A stretch of DNA of 37,156 nucleotides from a virus: the IMG/VR virus record IMGVR_UViG_3300005820_000005, positions 1 to 37,156 of that record. The stretch is one strand, 5' to 3'. Within the stretch, counting starts at the first letter, position 1. Every line of letters begins with the position of its first letter. Under the pieces are notes generated by a model. That model saw nothing but the letters and a program-made list of their open reading frames with translations. It had not been told where the DNA came from and did not search any database. Both the position numbers and the translations under genes were made by a program. This document shows, piece by piece, positions 1 to 37,156 of the stretch.

Positions 1-119
1 ATAAACCTTTATCAGTCTCCGACCCCATTCAATAGCTTCTTCGTAAGTTTCAAAACATAAATCAATTTTCCAACCCTTAATAGCCGAGCCCCGGTCATTG
101 CATTTGCCGGGGCCATAAC
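1..119. repeat. Terminal direct repeat, left copy (circle closure)
   Basis: These 119 bases are identical to 37038-37156. The reading frame of the 3D-domain gene continues correctly through the overlap, so the two ends join into a circle of 37,037 bp. A length of 119 fits a de Bruijn k-mer overlap of an assembled circular molecule better than a biological terminal repeat. Confidence 0.95.
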
Positions 120-363
120 CTTCAATCCATATCCTTTGACCCATGCGTAGAGGACCGTTCTTATCATCTATGGCAACCGATCCCCTACCGGCCACGTCAC
201 CTATGGCAGTGAAACCATCATCATCAGGCCAACAGCACTCGGGGCCCGGGTAATATCCGGTGGCCTCTAAAATAAAATATTTAGGCTCTGCCTCTGCTTT
301 GGGTAGAGCATATAAAAGTAATATAATTATTATAATTTCAATAATGATTATGATTTTTTTCAT
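1..363 (-). CDS. 3D-domain cell-wall protein (runs over the window edge)
   Basis: Membrane-anchored or secreted protein with a 3D domain (double-psi barrel, MltA/YocH-like), probably acting on peptidoglycan. In this window 121 codons are visible. Read round the circle it continues for LLE and stops at 37026-37028, giving 124 residues. A very Ile-rich N-terminal hydrophobic segment (about residues 3-21) is a signal or anchor. The domain's three conserved aspartates appear in AIDDKNGPL, NDRGSAIKG and KIDL, followed by the typical ETYEEAIEWG end. The ATG overlaps the stop of the preceding zinc-finger gene as ATGA, so the two are translationally coupled. The TOPRIM gene follows seven bases after its stop. 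Its place far from the endolysin is unusual; a role in entry, exit or wall remodelling is inference. Confidence 0.85.
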   Translation of the reverse strand, partial: MKKIIIIIEIIIIILLLYALPKAEAEPKYFILEATGYYPGPECCWPDDDGFTAIGDVAGRGSVAIDDKNGPLRMGQRIWIEGYGPGKCNDRGSAIKGWKIDLCFETYEEAIEWGRRLIKVY

Positions 364-566
364 TCTTCATAATTCTCCAAGAAAAAACATTCTTCGCACA
401 TCGGCACAGCATCTTCATTTACGTCAACAAACCCGGTTCCTTTACAGATAATACAATCATTGCCGATCTCATCGATTCCAGAACCATTGCAATATTCACA
501 AGGCTGATAATCTTCTTCTTGTTTCCAGTCAAACTCTTTGCCGCAATTAAAGCATTTAGCTTTCAT
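360..566 (-). CDS. Small four-CxxC zinc-binding protein (DnaJ-like zinc finger)
   Basis: 68 residues with four CxxC pairs (Cys5/8, 23/26, 38/41, 57/60). The two middle ones are CxxCxGSG and CxxCxGTG, the hallmark of the DnaJ cysteine-rich domain. No J domain or substrate-binding part is present, so this is a free-standing zinc finger, probably binding nucleic acid or protein. It starts three bases after the preceding gene's stop and overlaps the 3D gene start by four bases. Function unknown. Confidence 0.75.
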   Translation of the reverse strand: MKAKCFNCGKEFDWKQEEDYQPCEYCNGSGIDEIGNDCIICKGTGFVDVNEDAVPMCEECFFLENYEE

Positions 567-568
567 AT

Positions 569-775
569 TTACCGCAATCCCTTTATATGAAATTGAATAT
601 CAGCCAGACAATCTACGTTAAATAAAGTATCTTTTTCCGGGAAGAAGGCATACTGCCTCCATGATCCATACCATTTAATTATCCCAAGCCTGTTTGCATT
701 CTTTTTAGACCATACTCCAACAACTTTTGTTTTTGGTTTCTTCTCTAATAACAGAAATTCTAAATATTTGCTCAT
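569..775 (-). CDS. Hypothetical phage protein with a W-rich core
   Basis: 68 residues starting MSKYLEFLLLEKK. The central GIIKWYGSWRQYAFFPEKDTLF stretch, rich in aromatic residues, resembles small proteins common in phages of Gram-positive bacteria that have no assigned function. The ATG at 775 has GGAAG five bases upstream; a TTG twelve bases earlier would only add four residues. No catalytic motif is visible. Confidence 0.7.
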   Translation of the reverse strand: MSKYLEFLLLEKKPKTKVVGVWSKKNANRLGIIKWYGSWRQYAFFPEKDTLFNVDCLADIQFHIKGLR

Positions 776-938
776 TTTTACTTCCAAACTTGCCCACCCT
801 GACAGGTATCCCTACCCTGCATCCTTCCACATACTCCTCCCAGCGCATGGTAACGCCACAGGGCAGACAAAATATAAATAATTGCGGGGGCAGGCACAGA
901 GCCTTCTTGAAATCTACCCCCCAATTACGCCTTCTCAT
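705..938 (-). CDS. Possible small cysteine-containing protein overlapping the next gene
   Basis: 77 codons, with a cysteine-bearing middle (CLPCGVTMRWEEYVEGC) that could bind zinc. Against it: no clear ribosome binding site, and a 71-base overlap with the better supported gene at 569-775. For it: its ATG overlaps (ATGA) the stop of a 15-codon ORF at 935-982 that follows a GGGGG ribosome site after the 46-residue gene, so coupled translation is possible. If neither is real, 776-1002 is simply untranslated. Confidence 0.35.
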   Translation of the reverse strand: MRRRNWGVDFKKALCLPPQLFIFCLPCGVTMRWEEYVEGCRVGIPVRVGKFGSKNEQIFRISVIREETKNKSCWSMV

Positions 939-1002
939 GGTTTTTGTATCGGCGTAATCTCTTTAGTCCGGTATATCCTCATCGACAATTTAAGGTTACC
1001 CC

Positions 1003-1143
1003 CTATTTATTGTTTATTCGGATTTTTACTTCATAAGTCAATTTGTTAACTATCTCTTTAATATTCCAACTCCCGATCACCTCATAACTATCAAGTATCG
1101 CCTTAAAAGCTACTTCTAACTGCTCTAACTTTTCTTCTTTCAA
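1003..1143 (-). CDS. 46-residue early protein, TTG start
   Basis: Short ORF beginning at a TTG with an excellent ribosome site (GGGGGTGAG, about five bases before it). The product starts LKEEKLEQLEVAFKAILDS and is a charged, helical protein with no recognised domain. It is the first gene after the regulatory region and follows directly on the structured leader at 1165-1238, so its translation may be controlled by that RNA. Known function: none. Confidence 0.65.
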   Translation of the reverse strand: MKEEKLEQLEVAFKAILDSYEVIGSWNIKEIVNKLTYEVKIRINNK

Positions 1144-1164
1144 TTTCTCACCCCCTTTTTTTAC

Positions 1165-1238
1165 CAAGCCTCCGTTTAGGTCCTTGAGTTAAGACCCAAA
1201 GTCTTGCAAAAACCTCAACTCAACCTTGCAGGGGCTTG
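1165..1238 (-). ncRNA. Structured leader RNA before the 46-residue gene
   Basis: Three perfectly nested helices can be drawn: 1165-1170 with 1233-1238 (CAAGCC/GGCTTG), 1184-1190 with 1217-1223 (TTGAGTT/AACTCAA) and, stacked on it, 1191-1195 with 1201-1205 (AAGAC/GTCTT). Read on the minus strand the closing helix ends about 15-20 bases before the ribosome site of the TTG-start gene, the usual place for a translational switch. It does not match a riboswitch class I know. It could instead be a protein-binding leader. Confidence 0.45.
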
Positions 1239-1262
1239 ATTTATTTCCTTAAAATAAAAATA

Positions 1263-1342
1263 GCCAAAATAAAAAAGCTCGAATACTTTTAACAGGATTA
1301 CCGCATAAACCTGTTTTGAATATCCGAGTTTAATATTTTGGC
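1263..1342 (-). terminator. Long stem-loop with a U-run (terminator or attenuator)
   Basis: On the minus strand the stem CTCGGATA/TATTCGAG (one mismatch; 1321-1328 with 1278-1285) encloses AACAGG/CCTGTT (1291-1296 with 1310-1315) and is followed at once by CTTTTTTATTTT. An outer nine-base helix (1263-1271 with 1334-1342) can form instead using the U-run, so a closed and a terminating form compete. It lies after the HTH gene and before the early operon. Confidence 0.6.
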
Positions 1343-1375
1343 CATATTCTTTTTTAATTTAAAGTATTATTTCTT

Positions 1376-1391
1376 GTTACATTATTGTAAC
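1376..1391. promoter_or_regulatory. Perfect palindrome, likely repressor operator
   Basis: GTTACATTATTGTAAC has six-base perfect arms around a four-base centre. It overlaps a weak minus-strand promoter-like region (TTTACA ... TACAAT) upstream of the early genes and lies 97 bases past the end of the HTH gene. A second inverted pair, TCCACT (1425-1430) and AGTGGA (1449-1454), lies just upstream. Both are candidates for binding by the HTH protein. Confidence 0.5.
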
Positions 1392-1487
1392 ATAATATAT
1401 CATATGTAAAGTAATACCCGAATATCCACTATATTTGATTTTATCTAAAGTGGACATTTAAGCACCTTCATGCGGTTTTCCTCCCCT

Positions 1488-1676
1488 TTATTTGCTTTCT
1501 TCATAAAGTTTATTTATTCTTTCGATAATAATTGGATTTATCGGAGTTTTTCTGCCTTTCAAATAATTTACATAAGTATTATGACTAACTCCAATTATTG
1601 CAGCCATCTGGGTTTGTCTATAACCTTCATATTCAGGATTATTTTTTATTGTTTTAACCTTATCTTGTATCTTCAT
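1488..1676 (-). CDS. Small HTH transcription regulator (Cro/CI-like)
   Basis: 62 residues, almost all helix-turn-helix: helix 2 and recognition helix are about residues 21-41 (QTQMAAIIGVSHNTYVNYL), an XRE/Cro-type fold. No oligomerisation or peptidase domain is present. It has no ribosome site; its promoter places transcription start at the ATG itself, so the mRNA is probably leaderless, as for lambda cI. It is the only candidate for the master regulator of lysogeny here, and the palindromes at 1376-1454 are plausible targets. Confidence 0.8.
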   Translation of the reverse strand: MKIQDKVKTIKNNPEYEGYRQTQMAAIIGVSHNTYVNYLKGRKTPINPIIIERINKLYEESK

Positions 1677-1682
1677 GGTTTG

Positions 1683-1711
1683 ATTTTATATTATTATAAC
1701 AACATTGTCAA
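1683..1711 (-). promoter_or_regulatory. Sigma-70-type promoter of the HTH gene
   Basis: Minus strand -35 TTGACA (1706-1711), 17-base spacer, -10 TAAAAT (1683-1688). Transcription would begin at about 1676, the first base of the ATG. Confidence 0.7.
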
Positions 1712-1995
1712 GTCTTTTTCCAAAAAAATATCATATTTTTTTTAATTTTTTAATTTATCTACCTATTTTATCCCCAAAATTAGATAAATCGCCATAGACG
1801 CACGTAGATAGCCTTTAAACGCATTTCTTTCTTTTTACATACAATCATAAGCGTATATGTCAAATTATCGCAGTATAATAGCAGAATTAGCGTAGAATCT
1901 TATGGTTATGATAAATTGACCTGCCCGGCTCTTGCATCCGGGCAGTTAAGGAGGTACCTAAATGAAAAAGTATCGCGTGTTGGCAGTGATCATGA
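1712..1995. other. Intergenic region with a plus-strand promoter-like site and hairpin
   Basis: No minus-strand gene. It holds a plus-strand TATAAT (1874-1879; no good -35), a perfect eight-base hairpin CTGCCCGG/CCGGGCAG (1921-1928 with 1938-1945) and, three to eight bases later, an ideal AAGGAGGT ribosome site (1949-1956). These lead into a 21-codon plus-strand ORF (1962-2027). Confidence 0.6.
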
Positions 1996-2027
1996 TTAAG
2001 CATATCCCAATGAAATATTTCTTATAG
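1962..2027 (+). pseudogene. Truncated plus-strand secreted-protein start (remnant?)
   Basis: ATG at 1962 behind AAGGAGGT. The first 13 residues, MKKYRVLAVIMIK, look like the start of a signal peptide, but the frame closes at 22 codons inside the 3' end of the opposite gene. I read it as the 5' remnant of a plus-strand moron gene whose body was lost; a genuine micro-protein is the alternative. Confidence 0.35.
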
Positions 2028-2367
2028 AAAGTTCAGGGTATTTTTCTATCAATTCTTCTTCGATCTCAATTACCCATTCAGGTTCTTCAAATATTTCTTC
2101 CAATAATTCTTCGGTAGATTTTTTATTAGCCATAAATCTATTTACTTCTTTTAAAATTTGTTTTTCTAATTTTTTACCAAATTTTAATTGGTCTAAATAG
2201 AAAAACCATTCTTCAATCTTTTCTTGATATTTTGTATCTAATTTTCGCTTCTTGAATTCCTTCATTAATTTATCTTTAACTATATACAATATTACTTCTT
2301 TAATTAATAGAAGCATCAATTTTTTAATGCTCTTTTTATCTATACCCAATATTAATAAACCAGCCAA
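1996..2367 (-). CDS. Hypothetical helical protein
   Basis: Up to 123 residues from a TTG at 2367; an ATG at 2316 (MLLLIKEVIL) would give 106. Neither has a good ribosome site. The frame stays open upstream for 30 more codons into the preceding gene, so the start is uncertain. Sequence: a hydrophobic N-terminal part, then a lysine- and glutamate-rich helical region ending with many acidic residues (EEIFEEPEWVIEIEEELIE). No family recognised. It is the last gene of the late lysis block. Confidence 0.55.
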   Translation of the reverse strand: MAGLLILGIDKKSIKKLMLLLIKEVILYIVKDKLMKEFKKRKLDTKYQEKIEEWFFYLDQLKFGKKLEKQILKEVNRFMANKKSTEELLEEIFEEPEWVIEIEEELIEKYPELSIRNISLGYA

Positions 2368-2420
2368 TTTAGTAGATAGAAAGAGAATTCGTGGTATCTT
2401 TTTTAGGTCAATCCTCTTTC

Positions 2421-2654
2421 TTAATCCAAAGGGTGTTCTTCTAATGGGTAAAGTTTAATCAATTTATCTCTTAAGCCAATCTCAACTGTTTTTAAAGCGT
2501 TATCATCGAATTGAGTAGTAGTTGACTCTGCTCGTTCTTTTAGTTTTGTATGTATTGTATTATAGACAGTTTCAACCTGGGCTTCTACAAATTCGTTTCC
2601 TGCTTCAAGAAGATCATTTAAAACATCCCATAATTTAGTTAAATCCAAAGCCAT
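2421..2654 (-). CDS. Small helical protein in the lysis block
   Basis: 77 residues (MALDLTKLWDVLNDLLEAG...), helical with an acidic C-terminus, no membrane segment. A clear GGTGGTG ribosome site precedes the ATG. It follows a 30-residue membrane peptide and the endolysin. Function unknown; a lysis accessory or late regulator would fit its place only. Confidence 0.65.
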   Translation of the reverse strand: MALDLTKLWDVLNDLLEAGNEFVEAQVETVYNTIHTKLKERAESTTTQFDDNALKTVEIGLRDKLIKLYPLEEHPLD

Positions 2655-2686
2655 TATTTTTTCACCACCTTTCCTTCTTTAATTTA

Positions 2687-2779
2687 TTAATCCTCACTAA
2701 AGTACCAAATCAAACCTACAATTGCCGCTATAATTCCAGCAAGCCAGTACCAGTTTAAACCGGTTAACCAATCTAACAT
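2687..2779 (-). CDS. 30-residue membrane peptide
   Basis: MLDWLTGLNWYWLAGIIAAI... is a single transmembrane segment (about residues 9-26) with an acidic tail (SED). It has a strong GGGGG ribosome site seven bases before the ATG. It lies directly after the endolysin gene, where small holins and holin regulators are found, so a holin-type role is plausible but not shown. Confidence 0.65.
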   Translation of the reverse strand: MLDWLTGLNWYWLAGIIAAIVGLIWYFSED

Positions 2780-2829
2780 TTTATTATCCCCCTTTCAAAT
2801 AGCATTATAATATATTAAATATATATAAT

Positions 2830-3255
2830 CTATTTTCCTTCTTTTTTAATATAAGCGTATAAATCTAATACTCTGTTAGCCCATCCTCTAAAATATATTT
2901 TTGCCTGTTTAAATTTAGAATAAGCATATAGTCTTTTCAATAAGTAATCTCTCCAATCATTGTAAGCGTTCAGAAGCTCTATTGCCCTTCTTCTTCCCAT
3001 ATTGACAGCAGTATCGAAGACAACAATATTGAAGGGAAAAGGCAATTCATCACAACTTGTTTTTAGCCAGTAATTCTGATAATAAATCTCTTTTGCCTGC
3101 TTTAATGTTAGTTTACTAATATCAAGTTCAGGGTAAGATCTTTTAGATATTCCATATTTAGTTTCACCGCCAGGATCATTGGGGTCATTAGAATAACCGC
3201 CTTCCCACTTTAAGACAAATTTAATAGCTTTTTCAAAGTCTTTATTTTTTCCCAT
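2830..3255 (-). CDS. Endolysin, GH108-type muramidase
   Basis: 141 residues. The N-terminal motif FVLKWEGGYSNDPNDPGG contains the glutamate (about residue 18) that is catalytic in glycoside hydrolase family 108 (the ZliS/secretion-activator family). The following GGETKYGIS and FDTAVNMG blocks are typical of the same family. Cleaves the glycan strand of peptidoglycan at lysis. No signal peptide, so it needs a holin. It has a TAGGAGAA ribosome site and overlaps the membrane protein before it by 14 bases. Confidence 0.88.
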   Translation of the reverse strand: MGKNKDFEKAIKFVLKWEGGYSNDPNDPGGETKYGISKRSYPELDISKLTLKQAKEIYYQNYWLKTSCDELPFPFNIVVFDTAVNMGRRRAIELLNAYNDWRDYLLKRLYAYSKFKQAKIYFRGWANRVLDLYAYIKKEGK

Positions 3256-3562
3256 TTATTCTCCTATCAACACTCTCTATTAAAGTACATAGTTTCACTT
3301 GATGTTTTGAAATACTGTCTAAAACTCCAGAAGTCTTCTCAAGGCAACTTTCCATACTTCGATGGTTAGAGTCAGTTTTCTTACTAAGGTTAGCCATTGA
3401 ATTTAATATCTCGGTATTTTTCTGTAAATTCTGTTTCTCTAATTCACTATCACCAAGTAACTTCTTTCTCATTACTTCAATAAAAAATTTTAGTAACATA
3501 TAGGCTATAATAACTGATACTAAATTATCAGCTATTAATTTAAACCATTGTGTTCCTTCCAT
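3242..3562 (-). CDS. Single-TM coiled-coil protein, holin candidate
   Basis: 106 residues: a membrane segment at about residues 10-28 (LIADNLVSVIIAYMLLKFF), then a long charged coiled coil. The layout recalls the BhlA/UviB class of small holin-like proteins. It overlaps the endolysin gene start, which supports a lysis role. The ribosome site is AAGGAGATGA. Alternatives are a spanin-like or tail-tip membrane protein. Confidence 0.65.
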   Translation of the reverse strand: MEGTQWFKLIADNLVSVIIAYMLLKFFIEVMRKKLLGDSELEKQNLQKNTEILNSMANLSKKTDSNHRSMESCLEKTSGVLDSISKHQVKLCTLIESVDRRINGKK

Positions 3563-3602
3563 TACATCATCTCCTTATTTATTTGAAGATTACAAATAAT
3601 CC

Positions 3603-4097
3603 TCAAAAAACCCCAAAAATTTTATACTTTTTACTCAATATTTTACCTTGCCAATCCCTCACTACCATACTCTTTAGCCCGTCTGGGAATGTATATTTAC
3701 AAGCATCTTCATAGCTGTTATACCCTGACTTAAATTCCTTATTGCTAAACAAGGCAAATTTCCCATTGTAAGGAAATACAGTTATAGCGTGGCATTTAAC
3801 ATTCCGAATCTTGTTACCCCACCTTGCCTTATCATACCCACTACTGATTACACCTTTAGCATTAATTCCCATTACCCGCTTTAAGACATCTACAGTAAAT
3901 CGCATTGTGTCATCACAATCATAGGTCACTTTATTAAGCGTCTCTTCAGGGGTCTGCCAATAATCAGTTACATCTTCTTTGCGTTTGAATTGCTGTATAA
4001 ATTGATGTAATTTAGCTACACTGGTCAGTCCTTTAACTACCGATAAATACTCGGTAGTTGGTATAAATTTAGTCCATTTATTTTTTACAAAACACAT
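3603..4097 (-). CDS. Transglutaminase-like cysteine protein
   Basis: 164 residues. A catalytic Cys61 in VTYDCDDTMRF, His103 in KCHAITVFPY and Asn119 in FALFSNK are spaced as in the transglutaminase/BTLCP cysteine-protease fold. The third residue is Asn rather than Asp. It could cut or crosslink protein or wall peptides. It sits between tail fibre and lysis genes and overlaps the membrane gene before it by 13 bases. A GGTGGTGAT ribosome site precedes the ATG. Confidence 0.65.
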   Translation of the reverse strand: MCFVKNKWTKFIPTTEYLSVVKGLTSVAKLHQFIQQFKRKEDVTDYWQTPEETLNKVTYDCDDTMRFTVDVLKRVMGINAKGVISSGYDKARWGNKIRNVKCHAITVFPYNGKFALFSNKEFKSGYNSYEDACKYTFPDGLKSMVVRDWQGKILSKKYKIFGVF

Positions 4098-4300
4098 AGT
4101 ATCACCACCAAATACATTACTATTCCACCGAATATCGTTGCTATTATATCCCAGATATCTATATAACTATGTTTAATTTTCCAGTCGTATATTTCCTTAC
4201 CTATCGCAATTATAATTACAGGAATAATTGCATAACTCATAAATTGACTTGCAATCAAGAATATAACTGCTCCTACAATAAAGTGATATAGTTTGTCCAC
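4085..4300 (-). CDS. Two-TM membrane protein (DUF2279-like)
   Basis: 71 residues, GTG start with AAGGAG seven bases upstream. Two or three membrane segments (about 7-22, 24-33 and 50-70) flank GKEIYDWKIKHSYIDIWD. DKLYHF at the start and the KE-x-D-W loop resemble small DUF2279/YfdC-like membrane proteins found in phages. The gene starts four bases after the fibre gene stop. With 3242-3562 it is a second holin candidate. Confidence 0.6.
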   Translation of the reverse strand: MDKLYHFIVGAVIFLIASQFMSYAIIPVIIIAIGKEIYDWKIKHSYIDIWDIIATIFGGIVMYLVVILCVL

Positions 4301-4303
4301 TCT

Positions 4304-5866
4304 TCACTCCTTTTCAATTAAATAAATATTACCGAAGCAATATGTTTCTCCCGCTACTAAATTAGCAGTATCTGCATTGTTTGTATATGCCATGAGTTGA
4401 ACGTAATCATCTTTACTAAGAGCAAATCTATTCATAACATTCGCTCCTTGTATTTCAGTTCCAGCAGTTTCTAATCTACCGAAAGCTCTCTGCGTCCCAT
4501 TTATGGCTATTTGAGTTACTATTTTCTTATGGTCAGCATTCGTATTCCACATTAATGAATTAATAATCATATAATCGCCAGGAATAGGAGCAACAAATCT
4601 CGAATTCTTAATTTCATAACCTTCTCCATCTACAAATATGTCTTTATCTATGGTTACATCAGTTGCAGAATTTACAACGGTAATATAAGCATAAGTTGTA
4701 TCGGTAGTATTTTTAACCAAATAACCTACCATTCCAGCGACGAAGGCTCCACCAGCCGCTACTAAATGATTTGCAGAGGTATCAGTGGCGTTACCAGAAT
4801 CCCAAACAGATGTATCATAATTACTACCAATGTCATAATTCTCTGTATCCATATTTACTGTCGCATAAATATCAGCAGTAGGCGAGGATTGATTTGTTCC
4901 CAAATAAACACTAACTTTTGGCACTTGCCCTAAAGCTTCATCTATAACTTGCCAATTAGTACCATCACTTACTACTGTGACTTCTGCACAATAAGTATTA
5001 AGTCGTGCATAAGTTTGGACTGGTGCACCTGTAGAATTTTCATAATTCAGTGTTTCTGTTCCGTCACCATCTAAAGTAATCAAATTGTAGTTAGCGTCAG
5101 TTTTTATAAAGTGATAAGTTAAACCTGTATTGCCAGATGCTGTAGGCAAAGTAAGCGTATAAGCAGCCGCAGCACTTACATTTACTACTCCTGCCTCTGC
5201 TACAGTTAAAGTTGCTGTATCCGTTTTAGTAGTTACTGTATACTTAGGAGTTATACTTGCTGTCCCCTCAAAGGTTAATACACCACCAGCACTAACATTA
5301 ATGAAATTAGTCCACACACCATCACCCATTTTGATGTTGCCTGCGTTGTCTATTGCCATGCGTAAAACAGGAGTATCTGAGCCATCAGGAGTAGTGAGAA
5401 ATTCTAATCTTCCAGGCATATCATCTGCACCAGGGTCTCCATCAGCAAAGGCTTTTATTACCGCTCCTGATACTTCATAATCGGTATGCCATCCAGTAAA
5501 AGTAATTCTCCCTAATTCGTCATCATCAAAGACATTCTTCGTTGGGTCTCCATCTCTTTCCCTTTTAAAATAGAGGTCTCCACCCCAATTTGAATCAGAA
5601 GTCCTTGAAATATATAAAAAATCTTTCATTTTCCAAGTTCCTGTTACCGTTTCATTCTCATCTAACATAGCAATAGAAGCTACATCAGAGAGGTCATCTG
5701 AAGTTATCTGAACACCATTAATGTAATAGTTAGAACCACTTGAAATGCCTACATTACCATCAAAATATCCTTCTGCACCTGTCTTGCCATAAGGAATTGC
5801 AAAAACATTTATTGGTAATAGCAATAAACATACTATAATAATTAAAATTATTCTTTTTATCCTCAT
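4304..5866 (-). CDS. Tail fibre with signal peptide and C1q-like knob
   Basis: About 520 residues. I chose the ATG at 5866 (MRIKRIILIII...), which has AGGTGA five bases before it; the ATG at 5902 lies inside a stable hairpin. The N-terminus is a textbook Sec signal peptide with cleavage after VFA. Then a shaft part (DGNVGISSGSNYYINGVQIT) repeats a motif of the next fibre gene, a low-complexity Thr/Ala middle follows, and the last 190 or so residues (from VSVYLGTNQ) look like a C1q/TNF-type trimeric receptor-binding knob. Probably the host-contacting tip of the tail. The signal peptide is unexpected for a virion protein. Confidence 0.7.
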   Translation of the reverse strand: MRIKRIILIIIVCLLLLPINVFAIPYGKTGAEGYFDGNVGISSGSNYYINGVQITSDDLSDVASIAMLDENETVTGTWKMKDFLYISRTSDSNWGGDLYFKRERDGDPTKNVFDDDELGRITFTGWHTDYEVSGAVIKAFADGDPGADDMPGRLEFLTTPDGSDTPVLRMAIDNAGNIKMGDGVWTNFINVSAGGVLTFEGTASITPKYTVTTKTDTATLTVAEAGVVNVSAAAAYTLTLPTASGNTGLTYHFIKTDANYNLITLDGDGTETLNYENSTGAPVQTYARLNTYCAEVTVVSDGTNWQVIDEALGQVPKVSVYLGTNQSSPTADIYATVNMDTENYDIGSNYDTSVWDSGNATDTSANHLVAAGGAFVAGMVGYLVKNTTDTTYAYITVVNSATDVTIDKDIFVDGEGYEIKNSRFVAPIPGDYMIINSLMWNTNADHKKIVTQIAINGTQRAFGRLETAGTEIQGANVMNRFALSKDDYVQLMAYTNNADTANLVAGETYCFGNIYLIEKE

Positions 5867-5883
5867 ATAGTCACCTACTTTAA

Positions 5884-5910
5884 ATGGGGTAGTGTTTGCC
5901 ACTACCCCAT
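5884..5910 (-). terminator. Perfect 11-base hairpin between two fibre genes
   Basis: ATGGGGTAGTG (5884-5894) pairs perfectly with 5900-5910 across a five-base loop. On the minus strand only TTT follows, so it would be a weak terminator or an RNA-processing/translation barrier between the two fibre cistrons. It also hides an alternative ATG at 5902. Confidence 0.5.
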
Positions 5911-5917
5911 AAATTAA

Positions 5918-7240
5918 TTAATTATGATAGTAAATCGTTATATCTTCGTTTTGCACAATAGTTGTACAATCAAGAGTATTATTAGCTACGTTACCTTTTC
6001 CAGAAATCTCGCTAAACTCTCCTACGCCGTCAACTGTTTTCATATAGATATCTGCTTCTTCACTGATAGCATTAGGCAATCCAATCAAATCTCCAATTCC
6101 TACTTCAACATGCTTAGTAGCAAGAAGTCCATCAGATATATTAACATTAGTTACGGTTACGAATGCCTTTACTCCTTGTGTAGTAGCACCATCAGCTATA
6201 GCTATTGCGTCAGTCTGTCCAGTAGTTCCATCAGCAAGCGTTCCAGTTATAGTAACAACTCCAGTAGCTCCAGCATCTCCAGTTGTTGTAATATTTCTAC
6301 CGAAGTCAGGTTCTGTATTAGCTAAATCTACACCCGATTTATCTTGTGATGCCCCTGTTCCTTCTGTAGAAACAAGAATATAATCAACATCAGCTGCATC
6401 AACATCCATTAGATGTAATACCCAATTTTTCCCTACACCAGCAGCATCATCAACATAGCCCTGGGTAACAAGTTTATTATTGTCCCCAGTACCAGTAGAA
6501 AAACTCGCTATGGCAGTTTCCACTTCATTAATCGTAAATTTAATTTGATTATCCGTTCCAAAACTAATCAAATTGTGAGTATCCCTGCCAACAGTTAAAG
6601 CTGTATTAGTTAAACTTGTAATATCGGTATTAGCTCCACAAGCTGCGACGTTAGTCCCAATAACTAAACCTAAATCAGTCCTAACTTCCGACATTGTTCT
6701 TATAGAGTAAGTATCTTCTGCGGTTATCTTAATCATACTTGCTTCAACATAACCTAAAGCAGCCAAATTAGTTAAACCAGTATCCAATGGTTGATAAGTT
6801 CCAGATATATCAGGAATATCACCAGCTGCTAAAACTTCATAGCTTGGCAATCCACCACTGACAGTTCTTAAAAACTTGTTTGTAGCGCCCGCTTCTGATG
6901 CAAGTCTTGTCAATACACCATCAGCAGCTCTATAATATATATCACCCGTTCCATCACTACCAAGTGTCATAGTAACGCCATTTATAACTACTCCTGTTGA
7001 TAACGTTCCGGTTGTTACAGTTCCCAATGTAGTTATACTTGCGCTACCAGCAATAGGCGAATATATGGTGCTTATTGCAACTTCATTAACATAGTAATCC
7101 TTGCCACTGGGTACATTTACGTCTCCATCCATATCCGTTGTTGGGCCGATATTAACTGCACTAAATGCTGCAAAAACACTTGTAGGCACACTCATAAATA
7201 TGAGTGAAACCACCATTAAAAATATAATTAATTTCTTCAT
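5918..7240 (-). CDS. Tail fibre protein with signal peptide
   Basis: 440 residues, ATG preceded by AGAGGTGAG. The first 24 residues (MKKLIIFLMVVSLIFMS...SVFA) form a clear Sec signal peptide. Then a Gly/Thr-rich fibre shaft starting with DGDVNVPSGKDYYVNEVAIS, which is paralogous to the start of the downstream fibre. The last 140 residues or so (from PDFGRNITTTG to IYYHN) are paralogous to the C-terminus of the protein at 7604-8926. No enzyme motif. Likely a trimeric fibre subunit. Confidence 0.7.
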   Translation of the reverse strand: MKKLIIFLMVVSLIFMSVPTSVFAAFSAVNIGPTTDMDGDVNVPSGKDYYVNEVAISTIYSPIAGSASITTLGTVTTGTLSTGVVINGVTMTLGSDGTGDIYYRAADGVLTRLASEAGATNKFLRTVSGGLPSYEVLAAGDIPDISGTYQPLDTGLTNLAALGYVEASMIKITAEDTYSIRTMSEVRTDLGLVIGTNVAACGANTDITSLTNTALTVGRDTHNLISFGTDNQIKFTINEVETAIASFSTGTGDNNKLVTQGYVDDAAGVGKNWVLHLMDVDAADVDYILVSTEGTGASQDKSGVDLANTEPDFGRNITTTGDAGATGVVTITGTLADGTTGQTDAIAIADGATTQGVKAFVTVTNVNISDGLLATKHVEVGIGDLIGLPNAISEEADIYMKTVDGVGEFSEISGKGNVANNTLDCTTIVQNEDITIYYHN

Positions 7241-7263
7241 TTTTTCTCACCTCTTTTCATAAT

Positions 7264-7590
7264 TTATTTTTTAGGCCTTACGTGTATTGTTATTTCGTAT
7301 CTGTCTCCTTCTAAAAATATATTCGAGTATGTAAACGAATCTTCACATATATGTAACTCACCAACTACTTGAACGGCACAGTTATTCAACTTTATCAACT
7401 TATCATTCATGCCATCAATTATAGTAACGTCTAAACGAGTAACTGCTTTAGGAACAGGTTTAGGAAAATCGACCTCTCCAACTTCATTTGGATTAGCATT
7501 CATATTATCAGTATAATCTTCTTCTTGTGCTCCTGCGTACAACAAGAAAGCCACACATATAATCACTACAAATACTAAAAAACGCTTCAT
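7264..7590 (-). CDS. Small secreted protein in the fibre block
   Basis: 108 residues with an N-terminal signal peptide (MKRFLVFVVIICVAFLLYAGA) and a strong AAGGAGGTG ribosome site. The mature part has an acidic linker and a beta-rich C-terminus (residues about 45-108) ending in EITIHVRPKK. No family recognised. Its place between two fibre genes suggests a fibre chaperone, linker or exported partner. Confidence 0.6.
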   Translation of the reverse strand: MKRFLVFVVIICVAFLLYAGAQEEDYTDNMNANPNEVGEVDFPKPVPKAVTRLDVTIIDGMNDKLIKLNNCAVQVVGELHICEDSFTYSNIFLEGDRYEITIHVRPKK

Positions 7591-7603
7591 TTTTTCACCT
7601 CCT

Positions 7604-8926
7604 TTATATGGTTAATACGGATTTATACCTTATTTCCATATCCTCATAATTCTCTATAGTTGCACAATCTACGGTATGGTAAGTGGTATTCACCTTACCG
7701 GATAATTCGCTTGTTTTATCTTCGGTATTTACTTTCTTTTTAAATACATCGGCAGCCGAAGTTATTGGATTAGATAATCCTATCTTGTCAGAAAACCCTA
7801 CTGTTACCGTATCAGAAGCAGATACTCCGGCAGGAATATTAATATTAGTAACCACATCAAAGGCCTTTACGCCATAAGCGGTTGAACCTGCTATAATAGG
7901 GATTACATCCGTATCTTCTGTCCCCCTTACCAATCCTGTAATAGTTACATTCCCCGATGGAGCAGCCACATTGGTAGTCGTTATACTCGTATTCCTGGCA
8001 TAATCAGGATTGGTAATATCCTCTGTAATATTTTGTTCTGAACCTGTCCCTGTGATAGCTGCGTGAATACCATCCTCATCAGCCGGTAATAAATCCTGAA
8101 AAGACTGAGATATTACCCTTGAAAATGTATGAAATATAAAAGTCCTTTTATCGGTAACAGAATCAACTACGCCACCAGAGATAACTACCGTTGCAAGCTG
8201 AATTGAATTAGTCGGTATAGTCCCGGTCGTATAACTTATTACCCCGGTTTGAGTGAGATAAATTTTATAGGTATCATCCTCTGTCGGCAGGGTATAAGTT
8301 TGTGCTACAGATAAGTATATTCTAATATTATTAATATACGCATATCCGCTCGCAATATCGATTTTACTGTCAGCTCCGGCATTATCGGTAACCTCTAATT
8401 TATTCCCCTTATAGACAACACCATTCCCGAACAGTTCAGTAAATCCCTCACATAAAGAAGATGAGGGCTCTTGATTTAATACATATATCTGGAAAGTAAC
8501 TGCTCCCTCTACGGCACTATTAGGCAAGTGGACCCTAACCATAATTTTACGGTAACAATCGGCTGGTATGTTTCCTATGTCAAGCGGTAGATTTAATCCT
8601 ACAGGTTGAAATTCAGTCATATCATCATCAGTTTCACCAGAGGAATCTCCACCATTCGCGCCATCATGAATGGTAAGGGATTTTATTTCTACCCAATGCT
8701 GTTTGGTGATATTTTTGACTTCATCCCCGTTATCATCCCTGGCACTTATCTTGACAGACGTCATTCTAGAGGAACTTTTTACCATGCCCTTATCGTTCCA
8801 AACGTGATATTCTGTCCCTGCTTCCAATAATAGGAAAGTCCCTGCATCACCATTGCCATAATTTATCGCAGATACTTCTTCGCTATCATCAGCATTATAT
8901 ATTTTTGGATTCGGGTCTACTGCCAT
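7604..8926 (-). CDS. Baseplate/upper fibre protein
   Basis: 440 residues with no signal peptide; GAGGTGATAAT precedes the ATG. The N-terminal half (residues 1-170) is a beta-rich domain. The middle (about 170-280: VVYKGNKLEVTDNAG..., then a 'valid up to boundary conditions' fibre-type stretch ending in TDKRTFIFHTF) resembles phage proteins that anchor fibres. The C-terminal 140 residues are paralogous to those of 5918-7240 (shared blocks GVKAF, TNxNI, IGL, SGK, DC-T). The only large protein in this block that is not exported-looking, so it may be the attachment point. Confidence 0.6.
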   Translation of the reverse strand: MAVDPNPKIYNADDSEEVSAINYGNGDAGTFLLLEAGTEYHVWNDKGMVKSSSRMTSVKISARDDNGDEVKNITKQHWVEIKSLTIHDGANGGDSSGETDDDMTEFQPVGLNLPLDIGNIPADCYRKIMVRVHLPNSAVEGAVTFQIYVLNQEPSSSLCEGFTELFGNGVVYKGNKLEVTDNAGADSKIDIASGYAYINNIRIYLSVAQTYTLPTEDDTYKIYLTQTGVISYTTGTIPTNSIQLATVVISGGVVDSVTDKRTFIFHTFSRVISQSFQDLLPADEDGIHAAITGTGSEQNITEDITNPDYARNTSITTTNVAAPSGNVTITGLVRGTEDTDVIPIIAGSTAYGVKAFDVVTNINIPAGVSASDTVTVGFSDKIGLSNPITSAADVFKKKVNTEDKTSELSGKVNTTYHTVDCATIENYEDMEIRYKSVLTI

Positions 8927-8940
8927 ATTATCACCTCACT

Positions 8941-10056
8941 TTAAAAAGGATAAGCTCCAACGCTACTCGGCCAGTAACCTGCTCCAATTACTTCTATTAC
9001 CCATACTTTCTCACCAGTTTCTGTATATTTCCCTAAATACAATGATCCTCCGTATACTTTGCTTCCAAAAACATAAAAATAACCATCCTTGCTTGCCACA
9101 CTACCACATCGTGTTATTTCAGTAGACCAATCTATTTCACTTGCACCTAAATTTGTTGGAACATACCAAGGCTGTTTTGTAAAATCAACACCTAATACAG
9201 TACTTCCTGCAACTGCTAAAGAAGTTAATGAAGTCTTTTTACTATCTATTGCCACACTGGCAATTTTACTGCCGGTCGAAACTCTCCAAATTTCTATTTC
9301 ATCGCTTGAACTATTTACCATATAAAAATAATCATTATCATAAAAAGCCATACCATAAAATGAATTTGTCCAGGGGTCTAATTGGAATGAACTTAATATT
9401 TGCAGGGTCGAAGCACTTCTTTTCATAATCATATTATTATTTTCATCCGTAAACTCATGCGTAAAAATATAACCATCACTTGATATGGCTATATGTCGAA
9501 TTTGATAAGACGCACTAAGTTTAATTACTTCATTCCCTAAAGAATCATATTTTATTATTTTATGTGGACTAGAAAAAGCAACATAATAAACATTACCGGA
9601 AGAATCTACGCACATTCCGTTATACATAAGTTGATAATCTTCTGGTGTCCAACTACTAACCTCGACCCCTTCGGTAGTAAATGATTTTATAGTACTTATT
9701 TCAGGATTGCCAGTTTCAAAAGTAACAAATATTTCTCCTGTAATAGCTGGTGCAGTCGGCTTTACTGGTGGCAATATTATCGGCAATTCCTTACATCCAT
9801 TTTTATATAATATTCTCACTTTATCTCCTACCGCTAAATCGGGTTCTCTGGCTAAGGTAAAAACTTTTGGATATTCTTTCGCCTCTCCTGATATAAATAC
9901 GTCATAACTGCCATTGCCATTATCCTTGGCCACTTCTCCAGTTACCACAAATCCCCGATGGATTATATTCCCAATATTATCTTTTATAATTGCATTAATC
10001 GGTCTTAACATGATTAAAACCCCTATAAATAATAATATAAATAATAATTTTTTCAT
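8941..10056 (-). CDS. OB-fold plus beta-propeller tail protein
   Basis: 371 residues from the ATG at 10056 (GGGGG about nine bases upstream). Residues 1-20 are a hydrophobic signal-like peptide; 16-100 are paralogous to the whole small baseplate protein just upstream (MLRP...IGNIIHRG against MLRF...VGNIKHRG; later NGxYDV, EPD and GI-E-PII). Residues 120-371 contain repeated strand patterns such as VDSSGNVYYVA and ISSDGYIFTHE, typical of an NHL/SMP30-type beta-propeller, likely binding glycans or protein. A second ATG at 10011, behind AGGGG, would make a form without the signal peptide. Confidence 0.65.
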   Translation of the reverse strand: MKKLLFILLFIGVLIMLRPINAIIKDNIGNIIHRGFVVTGEVAKDNGNGSYDVFISGEAKEYPKVFTLAREPDLAVGDKVRILYKNGCKELPIILPPVKPTAPAITGEIFVTFETGNPEISTIKSFTTEGVEVSSWTPEDYQLMYNGMCVDSSGNVYYVAFSSPHKIIKYDSLGNEVIKLSASYQIRHIAISSDGYIFTHEFTDENNNMIMKRSASTLQILSSFQLDPWTNSFYGMAFYDNDYFYMVNSSSDEIEIWRVSTGSKIASVAIDSKKTSLTSLAVAGSTVLGVDFTKQPWYVPTNLGASEIDWSTEITRCGSVASKDGYFYVFGSKVYGGSLYLGKYTETGEKVWVIEVIGAGYWPSSVGAYPF

Positions 10057-10060
10057 TCAT

Positions 10061-10363
10061 TCAAACCCCCAAAGAATTAACCGAAGCAGTTGCCTCTATC
10101 TGTTGGATATCCCTTAATACACCGCAAATTATCGGTTTTTCTCTTATTCCATATTCAAATAAAATGCCAACATGTTCATTAACTTGATAATCAGGTTCCT
10201 TTTCAATAGTATAAATATCTATATAAGACTTTCCACTCCCGGCAATCTCCACATCATATTTACCATTACCCTTATCGGCAGTTACTATCCCGGTCATATA
10301 AGTACCTCGATGCTTAATATTGCCTACTGTATTACTCGAAGTAGCTTTATTAAATCTAAGCAT
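10061..10363 (-). CDS. Small baseplate OB-fold protein
   Basis: 100 residues. The ATG at 10363 has AGGA about ten bases upstream; a GTG three codons earlier is adjacent to that site and less likely. The NGxYDVxxxGSG and YQVNEHVGILFEYGIREKPIICG pattern is that of the OB-fold domain found in phage baseplate spike and hub-associated proteins (gp5-N/VgrG-like). Follows the hub gene and overlaps its end by eight bases. Confidence 0.6.
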   Translation of the reverse strand: MLRFNKATSSNTVGNIKHRGTYMTGIVTADKGNGKYDVEIAGSGKSYIDIYTIEKEPDYQVNEHVGILFEYGIREKPIICGVLRDIQQIEATASVNSLGV

Positions 10364-12071
10364 AAAAAACACATCCTATCCTAGAACGTGGCTTTATTGC
10401 TCCGGTTTCCGGGTCAATATCAAAAGTAAGCACTATTTCCTCTATGCGCCATCGTTCATTATAGCCAATATTATTATCGGTTAATTTTACTGCCTCACCT
10501 GCTACTATTTTAGGATTGAAATTAACCAAATAGTCGGGCTGTTTAGTATATCTATGACTATCCCTAATTCTCCTTTGCCCTATATCGATACATTGTGCTT
10601 CGGTTTCGGCCAAAGGATATTCTTCAGTGCCTTCTCCTTCTGGCTTTCTCACTCCATATTTAGCAATTGAAACAGAATCATTTACCACTGCCTTAATTTG
10701 AGTACGGATTATAGTAGATATTGTAGTCTCGTTAGGAATAGTCTCGGTGATCCAGATTGAACCACCTGCCACTAATTCTTTAGTCTTAATTACAATTTTT
10801 ATTGAAAAAGCCTTTTCAGTAAAATCCCAATCAAGCGTACTCTGAATCTCTCTATGAATATTAAAACCTGCACCGCCCTCCAAATATTTACCTGCCCCAC
10901 CCGTAACCGTAAACTCCATTCCCTGAACATTTAAATCGGAATTTAATTTTGTAACGGTGAATTTATAATCCTGATATTTGGGAAAGATAAATCCTGGTGG
11001 TTTGGTATATCCTATATATTTTGTAGTTACTTTAAAATTAGCATCCGAATAAGACCAGTTAGTTACACTTTCGCCTAAACTAAAACTTTTATTGATAGTA
11101 TGAGTATCTATTTTATATTCTTCTGTCGGTACTTCTACTTTCTGTTCTTCTTCCCCATACTCAACAGTTATTACCTCTTCTTCAAATACCGCCCCCAAAA
11201 TTGTTAATTGATTAATAATCCCCTCTTTTGTAGTAGTTAGACCTACTAATGCAAATTTATTTTCTCCATATTCCCAGTCAGGAGTGGGATATAAAGTTTC
11301 ATCAGTTTTGATTACTTTTTTATAAACTAACATCTTAGCATTTTCATCAAACCGTATTACCCAACCTTCGATCATCATTTCCTTCTGGATCATGTCCCAC
11401 AGGAGCTGATCCTGGAAGGAATGATCAATAACGGTCGTGCTTCCTGTCGGTACATCCACATTGGTTATACCTGCCTGGCTGGCCAGATATCTTATAATTG
11501 CCCCCCTGGTTTTTGCAGTGGCTGCTTCCTGGACAGATATAAGGGTCATTCTCTTTAATAATTTCTTACCATATCCGGACCCAAAAATATATAAATTATA
11601 TTTACCAGCACCATCAGATCTTGTGCCATCGATCAACCCGGTAAATAATTTCACTTCCTGGCCATTAACATAGGAGGTTATAACTACTTCTTTATCTTCA
11701 GCTATATGAGGATTGATCAACGGTGAATATTGAAAATCACCCAAGTTAAAGGAAAATAGACTGATCAGATTCTCATTGTGCTGGATCATAATTTGACCTA
11801 TCAAGGCAGCCGACACATCTTCGCCATCGACAGTGATCTTTAGCCTTATACTTTGCTTAATTCCTCCACCTGGTTGCCCTACTGAAGGAATCACTATTCC
11901 CAAACAAGCATTGACTAAATCTCTTTTCACAGTTAAATTACAATCAATTATCCTACCGAAGAAATTCTCGTCATTAGCATTAACGTGTAAATTACAATCT
12001 ATTGCCTTATAAGTAGGAAAATCAGCAGGTTGCTCACTTACCGCTAGAAAACAATCAATAACAGTTATCAT
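10356..12071 (-). CDS. Tail hub / baseplate protein (gpD/gp27-like)
   Basis: 571 residues. From about residue 75 (IRLKITVDGEDVSAALIGQIMI) the sequence follows the late-control-D / tail-associated-hub fold: a first beta-barrel, then GLIDGTRSDGAGKYNLYIFGSGYGKKLLKRM, a helical part, and a second barrel. The first 60 residues contain three repeats of the form AIDCNLHV / IIDCNLTV, an odd cysteine-bearing addition. Forms the ring that closes the tail tube. Starts in an ATGA overlap with the preceding gene. Confidence 0.7.
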   Translation of the reverse strand: MITVIDCFLAVSEQPADFPTYKAIDCNLHVNANDENFFGRIIDCNLTVKRDLVNACLGIVIPSVGQPGGGIKQSIRLKITVDGEDVSAALIGQIMIQHNENLISLFSFNLGDFQYSPLINPHIAEDKEVVITSYVNGQEVKLFTGLIDGTRSDGAGKYNLYIFGSGYGKKLLKRMTLISVQEAATAKTRGAIIRYLASQAGITNVDVPTGSTTVIDHSFQDQLLWDMIQKEMMIEGWVIRFDENAKMLVYKKVIKTDETLYPTPDWEYGENKFALVGLTTTKEGIINQLTILGAVFEEEVITVEYGEEEQKVEVPTEEYKIDTHTINKSFSLGESVTNWSYSDANFKVTTKYIGYTKPPGFIFPKYQDYKFTVTKLNSDLNVQGMEFTVTGGAGKYLEGGAGFNIHREIQSTLDWDFTEKAFSIKIVIKTKELVAGGSIWITETIPNETTISTIIRTQIKAVVNDSVSIAKYGVRKPEGEGTEEYPLAETEAQCIDIGQRRIRDSHRYTKQPDYLVNFNPKIVAGEAVKLTDNNIGYNERWRIEEIVLTFDIDPETGAIKPRSRIGCVFYA

Positions 12072-12625
12072 GGTTTTACTTCCTCACAAATTAAAGAATA
12101 ATGTCCTACATTCATGATCCTACCGATATATTGATAATCTACAATATGTACTATAAATTTAGGTTCATATCGGATAACAATATTATCATCTTCATCTGCA
12201 GGTGCATCTGTAAATACAAACTTTCCCCGCCCTGAATCATTCATAGTAATAGTCGGGGTTTTTGGTACTCCACCGACGGTAACAGTCGGCGCCGGATCAG
12301 TCTTTGTATTTAATTGTCTTTGAGTATAAAAAGTTTTTGTAGACCCATCACCACTTAAAACTTCCACTATCTGTAAATAGTCAACATAATATAAATTGCC
12401 GATATGGGCTGCTTCCTCTTTAATGGCATACATCTTGCTATTTATAAGATCCGCTATCTCAAAATGATATACAGAGATAGGCTGATTTTCAGCATTCACA
12501 TTCCGGTTAATGATAAACTTTCCGTATGGAGTGCGTTCATAGTTTTTAAGAAAATTCTCTTTTGCTATATAACCTACCGGAGTATCTAAGGTAGTATCCC
12601 CTATTGCAATTGTGCCTTCTGCCAT
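12068..12625 (-). CDS. Distal tail protein candidate
   Basis: 185 residues, AGGAGGG ribosome site. The C-terminal half (GDGSTKTFYTQRQ ... VTVGGVPKT ... GKFVFTDAPADEDDNIVIRYE) is the short beta-sandwich often attached to phage tail or adaptor proteins. The first half mentions no known motif. Between tape measure and hub, the usual place of the distal tail protein. Function by position only. Confidence 0.55.
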   Translation of the reverse strand: MAEGTIAIGDTTLDTPVGYIAKENFLKNYERTPYGKFIINRNVNAENQPISVYHFEIADLINSKMYAIKEEAAHIGNLYYVDYLQIVEVLSGDGSTKTFYTQRQLNTKTDPAPTVTVGGVPKTPTITMNDSGRGKFVFTDAPADEDDNIVIRYEPKFIVHIVDYQYIGRIMNVGHYSLICEEVKP

Positions 12626-12644
12626 AAATTACCCTCCTAATTTT

Positions 12645-12791
12645 TTATGATTTTGCCAATATTTTAAAAGCGTTTAAATTTCTTTTTATTATATTGTCTA
12701 TTAAATCAATATCAGTATCATTTAAAGTTTCTGTTTTTTCTGGTAATGCCCATTTATTTGGATTTTCGATAATATATAATTCTGGTATAAT
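12645..12791 (-). CDS. 48-residue tail-region protein with a non-AUG start
   Basis: After the tape-measure stop comes GGGAGGATAA and then an open frame whose only possible start codons are ATT (12789-12791) or ATA. The product (NPNKWALPEKTETLNDTDID followed by LIDNIIKRNLN...) has normal protein composition. ATT starts are rare but known (infC). It could also be a remnant. It fills an otherwise empty 175-base gap. Confidence 0.4.
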   Translation of the reverse strand: MIPELYIIENPNKWALPEKTETLNDTDIDLIDNIIKRNLNAFKILAKS

Positions 12792-12800
12792 TTATCCTCC

Positions 12801-14891
12801 CTAATGTGCTAACTCAAAACCACTACGACCATATTGCCTGGTAAATTCCTGAAAAGCCACCTCTACCTGCTGTTTAATTTTAGTTATATCATTATCATTT
12901 CTGACTACCGGATTATTTATATTGATATTAATTTCTCTTTTCCGTTGATCATAAGTATTCTGGGTTGCCGGAGTAACCCTTTCTCCAACGTCTAATTTAT
13001 ATATCCCTGTTTTTGGCACCCGGGAAGTGCCTAATTGAAGTTCTGGCACATAAGGCGGTATATATCCTGTTTCTTCAATCGTTGGAACTCCAGCTAAAAA
13101 GGCTTCAGAAGCTGCCTTTTTTGCAGCTTTTGCCATAGCTTCTCCAACCCCTTCTATTTTTGCTATCAATCCATCATATTCATTTTTTATTTCCCGGATA
13201 GCTTCTTTTTGTTTATTTGCACTTTCCTCTGATTGATTGGCTGTTTCAATCAATGCATCTCTTTGTTCTTCCAATTTTCCTTTTATTAAATCAATTTCTT
13301 TTTCATACCATTCCCTTATTTTGGTTAATTCTTCCTTTTCTTTATCAGCAGACAATCCTGCAGCTTTGACTGATTCTTCTAATTGTTGTTTTTTTGTTAA
13401 TAGATTTTTAGCTGCAACCTCTTCCTCTGTATGAGATAATTCATATAGTCTATCTTCTACCGGTTTCATCGCATCAGTATATTTTTTGTATGCATCCTCG
13501 GCAGCTTTTGCCATTTTTTTATTGGCTTCTTCGTTTTCTTTAGCTAATCTTTCTACCCATTCATCAAAGGTTTCTATTTTATTAACAAATTCATCGAGTG
13601 CTTCTTTTGTGTCATCAGTTTTTTCTCCAAGTCCATCTACTGAATCGGCTAAATCATCAATATCTTCTGCAAAGGCCTCAACCGTACCTCCACCACCAGC
13701 CATTGAATCTTTAAGTTCTGTGAAATTACCTCTTATATCATTAAATGCTTCTATAGTAATATCTCTCATCCCAAAGAGATTTTTCTTCCAGGCTAAGTAT
13801 AAACCTCCAACAGCAATGGCTATAATTCCAATGGGACCAGTAGCTATCGTTCCTAATGTACCAAGCCCTAATTTTAATTTTGCTAAAGAAGGGATAAGAG
13901 TGCCAGTAGTCATTGCTCCTGTAACCCCCATCCTAATATTTAAAAGTTTTAATGCAAACGTAACACTATCTATCGTGGTTTTTGCTCTTATAAAAGCAGA
14001 TATTGCCATTAAAATGGGTCCACCTACTAACATTAAACCGCCTATAGTAGCCCCTGTTTTTACTAACCACTCTACTAATTTAGGATGTGCCTCTGTCCAC
14101 TTATTCATTTTTTCTACTACTTTTATTATCTTCCCAATTATTTTTGTGGCCATAGGCAATAATTTTTCTCCCAATGCTATTACCAGATCTTCTAATTTAG
14201 CCCTTAATATTCGCATTTGGTTAGCAAATCCTTCACTTGTTCGAGAAAAATCGCCAATGGCATTTTTAGATTGTTCTTGAGCTATTAATAAAGTAGCATA
14301 GGCTTTGGCCTGTCTGTCAGTTTCAAAGGTTAGACCTTTTTGAGTTAATTCTAATACTTTTGCCTGGACATCTGTTTCCATAATAGAAATGCCCAAACTT
14401 TTAACTGATTCACGTTCACCTAATAATGCTTTAGTTAGGGCCCTACTTGCTCCCTCTGCTCCGCCACTAAAATTAGTAAATGAAGCCAAATCTACCGCTA
14501 ACTCATTAACTTTTGTAGATAGATCAAGGGCCGCTTGTCCGGTAAATCCAAAACCAGATAATAAGTCCCCAGTATCAGATAATAATTGTTTGGCCGCCTT
14601 AGTACTTAAACCAAAATTATCAGCGAGATTTTTTGCTGTTTTTTCTGCTTCATCTGACAAATCTTGAAAAACTACTGCAAATTTACTGCTGGTCTCTTCT
14701 GCATCGCTTGCCATTTTTATTAATCCGATACTAATTGCAGTTATTGCTCCACCTACAATAGTCATAGTTTTGCCGATACTACCAATTTTTTCAGCAAATT
14801 TATTTAATCGATTCTCTGCTTCACCCAAAGAAGATTTGAATTTTGAAGCATCGCCTAGTATGCTTATTATTATTTCATTACCAATTGCCAT
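12801..14891 (-). CDS. Tail tape measure protein
   Basis: 696 residues, TGAGGT ribosome site. The N-terminus (GDASKFKSSLGEAENRLNKF) and the Ser/Ala-rich helical region to about 230 are characteristic of phage tape measures. Hydrophobic segments at about 36-60, 267-295 and 340-370 are the membrane-active part; a glutamate/lysine coiled coil runs from about 440 to 590. At roughly 0.15 nm per residue a tail of about 100 nm is expected. Sets tail length and may open the host membrane. Confidence 0.9.
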   Translation of the reverse strand: MAIGNEIIISILGDASKFKSSLGEAENRLNKFAEKIGSIGKTMTIVGGAITAISIGLIKMASDAEETSSKFAVVFQDLSDEAEKTAKNLADNFGLSTKAAKQLLSDTGDLLSGFGFTGQAALDLSTKVNELAVDLASFTNFSGGAEGASRALTKALLGERESVKSLGISIMETDVQAKVLELTQKGLTFETDRQAKAYATLLIAQEQSKNAIGDFSRTSEGFANQMRILRAKLEDLVIALGEKLLPMATKIIGKIIKVVEKMNKWTEAHPKLVEWLVKTGATIGGLMLVGGPILMAISAFIRAKTTIDSVTFALKLLNIRMGVTGAMTTGTLIPSLAKLKLGLGTLGTIATGPIGIIAIAVGGLYLAWKKNLFGMRDITIEAFNDIRGNFTELKDSMAGGGGTVEAFAEDIDDLADSVDGLGEKTDDTKEALDEFVNKIETFDEWVERLAKENEEANKKMAKAAEDAYKKYTDAMKPVEDRLYELSHTEEEVAAKNLLTKKQQLEESVKAAGLSADKEKEELTKIREWYEKEIDLIKGKLEEQRDALIETANQSEESANKQKEAIREIKNEYDGLIAKIEGVGEAMAKAAKKAASEAFLAGVPTIEETGYIPPYVPELQLGTSRVPKTGIYKLDVGERVTPATQNTYDQRKREINININNPVVRNDNDITKIKQQVEVAFQEFTRQYGRSGFELAH

Positions 14892-14907
14892 CCAATTACC
14901 TCAATTA

Positions 14908-14936
14908 TTTATTTATTTTTCCAATTATGTTATAAT
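14908..14936 (+). promoter_or_regulatory. Promoter of the plus-strand lipoprotein gene
   Basis: TTTATT (14908-14913), 17-base spacer, consensus TATAAT (14931-14936), about 30 bases before the ATG, which has AGGAGGT. This independent signal is what a moron gene needs for expression from the prophage. Confidence 0.65.
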
Positions 14937-14965
14937 TAAAATCACAAATTAGGAGGTATATTATT

Positions 14966-15355
14966 ATGAAAAATCTTAAATTTTTTTTATTAATTATTTC
15001 TCTAATATTTTTAGTTTCTATGTTGTTAGGTTGTAATTCCCAAATATCTAATAAACAAAGTCCACCTGGATTAATTACTAAAGCCGATATAGAAATTATT
15101 GATTGGACTAACCGATTAAGTGACCCACCTATTTATTATTATGTTGAAGGTATTTTAAAAAATATAGGCAACAAAACGGCCGATTTTGTAAAAGTCAAAA
15201 TTATAGCTTACGATATAAATAATAAACTCGTTTCTCTTAATGATACTCATGCTGACCCTTATACTATGGCTCCCAATCAAGAAGCAACATTTCAAGTTAT
15301 GGTTGAACAAGATTCGAGAATAGAAAAATTTGGGATAAAAGTTACCTGGCAATAA
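14966..15355 (+). CDS. Moron lipoprotein, superinfection-exclusion candidate
   Basis: 129 residues, the only convincing plus-strand gene. A lipoprotein signal peptide ends in the lipobox LLGC (Cys23). The mature domain (about 35-129) is a beta-sandwich of the FxLYD type (YVEGILKNIGNKTADFVKVKI ... YTMAPNQEATFQV). It is inserted between the tail chaperone and tape-measure genes against the direction of the late operon, with its own promoter, and its stop is three bases from the stop of the frameshifted chaperone. Known prophage lipoproteins in such positions (Ltp of TP-J34, Llp of T5) block infection by related phages; that role here is inference. Confidence 0.75.
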   Translation: MKNLKFFLLIISLIFLVSMLLGCNSQISNKQSPPGLITKADIEIIDWTNRLSDPPIYYYVEGILKNIGNKTADFVKVKIIAYDINNKLVSLNDTHADPYTMAPNQEATFQVMVEQDSRIEKFGIKVTWQ

Positions 15356-15358
15356 TTA

Positions 15359-15828
15359 TTATTTTTTATTAGATCGTAAATATATCGTTTCTATTCCCAT
15401 TCTTCCCAATTTTATTTTATATAAGACTTCTACATCATCTATGAAATCAACAATTTCATCTAACGGGATTGACATTATTTCATTGTAACCATAACCAAAA
15501 GCAATGGTAAATTTTTTTGTTATTTCTTGCCAATCCCAGGGATTAAATTTTTTTCTTTTACTTTTTCAAGATATTTAGTAAATCCTGAAAAACTATTGAT
15601 TTCTTTCTTTATCCGGTCAACTTCTTCTATATCTAATAATTCATCTAATTCATCAATGGTCATTTTTAGATCAGGATTTGCCTTTTGTAAATTATAAAGA
15701 AGTATATACGTATCAAAATCTAGAGCATCCAAATCATTTTCTACTCTATATCTCTCCATCTTTTTAATATCTTTATATTTTAGTCGACTTATTATATAAT
15801 CCTTATCACCAATTTTAACCTTAGCCAT
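15359..15828 (-). CDS. Tail assembly chaperone, -1 frameshift fusion (gpGT-like)
   Basis: Shares its first 94 codons with the short chaperone, then slips by -1 on A AAA AAT (15553 to 15547) and continues for 62 residues (FNPWDWQEITKKFTIAFG...) to the stop at 15359-15361, 156 residues in all. The second frame has no start codon or ribosome site of its own, is open only from just before the slip site, and has normal protein composition. This is the conserved G/GT arrangement upstream of tape measures. The fusion binds the tape measure and tail tube during assembly. Confidence 0.85.
15520..15828 (-). CDS. Tail assembly chaperone, short form (gpG-like)
   Basis: 102 residues, AAAGGAG ribosome site. 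Small acidic helical protein (MAKVKIGDKDYIISRLKYKD ...) of the usual G-chaperone size, ending in KNLIPGIGKK. Made when ribosomes do not slip. Follows the tail tube gene by about 100 bases, and in most siphophages precedes the tape measure directly; here the lipoprotein gene is interposed. Confidence 0.8.
   Translation of the reverse strand: MAKVKIGDKDYIISRLKYKDIKKMERYRVENDLDALDFDTYILLYNLQKANPDLKMTIDELDELLDIEEVDRIKKEINSFSGFTKYLEKVKEKNLIPGIGKK
15547..15553 (-). other. Slippery heptamer A AAA AAT
   Basis: In the zero frame the codons are GAA AAA AAT TTA; slipping back one base gives AAA AAA TTT. The -1 frame is closed by a TAA a few codons upstream, and the zero frame by a TAA eight codons downstream, so this seven-A run is the only sensible slip site. 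I see no strong pseudoknot after it. Confidence 0.75.
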
Positions 15829-15929
15829 AATTTCTCCTTTCTTTTTAGATAATTAGATAGAATACCCTCAAAAAACGACCCTGCATACCCTAATTAGTGA
15901 AATTTTAACACTACCCTTAGGGTTATACC

Positions 15930-17411
15930 TTATACATCTTTTTGATAGTCCGCAGTCCGTCTCTTATTAATCAGGGTTGCTAAAAGTGCATAAGTAGAAT
16001 CGTATTTTGCTTTTCCGGTAACTGCACAGGTCAATCTTCCTGGTCCGCCCATATTTATAGGATAGGCAAGATATCTAACTAGAGGCAAATCAATTTGTAA
16101 AGTATAGTAAATATCGGGTTCAGGGGTTGCATCACATATTCCACCTATGAACTTAATCTGGAAGGCCCGTTCAGTGCCATCGAGGAAATACCCATATTCA
16201 GTTTTATTTACAAAATCGATTATAAAACTGACCGGGATAGTCCTAAAACCAGTCCTGATAATCTTCCCGGGAATAGGAGTATTATTCAAAAAAAATTTAG
16301 CTATGCAACGATTATCCCAATTCAAACTGAAACTTTCCAAATTATTGTTTTGGCTACCGCCTATAGAAATGACTGCATTTTCCCAGACAAAGGGTTTTGT
16401 GGCTTCAAGTGCTAAACTACCAATCGTATCTTGCAAACTCGCATTCTTAGCGATGATCCCGCAAGTAGCTTTTAAGATCTTATCAGTAGTAGAAAAGTTT
16501 AAAGCCAAAGTATTGATTACTGAACCTACAAACCGGAATGCTTTCCCCTGGTCCGGAAAAACCTCTAAAGTATAAGGGAAAAGTGGACAATCTACGTGAA
16601 ATTCATCGTCTGCGGTCTGCATTGGAGTAAATACATGCTGGAAAGCAATAGAAGATTCTACTCCTGTTACTACCCTTCTCACATCGTCAATCCTTAGAAT
16701 AAATTCATCCTTAGCATTAACCAGCCTTATGCCTATACTAATTACTTCATCATAATTGGTCATAGCGTCTAAGGTTATGGTGACTTCTGTCCATTCTCCT
16801 GCAGATAAAATAGAAATCTCTTTTTCTTGTTGTTTTCCGTTGGCCGCACCCGCACAAGCAGCTACTTCACTAACGATAAATTTTAAATCTGCTTTGACCA
16901 TATCAATGCTTGATTTAATCCAAATTTTAATATGGGTATCATCAGTCATATCTACTTTAGTAAAATCTTTAGTAGCTAAAAGGGTGTCCGCTGCCACGCC
17001 GTCAGGCACCAATAACTTGACAGAAGCAGAACCTTTTTTATAATCACTGCTATCAACAGTAGAAATTATATTAGCATGTCCAACCCACTTAGCCTCACAA
17101 TTCTCTAATTCGGTCTCGGTCGTCTTTGCAGCTTCTTCAGCCGCTGGTACGCCTAAAGCACCTCTTAAAAGATATCCGATACTCCAGGGATGTACTTCCA
17201 CAACGACATCACCACCGAAAGATCTTTCTCCCTGGTATGATTTCGGCTCATCAAGTATTCCCCTTTGTGCAGCACTCATAAGTTCTTCGATATTTGTAGT
17301 CAGGGATTCAGAAACAAATGGTAAGAAAATGTCACTATTCCCCGAGCCATCTCTTGTACCCCAAATTTTCTCTTTTTTAATTCCTATACGTCCTCTTTCG
17401 CCTTGTGGCAT
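15930..17411 (-). CDS. Major tail tube protein with inserted CBM-like domain
   Basis: 493 residues. The N-terminal 95 (FLPFVSESLTTNIEEL..., WSIGYLLRGALG) and C-terminal 230 residues make a phage tail-tube fold (end: MGGPGRLTCAVTGKAKYD). Between them, about residues 105-255, is a jelly-roll insertion (HANIISTVDSSDYKKGSASV ... AGEWTEVTITLD ... FILRIDDVRR) like carbohydrate-binding modules. Such domains decorate the outside of tails and help adhesion. Starts in a TAATG overlap with the gene before; AAAGGAG ribosome site. A sheath protein is unlikely since there is only one such gene. Confidence 0.75.
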   Translation of the reverse strand: MPQGERGRIGIKKEKIWGTRDGSGNSDIFLPFVSESLTTNIEELMSAAQRGILDEPKSYQGERSFGGDVVVEVHPWSIGYLLRGALGVPAAEEAAKTTETELENCEAKWVGHANIISTVDSSDYKKGSASVKLLVPDGVAADTLLATKDFTKVDMTDDTHIKIWIKSSIDMVKADLKFIVSEVAACAGAANGKQQEKEISILSAGEWTEVTITLDAMTNYDEVISIGIRLVNAKDEFILRIDDVRRVVTGVESSIAFQHVFTPMQTADDEFHVDCPLFPYTLEVFPDQGKAFRFVGSVINTLALNFSTTDKILKATCGIIAKNASLQDTIGSLALEATKPFVWENAVISIGGSQNNNLESFSLNWDNRCIAKFFLNNTPIPGKIIRTGFRTIPVSFIIDFVNKTEYGYFLDGTERAFQIKFIGGICDATPEPDIYYTLQIDLPLVRYLAYPINMGGPGRLTCAVTGKAKYDSTYALLATLINKRRTADYQKDV

Positions 17412-17599
17412 TATTTGTCAACTCCTTTCTTTTTAGATTTTCTAACTTTTACTTTTCTCTTTTTAATTAAATCAAAATAGCCGGTATCTAAATATTTCTT
17501 TGCCTTCTCTTCATCTCCGACTACTACGAATTGATTAGGTTGGAAAATACCTAATCCGGTTATCTCTAATTCGCTATTGCAGTTATATTTTAATAACAT
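17411..17599 (-). CDS. Small basic-tailed virion-region protein
   Basis: 62 residues: a beta-rich start (LLKYNCNSELEITGLGIFQP), EEKAKKYLDTGYFDL, then a strongly basic tail (KKRKVKVRKSKKKG). AAGGTGA ribosome site and TAATG overlap with the tail tube gene. Small genes of this type lie between tail terminator and tube genes in many siphophages; function unknown. Confidence 0.65.
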   Translation of the reverse strand: MLLKYNCNSELEITGLGIFQPNQFVVVGDEEKAKKYLDTGYFDLIKKRKVKVRKSKKKGVDK

Positions 17600-17613
17600 A
17601 AAATCACCTTCTT

Positions 17614-18060
17614 TTATTCCCTAGTTACAAAACTCTGTCTTAAAGTTATTTTCATATCGATCTCTACCCCTCGGAATGGATAAGAGCTAAAATCGAACCT
17701 GGTATCCGGGAAGCTGAAATACAGACATTCATTATCCAAGTCAATGTGCCCGCCAAGAGCTTTCTTTATGTCGAAATTTAAATCTAATATTCCTTTGGTA
17801 GTAGCATCGCCTGTTATCTGTTTATCGACATCAAAGACCTTCACATAACCGAATATAGTAATAGTAAAATTTATTTCTGTATTATGTGGCATCGTAACCG
17901 GTTCTTCTGGAGCATTTGTCGGTTCAAGAATCAAAACTGGAAACATATTTACCTTGATATCGTCTCTCGTGCCTGCATATACCACTTTAATATATTTTTT
18001 TAATTCTATATCCTCTTCTAATATAGATTTGACTTTATTCCAAATTGTCTCTATTTTCAT
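17614..18060 (-). CDS. Tail terminator / completion protein candidate
   Basis: 148 residues; mixed alpha/beta protein with an N-terminal helix (ETIWNKVKSILEED) and a later strand-rich part (EINFTITIFGYVKVFD ... ITLRQSF). Size, pattern and position between the gpG-like gene and the tail tube match gpU/tail terminator proteins. Translated in an ATGA overlap with the upstream gene. Confidence 0.6.
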   Translation of the reverse strand: MKIETIWNKVKSILEEDIELKKYIKVVYAGTRDDIKVNMFPVLILEPTNAPEEPVTMPHNTEINFTITIFGYVKVFDVDKQITGDATTKGILDLNFDIKKALGGHIDLDNECLYFSFPDTRFDFSSYPFRGVEIDMKITLRQSFVTRE

Positions 18061-18617
18061 TTAGTTATTTCCTCTAAATATTCGGTAAAGACTTTAACAA
18101 TATTTGTTTTATCCTCTTCCTGGAAGAGTAAAAATTTCCTTTGTGGTATCCTGGCTGTTCTGGCTTTTTGATGAACTACCATCGCAAATACATCTTCTCC
18201 TGCACTTGAAATCCAATGAAGCGCTTTTGCCTTCACTGGACGAATAGTCCTGGCCGGGATCTTAATCGAGCCACCCGTTTGGTGTTTCTTCATATAACCA
18301 ACATTAGTTCCGATCTGTACTTTTTGATTAGATACTACTTTATAGACAATAGAGCCTTTTCCTCTACCGGTATCTTGCAGGATCTTCGCCCCCCTTCCTT
18401 TTTTCCTCCGCATAGCAATAGTCATCGGGGAAAGTGGGGCCCACCTTTTAGGTCTGCCTTCTGCTCTAAAGTTTTTATCAATAGAGCTTAACATTAGAAT
18501 ACCGCATCGCTTCAAAGGGATTCTAAGATCCTTAGCCTTATTCCCAGCCTTTTTTAATAGAGCTTTTACCTTCTCATCACCTTTAACGTCATAACTGATA
18601 AATGCTCCGTTAGTCAT
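18057..18617 (-). CDS. Virion morphogenesis protein (Mu gpG / HK97 gp10-like)
   Basis: 186 residues, basic. Contains FRAEGRPKRWAPLSPMTIAM, then LQDTGRGKGSIVY and VGTNVGYMKKHQTGG-type blocks and a late IPQRKFLLF motif, all typical of the phage virion morphogenesis family (pfam05069 type), which completes head-tail joining. Its ATG overlaps the stop of the DUF1320 gene. Confidence 0.8.
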   Translation of the reverse strand: MTNGAFISYDVKGDEKVKALLKKAGNKAKDLRIPLKRCGILMLSSIDKNFRAEGRPKRWAPLSPMTIAMRRKKGRGAKILQDTGRGKGSIVYKVVSNQKVQIGTNVGYMKKHQTGGSIKIPARTIRPVKAKALHWISSAGEDVFAMVVHQKARTARIPQRKFLLFQEEDKTNIVKVFTEYLEEITK

Positions 18618-19059
18618 CGGCCAGATCCTCTAATTTATCAGGATCGGTTTTCCAATTAGTCTCATCCCTTTCATCAAAAGTCCGTTTATAATCTTTAGTA
18701 GAAGATTGAATAGCCCCCACGTCTACGGTAATACCTTCAATATGTCTCTTGCCCTCTGACATTTCTTTAAGGGTCTCTTTTGCTTCTTTATATCGATCAA
18801 TCCATTCATTAGAACTGGGCATTTTACCGGAATACAATCCCCGCATAACATAATAGGCCGCAATATCCTCGGATAAAGATTTTATTATTGCCGGCACAGT
18901 TTCCAAAGCGTCAAGGGCAGCCAATAGGTCGGATGAAAAAGCTGCCCTTATTTCTGCGTCTGCCTTAATAATAGCTTTAGCCAATAATAAAGTAGGTACA
19001 TCAGTTACCGCCATATTCAAATTAGTTAATACATCGCTTGTTTCGCAGAAATTTGCCAT
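18610..19059 (-). CDS. Head-tail connector, DUF1320 (Mu gp36-like)
   Basis: 149 residues. The order of an N-terminal ALxKADAEI helix, AIIKSLSEDIAAYYVMRGLYS, and EWIDRYKEAKETLKEMSEGKR followed by a disordered acidic tail is that of DUF1320 connectors. Clear TAGGAGA ribosome site. Confidence 0.75.
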   Translation of the reverse strand: MANFCETSDVLTNLNMAVTDVPTLLLAKAIIKADAEIRAAFSSDLLAALDALETVPAIIKSLSEDIAAYYVMRGLYSGKMPSSNEWIDRYKEAKETLKEMSEGKRHIEGITVDVGAIQSSTKDYKRTFDERDETNWKTDPDKLEDLADD

Positions 19060-19115
19060 TTATATTTCTCCTATTAAATTTAATGGGGCTGCCCCAAGAC
19101 AACCCCAAAAATCTA

Positions 19116-20045
19116 TTAAGATTGAGCTCCGAAATTGATTTTAGGCTCAATAACGAGAGCACCGTTATTATTGTCCACATTCATTGCGGATTTTTTGGCA
19201 TTTATATCGTAAGCATCTCCGCCAACGTGGAATACATAATTATCGTAAACTAGAGCATTATCATTATTATCATCTATTCCAACCCCCGCACCAGCAAGAT
19301 GAATGCGATTTCTCCTAATAACAGCTCCGGTGGCAGTACAAGTATTTTGGATATAAATTCCCGTACCTGCAGCTTTTACTGCATTGACAATTTGGTTGTC
19401 CTCTATTATTGAATTATGGCAATATTTATCTGCTCCACCATTAAATTTAATACCATAATCACAATAAAGAGCAGCACCAGTCGTAAAGCGGTTATTTTTA
19501 ATTATTGTTTCCTTGCAATCATTAAAAGAAAGTGCAGCAGCCATCGCCGCACCATCGGGAACAAATTGACAATTTTCAATAATAGAACAATTTAAAATAT
19601 TGAAATCGCAGATATCACCAGAGCCTTTGCCTACGAATCTAATATTATATAAGTGTAATCCGGAACAAATTCCGGCCATTGCAATCCCAGTTGTAGGACG
19701 TATTTCAGTAGCCTTATCTGTCCCTATATGTCCTAATCCGATCATATGACAAGAAAATGGCAATGTCTCAATATTCTCGACATAAGTGGCAGGGGCTATA
19801 ATGATATAGGTATCTACTGATTCACCGGCCCGGGTTGCTCTATATGCTGTATGTGCAGTAATGGCAGCGGTAATAGTTTTTTTGGCGTTGGCCCAGGATA
19901 ATCCGTCATTTTCATTATCGCCATTATTGCCATCAACAAACCATATTTTACTTTGTACTCCGAATACCTGAACGCCCCGGAGAAATAGATTTTTATTAAA
20001 GTGAGCATTTCCAAGAAAAATATCTTTTCTATAATGCTTATCCAA
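19116..20045 (-). CDS. Right-handed beta-helix protein in the head block
   Basis: 309 residues. TTG start at 20045, eight bases after AAAGGAG; a TTG nine bases earlier touches the ribosome site. After a short basic N-terminus comes KIWFVDGNNGDNENDGLSWA, the usual opening of pectate-lyase-like helices, then many short IIENCQF, IIKNNRF, SIIEDNQI, AVIRRNRI, LVYDNYVF turns. Such folds bind or cut polysaccharide. Next to the capsid gene it is more likely a head fibre or decoration than a tailspike. Confidence 0.75.
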   Translation of the reverse strand: MDKHYRKDIFLGNAHFNKNLFLRGVQVFGVQSKIWFVDGNNGDNENDGLSWANAKKTITAAITAHTAYRATRAGESVDTYIIIAPATYVENIETLPFSCHMIGLGHIGTDKATEIRPTTGIAMAGICSGLHLYNIRFVGKGSGDICDFNILNCSIIENCQFVPDGAAMAAALSFNDCKETIIKNNRFTTGAALYCDYGIKFNGGADKYCHNSIIEDNQIVNAVKAAGTGIYIQNTCTATGAVIRRNRIHLAGAGVGIDDNNDNALVYDNYVFHVGGDAYDINAKKSAMNVDNNNGALVIEPKINFGAQS

Positions 20046-20101
20046 TTTTTTCAACTCCTTTCAAAAAGGGGAGGAAATAAAGATCCTCCCCTTAATTTTT
20101 T

Positions 20102-21016
20102 TTAAGCCACGCAGGCCTTCATTAAATAACTGCAATCGACTGCAACTAATTTTTCATCGACTATCATAGAAGGCTCGAACCAATCACTATGTTTTACTTC
20201 TAACCGGGCTCTGCGAGTTATATTTTTCCCAACCTTAAAGGTATAACCCAGAGAGAATTTTTTAATTCCGGGCCTAGGTTCTACATAGGCAAGTAGAGCA
20301 TATTTGCCCCAAAGATAACCGTAAACTGCAGTTTGTCCCTCTTTTTTGGTGTTATAACCAGCAGCACCGATTATCACCTTGTCTACTTCAAATATACTGG
20401 CCATAAGTTCTGGAGTAACTACACCTTTTTGAACATATTTAATCCGGTCTAAAATGTCGGGATGATTTTTTAACTGGTCATAAACCTGTTTTCCTAATAA
20501 AAGTACATTTGGATTTCTAAATATCCTGCTGTGAATATCCTGTTTTCCGGTTTCAATATCACTTACAGGGTTAGAATCTGCATATACATTCCACTTAGTA
20601 GTAATGGTAGCATTGTGAGTCATGCTTGCCCCAGTCAATAAATCGACTATTCTTTTTTCTTGGGAAAGTTCAATAATATCAGTTAAAAATTCTACGGTAT
20701 CTACTTCAAGATTTAAAGGCTTGTCTGCATTATTTTTTTCTCGATCATCTATTAAATCATTTAAGGCATGTTCCTCACACTGATAAGTCCCGGTGGTTAC
20801 TTTCCAATCGACTGTTTTTGATTCGGTTTTAGGCGCCCTTAAAGTATTGGGAACTCTAAACTGATCAGCTTTAGAATCATATTTATAATATTTATCGCTT
20901 TCTTTTTTAACCGGCACAACTGGCAATAATTGTAATCCTACATAGGCAGCATTACTATATTTTTCAGAAATATTACTTAAAATTGCGTCAGTATGAACGT
21001 TACTAACATCTGGCAT
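20102..21016 (-). CDS. Major capsid protein
   Basis: 304 residues, AAAGGAG ribosome site. N-terminal DVSNVHTDAILSNISEKYSN and AYVGLQLLPVVPVKKESDKY are typical of capsid proteins in phages with a Mu-like head protease. LLGKQVYDQLKNHPDILDRI and the GVVTPELMASIFEVDKVIIG block near the C-terminus match HK97-fold capsids. Directly downstream of the decoration gene. Confidence 0.85.
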   Translation of the reverse strand: MPDVSNVHTDAILSNISEKYSNAAYVGLQLLPVVPVKKESDKYYKYDSKADQFRVPNTLRAPKTESKTVDWKVTTGTYQCEEHALNDLIDDREKNNADKPLNLEVDTVEFLTDIIELSQEKRIVDLLTGASMTHNATITTKWNVYADSNPVSDIETGKQDIHSRIFRNPNVLLLGKQVYDQLKNHPDILDRIKYVQKGVVTPELMASIFEVDKVIIGAAGYNTKKEGQTAVYGYLWGKYALLAYVEPRPGIKKFSLGYTFKVGKNITRRARLEVKHSDWFEPSMIVDEKLVAVDCSYLMKACVA

Positions 21017-21048
21017 TTAATTTCAACTCCTTTCTTTTTTAATATTTG

Positions 21049-21426
21049 TTATGTCGTAGCATAATACATGTGAGTTACTAAAACTTCTACGATATCATTT
21101 TGAGCGGTAGCCGCTTCTAAGTCTATTGCTCCGGCATAATCTTCATCAGTGGTAACCGGAGTACCAGCTCCACCGGCAATAGATTTTATAGGAACCGCTT
21201 CATCAACTGCTGCATCCATGACTAATTTACTTGTTCCTAATACTCTTACTCTGGCAGCTTCACCAACAGCAGGGGTATTTTGTAAAATACCGATAGACAC
21301 TCCGCCAACACCGCAAACAATGACAGTACCATCAGTATCGAGTGTAACAAAGTGATATTGTTTTTCAGCCATAGTCGCTGAACCACAAACTAAAGTTATA
21401 TCTAAAGCTCCAACAGCCTGACTCAT
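21049..21426 (-). CDS. Capsid decoration protein (DUF2190-like)
   Basis: 125 residues. ATG at 21426 (MSQAVGALDITL) lies seven bases after GAGGTG; a GTG three codons earlier is too close. Small beta-barrel protein with Gly/Ala/Val-rich strands and the order of DUF2190/cement proteins (VSIGILQNTPAVGEAARVRV). Stabilises the capsid surface. Confidence 0.75.
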   Translation of the reverse strand: MSQAVGALDITLVCGSATMAEKQYHFVTLDTDGTVIVCGVGGVSIGILQNTPAVGEAARVRVLGTSKLVMDAAVDEAVPIKSIAGGAGTPVTTDEDYAGAIDLEAATAQNDIVEVLVTHMYYATT

Positions 21427-21467
21427 ATTTAACACCTCTTTTCAGTTAATTATTATTTTATTAATGA

Positions 21468-22028
21468 TTATTTTTTCTTTTTTTCTTCAGTAGAATCCAG
21501 AACAGCTAAGACCGCATCATGATAGGATACATCTTTATGCTCATCTATATACTTCTGGACTTTCTTTTCTTCCGGAGTTAATTTTTCTTTACCTTCTTCT
21601 TCCTGTTCCTCTTCGCCCTTGCTTAATTCAGCAAAAATGGAGTCAGAGAAATTAGGTTGAAGCTCGATAAATTTTTCCAGTAATTCGCGCTGTGAAAGTT
21701 TGGTCTCTTTGTCATCTACCGTAAAATTGATCTTCTTTTCATCAGAAGTGGACTCTACAAGAGCCATCAAAACTTCTTTTTGTTTAGGTAGAAAACGCAT
21801 GTCTTTATCGGAGCAGTGATCATCGATAAAGGTTTTAATCTCGGAGTCCCTTTTTTCCTTAGAGATTTTGTTTAATTTTTCTTCTGCTTCTTTGGATTTT
21901 TTCTCTTCGGCTTCATACTTCTCTTTGAATCCTTTACTATCCTCTGCTTCCTTTGTGACTTTCTCAAAATCTTCCACTGCAACGAATTTCTTTCCTTCTA
22001 GTTCTGTAATTTTTACTCCGTTTGGCAT
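21468..22028 (-). CDS. Probable scaffold protein from an internal start
   Basis: In-frame ATG at 22028 (MPNGVKITELEGKK) is preceded by GGAG and GAGAG seven to eleven bases upstream. The 186-residue product is a long glutamate/lysine coiled coil with a helical C-terminal part, the make-up of capsid scaffolds. Nested protease/scaffold genes are known in Mu (I/Z) and lambda (C/Nu3). Confidence 0.55.
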   Translation of the reverse strand: MPNGVKITELEGKKFVAVEDFEKVTKEAEDSKGFKEKYEAEEKKSKEAEEKLNKISKEKRDSEIKTFIDDHCSDKDMRFLPKQKEVLMALVESTSDEKKINFTVDDKETKLSQRELLEKFIELQPNFSDSIFAELSKGEEEQEEEGKEKLTPEEKKVQKYIDEHKDVSYHDAVLAVLDSTEEKKKK

Positions 22029-23366
22029 AATGTAACTCTCTCCTTTCTTCTTTTTTTCTTCTGCTTCTCGATCCTTTGCTCTCCTATGTATTTCAGCTAA
22101 AGCAGTTTTCTTAATAGTAGCTAAATCTTGACAGGTTAATCTTATATCTTCTTGGGTCAAATTATCATCAGAAGGAGTGGCCCAAGTAGTAAGTCCATAA
22201 TCAGAAGGGTGTTCAGAAAAATCTCCTGATAATGGACTTTTTGGTCCACCTCGAGCAGGAGTATCTTCCCCACCGGGTAAATTGCAAGGTGGTTTCATTC
22301 CTGCAGCAATCATACTGACCCTTCTTACAGTTCCTCGAATCGGCCCCCCGGCTGCCGCTGAAATAGATCCACCGCCTATTTTTGAAAAATGTAATTTCCA
22401 ATTATTGCTATAATTACCCTTCATTCCTTTACTAGCATGTGTACCATATTTATTTTTAGGTGAACCTGCAAAAAATTCATCAGCTATTTGATCTATAAAT
22501 TCATGGTTCATTCCCGGGCCCGGCCTTTCGACTCTTCTCATTTGCCCGCCACATTCGGGACATTTTATTTCATTACAATGTTTATCACTGGTCATTTTAT
22601 AACCACATTCAATACATTCACAATTATATTTTTCTGCTTTTTGATATATAATTATTTGAGCTTTTTCATCACTATCATATAAAGCAGCAATATCTTTCAA
22701 ATTAGTTACCGCCGGTAGATCAGCACCTAAAAAAGCTATAGCCGAAAGGACTTTTGCATACTTTTTTTGAGTGCTGGGCTCGGTATAATCGTATAAAATT
22801 TCACTTGATATCCTTTTATATGCTCCATTTTTAATTAATTGATATAGGACCTTAGGAACTTCCTTGATATCCACTAAAATTTTATTCCCTGCCCTCTTTA
22901 ATTTAGTGATCCATCCTCCAGCAGGGAATCCCGATTTTTGTAGTAGTCCCTGTTTATCATCATGGCCCAGTTTCACTTTGGGCTTTAATTTATCGATTAT
23001 TTCATTAGTACCATTTACGATATTATCAAGATCCTCATCGGTTATTTTATGCTTATTCCATTCCCCGGTGCCAAATACCTCAACATCTTTTAATTCGTAA
23101 GTCTGGGAATAAGCTTCCCATATTGCCAATTCCATAGTATTTAGATTCCCCTGGGTTTCAGTTTTAATCCAATTACCTTCTTTGTCTTTCCTCCAACCTG
23201 CTTTTTTAAGGCCGGCCCAGGCTGTAGCATTAGCCAAACCTTCTCTTTCAGCTCTATCTTTGTATTGTTCCCAGGCATTATTAAAAATATCAATCCAGGT
23301 TTTTTGGGCTTCAGCCGGTAAACTTTTTATCCCTTCCGGGATATTACTCGGATACTTGTAAGGCAT
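21468..23366 (-). CDS. ChaB domain - head protease - scaffold fusion
   Basis: 632 residues from the ATG at 23366 (MPYKYPSNIPEGIKSLPAEA), nine bases after AAGGAG; an ATG three codons earlier abuts the site. Residues 1-62 are a ChaB domain (ending AGWRKDKEGNW). About 75-215 resemble the Mu gpI protease (ELKDVEVFGTG ... KLGHDD ... GGWITKLKRAGNKI). Then a two-CxxC zinc ribbon (CIECGYK ... CPECGGQ), a Gly/Pro-rich linker, and a coiled-coil scaffold from about 447. Cuts itself and the scaffold during head maturation. Overlaps the portal gene by 23 bases. Confidence 0.75.
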   Translation of the reverse strand: MPYKYPSNIPEGIKSLPAEAQKTWIDIFNNAWEQYKDRAEREGLANATAWAGLKKAGWRKDKEGNWIKTETQGNLNTMELAIWEAYSQTYELKDVEVFGTGEWNKHKITDEDLDNIVNGTNEIIDKLKPKVKLGHDDKQGLLQKSGFPAGGWITKLKRAGNKILVDIKEVPKVLYQLIKNGAYKRISSEILYDYTEPSTQKKYAKVLSAIAFLGADLPAVTNLKDIAALYDSDEKAQIIIYQKAEKYNCECIECGYKMTSDKHCNEIKCPECGGQMRRVERPGPGMNHEFIDQIADEFFAGSPKNKYGTHASKGMKGNYSNNWKLHFSKIGGGSISAAAGGPIRGTVRRVSMIAAGMKPPCNLPGGEDTPARGGPKSPLSGDFSEHPSDYGLTTWATPSDDNLTQEDIRLTCQDLATIKKTALAEIHRRAKDREAEEKKKKGESYIMPNGVKITELEGKKFVAVEDFEKVTKEAEDSKGFKEKYEAEEKKSKEAEEKLNKISKEKRDSEIKTFIDDHCSDKDMRFLPKQKEVLMALVESTSDEKKINFTVDDKETKLSQRELLEKFIELQPNFSDSIFAELSKGEEEQEEEGKEKLTPEEKKVQKYIDEHKDVSYHDAVLAVLDSTEEKKKK

Positions 23367-25533
23367 ATAACTCATCTCCTTTTATATATATAAAATTTTT
23401 AGGCTTTATAGCCATGATCCCCGCTTTCCTTTCCTTAGATATCGGGGTAAATTTTTCATATTTAGTTACAGGGACCAGAGTTCCCCTGCATTCATAATGA
23501 TTAGGTGGTTTTATCCTGGCTAAATCAGGATCGCCCTTTTCAAATACCTGGCCATCCAACCGTTCACATATCTCGGTAGTCCTATCATCCATAATAGAAG
23601 AATAGGCAACTGCCGGTACAAAATCCCCTACATCTGGATCGTTCATCATGGCCCAGCGCCCCTCATTGTAGGCATCGCTAAAATTGGTTCTTACTACATT
23701 TTCAAGGTGCCAGGGAGTTAATTCTCTCCCGGTTTTTATCTCTATTGCGGTAGTCCCGATATACTCTTTAAAAAATCCATCCAATTGAAACATTATCTCC
23801 GGGGTAGTAGCCCCGCCTTTTAAACCGTTATATAAAATTGCCCTTGCTTCCTTTAAGACGCTATCCCTTATCACCCCGGCAATCCAGAAGGATTTATTAT
23901 TTAGATATTGCAAGGCTTTTACAGGTGGCAACCCGGGAACTATATCGACAAATTTCATTTTACCCAGTTCACTTTTTACCTCTTCCCGGCCATACTGCCA
24001 TAAATCTCTTAGATATTCCTGGATCTTGCTCTTTAATTCTCCGACATAAGACAACTGAATTTTTTCAATTTGAGAAGCTGAATTGGTTTCAATTATCTTT
24101 CTTTTTAAAATATCTTTTTTGAGGGATTCTTTTTGCTTGGTTATAATCTTTATAAGATCTTCTTTGGCTTTTGCTTCCCACCCATCTAAGTTTTTTACTA
24201 TCCTAGTAAAATTACATTTTTTTTCATATTGATTAGTTTGCCTTGATAGCCCAGATTGATATTCTTCTATGAAGCCCCCGCCTTTAGGCTTGGGTTCGGG
24301 TAAGACTATACCTTCTTCTTTGGCTGGAATTTTAAGGAATCCCCGGACCCACTCTTCTTCTGGATTGATTAAACCTGCATCAACCAGCATTTTAGCAATC
24401 TTAGCCTTTGCTTCCTGATCATCTTTTATAAGTGATTCAAATTTAAAATAGGGATATTTAGGATTGGTGAAATTAAAATCTATCAATCGTTTTATGATCT
24501 GTTCCCGGACTAGGGTATCTTCGGTTTCTGTACCTAAATAATCAAGAATATAAATAAAAATATCAAAATGAGTTTTAGATAAAGCCCAACTTCCCTTTTC
24601 TCCGGTATCCATAAGTAAAGTCCCTACCAATAAAGCCCGGGCAATCATGTTATTATTGGTGTCAAAGGCTGACTTATATCCCGCGTCTCCTCTCCGGACA
24701 GCCTCTAAAAGTTCAGCTTCCAAACCTTTGGGCATTACTATTGCAGTATCGGTTTGAATGGTTTTTAATATGTCTAAATATTCATCCTGTTTAGCCTTAT
24801 TAGTCCCGGTTCCATAACGACCTATTACCGTAGGCTGGCCAAACTTTTCTAAAAAGATATTCCAGAATCTTTGAACGATATCATTAGAGAAATAATACCG
24901 GTAGGCAGCCCTAAAATCACTCTCACCATACAAGCTGTCTGCATCATCATCATTAGGATTATAGGCAAAGAGAATAAATTTATTTATAGGTAAATGCTTA
25001 TTGTAACCTTCAATTAGGCCTTTTTCTTCAATATTGCCATGCTCATCACATTTAAACATATAATTTACAGCTTTCCGGACCTTGATATTATCAATCCCGA
25101 TCATCCCCTTAAATTCTCCGGTAGGAAGGACCTTATAATTAATTTCAGCCACTGAAAAACCGTCACGCATAGCATTCCATATTTTGAGCAGGGTATTATT
25201 TACGTTCCCCTTCATCTCTGAAAAGCAATGCTCGATAAATTCGGCCTGTCTAACTGATTCTGGATCATCTTCATCTTCTGGCCTTATACTCCAGGGGGTA
25301 GATAACCGGGCATGTTTTTTTAACATAAAGACAGCTTTAACCTGGCCATCCCGCCTTTGCATTTTTCTATATATTTCCAATCCCTTTTTTTCTACCAGAT
25401 CATCAGGATTGTAGACAGGAAGATCACCAATACCCCAGATATCAGTTCCAGAGTGGGATATTTCGCCCATTTCCGGTTTAAGCAATTTTTTTATAGCATT
25501 TGTAGTATTCTGAAACGTATCTTTTAAATCCAT
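23344..25533 (-). CDS. Portal (DUF935, Mu gp29-like) fused to MuF
   Basis: 729 residues, AAAAGG ribosome site. Residues 1 to about 430 are a DUF935-type portal (IYRKMQRRDGQVKAVFMLKK, RFWNIFLEKFGQPTVIGRY). The region from about 470 is helical, and about 600-700 is a MuF minor head domain (NVVRTNFSDAYNEGRWAMM, DDRTTEICERLDGQVF, PNHYECRGTLVPV). In Mu these are two genes. Forms the DNA entry ring and carries ejected or internal protein. Confidence 0.85.
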   Translation of the reverse strand: MDLKDTFQNTTNAIKKLLKPEMGEISHSGTDIWGIGDLPVYNPDDLVEKKGLEIYRKMQRRDGQVKAVFMLKKHARLSTPWSIRPEDEDDPESVRQAEFIEHCFSEMKGNVNNTLLKIWNAMRDGFSVAEINYKVLPTGEFKGMIGIDNIKVRKAVNYMFKCDEHGNIEEKGLIEGYNKHLPINKFILFAYNPNDDDADSLYGESDFRAAYRYYFSNDIVQRFWNIFLEKFGQPTVIGRYGTGTNKAKQDEYLDILKTIQTDTAIVMPKGLEAELLEAVRRGDAGYKSAFDTNNNMIARALLVGTLLMDTGEKGSWALSKTHFDIFIYILDYLGTETEDTLVREQIIKRLIDFNFTNPKYPYFKFESLIKDDQEAKAKIAKMLVDAGLINPEEEWVRGFLKIPAKEEGIVLPEPKPKGGGFIEEYQSGLSRQTNQYEKKCNFTRIVKNLDGWEAKAKEDLIKIITKQKESLKKDILKRKIIETNSASQIEKIQLSYVGELKSKIQEYLRDLWQYGREEVKSELGKMKFVDIVPGLPPVKALQYLNNKSFWIAGVIRDSVLKEARAILYNGLKGGATTPEIMFQLDGFFKEYIGTTAIEIKTGRELTPWHLENVVRTNFSDAYNEGRWAMMNDPDVGDFVPAVAYSSIMDDRTTEICERLDGQVFEKGDPDLARIKPPNHYECRGTLVPVTKYEKFTPISKERKAGIMAIKPKNFIYIKGDELYALQVSE

Positions 25534-25546
25534 AAAAACCTTTTTA

Positions 25547-25732
25547 TCATTCCTTTAATCGTCTTATTAAATCGATAACCTTACTCTTTGCATCTTCATA
25601 AGGGCATTTATAACAGTTAGCTACATTACGATACTCCTTCGGTAAACTCTTTATCCATTCAATTGCTTGTTCCTTGTTGATTTTATCTTCTTTCCTTTTT
25701 ATGTTATTTATCCAATCGTATATACTCATCAT
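25547..25732 (-). CDS. Small CxxC protein before the portal
   Basis: 61 residues (or 60 from the second ATG), AAGGAG ribosome site. Contains one CYKCPYED pair in a lysine-rich helical protein. Unknown; first gene after the terminator, so it may be translated as a leader to the head operon. Confidence 0.6.
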   Translation of the reverse strand: MMSIYDWINNIKRKEDKINKEQAIEWIKSLPKEYRNVANCYKCPYEDAKSKVIDLIRRLKE

Positions 25733-25746
25733 ATAATCTCCTTAAA

Positions 25747-25799
25747 CAAAAAAAGAGAGCCAGCAAGAAGTTTTTTAAACTTCTTCAAATTGGCCCTCT
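25747..25799 (-). terminator. Intrinsic terminator after the large terminase gene
   Basis: Minus strand: AGAGGGCCA (25791-25799) pairs with 25754-25762 (one G-U pair), enclosing a perfect nine-base inner stem (25765-25773 with 25777-25785), followed by seven T. A further GAGAGC at 25805-25810 (minus strand) can pair with the same 3' arm, so alternative folding is possible. Partial read-through would lower head gene expression relative to the terminase. Confidence 0.8.
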
Positions 25800-25909
25800 A
25801 AGGTGCTCTCGGATTATTTAATTTTTAGAAAATATTATTTTTTTTCAGAATAGCACAGAATTATTTATTAGTCAAATAAATTACTTTACATAATAATTAT
25901 AAATCCTTG

Positions 25910-27439
25910 TTACCAATCTTGTTCGGTACTTGGTCGTTTCCCGGCACCCTTCCCTTCAATTATAGACTTCGACTCTTCTAGAGCAGTTACTGCGCCATAA
26001 CTGGCCATAGCCAAACTAATAGCTAAATCGATTTTTTTAGTTCCCGATTTCTTTACAATACGCCAACCCCGGGAAGAATAAATTACCTTACAGTTAATCA
26101 GGGATAGCCTGATTTCTTCCGATTCATAGAAATTTATCCCCTGGCTTTTAATCAGATTAAAAAGACATTGGGAGAAGGCTATACAATTCCCCTGGGTTTG
26201 AGGCAATTCCACCATATTGATTTTTTCTTTTTTGAGATCCTGGCTCAATTGGATAGCCTGGTAGGGATCAAAATAAACCCCTTGAATATCATAAAGTTCA
26301 GATAATTCGATCAGGTATCTTTTAACATCATCAAATTGCAGTTCTTCTGTTTTTAGGGGAACATAAACTTTATGATCCACAGAAAAAATTTTATTATTAA
26401 TCTTTCCTACGCCACAAATAGCGGTATAGTCATTTCTATATCCCACATCAAGCCCTAACCATATAGGAATTTTTATCTTCGGCCTTTTGATTAATTTATA
26501 ATCAATGCAAGCCCTAAAATCTTCATCAGTTATAAAAGAATCTTCTTCACTCACCCATAAATTTTTATGCAATCGCTTGAATAGATTCGGTCTCATTCCC
26601 GGTTTATGCTCCTGGCTATTCAAATATTTTTCAGTCACGAAGGAAGAAGGATTCGCTTCTTCCCCTTGTTTGATATAGAAATAACTTTCCGGAGTATTGC
26701 CTTTTTTTGATTCCTTAACCAGGTCCCACAAGATCCCTTCTTCTGACCTTCCAGCGGTAGAAGTTATCAGAATTAGAGGGTACTTATATGTCGGGGATAG
26801 CTGCAACTCGTCAAAAAAGAATCTTAAAGAATCTGTGTCGAAAGAGGCCAATTCATCAATACAAATTAATAGGCAATTAAGTCCGGCACTTGACCGGAAA
26901 GAAGAACTTAGGCATCTTAAAATCGTTCCGGTTTTAATATTCTCGATATAATCGGCATGGATCCGGCACTTCCTATTAAGCTTCGGGTTCTTCTCGATCA
27001 TGGAAACAATTTTCCGGTAAGTAATAAAATTAGATTGGTCCTTGCTATTGGAACAAATATAAATCTCGCCGGGCTCCTGGCAGATCAAGAACCAACTCAA
27101 GACTATTGCCGAAAAGGTAGACTTACCGTTTTTTTTAGCCAAACTTACGAGAATCAATCGAGGTCTGTTCTTATAAAAGCAATCTGTAAAAACCTCTCGT
27201 TCCCAGTCCTCAAGCATGATCAGCTTTTGTCTTTTCTCAGGTAGATAAACCTCTTTTTCTGCGAATTGAATTATATCCTCTTTGTATTTCAGGAAAGAAA
27301 AGCCTCTATCCCTGCCAACCTTCAACTTTTCCGGCCACCTTAATTTTAAATTGTCAAGTTTCCTCTTCTTGGATTCCGGAGTCTTAGCTTGATAACTTGA
27401 CTTTGGTCGAAACTTTACATTCTTAGCGATATGAACCAC
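25910..27439 (-). CDS. terL: Terminase large subunit (HK97 type)
   Basis: 509 residues. Walker A SLAKKNGKST at about 99-108, Walker B LLICIDE at about 190-196, coupling motif ITSTAG near 225, nuclease Asp331 in GLDVGYRND and a late KKIDLAISLAMA block. Motor that packages DNA into the head and cuts concatemers. GTG start at 27439 touches its purine-rich site (AGAGGG) and is uncertain; an ATC nearer the right spacing aligns with the start of the duplicated mini-gene. The first 33 codons or so are repeated at 28075-28172. Confidence 0.92.
   Translation of the reverse strand: MVHIAKNVKFRPKSSYQAKTPESKKRKLDNLKLRWPEKLKVGRDRGFSFLKYKEDIIQFAEKEVYLPEKRQKLIMLEDWEREVFTDCFYKNRPRLILVSLAKKNGKSTFSAIVLSWFLICQEPGEIYICSNSKDQSNFITYRKIVSMIEKNPKLNRKCRIHADYIENIKTGTILRCLSSSFRSSAGLNCLLICIDELASFDTDSLRFFFDELQLSPTYKYPLILITSTAGRSEEGILWDLVKESKKGNTPESYFYIKQGEEANPSSFVTEKYLNSQEHKPGMRPNLFKRLHKNLWVSEEDSFITDEDFRACIDYKLIKRPKIKIPIWLGLDVGYRNDYTAICGVGKINNKIFSVDHKVYVPLKTEELQFDDVKRYLIELSELYDIQGVYFDPYQAIQLSQDLKKEKINMVELPQTQGNCIAFSQCLFNLIKSQGINFYESEEIRLSLINCKVIYSSRGWRIVKKSGTKKIDLAISLAMASYGAVTALEESKSIIEGKGAGKRPSTEQDW
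27327..27424 (-). repeat. Duplicated terL 5' segment, copy A (in terL)
   Basis: 98 bases within the terL start, about 90 identical to 28075-28172 in the same orientation. Confidence 0.9.
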
Positions 27440-27522
27440 CCCTCTAAAATAGCCTTAAAAACGATCCTAAGCCCCCTCTAAGCATCAATTCTACATCCCC
27501 CTGTATGATTTCATGCACCTTA

Positions 27523-27551
27523 TATAAACTCAAAAACCTGAAAATAGTCAA
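27523..27551 (-). promoter_or_regulatory. Likely promoter of terL
   Basis: -35 TTGACT (27546-27551), exactly 17 bases, -10 TTTATA (27523-27528), about 85 bases before the terL GTG. Confidence 0.55.
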
Positions 27552-27594
27552 AAGTTATGATATATAAGGCTCCTTTAATGATTAAGCTAAAAAT

Positions 27595-27616
27595 AAAACG
27601 CAATATAAAGCGTTTT
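27595..27616 (-). terminator. Weak terminator hairpin upstream of the terL promoter
   Basis: Seven-base perfect stem AAAACGC/GCGTTTT with an eight-base loop, then ATTTTTA on the minus strand. The upstream arm can alternatively join a CGCTT/AAGCG pairing, so the structure may switch. Confidence 0.45.
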
Positions 27617-27695
27617 AAGGGGGGTATAAAAAACCCCGCTTATGATTGTATGCGTTTTTCGGCCTTTTCGCTTAAAAACTTGCACGTTACAGGTC

Positions 27696-27715
27696 AAGCT
27701 CGGGGCCCCGAGCTT
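27696..27715. other. Perfect 20-base GC-rich palindrome (packaging site candidate)
   Basis: AAGCTCGGGGCCCCGAGCTT is fully self-complementary, starts at the stop codon of the terS-position gene and has 14 G/C in an AT-rich genome. No U-run follows, so it is not a terminator. Between small and large terminase genes, this is where cos or pac recognition sites are often found. Confidence 0.5.
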
Positions 27716-27929
27716 AAAGATTCTCAGTGAATATAGTTTTACAAAGAGATTCTTTCTTGATCCCTGCTTTTTTGCACATCTCTTTAAATTCTTTCTTACT
27801 GAAATTCCCCTTAGCCAATTTTTTCTTACGTTCCCGGTCAAATAAATCCAACCGATCTGATTCTAATTTATGCTTTTTGCACCACTCCAAAGCGTGATCT
27901 AACCGGTCATTATCCTCATCATTTACCAT
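27714..27929 (-). CDS. Small protein in the terminase-small-subunit position
   Basis: 71 residues from the ATG at 27929 (MVNDEDNDRLDHALEWCKKH), with AAGGAG nine bases upstream; the longer TTG form overlaps that site. Basic helical protein with FSKKEFKEMCKKAGI. Shorter than most TerS proteins and without a clear helix-turn-helix. TerS is the natural guess from position only. Confidence 0.5.
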   Translation of the reverse strand: MVNDEDNDRLDHALEWCKKHKLESDRLDLFDRERKKKLAKGNFSKKEFKEMCKKAGIKKESLCKTIFTENL

Positions 27930-28046
27930 AAATTTATCACTCCTTTTTATCAATAAAATGTATTAGAGACCCTTTGTTCACAAGGGTTTTAGCAACGTCC
28001 CATAAGATACCTTATGTAAAGTAATCCTCTTTACTTTCGCTTTTAA

Positions 28047-28181
28047 TTATTTCCCGGTTTTGCTGATCTTTGATTTTTCCGGCCACCTTAATTTTAAATT
28101 ATCAAGTTTCTTCTTTTTGTATTCTGGAGTTTTAGCTTGATAACTTGCCTTTGGTCGAAACTTTATATTCTTCTTAAACAA
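28047..28181 (-). CDS. 44-residue mini-protein duplicating the TerL N-terminus
   Basis: TTG start with GGGGG seven bases upstream. Product begins LFKKNIKFRPKASYQAKTPE and matches TerL residues 6-37 almost exactly (KFRPKSSYQAKTPESKKRKL), then ends with its own tail SKISKTGK. The reading frame is kept intact with mostly silent or conservative changes, so it may be a used gene, for example a decoy or regulator of terminase assembly, rather than debris. Confidence 0.6.
   Translation of the reverse strand: MFKKNIKFRPKASYQAKTPEYKKKKLDNLKLRWPEKSKISKTGK
28075..28172 (-). repeat. Duplicated terL 5' segment, copy B (in the mini-gene)
   Basis: About 90 of 98 bases identical to 27327-27424, direct orientation, 748 bases apart. 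Confidence 0.9.
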
Positions 28182-28246
28182 TGTTATACCCCCTTCTTAA
28201 ATTCTTAAAGTTGGTTGAAAAGGTCTGTCTAATTTTTAACATATCC

Positions 28247-28260
28247 CTGCCCGGAGGCAG
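28247..28260 (-). ncRNA. Array-terminal hairpin A
   Basis: Minus strand CTGCC-TCCG-GGCAG directly follows the array unit GGTAA plus GGAA. C(TCCG)G is a UNCG-type tetraloop if transcribed. Confidence 0.6.
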
Positions 28261-28264
28261 TTCC

Positions 28265-28349
28265 TTACCAAACCTTACCTCACCGCACTTGACCTTACCA
28301 TACCAAACCTTACCTTACCATACCCCACCGGACCCCACCCCACCAAACC
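28265..28349 (-). repeat. GGTNN pentamer array A (17 units)
   Basis: On the minus strand GGT recurs every five bases for 17 successive units without an insertion or deletion; 16 are GGT and one is AGT. The two following bases vary freely. The last unit is GGTAA, joined to hairpin A. It lies in the 3' region of the 175-residue gene and before the mini-gene. Translating it in any frame gives only low-complexity peptide. Confidence 0.85.
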
Positions 28350-28363
28350 CAATCATATTTTTA

Positions 28364-28891
28364 TTATTTAAATTCCAAGATCTCAAATCGACCAAAATGC
28401 GGTCTCCAATCGCCAATTCCTACAAATTTTCCAGCATATACAACTATCTCTTTCAGGATATCCTTTAGCATTGAATCATCCATAACTAACAAATTAAATT
28501 CTGCTTCCCAACCTTTTTTAAATGCCGGTCTGCTTCTGAGAATTTGATTCCTTTGAATCTTGACAAATTCCTGATGATTATAATCAAAAGTTTTCTTACC
28601 CAAAGGAATTTTATCAGGTTCAACTTCAATTGTAGCATTTATCATATCTTTATAAGTTTTTCCCATTCTACCTTTAATTTTAAAATTTACTGCTGCCTTT
28701 ACCAAACCAGCCCTTAATTGTTTACTGGGAATATAGCAGCCTATCTCATCATCAAAATATAAAGATTCTTCTGCTTCCTTAGAATAATCAACTTCACCGG
28801 ATTTTTGTCTTGAATTGTCTTCTTTAAAAGGTCTTTTATGCTGCAGATAATCGGCAATTCCCTTAATTTTTACCTTAACCTCATAAGCCAT
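28364..28891 (-). CDS. Unrecognised 175-residue protein flanked by GGTNN arrays
   Basis: ATG at 28891 (MAYEVKVKIKGIADYLQHKR) has AAAGGAAAA upstream; a TTG 11 codons earlier lacks a site. Basic, alpha/beta protein. Two stretches, YIPSKQLRAGLVKAA at about 65-80 and VGIGDWRPHFGRFEI near the C-terminus, recall the helix and glycine-rich loop of RAMP/Cas7-type RNA-binding folds; this is a resemblance by eye only. GGTNN arrays lie directly before and after it, so it is the best candidate to bind them. Conserved-looking phage protein, function unknown. Confidence 0.65.
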   Translation of the reverse strand: MAYEVKVKIKGIADYLQHKRPFKEDNSRQKSGEVDYSKEAEESLYFDDEIGCYIPSKQLRAGLVKAAVNFKIKGRMGKTYKDMINATIEVEPDKIPLGKKTFDYNHQEFVKIQRNQILRSRPAFKKGWEAEFNLLVMDDSMLKDILKEIVVYAGKFVGIGDWRPHFGRFEILEFK

Positions 28892-28936
28892 TTTATTTTT
28901 TCCTTTCTTATTATTTTTGGACAAGTTTTATGACTT

Positions 28937-28966
28937 CGACCCTATCAAACCACACCTGACCAAATT
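28937..28966 (-). repeat. Short degenerate GGTNN run (6 units)
   Basis: Six pentamers, four of them GGT and two GAT/AAT, in the 5' region of the 175-residue gene, right after hairpin B. Confidence 0.6.
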
Positions 28967-28967
28967 C

Positions 28968-28981
28968 CTACTTGATAGTAG
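28968..28981 (-). ncRNA. Array-terminal hairpin B
   Basis: Minus strand CTACT-ATCA-AGTAG after GGTAA plus GCAA. Compared with hairpins A and C, two stem pairs have changed on both sides (G-C to A-T and C-G to T-A), keeping the stem. Confidence 0.65.
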
Positions 28982-28985
28982 TTGC

Positions 28986-29065
28986 TTACCAAACCGCACC
29001 TTATCCAACCATACCTTAACTCGCCTTACTGTACCGCACCTGACCGTATCATACCTTACCCTACC
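28986..29065 (-). repeat. GGTNN pentamer array B (16 units)
   Basis: Sixteen in-phase pentamers; eleven GGT, the rest one-base variants (GAT, GTT, GGC, AGT). Begins after three weaker units that link it to hairpin C and ends in GGTAA and hairpin B. Confidence 0.85.
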
Positions 29066-29081
29066 AAATTAAATCTCAACC

Positions 29082-29095
29082 CTGCCCAGAGGCAG
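29082..29095 (-). ncRNA. Array-terminal hairpin C
   Basis: Minus strand CTGCC-TCTG-GGCAG after GGTAA plus GCGA; same stem as hairpin A. Confidence 0.6.
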
Positions 29096-29099
29096 TCGC

Positions 29100-29174
29100 T
29101 TACCATATCGCACCCCACTGGACCATACCCGACCCCACCGTACCACACCAATCCTAACCTTACCCTACCACACC
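29100..29174 (-). repeat. GGTNN pentamer array C (15 units)
   Basis: Fifteen in-phase pentamers, twelve GGT. The first units form the end of the coding region of the nuclease gene (its C-terminal YGVVG), so the array begins within that gene. Confidence 0.85.
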
Positions 29175-29552
29175 GTAAAAATATTTCTTTAATAGTTTCC
29201 TGAATTTCGGATTATTCAGATCGCCGTTAACTACATTATTAAAAATCCTTAAACAGTTTACTCTGTTTTCCCGGCAAATTTTATCTTTCTTTGAATCTCG
29301 AATTTTTTGTTTTTCGTCTGAAGCGTGATACCAACCGCCAGGCTCAATAATGCAAACTAATTTATTGTGTCTAAAAATAGAAATATCAGCGTGAGAATTG
29401 TTATTCCAGAATGATTTTAGCCACCTATTATCAGGCTCCGGGAATAGCTTTTTTAATGGTATTTTTGTTTCAAATTTCAACCTGGGGAATTTATCTATTA
29501 AATGGGAATACAGTTTATTTATTATAATTTTATCATCTTGGATCTTTAACAT
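29160..29552 (-). CDS. PD-(D/E)XK-type nuclease (Vsr/DUF559-like)
   Basis: 130 residues. HADISIFRHNKLVCIIEPGGWYH with Asp56 and Glu70-x-Gly72, then KDKICRENRVNCLRIFN, is the core of Vsr/DUF559/DUF2726-type nucleases: a metal-binding Asp, an Asp/Glu on the next strand, then a helix and a strand. Probably a nicking endonuclease or resolvase. AAAGGAAAA ribosome site. Its last codons are part of array C. Confidence 0.65.
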   Translation of the reverse strand: MLKIQDDKIIINKLYSHLIDKFPRLKFETKIPLKKLFPEPDNRWLKSFWNNNSHADISIFRHNKLVCIIEPGGWYHASDEKQKIRDSKKDKICRENRVNCLRIFNNVVNGDLNNPKFRKLLKKYFYGVVG

Positions 29553-29571
29553 TTTTATTTTCCTTTAACTC

Positions 29572-30150
29572 CTATATCCCGAATCCGTTAATAACCTCTT
29601 TGTTTTCATCATCATCAATCCCTATATACCTGAAAGTTACTCTAATATTCCGGTGATTCAACAGATTAGAGATCCTTTCGATACTGATCCCCTGCATGCG
29701 CAGATGATACCCAAAGGTCTTTCTCAATGTGTGTCCGCCGACTTTGCATTTAAGGCCTGTATCTTTACACCATTTGTTTATTAGCTGATAGGCTCTAATC
29801 CTGGTGATTGGTTTATTCTCCTTTGATTTCTCGTTAGTAAATAGGTATTGATCCAGGTCAAATATATCGGTCTTTTTAAGATAATAATTTATAGCTTCTT
29901 TAATCTGCTTATTAAAGTGCACCTTCCTGGTCTTTCCGGTCTTTTGTTCTTTGATATCCAAATAATCTTTTAACTCCCCCCGGTTATTTTTGACATCTCC
30001 AAGTCTCAAAGATAATATATCCCCGATCCTCAGGCCGGAGTTAATACCAAAAACGAATAACAAATAATCCCTCGGATTTTTTTGCCGGTATAGGTTCCCC
30101 CTGATCTGTTTTATTCGATTTTCTGACCTTATTGGCTCTACGATATTCAT
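29572..30150 (-). CDS. int: Tyrosine recombinase (integrase), catalytic domain only
   Basis: 192 residues from the ATG at 30150 (MNIVEPIRSENRIKQ), GGGGG nine bases upstream. All active-site residues are present: Arg41 (SGLRIGD), Lys70/73, His140-x-x-Arg143 (GGHTLRKTF), His166 (LLNHRNI) and Tyr175 (TFRYIG). No arm-binding or SAM-like N-terminal domain, as in small Xer-like or transposon recombinases. It may need a partner or simply bind core sites. Likely makes the phage temperate; att candidates lie directly upstream. Confidence 0.88.
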   Translation of the reverse strand: MNIVEPIRSENRIKQIRGNLYRQKNPRDYLLFVFGINSGLRIGDILSLRLGDVKNNRGELKDYLDIKEQKTGKTRKVHFNKQIKEAINYYLKKTDIFDLDQYLFTNEKSKENKPITRIRAYQLINKWCKDTGLKCKVGGHTLRKTFGYHLRMQGISIERISNLLNHRNIRVTFRYIGIDDDENKEVINGFGI

Positions 30151-30383
30151 ACTAAATAACCCCCTTATTTTGTTTAATCTATCTAACCAGATTATAACAT
30201 AGGTTAAACAAAAAAGCAAGTATCCTGTCAAAACGAATTCGAATATTCTATAATCCTTATTCTGTAAGGCTTTCATAATTATACATAATAACCCTTGTGT
30301 TAAATACAACTCTTCCCAGATCATGCCGGGAAACGGGGGAATAGGAAGAAAATGTAACCAGGCAAAAATATCGAAATTCACCT

Positions 30384-30425
30384 AGCCACTCCGATAGGAT
30401 CATAGCCACTCCGAAGCCACTCCGA
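30384..30425. repeat. Three copies of AGCCACTCCGA
   Basis: Exact 11-base repeats at 30384-30394, 30404-30414 and 30415-30425. Candidate arm or excisionase sites beside the integrase. Confidence 0.7.
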
Positions 30426-30514
30426 GAAATATTGAAAATCTTACAGACCTTATGCCGCAAAGGTTTCCTTGTCTTTTTTTTATTTTTTTTTGCCCTATTG
30501 ACTGTTTTACTTAA

Positions 30515-30545
30515 TTTAACCAACATAATCGCAATATAGGTTAAA
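30515..30545. promoter_or_regulatory. Candidate attP core
   Basis: Twelve-base arms (TTTAACCAACAT and, inverted, TTTAACCTATAT; 10 of 12 equal) around a seven-base centre, the layout of tyrosine-recombinase core sites. Confidence 0.4.
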
Positions 30546-30657
30546 CAAAAAGTTAAACATTCCTGTCTTTTTTTTCCTATATTCCCCAAAGCCTTTATTT
30601 CTCAATATTCCCAGGACTACACAGATCCACTTTTATGTTAAGCGAAAGAAAGTCCAA

Positions 30658-30837
30658 TTAGCCTTTGTAATCTATTTTCATTGCATCAAATACCGCATCT
30701 GCGAACCTATCGGGTATTAACCTGGTTCCCAAACATATTAGTTCCAAAAAAATTAATACTGGCAAGACTGGCAACAGAAACATAAAGAAAAATTTAAGAT
30801 AAAATTTCGATAAATAAATGAATCTTTTTATATTCAC
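30658..30837 (-). CDS. 59-residue membrane protein
   Basis: GTG start overlapping the stop of the Com-like gene (GTGA), with GAGG eight bases before. MNIKRFIYLSKFYLKFFFMF begins a hydrophobic region with one or two membrane segments (to about residue 38), followed by a short soluble tail. Function unknown; membrane proteins in this position sometimes alter host susceptibility. Confidence 0.6.
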   Translation of the reverse strand: MNIKRFIYLSKFYLKFFFMFLLPVLPVLIFLELICLGTRLIPDRFADAVFDAMKIDYKG

Positions 30838-31022
30838 TCCTTTAACCTCACTAATTTTACTGTTACTTTTTCAAACATTTTAACACTAACCAAATTCATG
30901 GCTCCACATTTCGGGCATATAATATATTGCTCTTTTGGCTTATCACTCATTATTTCAAATCCTGGTGATCCGTCAAACATCCTTCGACCACAATTTTTGC
31001 ATCTTATCTCTTCTTTTTTTAT
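30834..31022 (-). CDS. Com-like zinc-ribbon protein
   Basis: About 62 residues: IRCKNCGRRMF near the start and YIICPKCGAMNLV later, the two CxxC knuckles of the Mu Com family, which in Mu binds mRNA and switches on translation of the DNA modification gene. The frame has no ATG, GTG or TTG start: behind AGGTG are ATT (31026-31028) and ATA (31020-31022). I give the ATA coordinates because spacing is best. Mom itself is not present here. Confidence 0.65.
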   Translation of the reverse strand: MKKEEIRCKNCGRRMFDGSPGFEIMSDKPKEQYIICPKCGAMNLVSVKMFEKVTVKLVRLKE

Positions 31023-31051
31023 CTTAATTCACCTGCCCCTGATCAGTCAAT

Positions 31052-31486
31052 TTATTCCCACCAGGAAATTAATCCGCTCCATTTCTCCATTTCTTTATAG
31101 CTTTCTATTTCCTCAAAATCTACTCCCAGATCATCACATAAAAATTTAATCATTTCGCCATTAGCCTTATCCCTTGCATATTTATCCGGGATTATGAATT
31201 TTAACCTGGCGAATTCCTCCGGATAGTATTCTTTAAACCGCCTTAATTTTGTTTTATCTGATTTTCTAAACCAGCCTTTAACTTCAACCCAGCGATTGAC
31301 TACTGCCAAAAAGAAATCTGGTTTATAAAATCTGCTGCCACGCTTAATCTCCTTAAATTCAAATTCCATATATTCATAAATATACAATTCGCCGATGTAT
31401 TTATAATACCGGGCTACATTCGCTTCCATTTTTGACCTAAAAAATTGCTTTAGATCTTCCCTATAACCGCCTTTGGCTATGTGCAT
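31052..31486 (-). CDS. PD-(D/E)XK endonuclease (resolvase type)
   Basis: 144 residues. RSKMEANVARYYKYIG (Glu21), YKPDFFL (Asp57) and VEVKGW (Glu68, Lys70) form the canonical E-PD-ExK centre, like T7 endonuclease I-type or phage PDDEXK resolvases. Probably resolves branches or frees ends in replication. TAATG overlap with the HNH gene. Confidence 0.75.
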   Translation of the reverse strand: MHIAKGGYREDLKQFFRSKMEANVARYYKYIGELYIYEYMEFEFKEIKRGSRFYKPDFFLAVVNRWVEVKGWFRKSDKTKLRRFKEYYPEEFARLKFIIPDKYARDKANGEMIKFLCDDLGVDFEEIESYKEMEKWSGLISWWE

Positions 31487-32073
31487 TATATTTTCCCCGA
31501 TAATTTTAATGCTGGTTGAAAAGAGTTCTTTAATTTGTTACTCTTAATTCTATTTTCTTTTTCAGTTAATAGTCTTAAATTAGTTAACGCCCAACAACGC
31601 TTAAAATCTGGATTGTTAGGTGTATTATAATTAAATGCAGATATGGGAATAATGTGATCAATATGCAACCTGCCATCTAAAAAATCTTGCCATACATAAC
31701 CCCGAGGCAATGTATATTTTAATCGTTTTATTAAATCAACTTTTGTATATCCAACGAGAATTTCCCATTTTCTATAATTTTTCTTACCTTTTAAAGATCT
31801 GCGTATTTTACTACTTATATCATTATCAAGCCTAATTTTTAAATCCATTCTACGTTTCATATTTACATATTGCCTTCTTTGTTCAGTATGATTTCTACGA
31901 TATTGTTTTCTTCGTTTTGATATTTTTTCACTATTTATTTTATTATATATTTTTTGCTGTTTTAATATTCTTTCACGATTATCTTTATAATATTTCTTCC
32001 TTTTTTTTAATATTCTTTCACGATTTTTAATATACCAATTTCTATCTTGTTTTTTTTCTTTTTCAGTTTTCAT
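31486..32073 (-). CDS. HNH endonuclease with basic N-terminus
   Basis: 195 residues. The first 80 are strongly basic and repetitive (RERILKKRKKYYKDNRERIL), DNA-contacting. Residues about 140-190 contain LHIDHIIPISAF and LTNLRLLTEKENRIKSNK, the HNH fold. GGAGG ribosome site. A free-standing (possibly homing) endonuclease. Confidence 0.8.
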   Translation of the reverse strand: MKTEKEKKQDRNWYIKNRERILKKRKKYYKDNRERILKQQKIYNKINSEKISKRRKQYRRNHTEQRRQYVNMKRRMDLKIRLDNDISSKIRRSLKGKKNYRKWEILVGYTKVDLIKRLKYTLPRGYVWQDFLDGRLHIDHIIPISAFNYNTPNNPDFKRCWALTNLRLLTEKENRIKSNKLKNSFQPALKLSGKI

Positions 32074-32220
32074 TTAATTAACCTCCAATATTAAATATAC
32101 AATCCCACTTAAACTTATAATTACTAAGATAAGCCAAATAATCCAATCATTAACCGCTTCCGCTTTTTTGATCGGGCTGCTAAATCCTTTAATCTGTTGG
32201 TTAGACCATCTTAATTTCAT
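32074..32220 (-). CDS. 48-residue single-TM protein
   Basis: ATG overlaps the preceding stop (ATGA). MKLRWSNQQIKGFSSPIKKA is soluble; about residues 24-45 are one membrane segment (WIIWLILVIISLSGIVYLIL). No known family. Confidence 0.65.
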   Translation of the reverse strand: MKLRWSNQQIKGFSSPIKKAEAVNDWIIWLILVIISLSGIVYLILEVN

Positions 32221-32423
32221 TTAAACATCCCCTCCATCTTTTTTATCTTTAATTTTTCTTCTTTTTTCTCTCTCTCAGCTCGTCTGATATTTTCTTGAAG
32301 ATCGAATTTACTGGTTCCCTTGTGGGTTTTAAATTCATAATTGTGCTGCTTTTTAATTTTCCTGGCCCTTCTTCGAGCCTTGATCCATTTTTTCTTTCTT
32401 AGAATATCTGATTTTTTCGTCAT
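32217..32423 (-). CDS. Very basic small protein
   Basis: 68 residues, about half Lys, Arg or Glu (RKKKWIKARRRARKIKKQ). Likely nucleic-acid binding. Chain of ATGA overlaps on both sides. Confidence 0.65.
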   Translation of the reverse strand: MTKKSDILRKKKWIKARRRARKIKKQHNYEFKTHKGTSKFDLQENIRRAEREKKEEKLKIKKMEGMFK

Positions 32424-32563
32424 ATCTTTATATCTATCCTGATAATATTAGGATTTACCCGATAAACTTTTATCAAGCCATCTTTCGATACTATTTTATC
32501 TACAGTATTTTGATGTAGAAATATCTGTAATAATTCTTTTACCATTTGCTCGATGCTTTCCAT
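32420..32563 (-). CDS. 47-residue hypothetical protein
   Basis: MESIEQMVKELLQIFLHQNT followed by a beta-strand end (IKVYRVNPNIIRIDIKI). AAAGGAG ribosome site, ATGA overlap downstream. No domain recognised. Confidence 0.65.
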   Translation of the reverse strand: MESIEQMVKELLQIFLHQNTVDKIVSKDGLIKVYRVNPNIIRIDIKI

Positions 32564-32582
32564 TGTTCTTCTCCTTTCTTTT

Positions 32583-32831
32583 TTAATTTGGATCGGTCAA
32601 CCCGACCTTAATATTTTTTATTTCTTTCTCGGTATAAATTCCCAGTTTGGCTTCAACCTTCTTTAACCGTTCTTCCTGATCTTCTAAAACTTTTAAAGTC
32701 TGATCCATAAAAAATCCTATATTTATGGCATCTTCTTCGACCATTCCACATCCCGGTATATTGCAGTACTTTAAATATCCCCTAATATAATCTTTTTTTA
32801 TTTCTTTTAATTTCTCTAAATTTTTACTCAT
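32583..32831 (-). CDS. Coiled-coil hypothetical protein
   Basis: 82 residues from the ATG at 32831 that overlaps the HTH gene stop. CNIPGCGMVEEDAINIGFF in the middle, then a leucine/glutamate coiled coil. Unknown. Confidence 0.6.
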   Translation of the reverse strand: MSKNLEKLKEIKKDYIRGYLKYCNIPGCGMVEEDAINIGFFMDQTLKVLEDQEERLKKVEAKLGIYTEKEIKNIKVGLTDPN

Positions 32832-33198
32832 CTGCAATTGCCCTCGACTTTTTTAATATATTCTGGACTAAAAACTTCTCATTCCCGGTATCAACCGTAT
32901 TAAAAACTTTCATATATTTATTATTTATCCTGGTATTCTCCTTCATTTTGGCCTGTAATTCCGGACTAAACTTTCTCTTTTGCCTTATCGGTCTTTCGTT
33001 TCTCCTACGTCTTACCACCCCATATCTCTTGATTTTTGCGCCCCACTTTATTAGCCTTAAATATATTGTGGATTCTTTTATTCCATATGATTCAGCGATT
33101 TCTGATATTGGCATATTCTCCTTATATTTTTGAATTATGCCTTCTTTGTTTTCGTCTATATATTTTGCGATGATGAGTTTATTATTAACATTCATCAT
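32824..33198 (-). CDS. Helix-turn-helix DNA-binding protein
   Basis: 124 residues, AAAGGAG ribosome site. HTH at about 25-50 (MPISEIAESYGIKESTIYLRL), similar to resolvase/TerS-type HTH, then a very basic stretch (RRRRNERPIRQKRK). Follows the O-type initiator by four bases, so may be a replication partner or a regulator. Confidence 0.7.
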   Translation of the reverse strand: MMNVNNKLIIAKYIDENKEGIIQKYKENMPISEIAESYGIKESTIYLRLIKWGAKIKRYGVVRRRRNERPIRQKRKFSPELQAKMKENTRINNKYMKVFNTVDTGNEKFLVQNILKKSRAIADE

Positions 33199-33202
33199 TT
33201 AA

Positions 33203-33973
33203 TTATCTCCTTTCTTCATAGCCCGGGTGATCATTTATATAAAACTTTTTTGCCTGCATTAACCAAGCCCAAACTAATTTTTCTATTTTACCTTCATATT
33301 TTTCTTTTATCATTTTTTTGTATTTTTCTGGATCATCTAAAAACTTTGTTTTCCAAAGATCATAGAATAGATAATTAATCGTTAACATAGGAAAAGCCCC
33401 CTGGTACATTTTTAATCTCCAATCATATAATCCCCACCAACATTTATCTTCAAAACTAAATTCAAGGGGGTCTTTCCCTTCTTTTAGTTTTTTGTTAGAA
33501 GAGTCTACGGACTCTTTTTGTATAGTTTCTTTTGTAAGAGTTTCTTTAGTTTCTTTTGTGGTTACCCCCTTTGGTAACTTTTTCTTACCCCCTTTGGTAA
33601 CTTCAGTTACCCCCTTTGGTAACTTTAAAACCCCCTTTGGTAACTTTTTCTTATGATGAGAAGTTACCCCCTTTGGTAACTTTATCCATTTGTCATAGTC
33701 TTTTTGAAAAGCTAAATTTTTGCCATTTTTTATAATTAGATTTTTCTGTATTAATATTTTTATAGTTCTACTAATATGAGTTTCTGCTATCCCGGTCATA
33801 TCTGATATTTGGGTATTAGTGATCCAATCTTCTTTTTTATGCCAGCCATAAGTTTTCCTAAAAATAGCCCACAATACTTGACTTTCATAACTGGACAAAT
33901 GTATTTTGGCCAATGCTTCAACTATTTTATTGGCTATATCGACGTGACCGTTTTCCTTTTGAGGATTAGCCAT
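33203..33973 (-). CDS. Phage replication initiator (O-like)
   Basis: 256 residues. Residues 1-95 are the phage replication protein O winged-helix domain (DIANKIVEALAKIHLSSYES, WHKKEDWITNTQISDMTG). A low-complexity region (about 97-150) repeats KLPKGVT because it contains the iterons. The C-terminal 90 residues would contact the host helicase or a loader. No helicase or polymerase gene is seen in the window, so the phage relies on host replication. Confidence 0.85.
   Translation of the reverse strand: MANPQKENGHVDIANKIVEALAKIHLSSYESQVLWAIFRKTYGWHKKEDWITNTQISDMTGIAETHISRTIKILIQKNLIIKNGKNLAFQKDYDKWIKLPKGVTSHHKKKLPKGVLKLPKGVTEVTKGGKKKLPKGVTTKETKETLTKETIQKESVDSSNKKLKEGKDPLEFSFEDKCWWGLYDWRLKMYQGAFPMLTINYLFYDLWKTKFLDDPEKYKKMIKEKYEGKIEKLVWAWLMQAKKFYINDHPGYEERR
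33561..33680. repeat. Five origin-type iterons inside the O gene
   Basis: Core ACCCCCTTTGGTAAC recurs with ACCCCC starting at 33564, 33587, 33609, 33630 and 33666 (spacing 23, 22, 21, 36). Full units are GTTACCCCCTTTGGTAAC, with inverted GTTACC/GGTAAC ends. As in lambda, the binding sites for the initiator are inside its own gene. Confidence 0.85.
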
Positions 33974-34190
33974 AATTTAAAAAATCTCCCTTAAATTTCT
34001 TTTTATATTTCCGGGGACAGGCCAATAGCCACAAAACCTGCCCCCGCCTCTTTTAGCACTCTTACATAAAGAGATATCAAACCATAACCAAAGGCACCAC
34101 CTCACTTTAAATATCCCCGCTCCCCTGAAATATGGTCAAAGGAGCAGGGAACGGCAATCCGGAGAACCCTGGAGAGAAAGCCGGACCGCC
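33974..34190. other. Intergenic region before the O gene
   Basis: No gene. It contains a GC-rich hairpin (CGGGG-ACAGG with CCTGC-CCCCG, 34012-34046) and a purine-rich stretch; probable mRNA structure or part of the origin. Confidence 0.45.
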
Positions 34191-34397
34191 TTATTTATTA
34201 ACCTCAATGGCCAACCTATAATACATAACCGGATCATTGCTTCTTACTTTTTTCTTATCAATATCAGCAATCAAGTTTTTAAAATAATTCTCCACTTCTG
34301 ATAGATCTACCCTAGTATCGTGCCTAATTTTAATCTCCCGGCCTTCCCGGATATCATTTAATAAATCTGTCACTGCAAATAATTCTCTATAAGTCAT
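34191..34397 (-). CDS. Small hypothetical protein
   Basis: 68 residues (MTYRELFAVTDLLNDIREGR), helical, mixed charge. AGAGATTA ribosome site. Unknown early protein. Confidence 0.6.
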   Translation of the reverse strand: MTYRELFAVTDLLNDIREGREIKIRHDTRVDLSEVENYFKNLIADIDKKKVRSNDPVMYYRLAIEVNK

Positions 34398-34457
34398 TAA
34401 TCTCTTTTGCCCCCTTTTTTATAGAAATCACGATATTATTTATAGTCTTTCTATGGT

Positions 34458-35198
34458 TTATTTATAGTTAGGAAATTCTTTGATTTCTTCCGGATAGATA
34501 TTTTTTAGGCTATCTTTTAGGTAAACTGGGATATCATTATCCCGGCAAAATTTAACTATGCTTTCGATCCAATGCCATCTTGGAGTAATCCGGCCTTTTC
34601 TTTTACCGGTTTCAGCCCCCAGGATAACCCAGTCTAGGAATATTAAATCCAGGGGATTTATTTGTTCGAGTATAGGCTCGATAGATACGAAATAAAGATA
34701 CTTTCCGTTCAGGCTAAGATCCCTTAGTTTTTTGATATGCAATATTCCATTGGCCAGATCCTTGTTTTCGGTAATGGTAAAGCCCAGCCAGGCCTTTGCC
34801 GGGAATTCTAGACGATGGTAGATATAGGGATATTTCGTTAGGAATTGGAATATATGTTGAGGATATCCCTTTATCCTCTTGAATGTTTTGAAAATCCAGT
34901 CTTTTTTCCAGAATCGGATCTCACTCATTGATCCCACGAATATTTTTTGGGTTTTTTGGGGAAATTTTTTATCAAATTGTGCTTCCAAAAATGTAGGCCT
35001 AAAATTTTTTAACTCCGATAGGTGATCGCCGGTCCAGGCCCAGGTAGGATGTTTTTTCCAATAATGATTAAATTCAATTTCGTACATTTGTCTCCAACGG
35101 AATTTTGCTATTTTTCGGGCATAACAATATTCACAATGATTTAAACATCCCCAAACCGGATTCCAGGTGGCACTACACCACCCGATTTTATTTTTCAT
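34458..35198 (-). CDS. Phage Gp37/Gp68 (DUF5131) radical-SAM-type protein
   Basis: 246 residues. WNPVWGCLNHCEYCYARK gives Cys18-x3-Cys22-x2-Cys25, the iron-sulfur signature of radical SAM enzymes. FVGSMSEIRFW, FLTKYP and WVILGAETGKRKG are hallmarks of the DUF5131 family common in phages. The substrate is unknown; a base or tRNA modification has been proposed for relatives. Confidence 0.8.
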   Translation of the reverse strand: MKNKIGWCSATWNPVWGCLNHCEYCYARKIAKFRWRQMYEIEFNHYWKKHPTWAWTGDHLSELKNFRPTFLEAQFDKKFPQKTQKIFVGSMSEIRFWKKDWIFKTFKRIKGYPQHIFQFLTKYPYIYHRLEFPAKAWLGFTITENKDLANGILHIKKLRDLSLNGKYLYFVSIEPILEQINPLDLIFLDWVILGAETGKRKGRITPRWHWIESIVKFCRDNDIPVYLKDSLKNIYPEEIKEFPNYK

Positions 35199-35240
35199 CT
35201 CTTAGTCTACCCCCTTAAAAAATTCTTTGCTGGACTTTAG

Positions 35241-35759
35241 CTATCCTCTTATATGACATATCAATCTCTCTCGCCACTCAGCATATTTTCGTTTATACTC
35301 TTGTTTTATCTCTCTTTTCTGCCTATATTTCTCTGCTAATACCCTTCTGCCCATTTCTCCAATATTATGTATTATAAAGTGTGCTCCACGGGTAAGGAGT
35401 GCTAAATTATTTATGTTATCATTCATAGTATTATTATCAATATGATGTATTAAATAACCTTTTGGTATCTTGTCATTATCTTTAGTCCATACAAATTTAG
35501 CATATTCTATCCATTTATCTGGTTCGGCAATTTTTATCCATCGCCTTTTTTTATTGCCTTTATCTATTCTATAGCTAATAGTCCCCACCGCTTGCCAATT
35601 AATGCCTTTTTGGCCTTTTTTAAATTCAGTTCTTGGAGAGAGATGTATTCCCTTTAATCCTTTATTCCAAGTTTTGTGTCCTTTCTTAAAAGATGTCCCA
35701 TTTGGTTTATTTCCTTTGGCAAATTGGTTTCCGATTAAATAATTATTATTTCTATTCAT
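35241..35759 (-). CDS. HNH homing-type endonuclease with NUMOD-like repeats
   Basis: 172 residues from the ATG at 35759 (AGAGGAAGG upstream). FKKGHKTWNKGLKG and EFKKGQKGIN are NUMOD3-like DNA-binding motifs; LIHHIDNNTMNDNINNLALL is the HNH core. A mobile endonuclease, unrelated in detail to 31486-32073. Confidence 0.8.
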   Translation of the reverse strand: MNRNNNYLIGNQFAKGNKPNGTSFKKGHKTWNKGLKGIHLSPRTEFKKGQKGINWQAVGTISYRIDKGNKKRRWIKIAEPDKWIEYAKFVWTKDNDKIPKGYLIHHIDNNTMNDNINNLALLTRGAHFIIHNIGEMGRRVLAEKYRQKREIKQEYKRKYAEWRERLICHIRG

Positions 35760-35834
35760 AATCCTTCCTCTCTGATTCCGCTGACAATTTTGGTAAGACA
35801 TTTAAAGCGTGTCCTAAAATTATGGTATTAATCA

Positions 35835-36029
35835 TTAATTAGTTTCCTTTTGAATCTTTTTATTACTTCTTTCTCTTAGATATTCCAATAGCCTTAAAAG
35901 TTTAATATCATTCTCTTTATCTAATTCTCTTAATTCTTCGGTAGTTATACGGACCTTTTTTCTTATCAAATCTTCTATTGAAACTTCTTTGAGTGTATTT
36001 TCATTTTTTGCCCCCAAGCATTTTTTCAA
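35835..36029 (-). CDS. Hypothetical acidic/basic helical protein
   Basis: Up to 64 residues from a TTG inside the end of the preceding gene; the start is not settled. LIRKKVRITTEELRELDKEN and a long helix follow. Unknown. Confidence 0.45.
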   Translation of the reverse strand: MKKCLGAKNENTLKEVSIEDLIRKKVRITTEELRELDKENDIKLLRLLEYLRERSNKKIQKETN

Positions 36030-36180
36030 ATACTTTTTTCTTTATTTTTTCCAGTAAAGTTAAAGCACATTTTTGGTGATAAAGTCTATGATCATACATA
36101 GTCAAATCATCGCTAAGGATCTTCTTCCCGCACTTGAAACATATCCAGGCAACCCCTTCTTGTAATCTGTATTTTTCCAT
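36001..36180 (-). CDS. 59-residue zinc-knuckle protein
   Basis: MEKYRLQEGVAWICFKCGKK then DHRLYHQKCALTLL: Cys14, Cys17, His35 and Cys38 make one CCHC-type zinc site. Starts a few bases after the TOPRIM gene stop. Confidence 0.65.
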   Translation of the reverse strand: MEKYRLQEGVAWICFKCGKKILSDDLTMYDHRLYHQKCALTLLEKIKKKVFEKMLGGKK

Positions 36181-36185
36181 ATTGA

Positions 36186-37019
36186 TTAAACCCTCTTTTC
36201 TATAAACTTATTCAATCTGATTTTCTCGCTCTTCTCTTTTTTTAGCATTTGTACTAAATAACCCTCATCAATATTCTGTAATATACAATCTTCAATAATC
36301 TTCCTGAGTACGTCCGGGGGCAATGAATCAAGTTCTACTACCATATCAGAGCCATAGACACTAACGAATTTATTATAATTAGGATCGCTCTGTTTGGCCG
36401 GATCTGAAGGTAATTGATATTTCTCTATCTGTTTTTGTGTTAAAGCGATCCTTTCAAAATTGATAAATACACCAAAATCCATAATTCTTTTTTTTATAGA
36501 ATCATAAATAGATAGTCCTGAAGGGTCAAAATCACCGCAATAATATAAATAGCATTCTTTATCATTTTGAGCCCTATATCTTTCAGCGGTCCTATATACT
36601 TCTGTCCGGGATAACTGCCCCCTGGCCACCATTAGAGCAACGTCATATTGATAGGTAATTTCAGTTAAAACGCTTCGCAGGGCATCCTTTTCTGTCCAGA
36701 TTTCTATATAATTATCCTGGTTTTGCCATTTATCTTTACGGTAGGATCTTTTAACCGTCTGCATAAATTCATTGAGATTGGTCCAGGAGCTCAATTTGTC
36801 TACTTCCCTTAGCCGATCGGCAAATCCCTCTTCCGGTAACATCCCTTCATCCCTACCCGCTACACAAAGCCGGGATAATTTTTTATAATATCTTTGCTCA
36901 TTAGGAATAATTTGCCTAGCCACTAATTGATAATAAATTTGTCTGAGCGTTAAAGCGAAGTCATAACTATTTATTATTTCTTGTACTTGTGTTAAAAGTT
37001 CTAAAGATTGTTTTTGCAT
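36186..37019 (-). CDS. TopoVI-A/Spo11-like TOPRIM protein
   Basis: 277 residues. N-terminal TLRQIYYQLVA (Tyr29/30) and YYKKLSRLCVAGRDEG look like the winged-helix catalytic-tyrosine domain of topoisomerase VI A/Spo11. TOPRIM residues are Glu110 (IEIWTEKDAL) and Asp163-x-Asp165 (YCGDFDPSG). Might make or cleave DNA breaks. No TopoVI-B partner is present. GGAG ribosome site inside the end of the 3D gene (across the circle join). Confidence 0.7.
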   Translation of the reverse strand: MQKQSLELLTQVQEIINSYDFALTLRQIYYQLVARQIIPNEQRYYKKLSRLCVAGRDEGMLPEEGFADRLREVDKLSSWTNLNEFMQTVKRSYRKDKWQNQDNYIEIWTEKDALRSVLTEITYQYDVALMVARGQLSRTEVYRTAERYRAQNDKECYLYYCGDFDPSGLSIYDSIKKRIMDFGVFINFERIALTQKQIEKYQLPSDPAKQSDPNYNKFVSVYGSDMVVELDSLPPDVLRKIIEDCILQNIDEGYLVQMLKKEKSEKIRLNKFIEKRV

Positions 37020-37025
37020 TTATTT

Positions 37026-37156
37026 TTACTCCAATAAATAAACCTTTATCAGTCTCCGACCCCATTCAATAGCTTCTTCGTAAGTTTCAAAACATAAATC
37101 AATTTTCCAACCCTTAATAGCCGAGCCCCGGTCATTGCATTTGCCGGGGCCATAAC
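37026..37156 (-). CDS. 3' end of the 3D-domain gene (repeated by the terminal overlap)
   Basis: Codons from about residue 82 onward (AIKGWKIDLCFETYEEA ... RRLIKVYLLE) to the TAA at 37026-37028. The same gene as 1-363, not a second copy. Confidence 0.85.
   Translation of the reverse strand, partial: YGPGKCNDRGSAIKGWKIDLCFETYEEAIEWGRRLIKVYLLE
37038..37156. repeat. Terminal direct repeat, right copy
   Basis: Exact copy of 1-119. Confidence 0.95.

Follow-up and report, generated by a model that had tools for sequence, protein, structure and literature searches.

Predicted export signals on tail-fibre-like proteins encoded between the tail and lysis genes of a tailed phage

Introduction

Tailed phages are assumed to make their fibres in the cytoplasm. 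Why, then, do several fibre-like genes of one phage begin with what look like signal peptides? The question arises in a viral DNA stretch of 37,156 nucleotides (IMG/VR record IMGVR_UViG_3300005820_000005), analysed here at its full length and referred to as the window. A sequence-only reading of it described four fibre-region proteins with Sec signal peptides, and offered three explanations without choosing among them: that the fibres are exported and added to virions late, that the proteins act outside the cell, or that the hydrophobic ends serve assembly or membrane contact.

Results

Layout of the locus

All four open reading frames (4304-5866, 5918-7240, 7264-7590 and 8941-10056) are present as described, on the minus strand. 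From OB1 down to 4304 the intergenic gaps measure 3 to 51 nt, and because of this close spacing these genes are probably carried on a single late transcript. The features of the region are as follows, with a slash marking each predicted cleavage site.

2830..3255, minus strand: endolysin (glycosyl hydrolase 108) at the end of the late region; Pfam PF05838, E = 1.6e-28; PHROG endolysin, E = 7e-39
3242..3562, minus strand: holin-like membrane protein, so named from sequence and position only
4304..5866, minus strand: fibre-like protein, 520 aa, with a predicted cleavable Sec signal; PHROG tail fiber match, E = 1.4e-10
residues 54-213 of the 4304-5866 protein: tail-fibre domain, common to contigs L004, L018, L019 and L020
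5798..5866, minus strand: predicted signal peptide of the 4304-5866 protein, N-V-F-A/I
5918..7240, minus strand: fibre-like protein, 440 aa, with a predicted cleavable Sec signal
7169..7240, minus strand: predicted signal peptide of the 5918-7240 protein, S-V-F-A/A
7264..7590, minus strand: small, predicted exported protein, 108 aa, with a signal peptide, a Pro/Glu-rich linker and a conserved domain of ~65 aa
7528..7590, minus strand: predicted signal peptide of the 7264-7590 protein, A-G-A/Q
7604..8926, minus strand: signal-free fibre/baseplate-like protein, found in every contig reaching its position
8941..10056, minus strand: OB2, an OB1 paralogue with a C-terminal beta-propeller and an optional 15-residue hydrophobic N-terminal extension
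10012..10056, minus strand: hydrophobic N-terminal extension of OB2, signal-anchor-like, without a signal peptidase site
10009..10024, minus strand: internal start of OB2, AGGGG (10024-10020), 8 nt, ATG (10011-10009)
10061..10372, minus strand: OB1, the OB2 paralogue without the extension; probable start ATG 10363
10356..12071, minus strand: tail hub protein; PHROG tail protein, E = 1.3e-6; alignment A3

Ribosome sites had been called well placed, and they are indeed good before all four starts: AAGGAGGTG before 7590, AGAGGTGAG before 7240, GTAGGTGA before 5866 and GGGGG before 10056. For the first gene, the mechanically defined reading frame extends to a GTG at 5902, and the ATG at 5866, preceded by its ribosome site, is the sensible start. 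The product of this gene, which lies between the tail tip and the lysis genes, matches PHROG 18345 and 9942 (tail fiber protein), both with E = 1.4e-10. A PHROG search with 5918-7240 returned no significant match (best E = 0.06), and Pfam and PHROG family searches with the holin-like protein gave no meaningful match.

Three cleavable-type signal peptides

A positively charged n-region, an uncharged h-region and an A-x-A-type site, as expected of a Sec signal cleaved by SPase I, occur together in three of the four proteins. The N-termini of 4304-5866 (MRIKRIILIIIVCLLLLPINVFA/IPYG, motif V-F-A), 5918-7240 (MKKLIIFLMVVSLIFMSVPTSVFA/AFSA, motif V-F-A) and 7264-7590 (MKRFLVFVVIICVAFLLYAGA/QEED, motif A-G-A) are classical signal peptides. 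The proposal of four Sec signal peptides thus holds for these three and fails for 8941-10056, which has no signal-peptidase site. The cleavage motif also exceeds chance in the wider set: a strict A/V/S/I/T-x-A site is found in 16 of 28 fibre-region proteins, compared with 8.0 +/- 2.0 in shuffles, and none of 2000 shuffled sets reached 16; in 12 of the 28 there is no strict site. For one protein, L019_7500, assignment to the "SPII" class is doubtful, as its A-C-A can also be read as an SPase I site.

The resemblance of 4304-5866 to phage tail fibres lies in its profile matches and its position between tail tip and lysis genes, whereas its N-terminus differs: the place expected for a virion-docking domain is taken by the cleavable-type Sec signal. 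In the fibre-like proteins of this set, the signal leads straight into shaft-like sequence. Misplacement of the starts of the three canonical genes was considered and rejected, as inspection by eye revealed, close to where the mature proteins would begin, no alternative start preceded by a ribosome site. Contamination with host DNA was likewise rejected, since numerous contigs show these genes flanked by tail genes and lysis genes, all on a single strand.

Signals cluster downstream of the tail hub

Relatives were gathered with the tail hub protein (10356-12071) as anchor, and N-termini were flagged by a home-made script requiring a positive n-region and an uncharged hydrophobic 9-mer. Across 16 contigs, the rule flagged 39 of the 107 genes lying downstream of the hub, a count that still includes a 63-aa holin-like false positive ("SPI") from L015 and a few small membrane proteins, versus 1 of 173 genes upstream. 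The contrast gives a Fisher p of 8e-18, the genes not being independent of one another. In seven reference phages, a single structural CDS out of 119 (82 + 37) was flagged, namely lambda Lom; the 37 structural CDS of crAss001, P22 and T4, tail fibres and spikes among them, gave none. These upstream-gene and reference-phage controls reject chance hydrophobic starts as the explanation, and they bear out the premise that virion proteins normally lack signal peptides.

Conservation, loss and exchange of the signals

The fibre domain of 4304-5866 stands behind an N-terminal signal in all five contigs in which it was found, a small and selected set, found by searching with 4304-5866 itself. Its place within the protein varies, from residues 38-276 to 762-979, and the contigs include some with different head or tail genes. 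As four of them (L004, L018, L019 and L020) resemble the hub family solely through fibre, lysis or early genes, the trait crosses phage lineages. A separate contig, L028, shares residues 211-520 of the 4304-5866 protein, not its fibre domain, and has no strict site.

Domains are also shared with signal-free proteins of virion type. The C-terminal ~200 aa of 5918-7240 and of signal-free 7604-8926 are 43% identical (E = 7e-28), and further sharing involves a domain inside the L015 hub and the C-terminus of the L026 fibre. A homologous fibre in L026, 64% identical over residues 23-701, is signal-free, as is one in L032; the domains can therefore function unexported, and this would fit a part in the virion equally well. 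Structure prediction for the shared C-terminal domain reached a pLDDT of only 50, so that a receptor-binding role for it would be a guess.

The sequence-only reading had named relatives lacking the extensions as evidence against it. Such relatives exist for 8941-10056, where 4 of 16 contigs lack the extension, and in two fibre families from related phages. None was found for 4304-5866, where 6/6 related proteins have a signal or signal-like start, or for 7264-7590, with a hydrophobic N-terminus in 3/3. For 5918-7240, the signal is kept in the relatives of alignment A4 and absent from L007, a weak relative matched over residues 33-150 only; two others (L005, L006) end at the contig edge, with their N-termini outside the sequence. 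Judged from these comparisons, phages acquire or lose the signals as complete N-terminal modules. Among the 11 contigs reaching the region, three (L026, L033 and L015) are without any fibre gene that bears a signal, and the exported proteins therefore look accessory.

OB2 has a hydrophobic extension and two starts

The N-terminus of OB2 (MKKLLFILLFIGVLIMLRPINAIIKD) has n- and h-regions, with a basic residue immediately following the h-region, and none of ten copies examined, the window's included, has an accepted cleavage motif. The extension is present in 12 of 16 contigs and exactly absent from four. In every extended copy (12/12) an internal start of the form AGG[AG]G-8 nt-ATG is found, and the four unextended copies start only at the homologous ATG. 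The Ile codon at the internal start is ATA in 11/11 cases versus 17/41 elsewhere in the extensions (p = 3.6e-4). With the upstream site visible in the alignment as well, OB2 has two in-frame starts with conserved ribosome sites, and the gene may yield a long and a short form. The short form, made from the internal start, would be cytosolic and serve the tail tip, while the long form would be membrane-anchored. A frameshift interrupts the OB2 of L028.

Dual in-frame starts are known from lambda S, as from P22 13/13'. In the P22 annotation, the two starts of holin gene 13/13' alter the N-terminus of a membrane-active phage protein, as proposed here. OB2 differs from both in that a complete hydrophobic segment of 15 residues is added to a tail-tip paralogue, and the two OB2 products are predicted. 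The label "OB" is one that we presume from the location beside the hub; this part was predicted with low confidence, and the C-terminal beta-propeller with a pLDDT of about 90 and PDB matches to propellers.

Host, database and literature searches

Among public genomes, the hub family was found in one only, a WOR-3 MAG (JAGMCL01, two contigs), which was also the single hit among 147 WOR-3 genomes. As the first 10 kb of both contigs resemble free phage DNA, the link to a WOR-3 host is weak. No convincing CRISPR-spacer match to either half of the window was found in the 147 WOR-3 genomes; the best matches outside G001 (E = 8.5e-6 and 1.9e-5) are short, 74-91% identical, and look like noise in AT-rich DNA. 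Searches of a phage database returned no match for 4304-5866, a single match of 44 residues for 5918-7240, one weak match for OB2 and five weak, N-terminal matches for 7604-8926. Literature searches listed no report that treats tail-fibre signal peptides as a general category, and one article describes phage diversity-generating-retroelement target proteins as lacking detectable signal peptides (PMC6199706).

Discussion

Exported adhesins as the favoured reading

Of the three explanations offered for these N-termini, the comparative data favour action outside the cell for the three cleavable-type proteins, because the proteins look accessory and because related late regions also encode lipoproteins, an exported thioredoxin and a lipoprotein caspase. 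We tentatively propose that they are late-expressed, exported adhesins derived from fibres, acting at the envelope or after lysis, perhaps by occupying receptors. The late region between the tail-tip and lysis genes would thus encode adhesive proteins built from tail-fibre domains, which late in infection would be exported by Sec and trimmed by signal peptidase. The trimmed proteins would remain in the envelope, stay on the cell surface or be released by lysis, and may bind the surface ligands that the virion also uses. The likeliest gain would be that, on the dying cell as on its debris, receptors are occupied, sparing progeny and excluding rivals. Lectin-like LamG domains occur in two predicted exported relatives, in L031 and L018.

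The functional model for this proposal is T5 Llp, a phage lipoprotein that masks the receptor in superinfection exclusion (PMC9586334); like the proteins proposed here, it is phage-encoded, exported and blocks the virion's own receptor. The proposed likeness is one of function. Llp is small, a lipoprotein and of a kind made early, whereas the present proteins are larger, mostly of SPase I type and encoded in a late region. This timing counts against the proposal, since T5-type exclusion proteins are reportedly made early in infection (PMC9586334). Cysteine content also offers no sign of periplasmic disulphides, at 6.2 per 1000 residues in exported versus 8.5 per 1000 in structural proteins. 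A second parallel is lambda Lom, which a review counts among the adhesion factors of lambdoid prophages (PMC8065619). Lom has a signal peptide and was flagged by the same rule, and its gene lies between that for the central tail fibre J and those for the side fibres. It is, however, a single gene, and its annotated product is an outer membrane protein rather than a fibre, whereas in this phage group up to five consecutive fibre- or lectin-like proteins have signals. What marks the Lom/Llp type, namely signal-bearing, dispensable proteins encoded among phage structural genes, is matched here by the position, the signals and the three contigs without signal-bearing fibres.

Alternative explanations

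Fibres might instead be exported to the periplasm or further, fold outside the cytosol and dock on virions at or after lysis, a possibility that we regard as doubtful though worth weighing. In L029, all fibre-like genes in view are signal-bearing save the 7604-type, leaving little else for side fibres; L026 has the same kind of cassette without signals, including the 700-aa fibre, as if the two routes converged; and the exported thioredoxin of L024 (WCKPC) could aid folding outside the cytosol. Yet the virions of L033 and L015 can do without such fibres, no N-terminal docking domain was seen ahead of the shaft-like sequence, and cysteines are not enriched. That the hydrophobic ends stay uncleaved and tether the tail tip or fibres to the membrane, or help in piercing the next host, is improbable; for the three canonical signals, a mere anchor would not need the cleavage motif that exceeds chance in the set. 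This part of the earlier proposal fits 8941-10056 only: OB2 is a paralogue of tail-tip-like OB1, and its segment lacks a cleavage site and is flanked by charge. Signal-anchor-like ends are also seen in several relatives (L027, L028 and L031). A scheme joining these elements, in which Sec-exported fibres fold in the periplasm before tail tips capture them, either at the membrane or once the cell has lysed, would give the cytosolic form of OB2 a place in the tail tip, let the anchored form meet the exported fibres, and have a cassette of signal, fibre and lysis genes spread between unrelated tailed phages; we consider it unlikely.

Also unlikely is production in the lysogen, where the exported proteins would alter surface, adhesion or biofilm in the manner proposed for Lom. 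The phage does encode an integrase, and Lom, encoded among the lambda tail-fibre genes, is itself exported; but the present genes are packed into a late cluster, and promoter-like matches in the region number 50, with no excess over shuffles (48.1 +/- 7.1). LamG, propeller and beta-helix folds are frequent among secreted cellular proteins, and matches to all three were found in these proteins or their relatives, as if the signals had been carried in with captured domains and tolerated without any phage function. This is very unlikely, given that the signals were retained in all five fibre-domain copies despite reshuffling, and that the 5918-type alignment, searched against the 147 WOR-3 genomes, matched only the one holding binned phage contigs.

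Implications

The export signal is common to phages with different heads and tails. A caution for annotation is that signal-bearing "tail fibre" genes need not encode virion proteins. These recurrent, modular signals bear on the view that fibres are made in the cytoplasm, and would mean one of two things: phages release their own adhesive domains as free proteins, so that the binding domains of the virion serve receptor masking or cell adhesion, or some virions gain fibres after export.

Late gene order of the window phage

The 37,156 bases of the window are an entire virus record, that of a tailed phage with a terminase, a Mu-type portal, an integrase, a major head protein (phrog_1005), a tape measure and tail genes. 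The tail hub is followed by OB1 (10061-10372) and its paralogue OB2 (8941-10056), where 'OB' is our own presumptive label.

10356-12071, minus strand: tail hub gene, after the tail genes and followed by OB1 and OB2
7604-8926, minus strand: gene for a 440-aa protein, following OB2 and followed by genes 7264, 5918 and 4304

Gene 4304 is followed by a pair of small genes, then by a holin-like gene and one for a GH108 endolysin, and the minus strand is used throughout from hub to endolysin. Gaps between genes of this late cluster are 3 to 51 nt; given this position and spacing, the signal-bearing proteins are probably made together with the tail.

Elsewhere in the window, a 635-aa protein adjoining the portal (21468-23375) has a ChaB domain (E 7.6e-12). 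The protein following the major head gene (19116-20054, minus strand), possibly a head fibre, has the start motif VDGNNGDNENDGLSWANAKKTI, a type of start resembling those of the predicted exported beta-helix fibre of the related locus L029 and its signal-free relative in L026. Between genes 5918 and 4304, immediately upstream of the ribosome site of the latter, a perfect 11-bp hairpin (5884-5910, minus strand; about -22 kcal/mol) lacks a proper T-run.

Export signals in the fibre region

The sequence-only reading had assigned signal peptides to four proteins. Three of these hold, since 4304-5866, 5918-7240 and 7264-7590 carry canonical signal peptides with the sites V-F-A, V-F-A and A-G-A, respectively. 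The assignment fails for OB2, whose N-terminus is unlike the other three: a hydrophobic 15-residue extension is followed at once by a basic residue, and none of the 10 copies examined has an accepted cleavage site.

Signals were called by a single self-written rule on the output of a simple gene caller. Across 16 hub-sharing contigs, this flagged 39 of 107 genes downstream of the hub versus 1 of 173 upstream, a tape-measure gene of uncertain start; because genes of related contigs are not independent, a p-value for this comparison is a guide only. Among the 82 structural CDS taken from lambda, TP901-1, Mu and T7, only Lom was flagged, and none was among the 37 from crAss001, P22 and the T4 fibre genes. 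The strict cleavage motif occurs in 16 of 28 fibre-region proteins, versus 8.0 +/- 2.0 in shuffles.

Viral scans gave loci for 5918-7240 (n = 5), OB2 (n = 9), 4304-5866 (n = 5), 7264-7590 (n = 2) and the hub alignment (n = 15), many of them on the same contigs; a genome scan found two contigs, both from one WOR-3 MAG. The 16 hub contigs include the window, and 11 of them are long enough to show fibre and lysis genes. Besides OB2, eight of these (window, L024, L025, L027, L028, L029, L031, L035) carry one or more fibre genes with a signal or a signal-like start, and L026, L033 and L015 carry none, so exported fibres appear to be accessory.

Two putative starts of OB2

The hydrophobic extension is present on OB2 in 12 of 16 contigs. 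In the others (L015, L024, L025 and L033, the last on the same contig as L011), the internal Met is itself the first residue of the gene product, and the alignment of OB1 to OB2 likewise begins there. All 12 extended copies contain AGG[AG]G, 8 nt and ATG. The Ile codon giving the first A of this site is ATA in 11/11, versus 17/41 other extension Ile codons (Fisher p = 3.6e-4), and all 12 copies have GGA or GGG for its Gly codon, versus 50% usage; a matching site is retained in the extension-less L011 and L015. This conservation of the internal ribosome site and its codons argues for use of both starts, although the relatedness of the sequences limits the statistics. The C-terminal part of OB2 is a predicted beta-propeller, in place of which some relatives have other domains.

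L016, a locus that shares its contig with L028, has an OB2 frame that breaks past the N-terminal extension (8328-8510 and 8444-9235). At L027:7859 and L028:12688, where the hydrophobic segment ends, TTAGGG precedes an internal ATG, a second possible dual start; it is absent in L025.

Signals as detachable modules

The signal-bearing 701-aa fibre of L029 and a 697-aa protein of L026 share 64% identity over residues 23-701 of the former; the latter is signal-free and enters the match at its own residue 3. The C-terminus of this signal-free L026 fibre is matched by a 165-aa predicted exported protein of L029, and an insertion within the L015 hub by a predicted exported protein of L024. LamG-type proteins (assigned by Pfam in L031, L018 and L032) bear signals in L031, L018 and L035; the L032 relative, encoded upstream of the L032 tail genes, does not. 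Within the window, about 200 C-terminal residues are common to 5918-7240, which has a signal, and 7604-8926, which has none, at 43% identity. Export signals on fibre-type proteins are thus modular as judged from these alignments, and this domain sharing suggests that the same adhesive domains are used on virion-type and exported proteins.

The tail-fibre domain of 4304-5866, which spans at least residues 54-213, recurs in L020, L004, L018 and L019, at varying positions in proteins whose lengths range from 461 to 1064 aa; with the window protein counted, all five have an N-terminal signal ahead of it. A further protein, in L028, has only residues 211-520 in common and a signal-like start. Matches of L004, L018, L019 and L020 to the hub family are confined to fibre, lysis or early genes; the major head protein is phrog_9953 in L004 versus phrog_1005 in the window, and L020 has different tail proteins. 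By these comparisons the signal-bearing feature crosses phage lineages, and the differences outside these genes point to a fibre-plus-lysis cassette as the mobile unit.

Other putative exported proteins lie nearby in related phages. L024:17077-17514, adjoining the lysis genes, is a thioredoxin (WCKPC) with a signal-like N-terminus; L035:18129-18977, in the late region, has a lipoprotein-type signal and then a caspase-like peptidase C14 domain (E 4.6e-13); and small lipoproteins are predicted in L019, L020 and L028. These add to the picture of a possible late secretome. Cysteine counts give no support for disulphide-driven export.

Window 3603-4097, without a Pfam match, belongs to one family with proteins of L018, L033, L035 and L036, L004:11306-12208 and L026:15760-16605. 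Its signal-free members all start Met-Cys; the L004 and L026 proteins have lipoprotein- or anchor-like starts and Pro-rich linkers.

Possible roles of the exported proteins

Exported phage proteins are known, as are modular fibres; searches of open-licence papers turned up no account of a detachable export signal recurring on fibre-type proteins across several phage lineages. The main rival to a role on the dying cell is that fibre-type proteins are loaded on virions after export. Another is a Lom-like conversion of the lysogen (PMC8065619). Their domains in common with virion-type proteins suggest that the exported proteins probably bind the same ligands. Our best single guess is that fibre-type proteins would be exported before lysis, as their predicted signals imply, and would occupy receptors on the dying cell, a role likened to that of T5 Llp, a different protein by which T5 achieves receptor occupation (PMC9586334).

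Follow-up and report, generated by a model that had tools for sequence, protein, structure and literature searches.

Organization of the locus and its GGTNN arrays

The window analysed here, an IMG/VR viral record of 37,156 bases, carries on its minus strand a locus that comprises, in coding order, a candidate vap gene, the GGTNN arrays vrRNA1 and vrRNA2, a short mini-array, the vipr gene and the array vrRNA3 (Table 1). A tyrosine integrase gene lies upstream of the locus (29572-30381) and a large terminase gene downstream (25910-27439).

Table 1 Features of the locus in window coordinates.
Feature	Position	Strand	Basis or remark
vap candidate, 130 aa	29160..29552	-	array 1 begins within its last codons
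Predicted target site inside vap for sister guide L129/G003	29334..29360	-	17/18 NN letters at 1-nt skip; skip = wobble
vrRNA1 variable region, 15 GGTNN units (12 exact GGT)	29100..29174	-	sequence
vrRNA1 tail hairpin CTGCC-TCTG-GGCAG, after GCGA	29082..29095	-	sequence; compensatory changes (25 clade tails)
vrRNA2 variable region, 16 GGTNN units (11 exact GGT)	28986..29065	-	sequence
vrRNA2 tail hairpin CTACT-ATCA-AGTAG, after GCAA	28968..28981	-	sequence; compensatory changes (25 clade tails)
Mini-array, 5 units GGTCA GGTGT GGTTT GATAG GGTCG	28937..28961	-	in vipr leader; nearly invariant across sister phages
Predicted leader hairpin, 5' arm = mini-array	28916..28964	-	-15 kcal/mol, z -4.0, 0/200 shuffles
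vipr, 175-aa RAMP protein	28364..28891	-	phmmer, profile, Foldseek
vrRNA3 variable region, 17 GGTNN units (16 exact GGT)	28265..28349	-	sequence
vrRNA3 tail hairpin CTGCC-TCCG-GGCAG, after GGAA	28247..28260	-	sequence; compensatory changes (25 clade tails)

The first-pass annotation of this DNA had described three in-phase minus-strand arrays of 17, 16 and 15 units without indels, each closed by GGTAA, four bases and a hairpin. Both the sequence and shuffling bear this description out. The arrays score 48, whereas 60 dinucleotide shuffles of the whole window never exceeded 9 and 500 of the local kilobase never exceeded 12. The hairpins are of 5 bp throughout and follow the four-base words GCGA, GCAA or GGAA. 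The statement that GGT recurs every five bases is right in phase, unit counts and hairpins and slightly idealised for two arrays, in which 11 and 12 units are exact; the non-exact units retain two of the three triplet letters. Counting three arrays only, the annotation had overlooked the fourth, the five-unit mini-array. It had also set the arrays apart from CRISPR and from simple microsatellites, and in both respects we agree: repeats of the CRISPR type are absent, no cas genes were found among the proteins scanned, and the arrays are not a microsatellite since their two variable bases are diverse while the phase is fixed. Between the arrays of sister phages, NN is wholly different.

In the 25 clade tails, a GNRA sequence immediately precedes the hairpin. 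Twenty-three of these tails are fully or almost fully paired, with loops of 3-7, and each of the exceptions has a single broken pair if the 5-bp register is kept fixed. Compensatory double changes were observed at all five base pairs, pair 3 for example being G-C in 18 tails, A-T in 4 and C-G in 2. This covariation is good evidence for a hairpin formed in RNA and, by extension, for arrays that would be transcribed as separate guide RNAs. Whole vrRNAs did not fold better than shuffled sequences, which suits a guide that is unstructured apart from its small tail, and an Rfam search returned no family match.

Elsewhere in the window, a ~22-base repeat with the palindrome GTTACC-CCCTTT-GGTAAC recurs about five times at 33561-33680, within a replication-O-like gene (33203-33973); these repeats are probably iterons of a phage origin in the style of lambda. 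An endonuclease-VII-like ORF (31486-32073) carries an imperfect 45-base tandem repeat at 31914-32026, and a DUF5131 protein (34458-35198) is in addition recognised by the PADLOC candidate-defence models PDC-M41B and PDC-M30B (E ~1e-28). Two adjoining ORFs, 5918-7240 and 7604-8926, have the identical length of 440 aa each and are possibly a duplicated gene.

The Vipr protein, the candidate Vap and their relatives

VIPR was described in a 2026 preprint as a CRISPR relative that phages use against rival phages, with a Vipr protein of ~20 kD, an accessory vap gene and vrRNAs as its parts (PMC13142463). A vrRNA consists of 9-16 GGY/NN repeats followed by an invariable structured 3' tail, and its NN dinucleotides pair with dsDNA with a one-base skip (PMC13142463). 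Vipr itself is a small RAMP with an RRM core and a G-loop, and the reference systems are those of phage SUSP1 and of a Pseudomonas fulva prophage (PMC13142463). The element in our window is a member of this kind. The first-pass annotation had known of no described element of this sort; it had in fact been described already, as the vrRNA of VIPR systems (PMC13142463).

The 175-aa protein matches SUSP1 Vipr (PDB 36pp, chain D) with an E value of 6.4e-14 in a single-sequence phmmer search and of 1.5e-30 in a profile search. Its AlphaFold2 model (pLDDT 90.6) has Csm3/Cas7 RAMP subunits as best Foldseek matches. The C-terminal glycine loop reads GIGDWRPHFGRFE, and G158, R163 and G167 are invariant in 38 homologues. 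A tblastn search with Vipr gave matches in 130 phage records, the identity to Felixounavirus-type proteins being 27-31%. By sequence homology, the protein is Vipr, a small filament-type RAMP homologous to SUSP1 Vipr; homology and fold together uphold the earlier suggestion that this protein is the partner of the arrays.

For the 130-aa protein, weak Pfam matches were obtained among family members (DUF2726 at 4e-5, DUF559 at 0.0075). The AF2 model (pLDDT 87.7) resembles BstEII, I-Bth0305I and Vsr, and residues D56, E70, H76, D79 and D86 are invariant across 7 relatives. The model predicts a Vsr-like PD-(D/E)XK nuclease. Its gene accompanies vipr in 8 of 8 clade phages, and the family was found only in this subclade. 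The predicted nuclease is likely to be Vap, an assignment made by position and fold only. Seven VIPR types have been distinguished, with nuclease or helicase vaps in types III-V (PMC13142463), and a nuclease-type vap points to these types, solely by analogy.

IMG/VR was scanned for seven exact GGTNN units, which yielded at least 120 viral stretches. Among the matches listed, a Vipr homologue lies near 36 of the 50 loci with diverse NN and near 2 of the 70 with low diversity (Fisher p 9e-17), and many array loci show several tandem arrays with a clade-specific terminator word. Six close relatives with Vipr proteins 74-96% identical, together with a further phage (L197) found through vap, carry vipr, vap, 3-5 arrays and the same tail type. 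The first-pass annotation had named absence of the arrays from all close relatives with the same neighbouring genes as a refutation; they are present in all 7 relatives found with vipr and vap. In our array scan of the SUSP1 vipr region, GGY/NN arrays flank the gene, and in 8 of 10 cellular Vipr loci a GGYNN array lies directly behind it. The nearest Vipr proteins from cellular MAGs are those of Aenigmatarchaeota (L171), Schekmanbacteria (L172) and Omnitrophota (L173), with 38-45% identity to Vipr of this phage; each of the three loci has one array of 10-29 GGYNN units directly behind vipr. Two other loci, L018 (2216-3406) and L072, hold guide batteries of 13 and 18 tandem arrays, respectively, with a fixed spacer word between arrays.

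Targets and codon signature of the guides

To search for targets, 25 guides from this phage and six sisters were compared with both strands of their seven contigs (189 kb) at skips of 0, 1 and 2 bases. Order-shuffled guides served as the null (1000 shuffles), with a cut-off of p 0.005, and one guide was cut at a 4-nt irregularity in its array. With a skip of 1, five of the 25 guides reached p<0.005, with 21/22, 20/22, 17/18, 18/20 and 32/44 matching letters; the binomial probability of this outcome is near 2e-7. The fifth match is much weaker than the other four. On the same seven contigs, none of the 25 guides was significant at skips 0 or 2, and a skip of 3 finds only the arrays themselves. 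All five matches are in the sense orientation of the target gene, with NN at codon positions 1 and 2 and the skip at the wobble position. Units that were added after the first scan matched too, extending 16/16 to 21/22 in one guide and 15/16 to 17/18 in another.

The targets lie in vap of two clade phages, one of them the phage studied here, and in genes for a head-morphogenesis protein, a UDP-glucose dehydrogenase and a cytidylyltransferase. The site in this phage's vap covers the codons LVCIIEPGG, and the two vap-directed guides address adjoining stretches of the conserved EPGGWYH segment, which probably belongs to the active site of the nuclease. The guide at L129 3358-3436 has a 4-base irregularity in the middle of its array: the part before it matches vap of this phage, and the part past it decodes as [FL]YH[FL][KN][DE], which would extend this vap motif in a sister outside the present sample.

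For the three guides of this phage itself, no target was found in the sister contigs (p ~0.97). A seed scan of IMG/VR with nine-unit seeds gave 0 matches for vrRNA1 and vrRNA2 and three for vrRNA3, all of which failed beyond the seed (21/34); a seed made of the final eight vrRNA1 units gave 13 matches at chance level, the best of which (22/30) falls in an ORF with an HTH domain. The NNx-codon reading of vrRNA1 is V[SR][KN]Y[LF]VTGR[IM]PGA[IM][KN], a peptide that hints at excisionase/HTH_17 proteins. When 196 arrays were compared with all unrelated contigs, targets were hardly above background.

Guides that copy coding DNA minus its wobble base should have NN resembling codon positions 1 and 2, which can be examined without any target. 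For the 399 NN of the clade, the codon-1/2 model beats five other phase and strand models by at least 49 log units (1980 of 2000 bootstraps). The margin is still 25 log units after dropping the five target-matched guides and the last units, and the 48 NN of this phage alone give 6.4 log units. Base composition alone is insufficient to account for the signature, because the fit worsens by 77 log units when the two NN letters are swapped, and a permutation of the second letters between units yields z 4.6. A few clade guides conform to the antisense model, which is what targets on the opposite strand would give. When 34 other Vipr loci were pooled (2009 NN), codon positions 1-2 were ahead by ~190, and in 22 of the 34 they gave the best fit, in sense or antisense. 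Tested blind in this clade, the non-contiguous code holds in three ways, namely by targets found only at a 1-nt skip, by the wobble position of the skip and by the target-free codon signature. With this signature, functional guides can be recognised simply and decoded into short peptide motifs of the attacked gene.

These data bear on other explanations of the arrays. Binding sites of the trp RNA-binding attenuation protein (TRAP) consist of GAG/UAG NN repeats, with mtrB as the protein's gene, and the first-pass annotation had likened the arrays to such sites for ring or filament proteins. In a strict form of this reading, a ring or filament would bind GGU, the spacers would carry no information and the phage would regulate its own mRNAs. 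The fixed triplet with its 2-nt spacer, the position of the arrays between genes in the coding direction and the presence of a Vipr-type RNA-binding protein agree with such a role, and the leader of vipr could hold one such site in its invariant mini-array. What stands of the proposal is an RNA array at the period of an oligomeric RNA-binding protein. The free dinucleotides, however, carry information in the manner of a non-contiguous guide: they are non-random and show the codon-position-1/2 signature, and they have significant 1-nt-skip targets in sister phages. In addition, the partner protein is a RAMP and not TRAP, and we regard TRAP-like regulation as very improbable.

Simple-repeat expansion, or a mutagenic (diversity-generating) process acting on a GGTAA template, could produce such arrays without any guide function. 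The terminal units are often GGTAA, and 70 of the 120 pattern matches listed are of low diversity, both in favour of this origin. High NN diversity, the fixed phase, the conserved tails, the linkage to Vipr and the codon signature all count against it, and no reverse transcriptase was found among the scanned neighbouring genes. For this clade, target matches together with the codon signature refute it, unless they fail in further genomes. We give this origin practically no weight. Equally slight is the probability of a role as two-tier G-quadruplexes, in which the G2N3 repeats of RNA or DNA would block polymerases or helicases. A GG every five bases does fit two-quartet quadruplexes, but the T, the codon signature, the covarying hairpin tail and the linked RAMP gene are all unnecessary for such a structure.

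Proposed function and comparison with known systems

We hold with high confidence that the locus is a VIPR system of a phage or prophage and that its arrays are guide RNAs; the imperfect units in vrRNA1 and vrRNA2 count against this reading, as does the fruitless target search for the phage's own three guides. In the proposed mechanism, each array with its hairpin tail would be one guide RNA (vrRNA), coated by Vipr with one subunit per GGTNN unit such that GGT is kept unpaired and NN exposed. Together, the NN pairs would recognise dsDNA, each pair skipping one base; within coding sequences, they would read codon positions 1 and 2 and pass over the wobble base. Once bound, the complex probably represses a rival phage's gene at transcription, and the nuclease-like Vap may cut this gene. 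By analogy with the published systems, RNP assembly, DNA binding and repression would also take place at this locus (PMC13142463). From the vap-directed guides, we infer that sister phages fight one another through vap.

The mini-array, with NN being CA, GT, TT, variable and CG, is present in the vipr leader of this phage and four sisters and absent from the relatives L130 and L131; a pattern search found it upstream of vipr in this subclade only. Its pairwise differences amount to 0-3 of 25 bases, compared to 19-51% at fourfold sites of vipr, whereas the guides share nothing. The leader hairpin is predicted in the four sisters as well, with z from -3.1 to -1.8. Within the phage's own locus (±2.5 kb), no consistent target site of the mini-array was found. 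We favour the speculation that it is a leader element bound by Vipr. Its hairpin might be autoregulatory, with free Vipr binding GGU and thereby shutting or switching vipr, while sister guides might be aimed at active-site codons of vap. Jointly, these two readings are tentative, and we lean somewhat against both holding. If true, the former would represent feedback control of a guide-RNA system and the latter a VIPR-versus-VIPR arms race.

VIPR is very recent and so far rests on a single preprint. The present locus and its seven sisters provide an independent dataset from uncultivated phages far from the two studied systems, and offer a candidate nuclease-type Vap as well as a leader element that could show how such a system is controlled.

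In comparison to TRAP sites, the arrays share the conserved triplet, the free 2-nt spacer and the many repeats; they differ in the triplet, GGU, in the unrelated protein, a RAMP, and in that the spacer bases here hold the specificity. With class 1 CRISPR effectors, the locus has in common the Csm3/Cas7 fold matched by the model of the 175-aa protein and the proposed periodic protein contacts on a guide RNA. It has neither CRISPR repeats and spacers nor a cas operon, and its period is 5 nt with three of five bases unread, whereas CRISPR has a 6-nt period with one base flipped. VIPR has been proposed as a forerunner of CRISPR (PMC13142463).

The closest likeness is to the published VIPR systems, with a homologous Vipr, vipr-flanking GGY/NN arrays of similar length, a structured 3' tail and a 1-nt skip that falls on the wobble base. 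Unlike in SUSP1, the tail here is a simple 5-bp hairpin after GNRA, and the candidate vap encodes a predicted Vsr-like nuclease, while the vap product in type II, to which SUSP1 belongs, is a predicted DNA-binding protein (PMC13142463). Further differences are the arrays of 16-17 units, up to 22 in sisters, which reach or exceed the stated 9-16, and the fixed five-unit mini-array in the vipr leader. New here are the codon signature, the sister-versus-sister targeting of vap, the fixed mini-array and the fact that the code is confirmed independently in a further phage clade.
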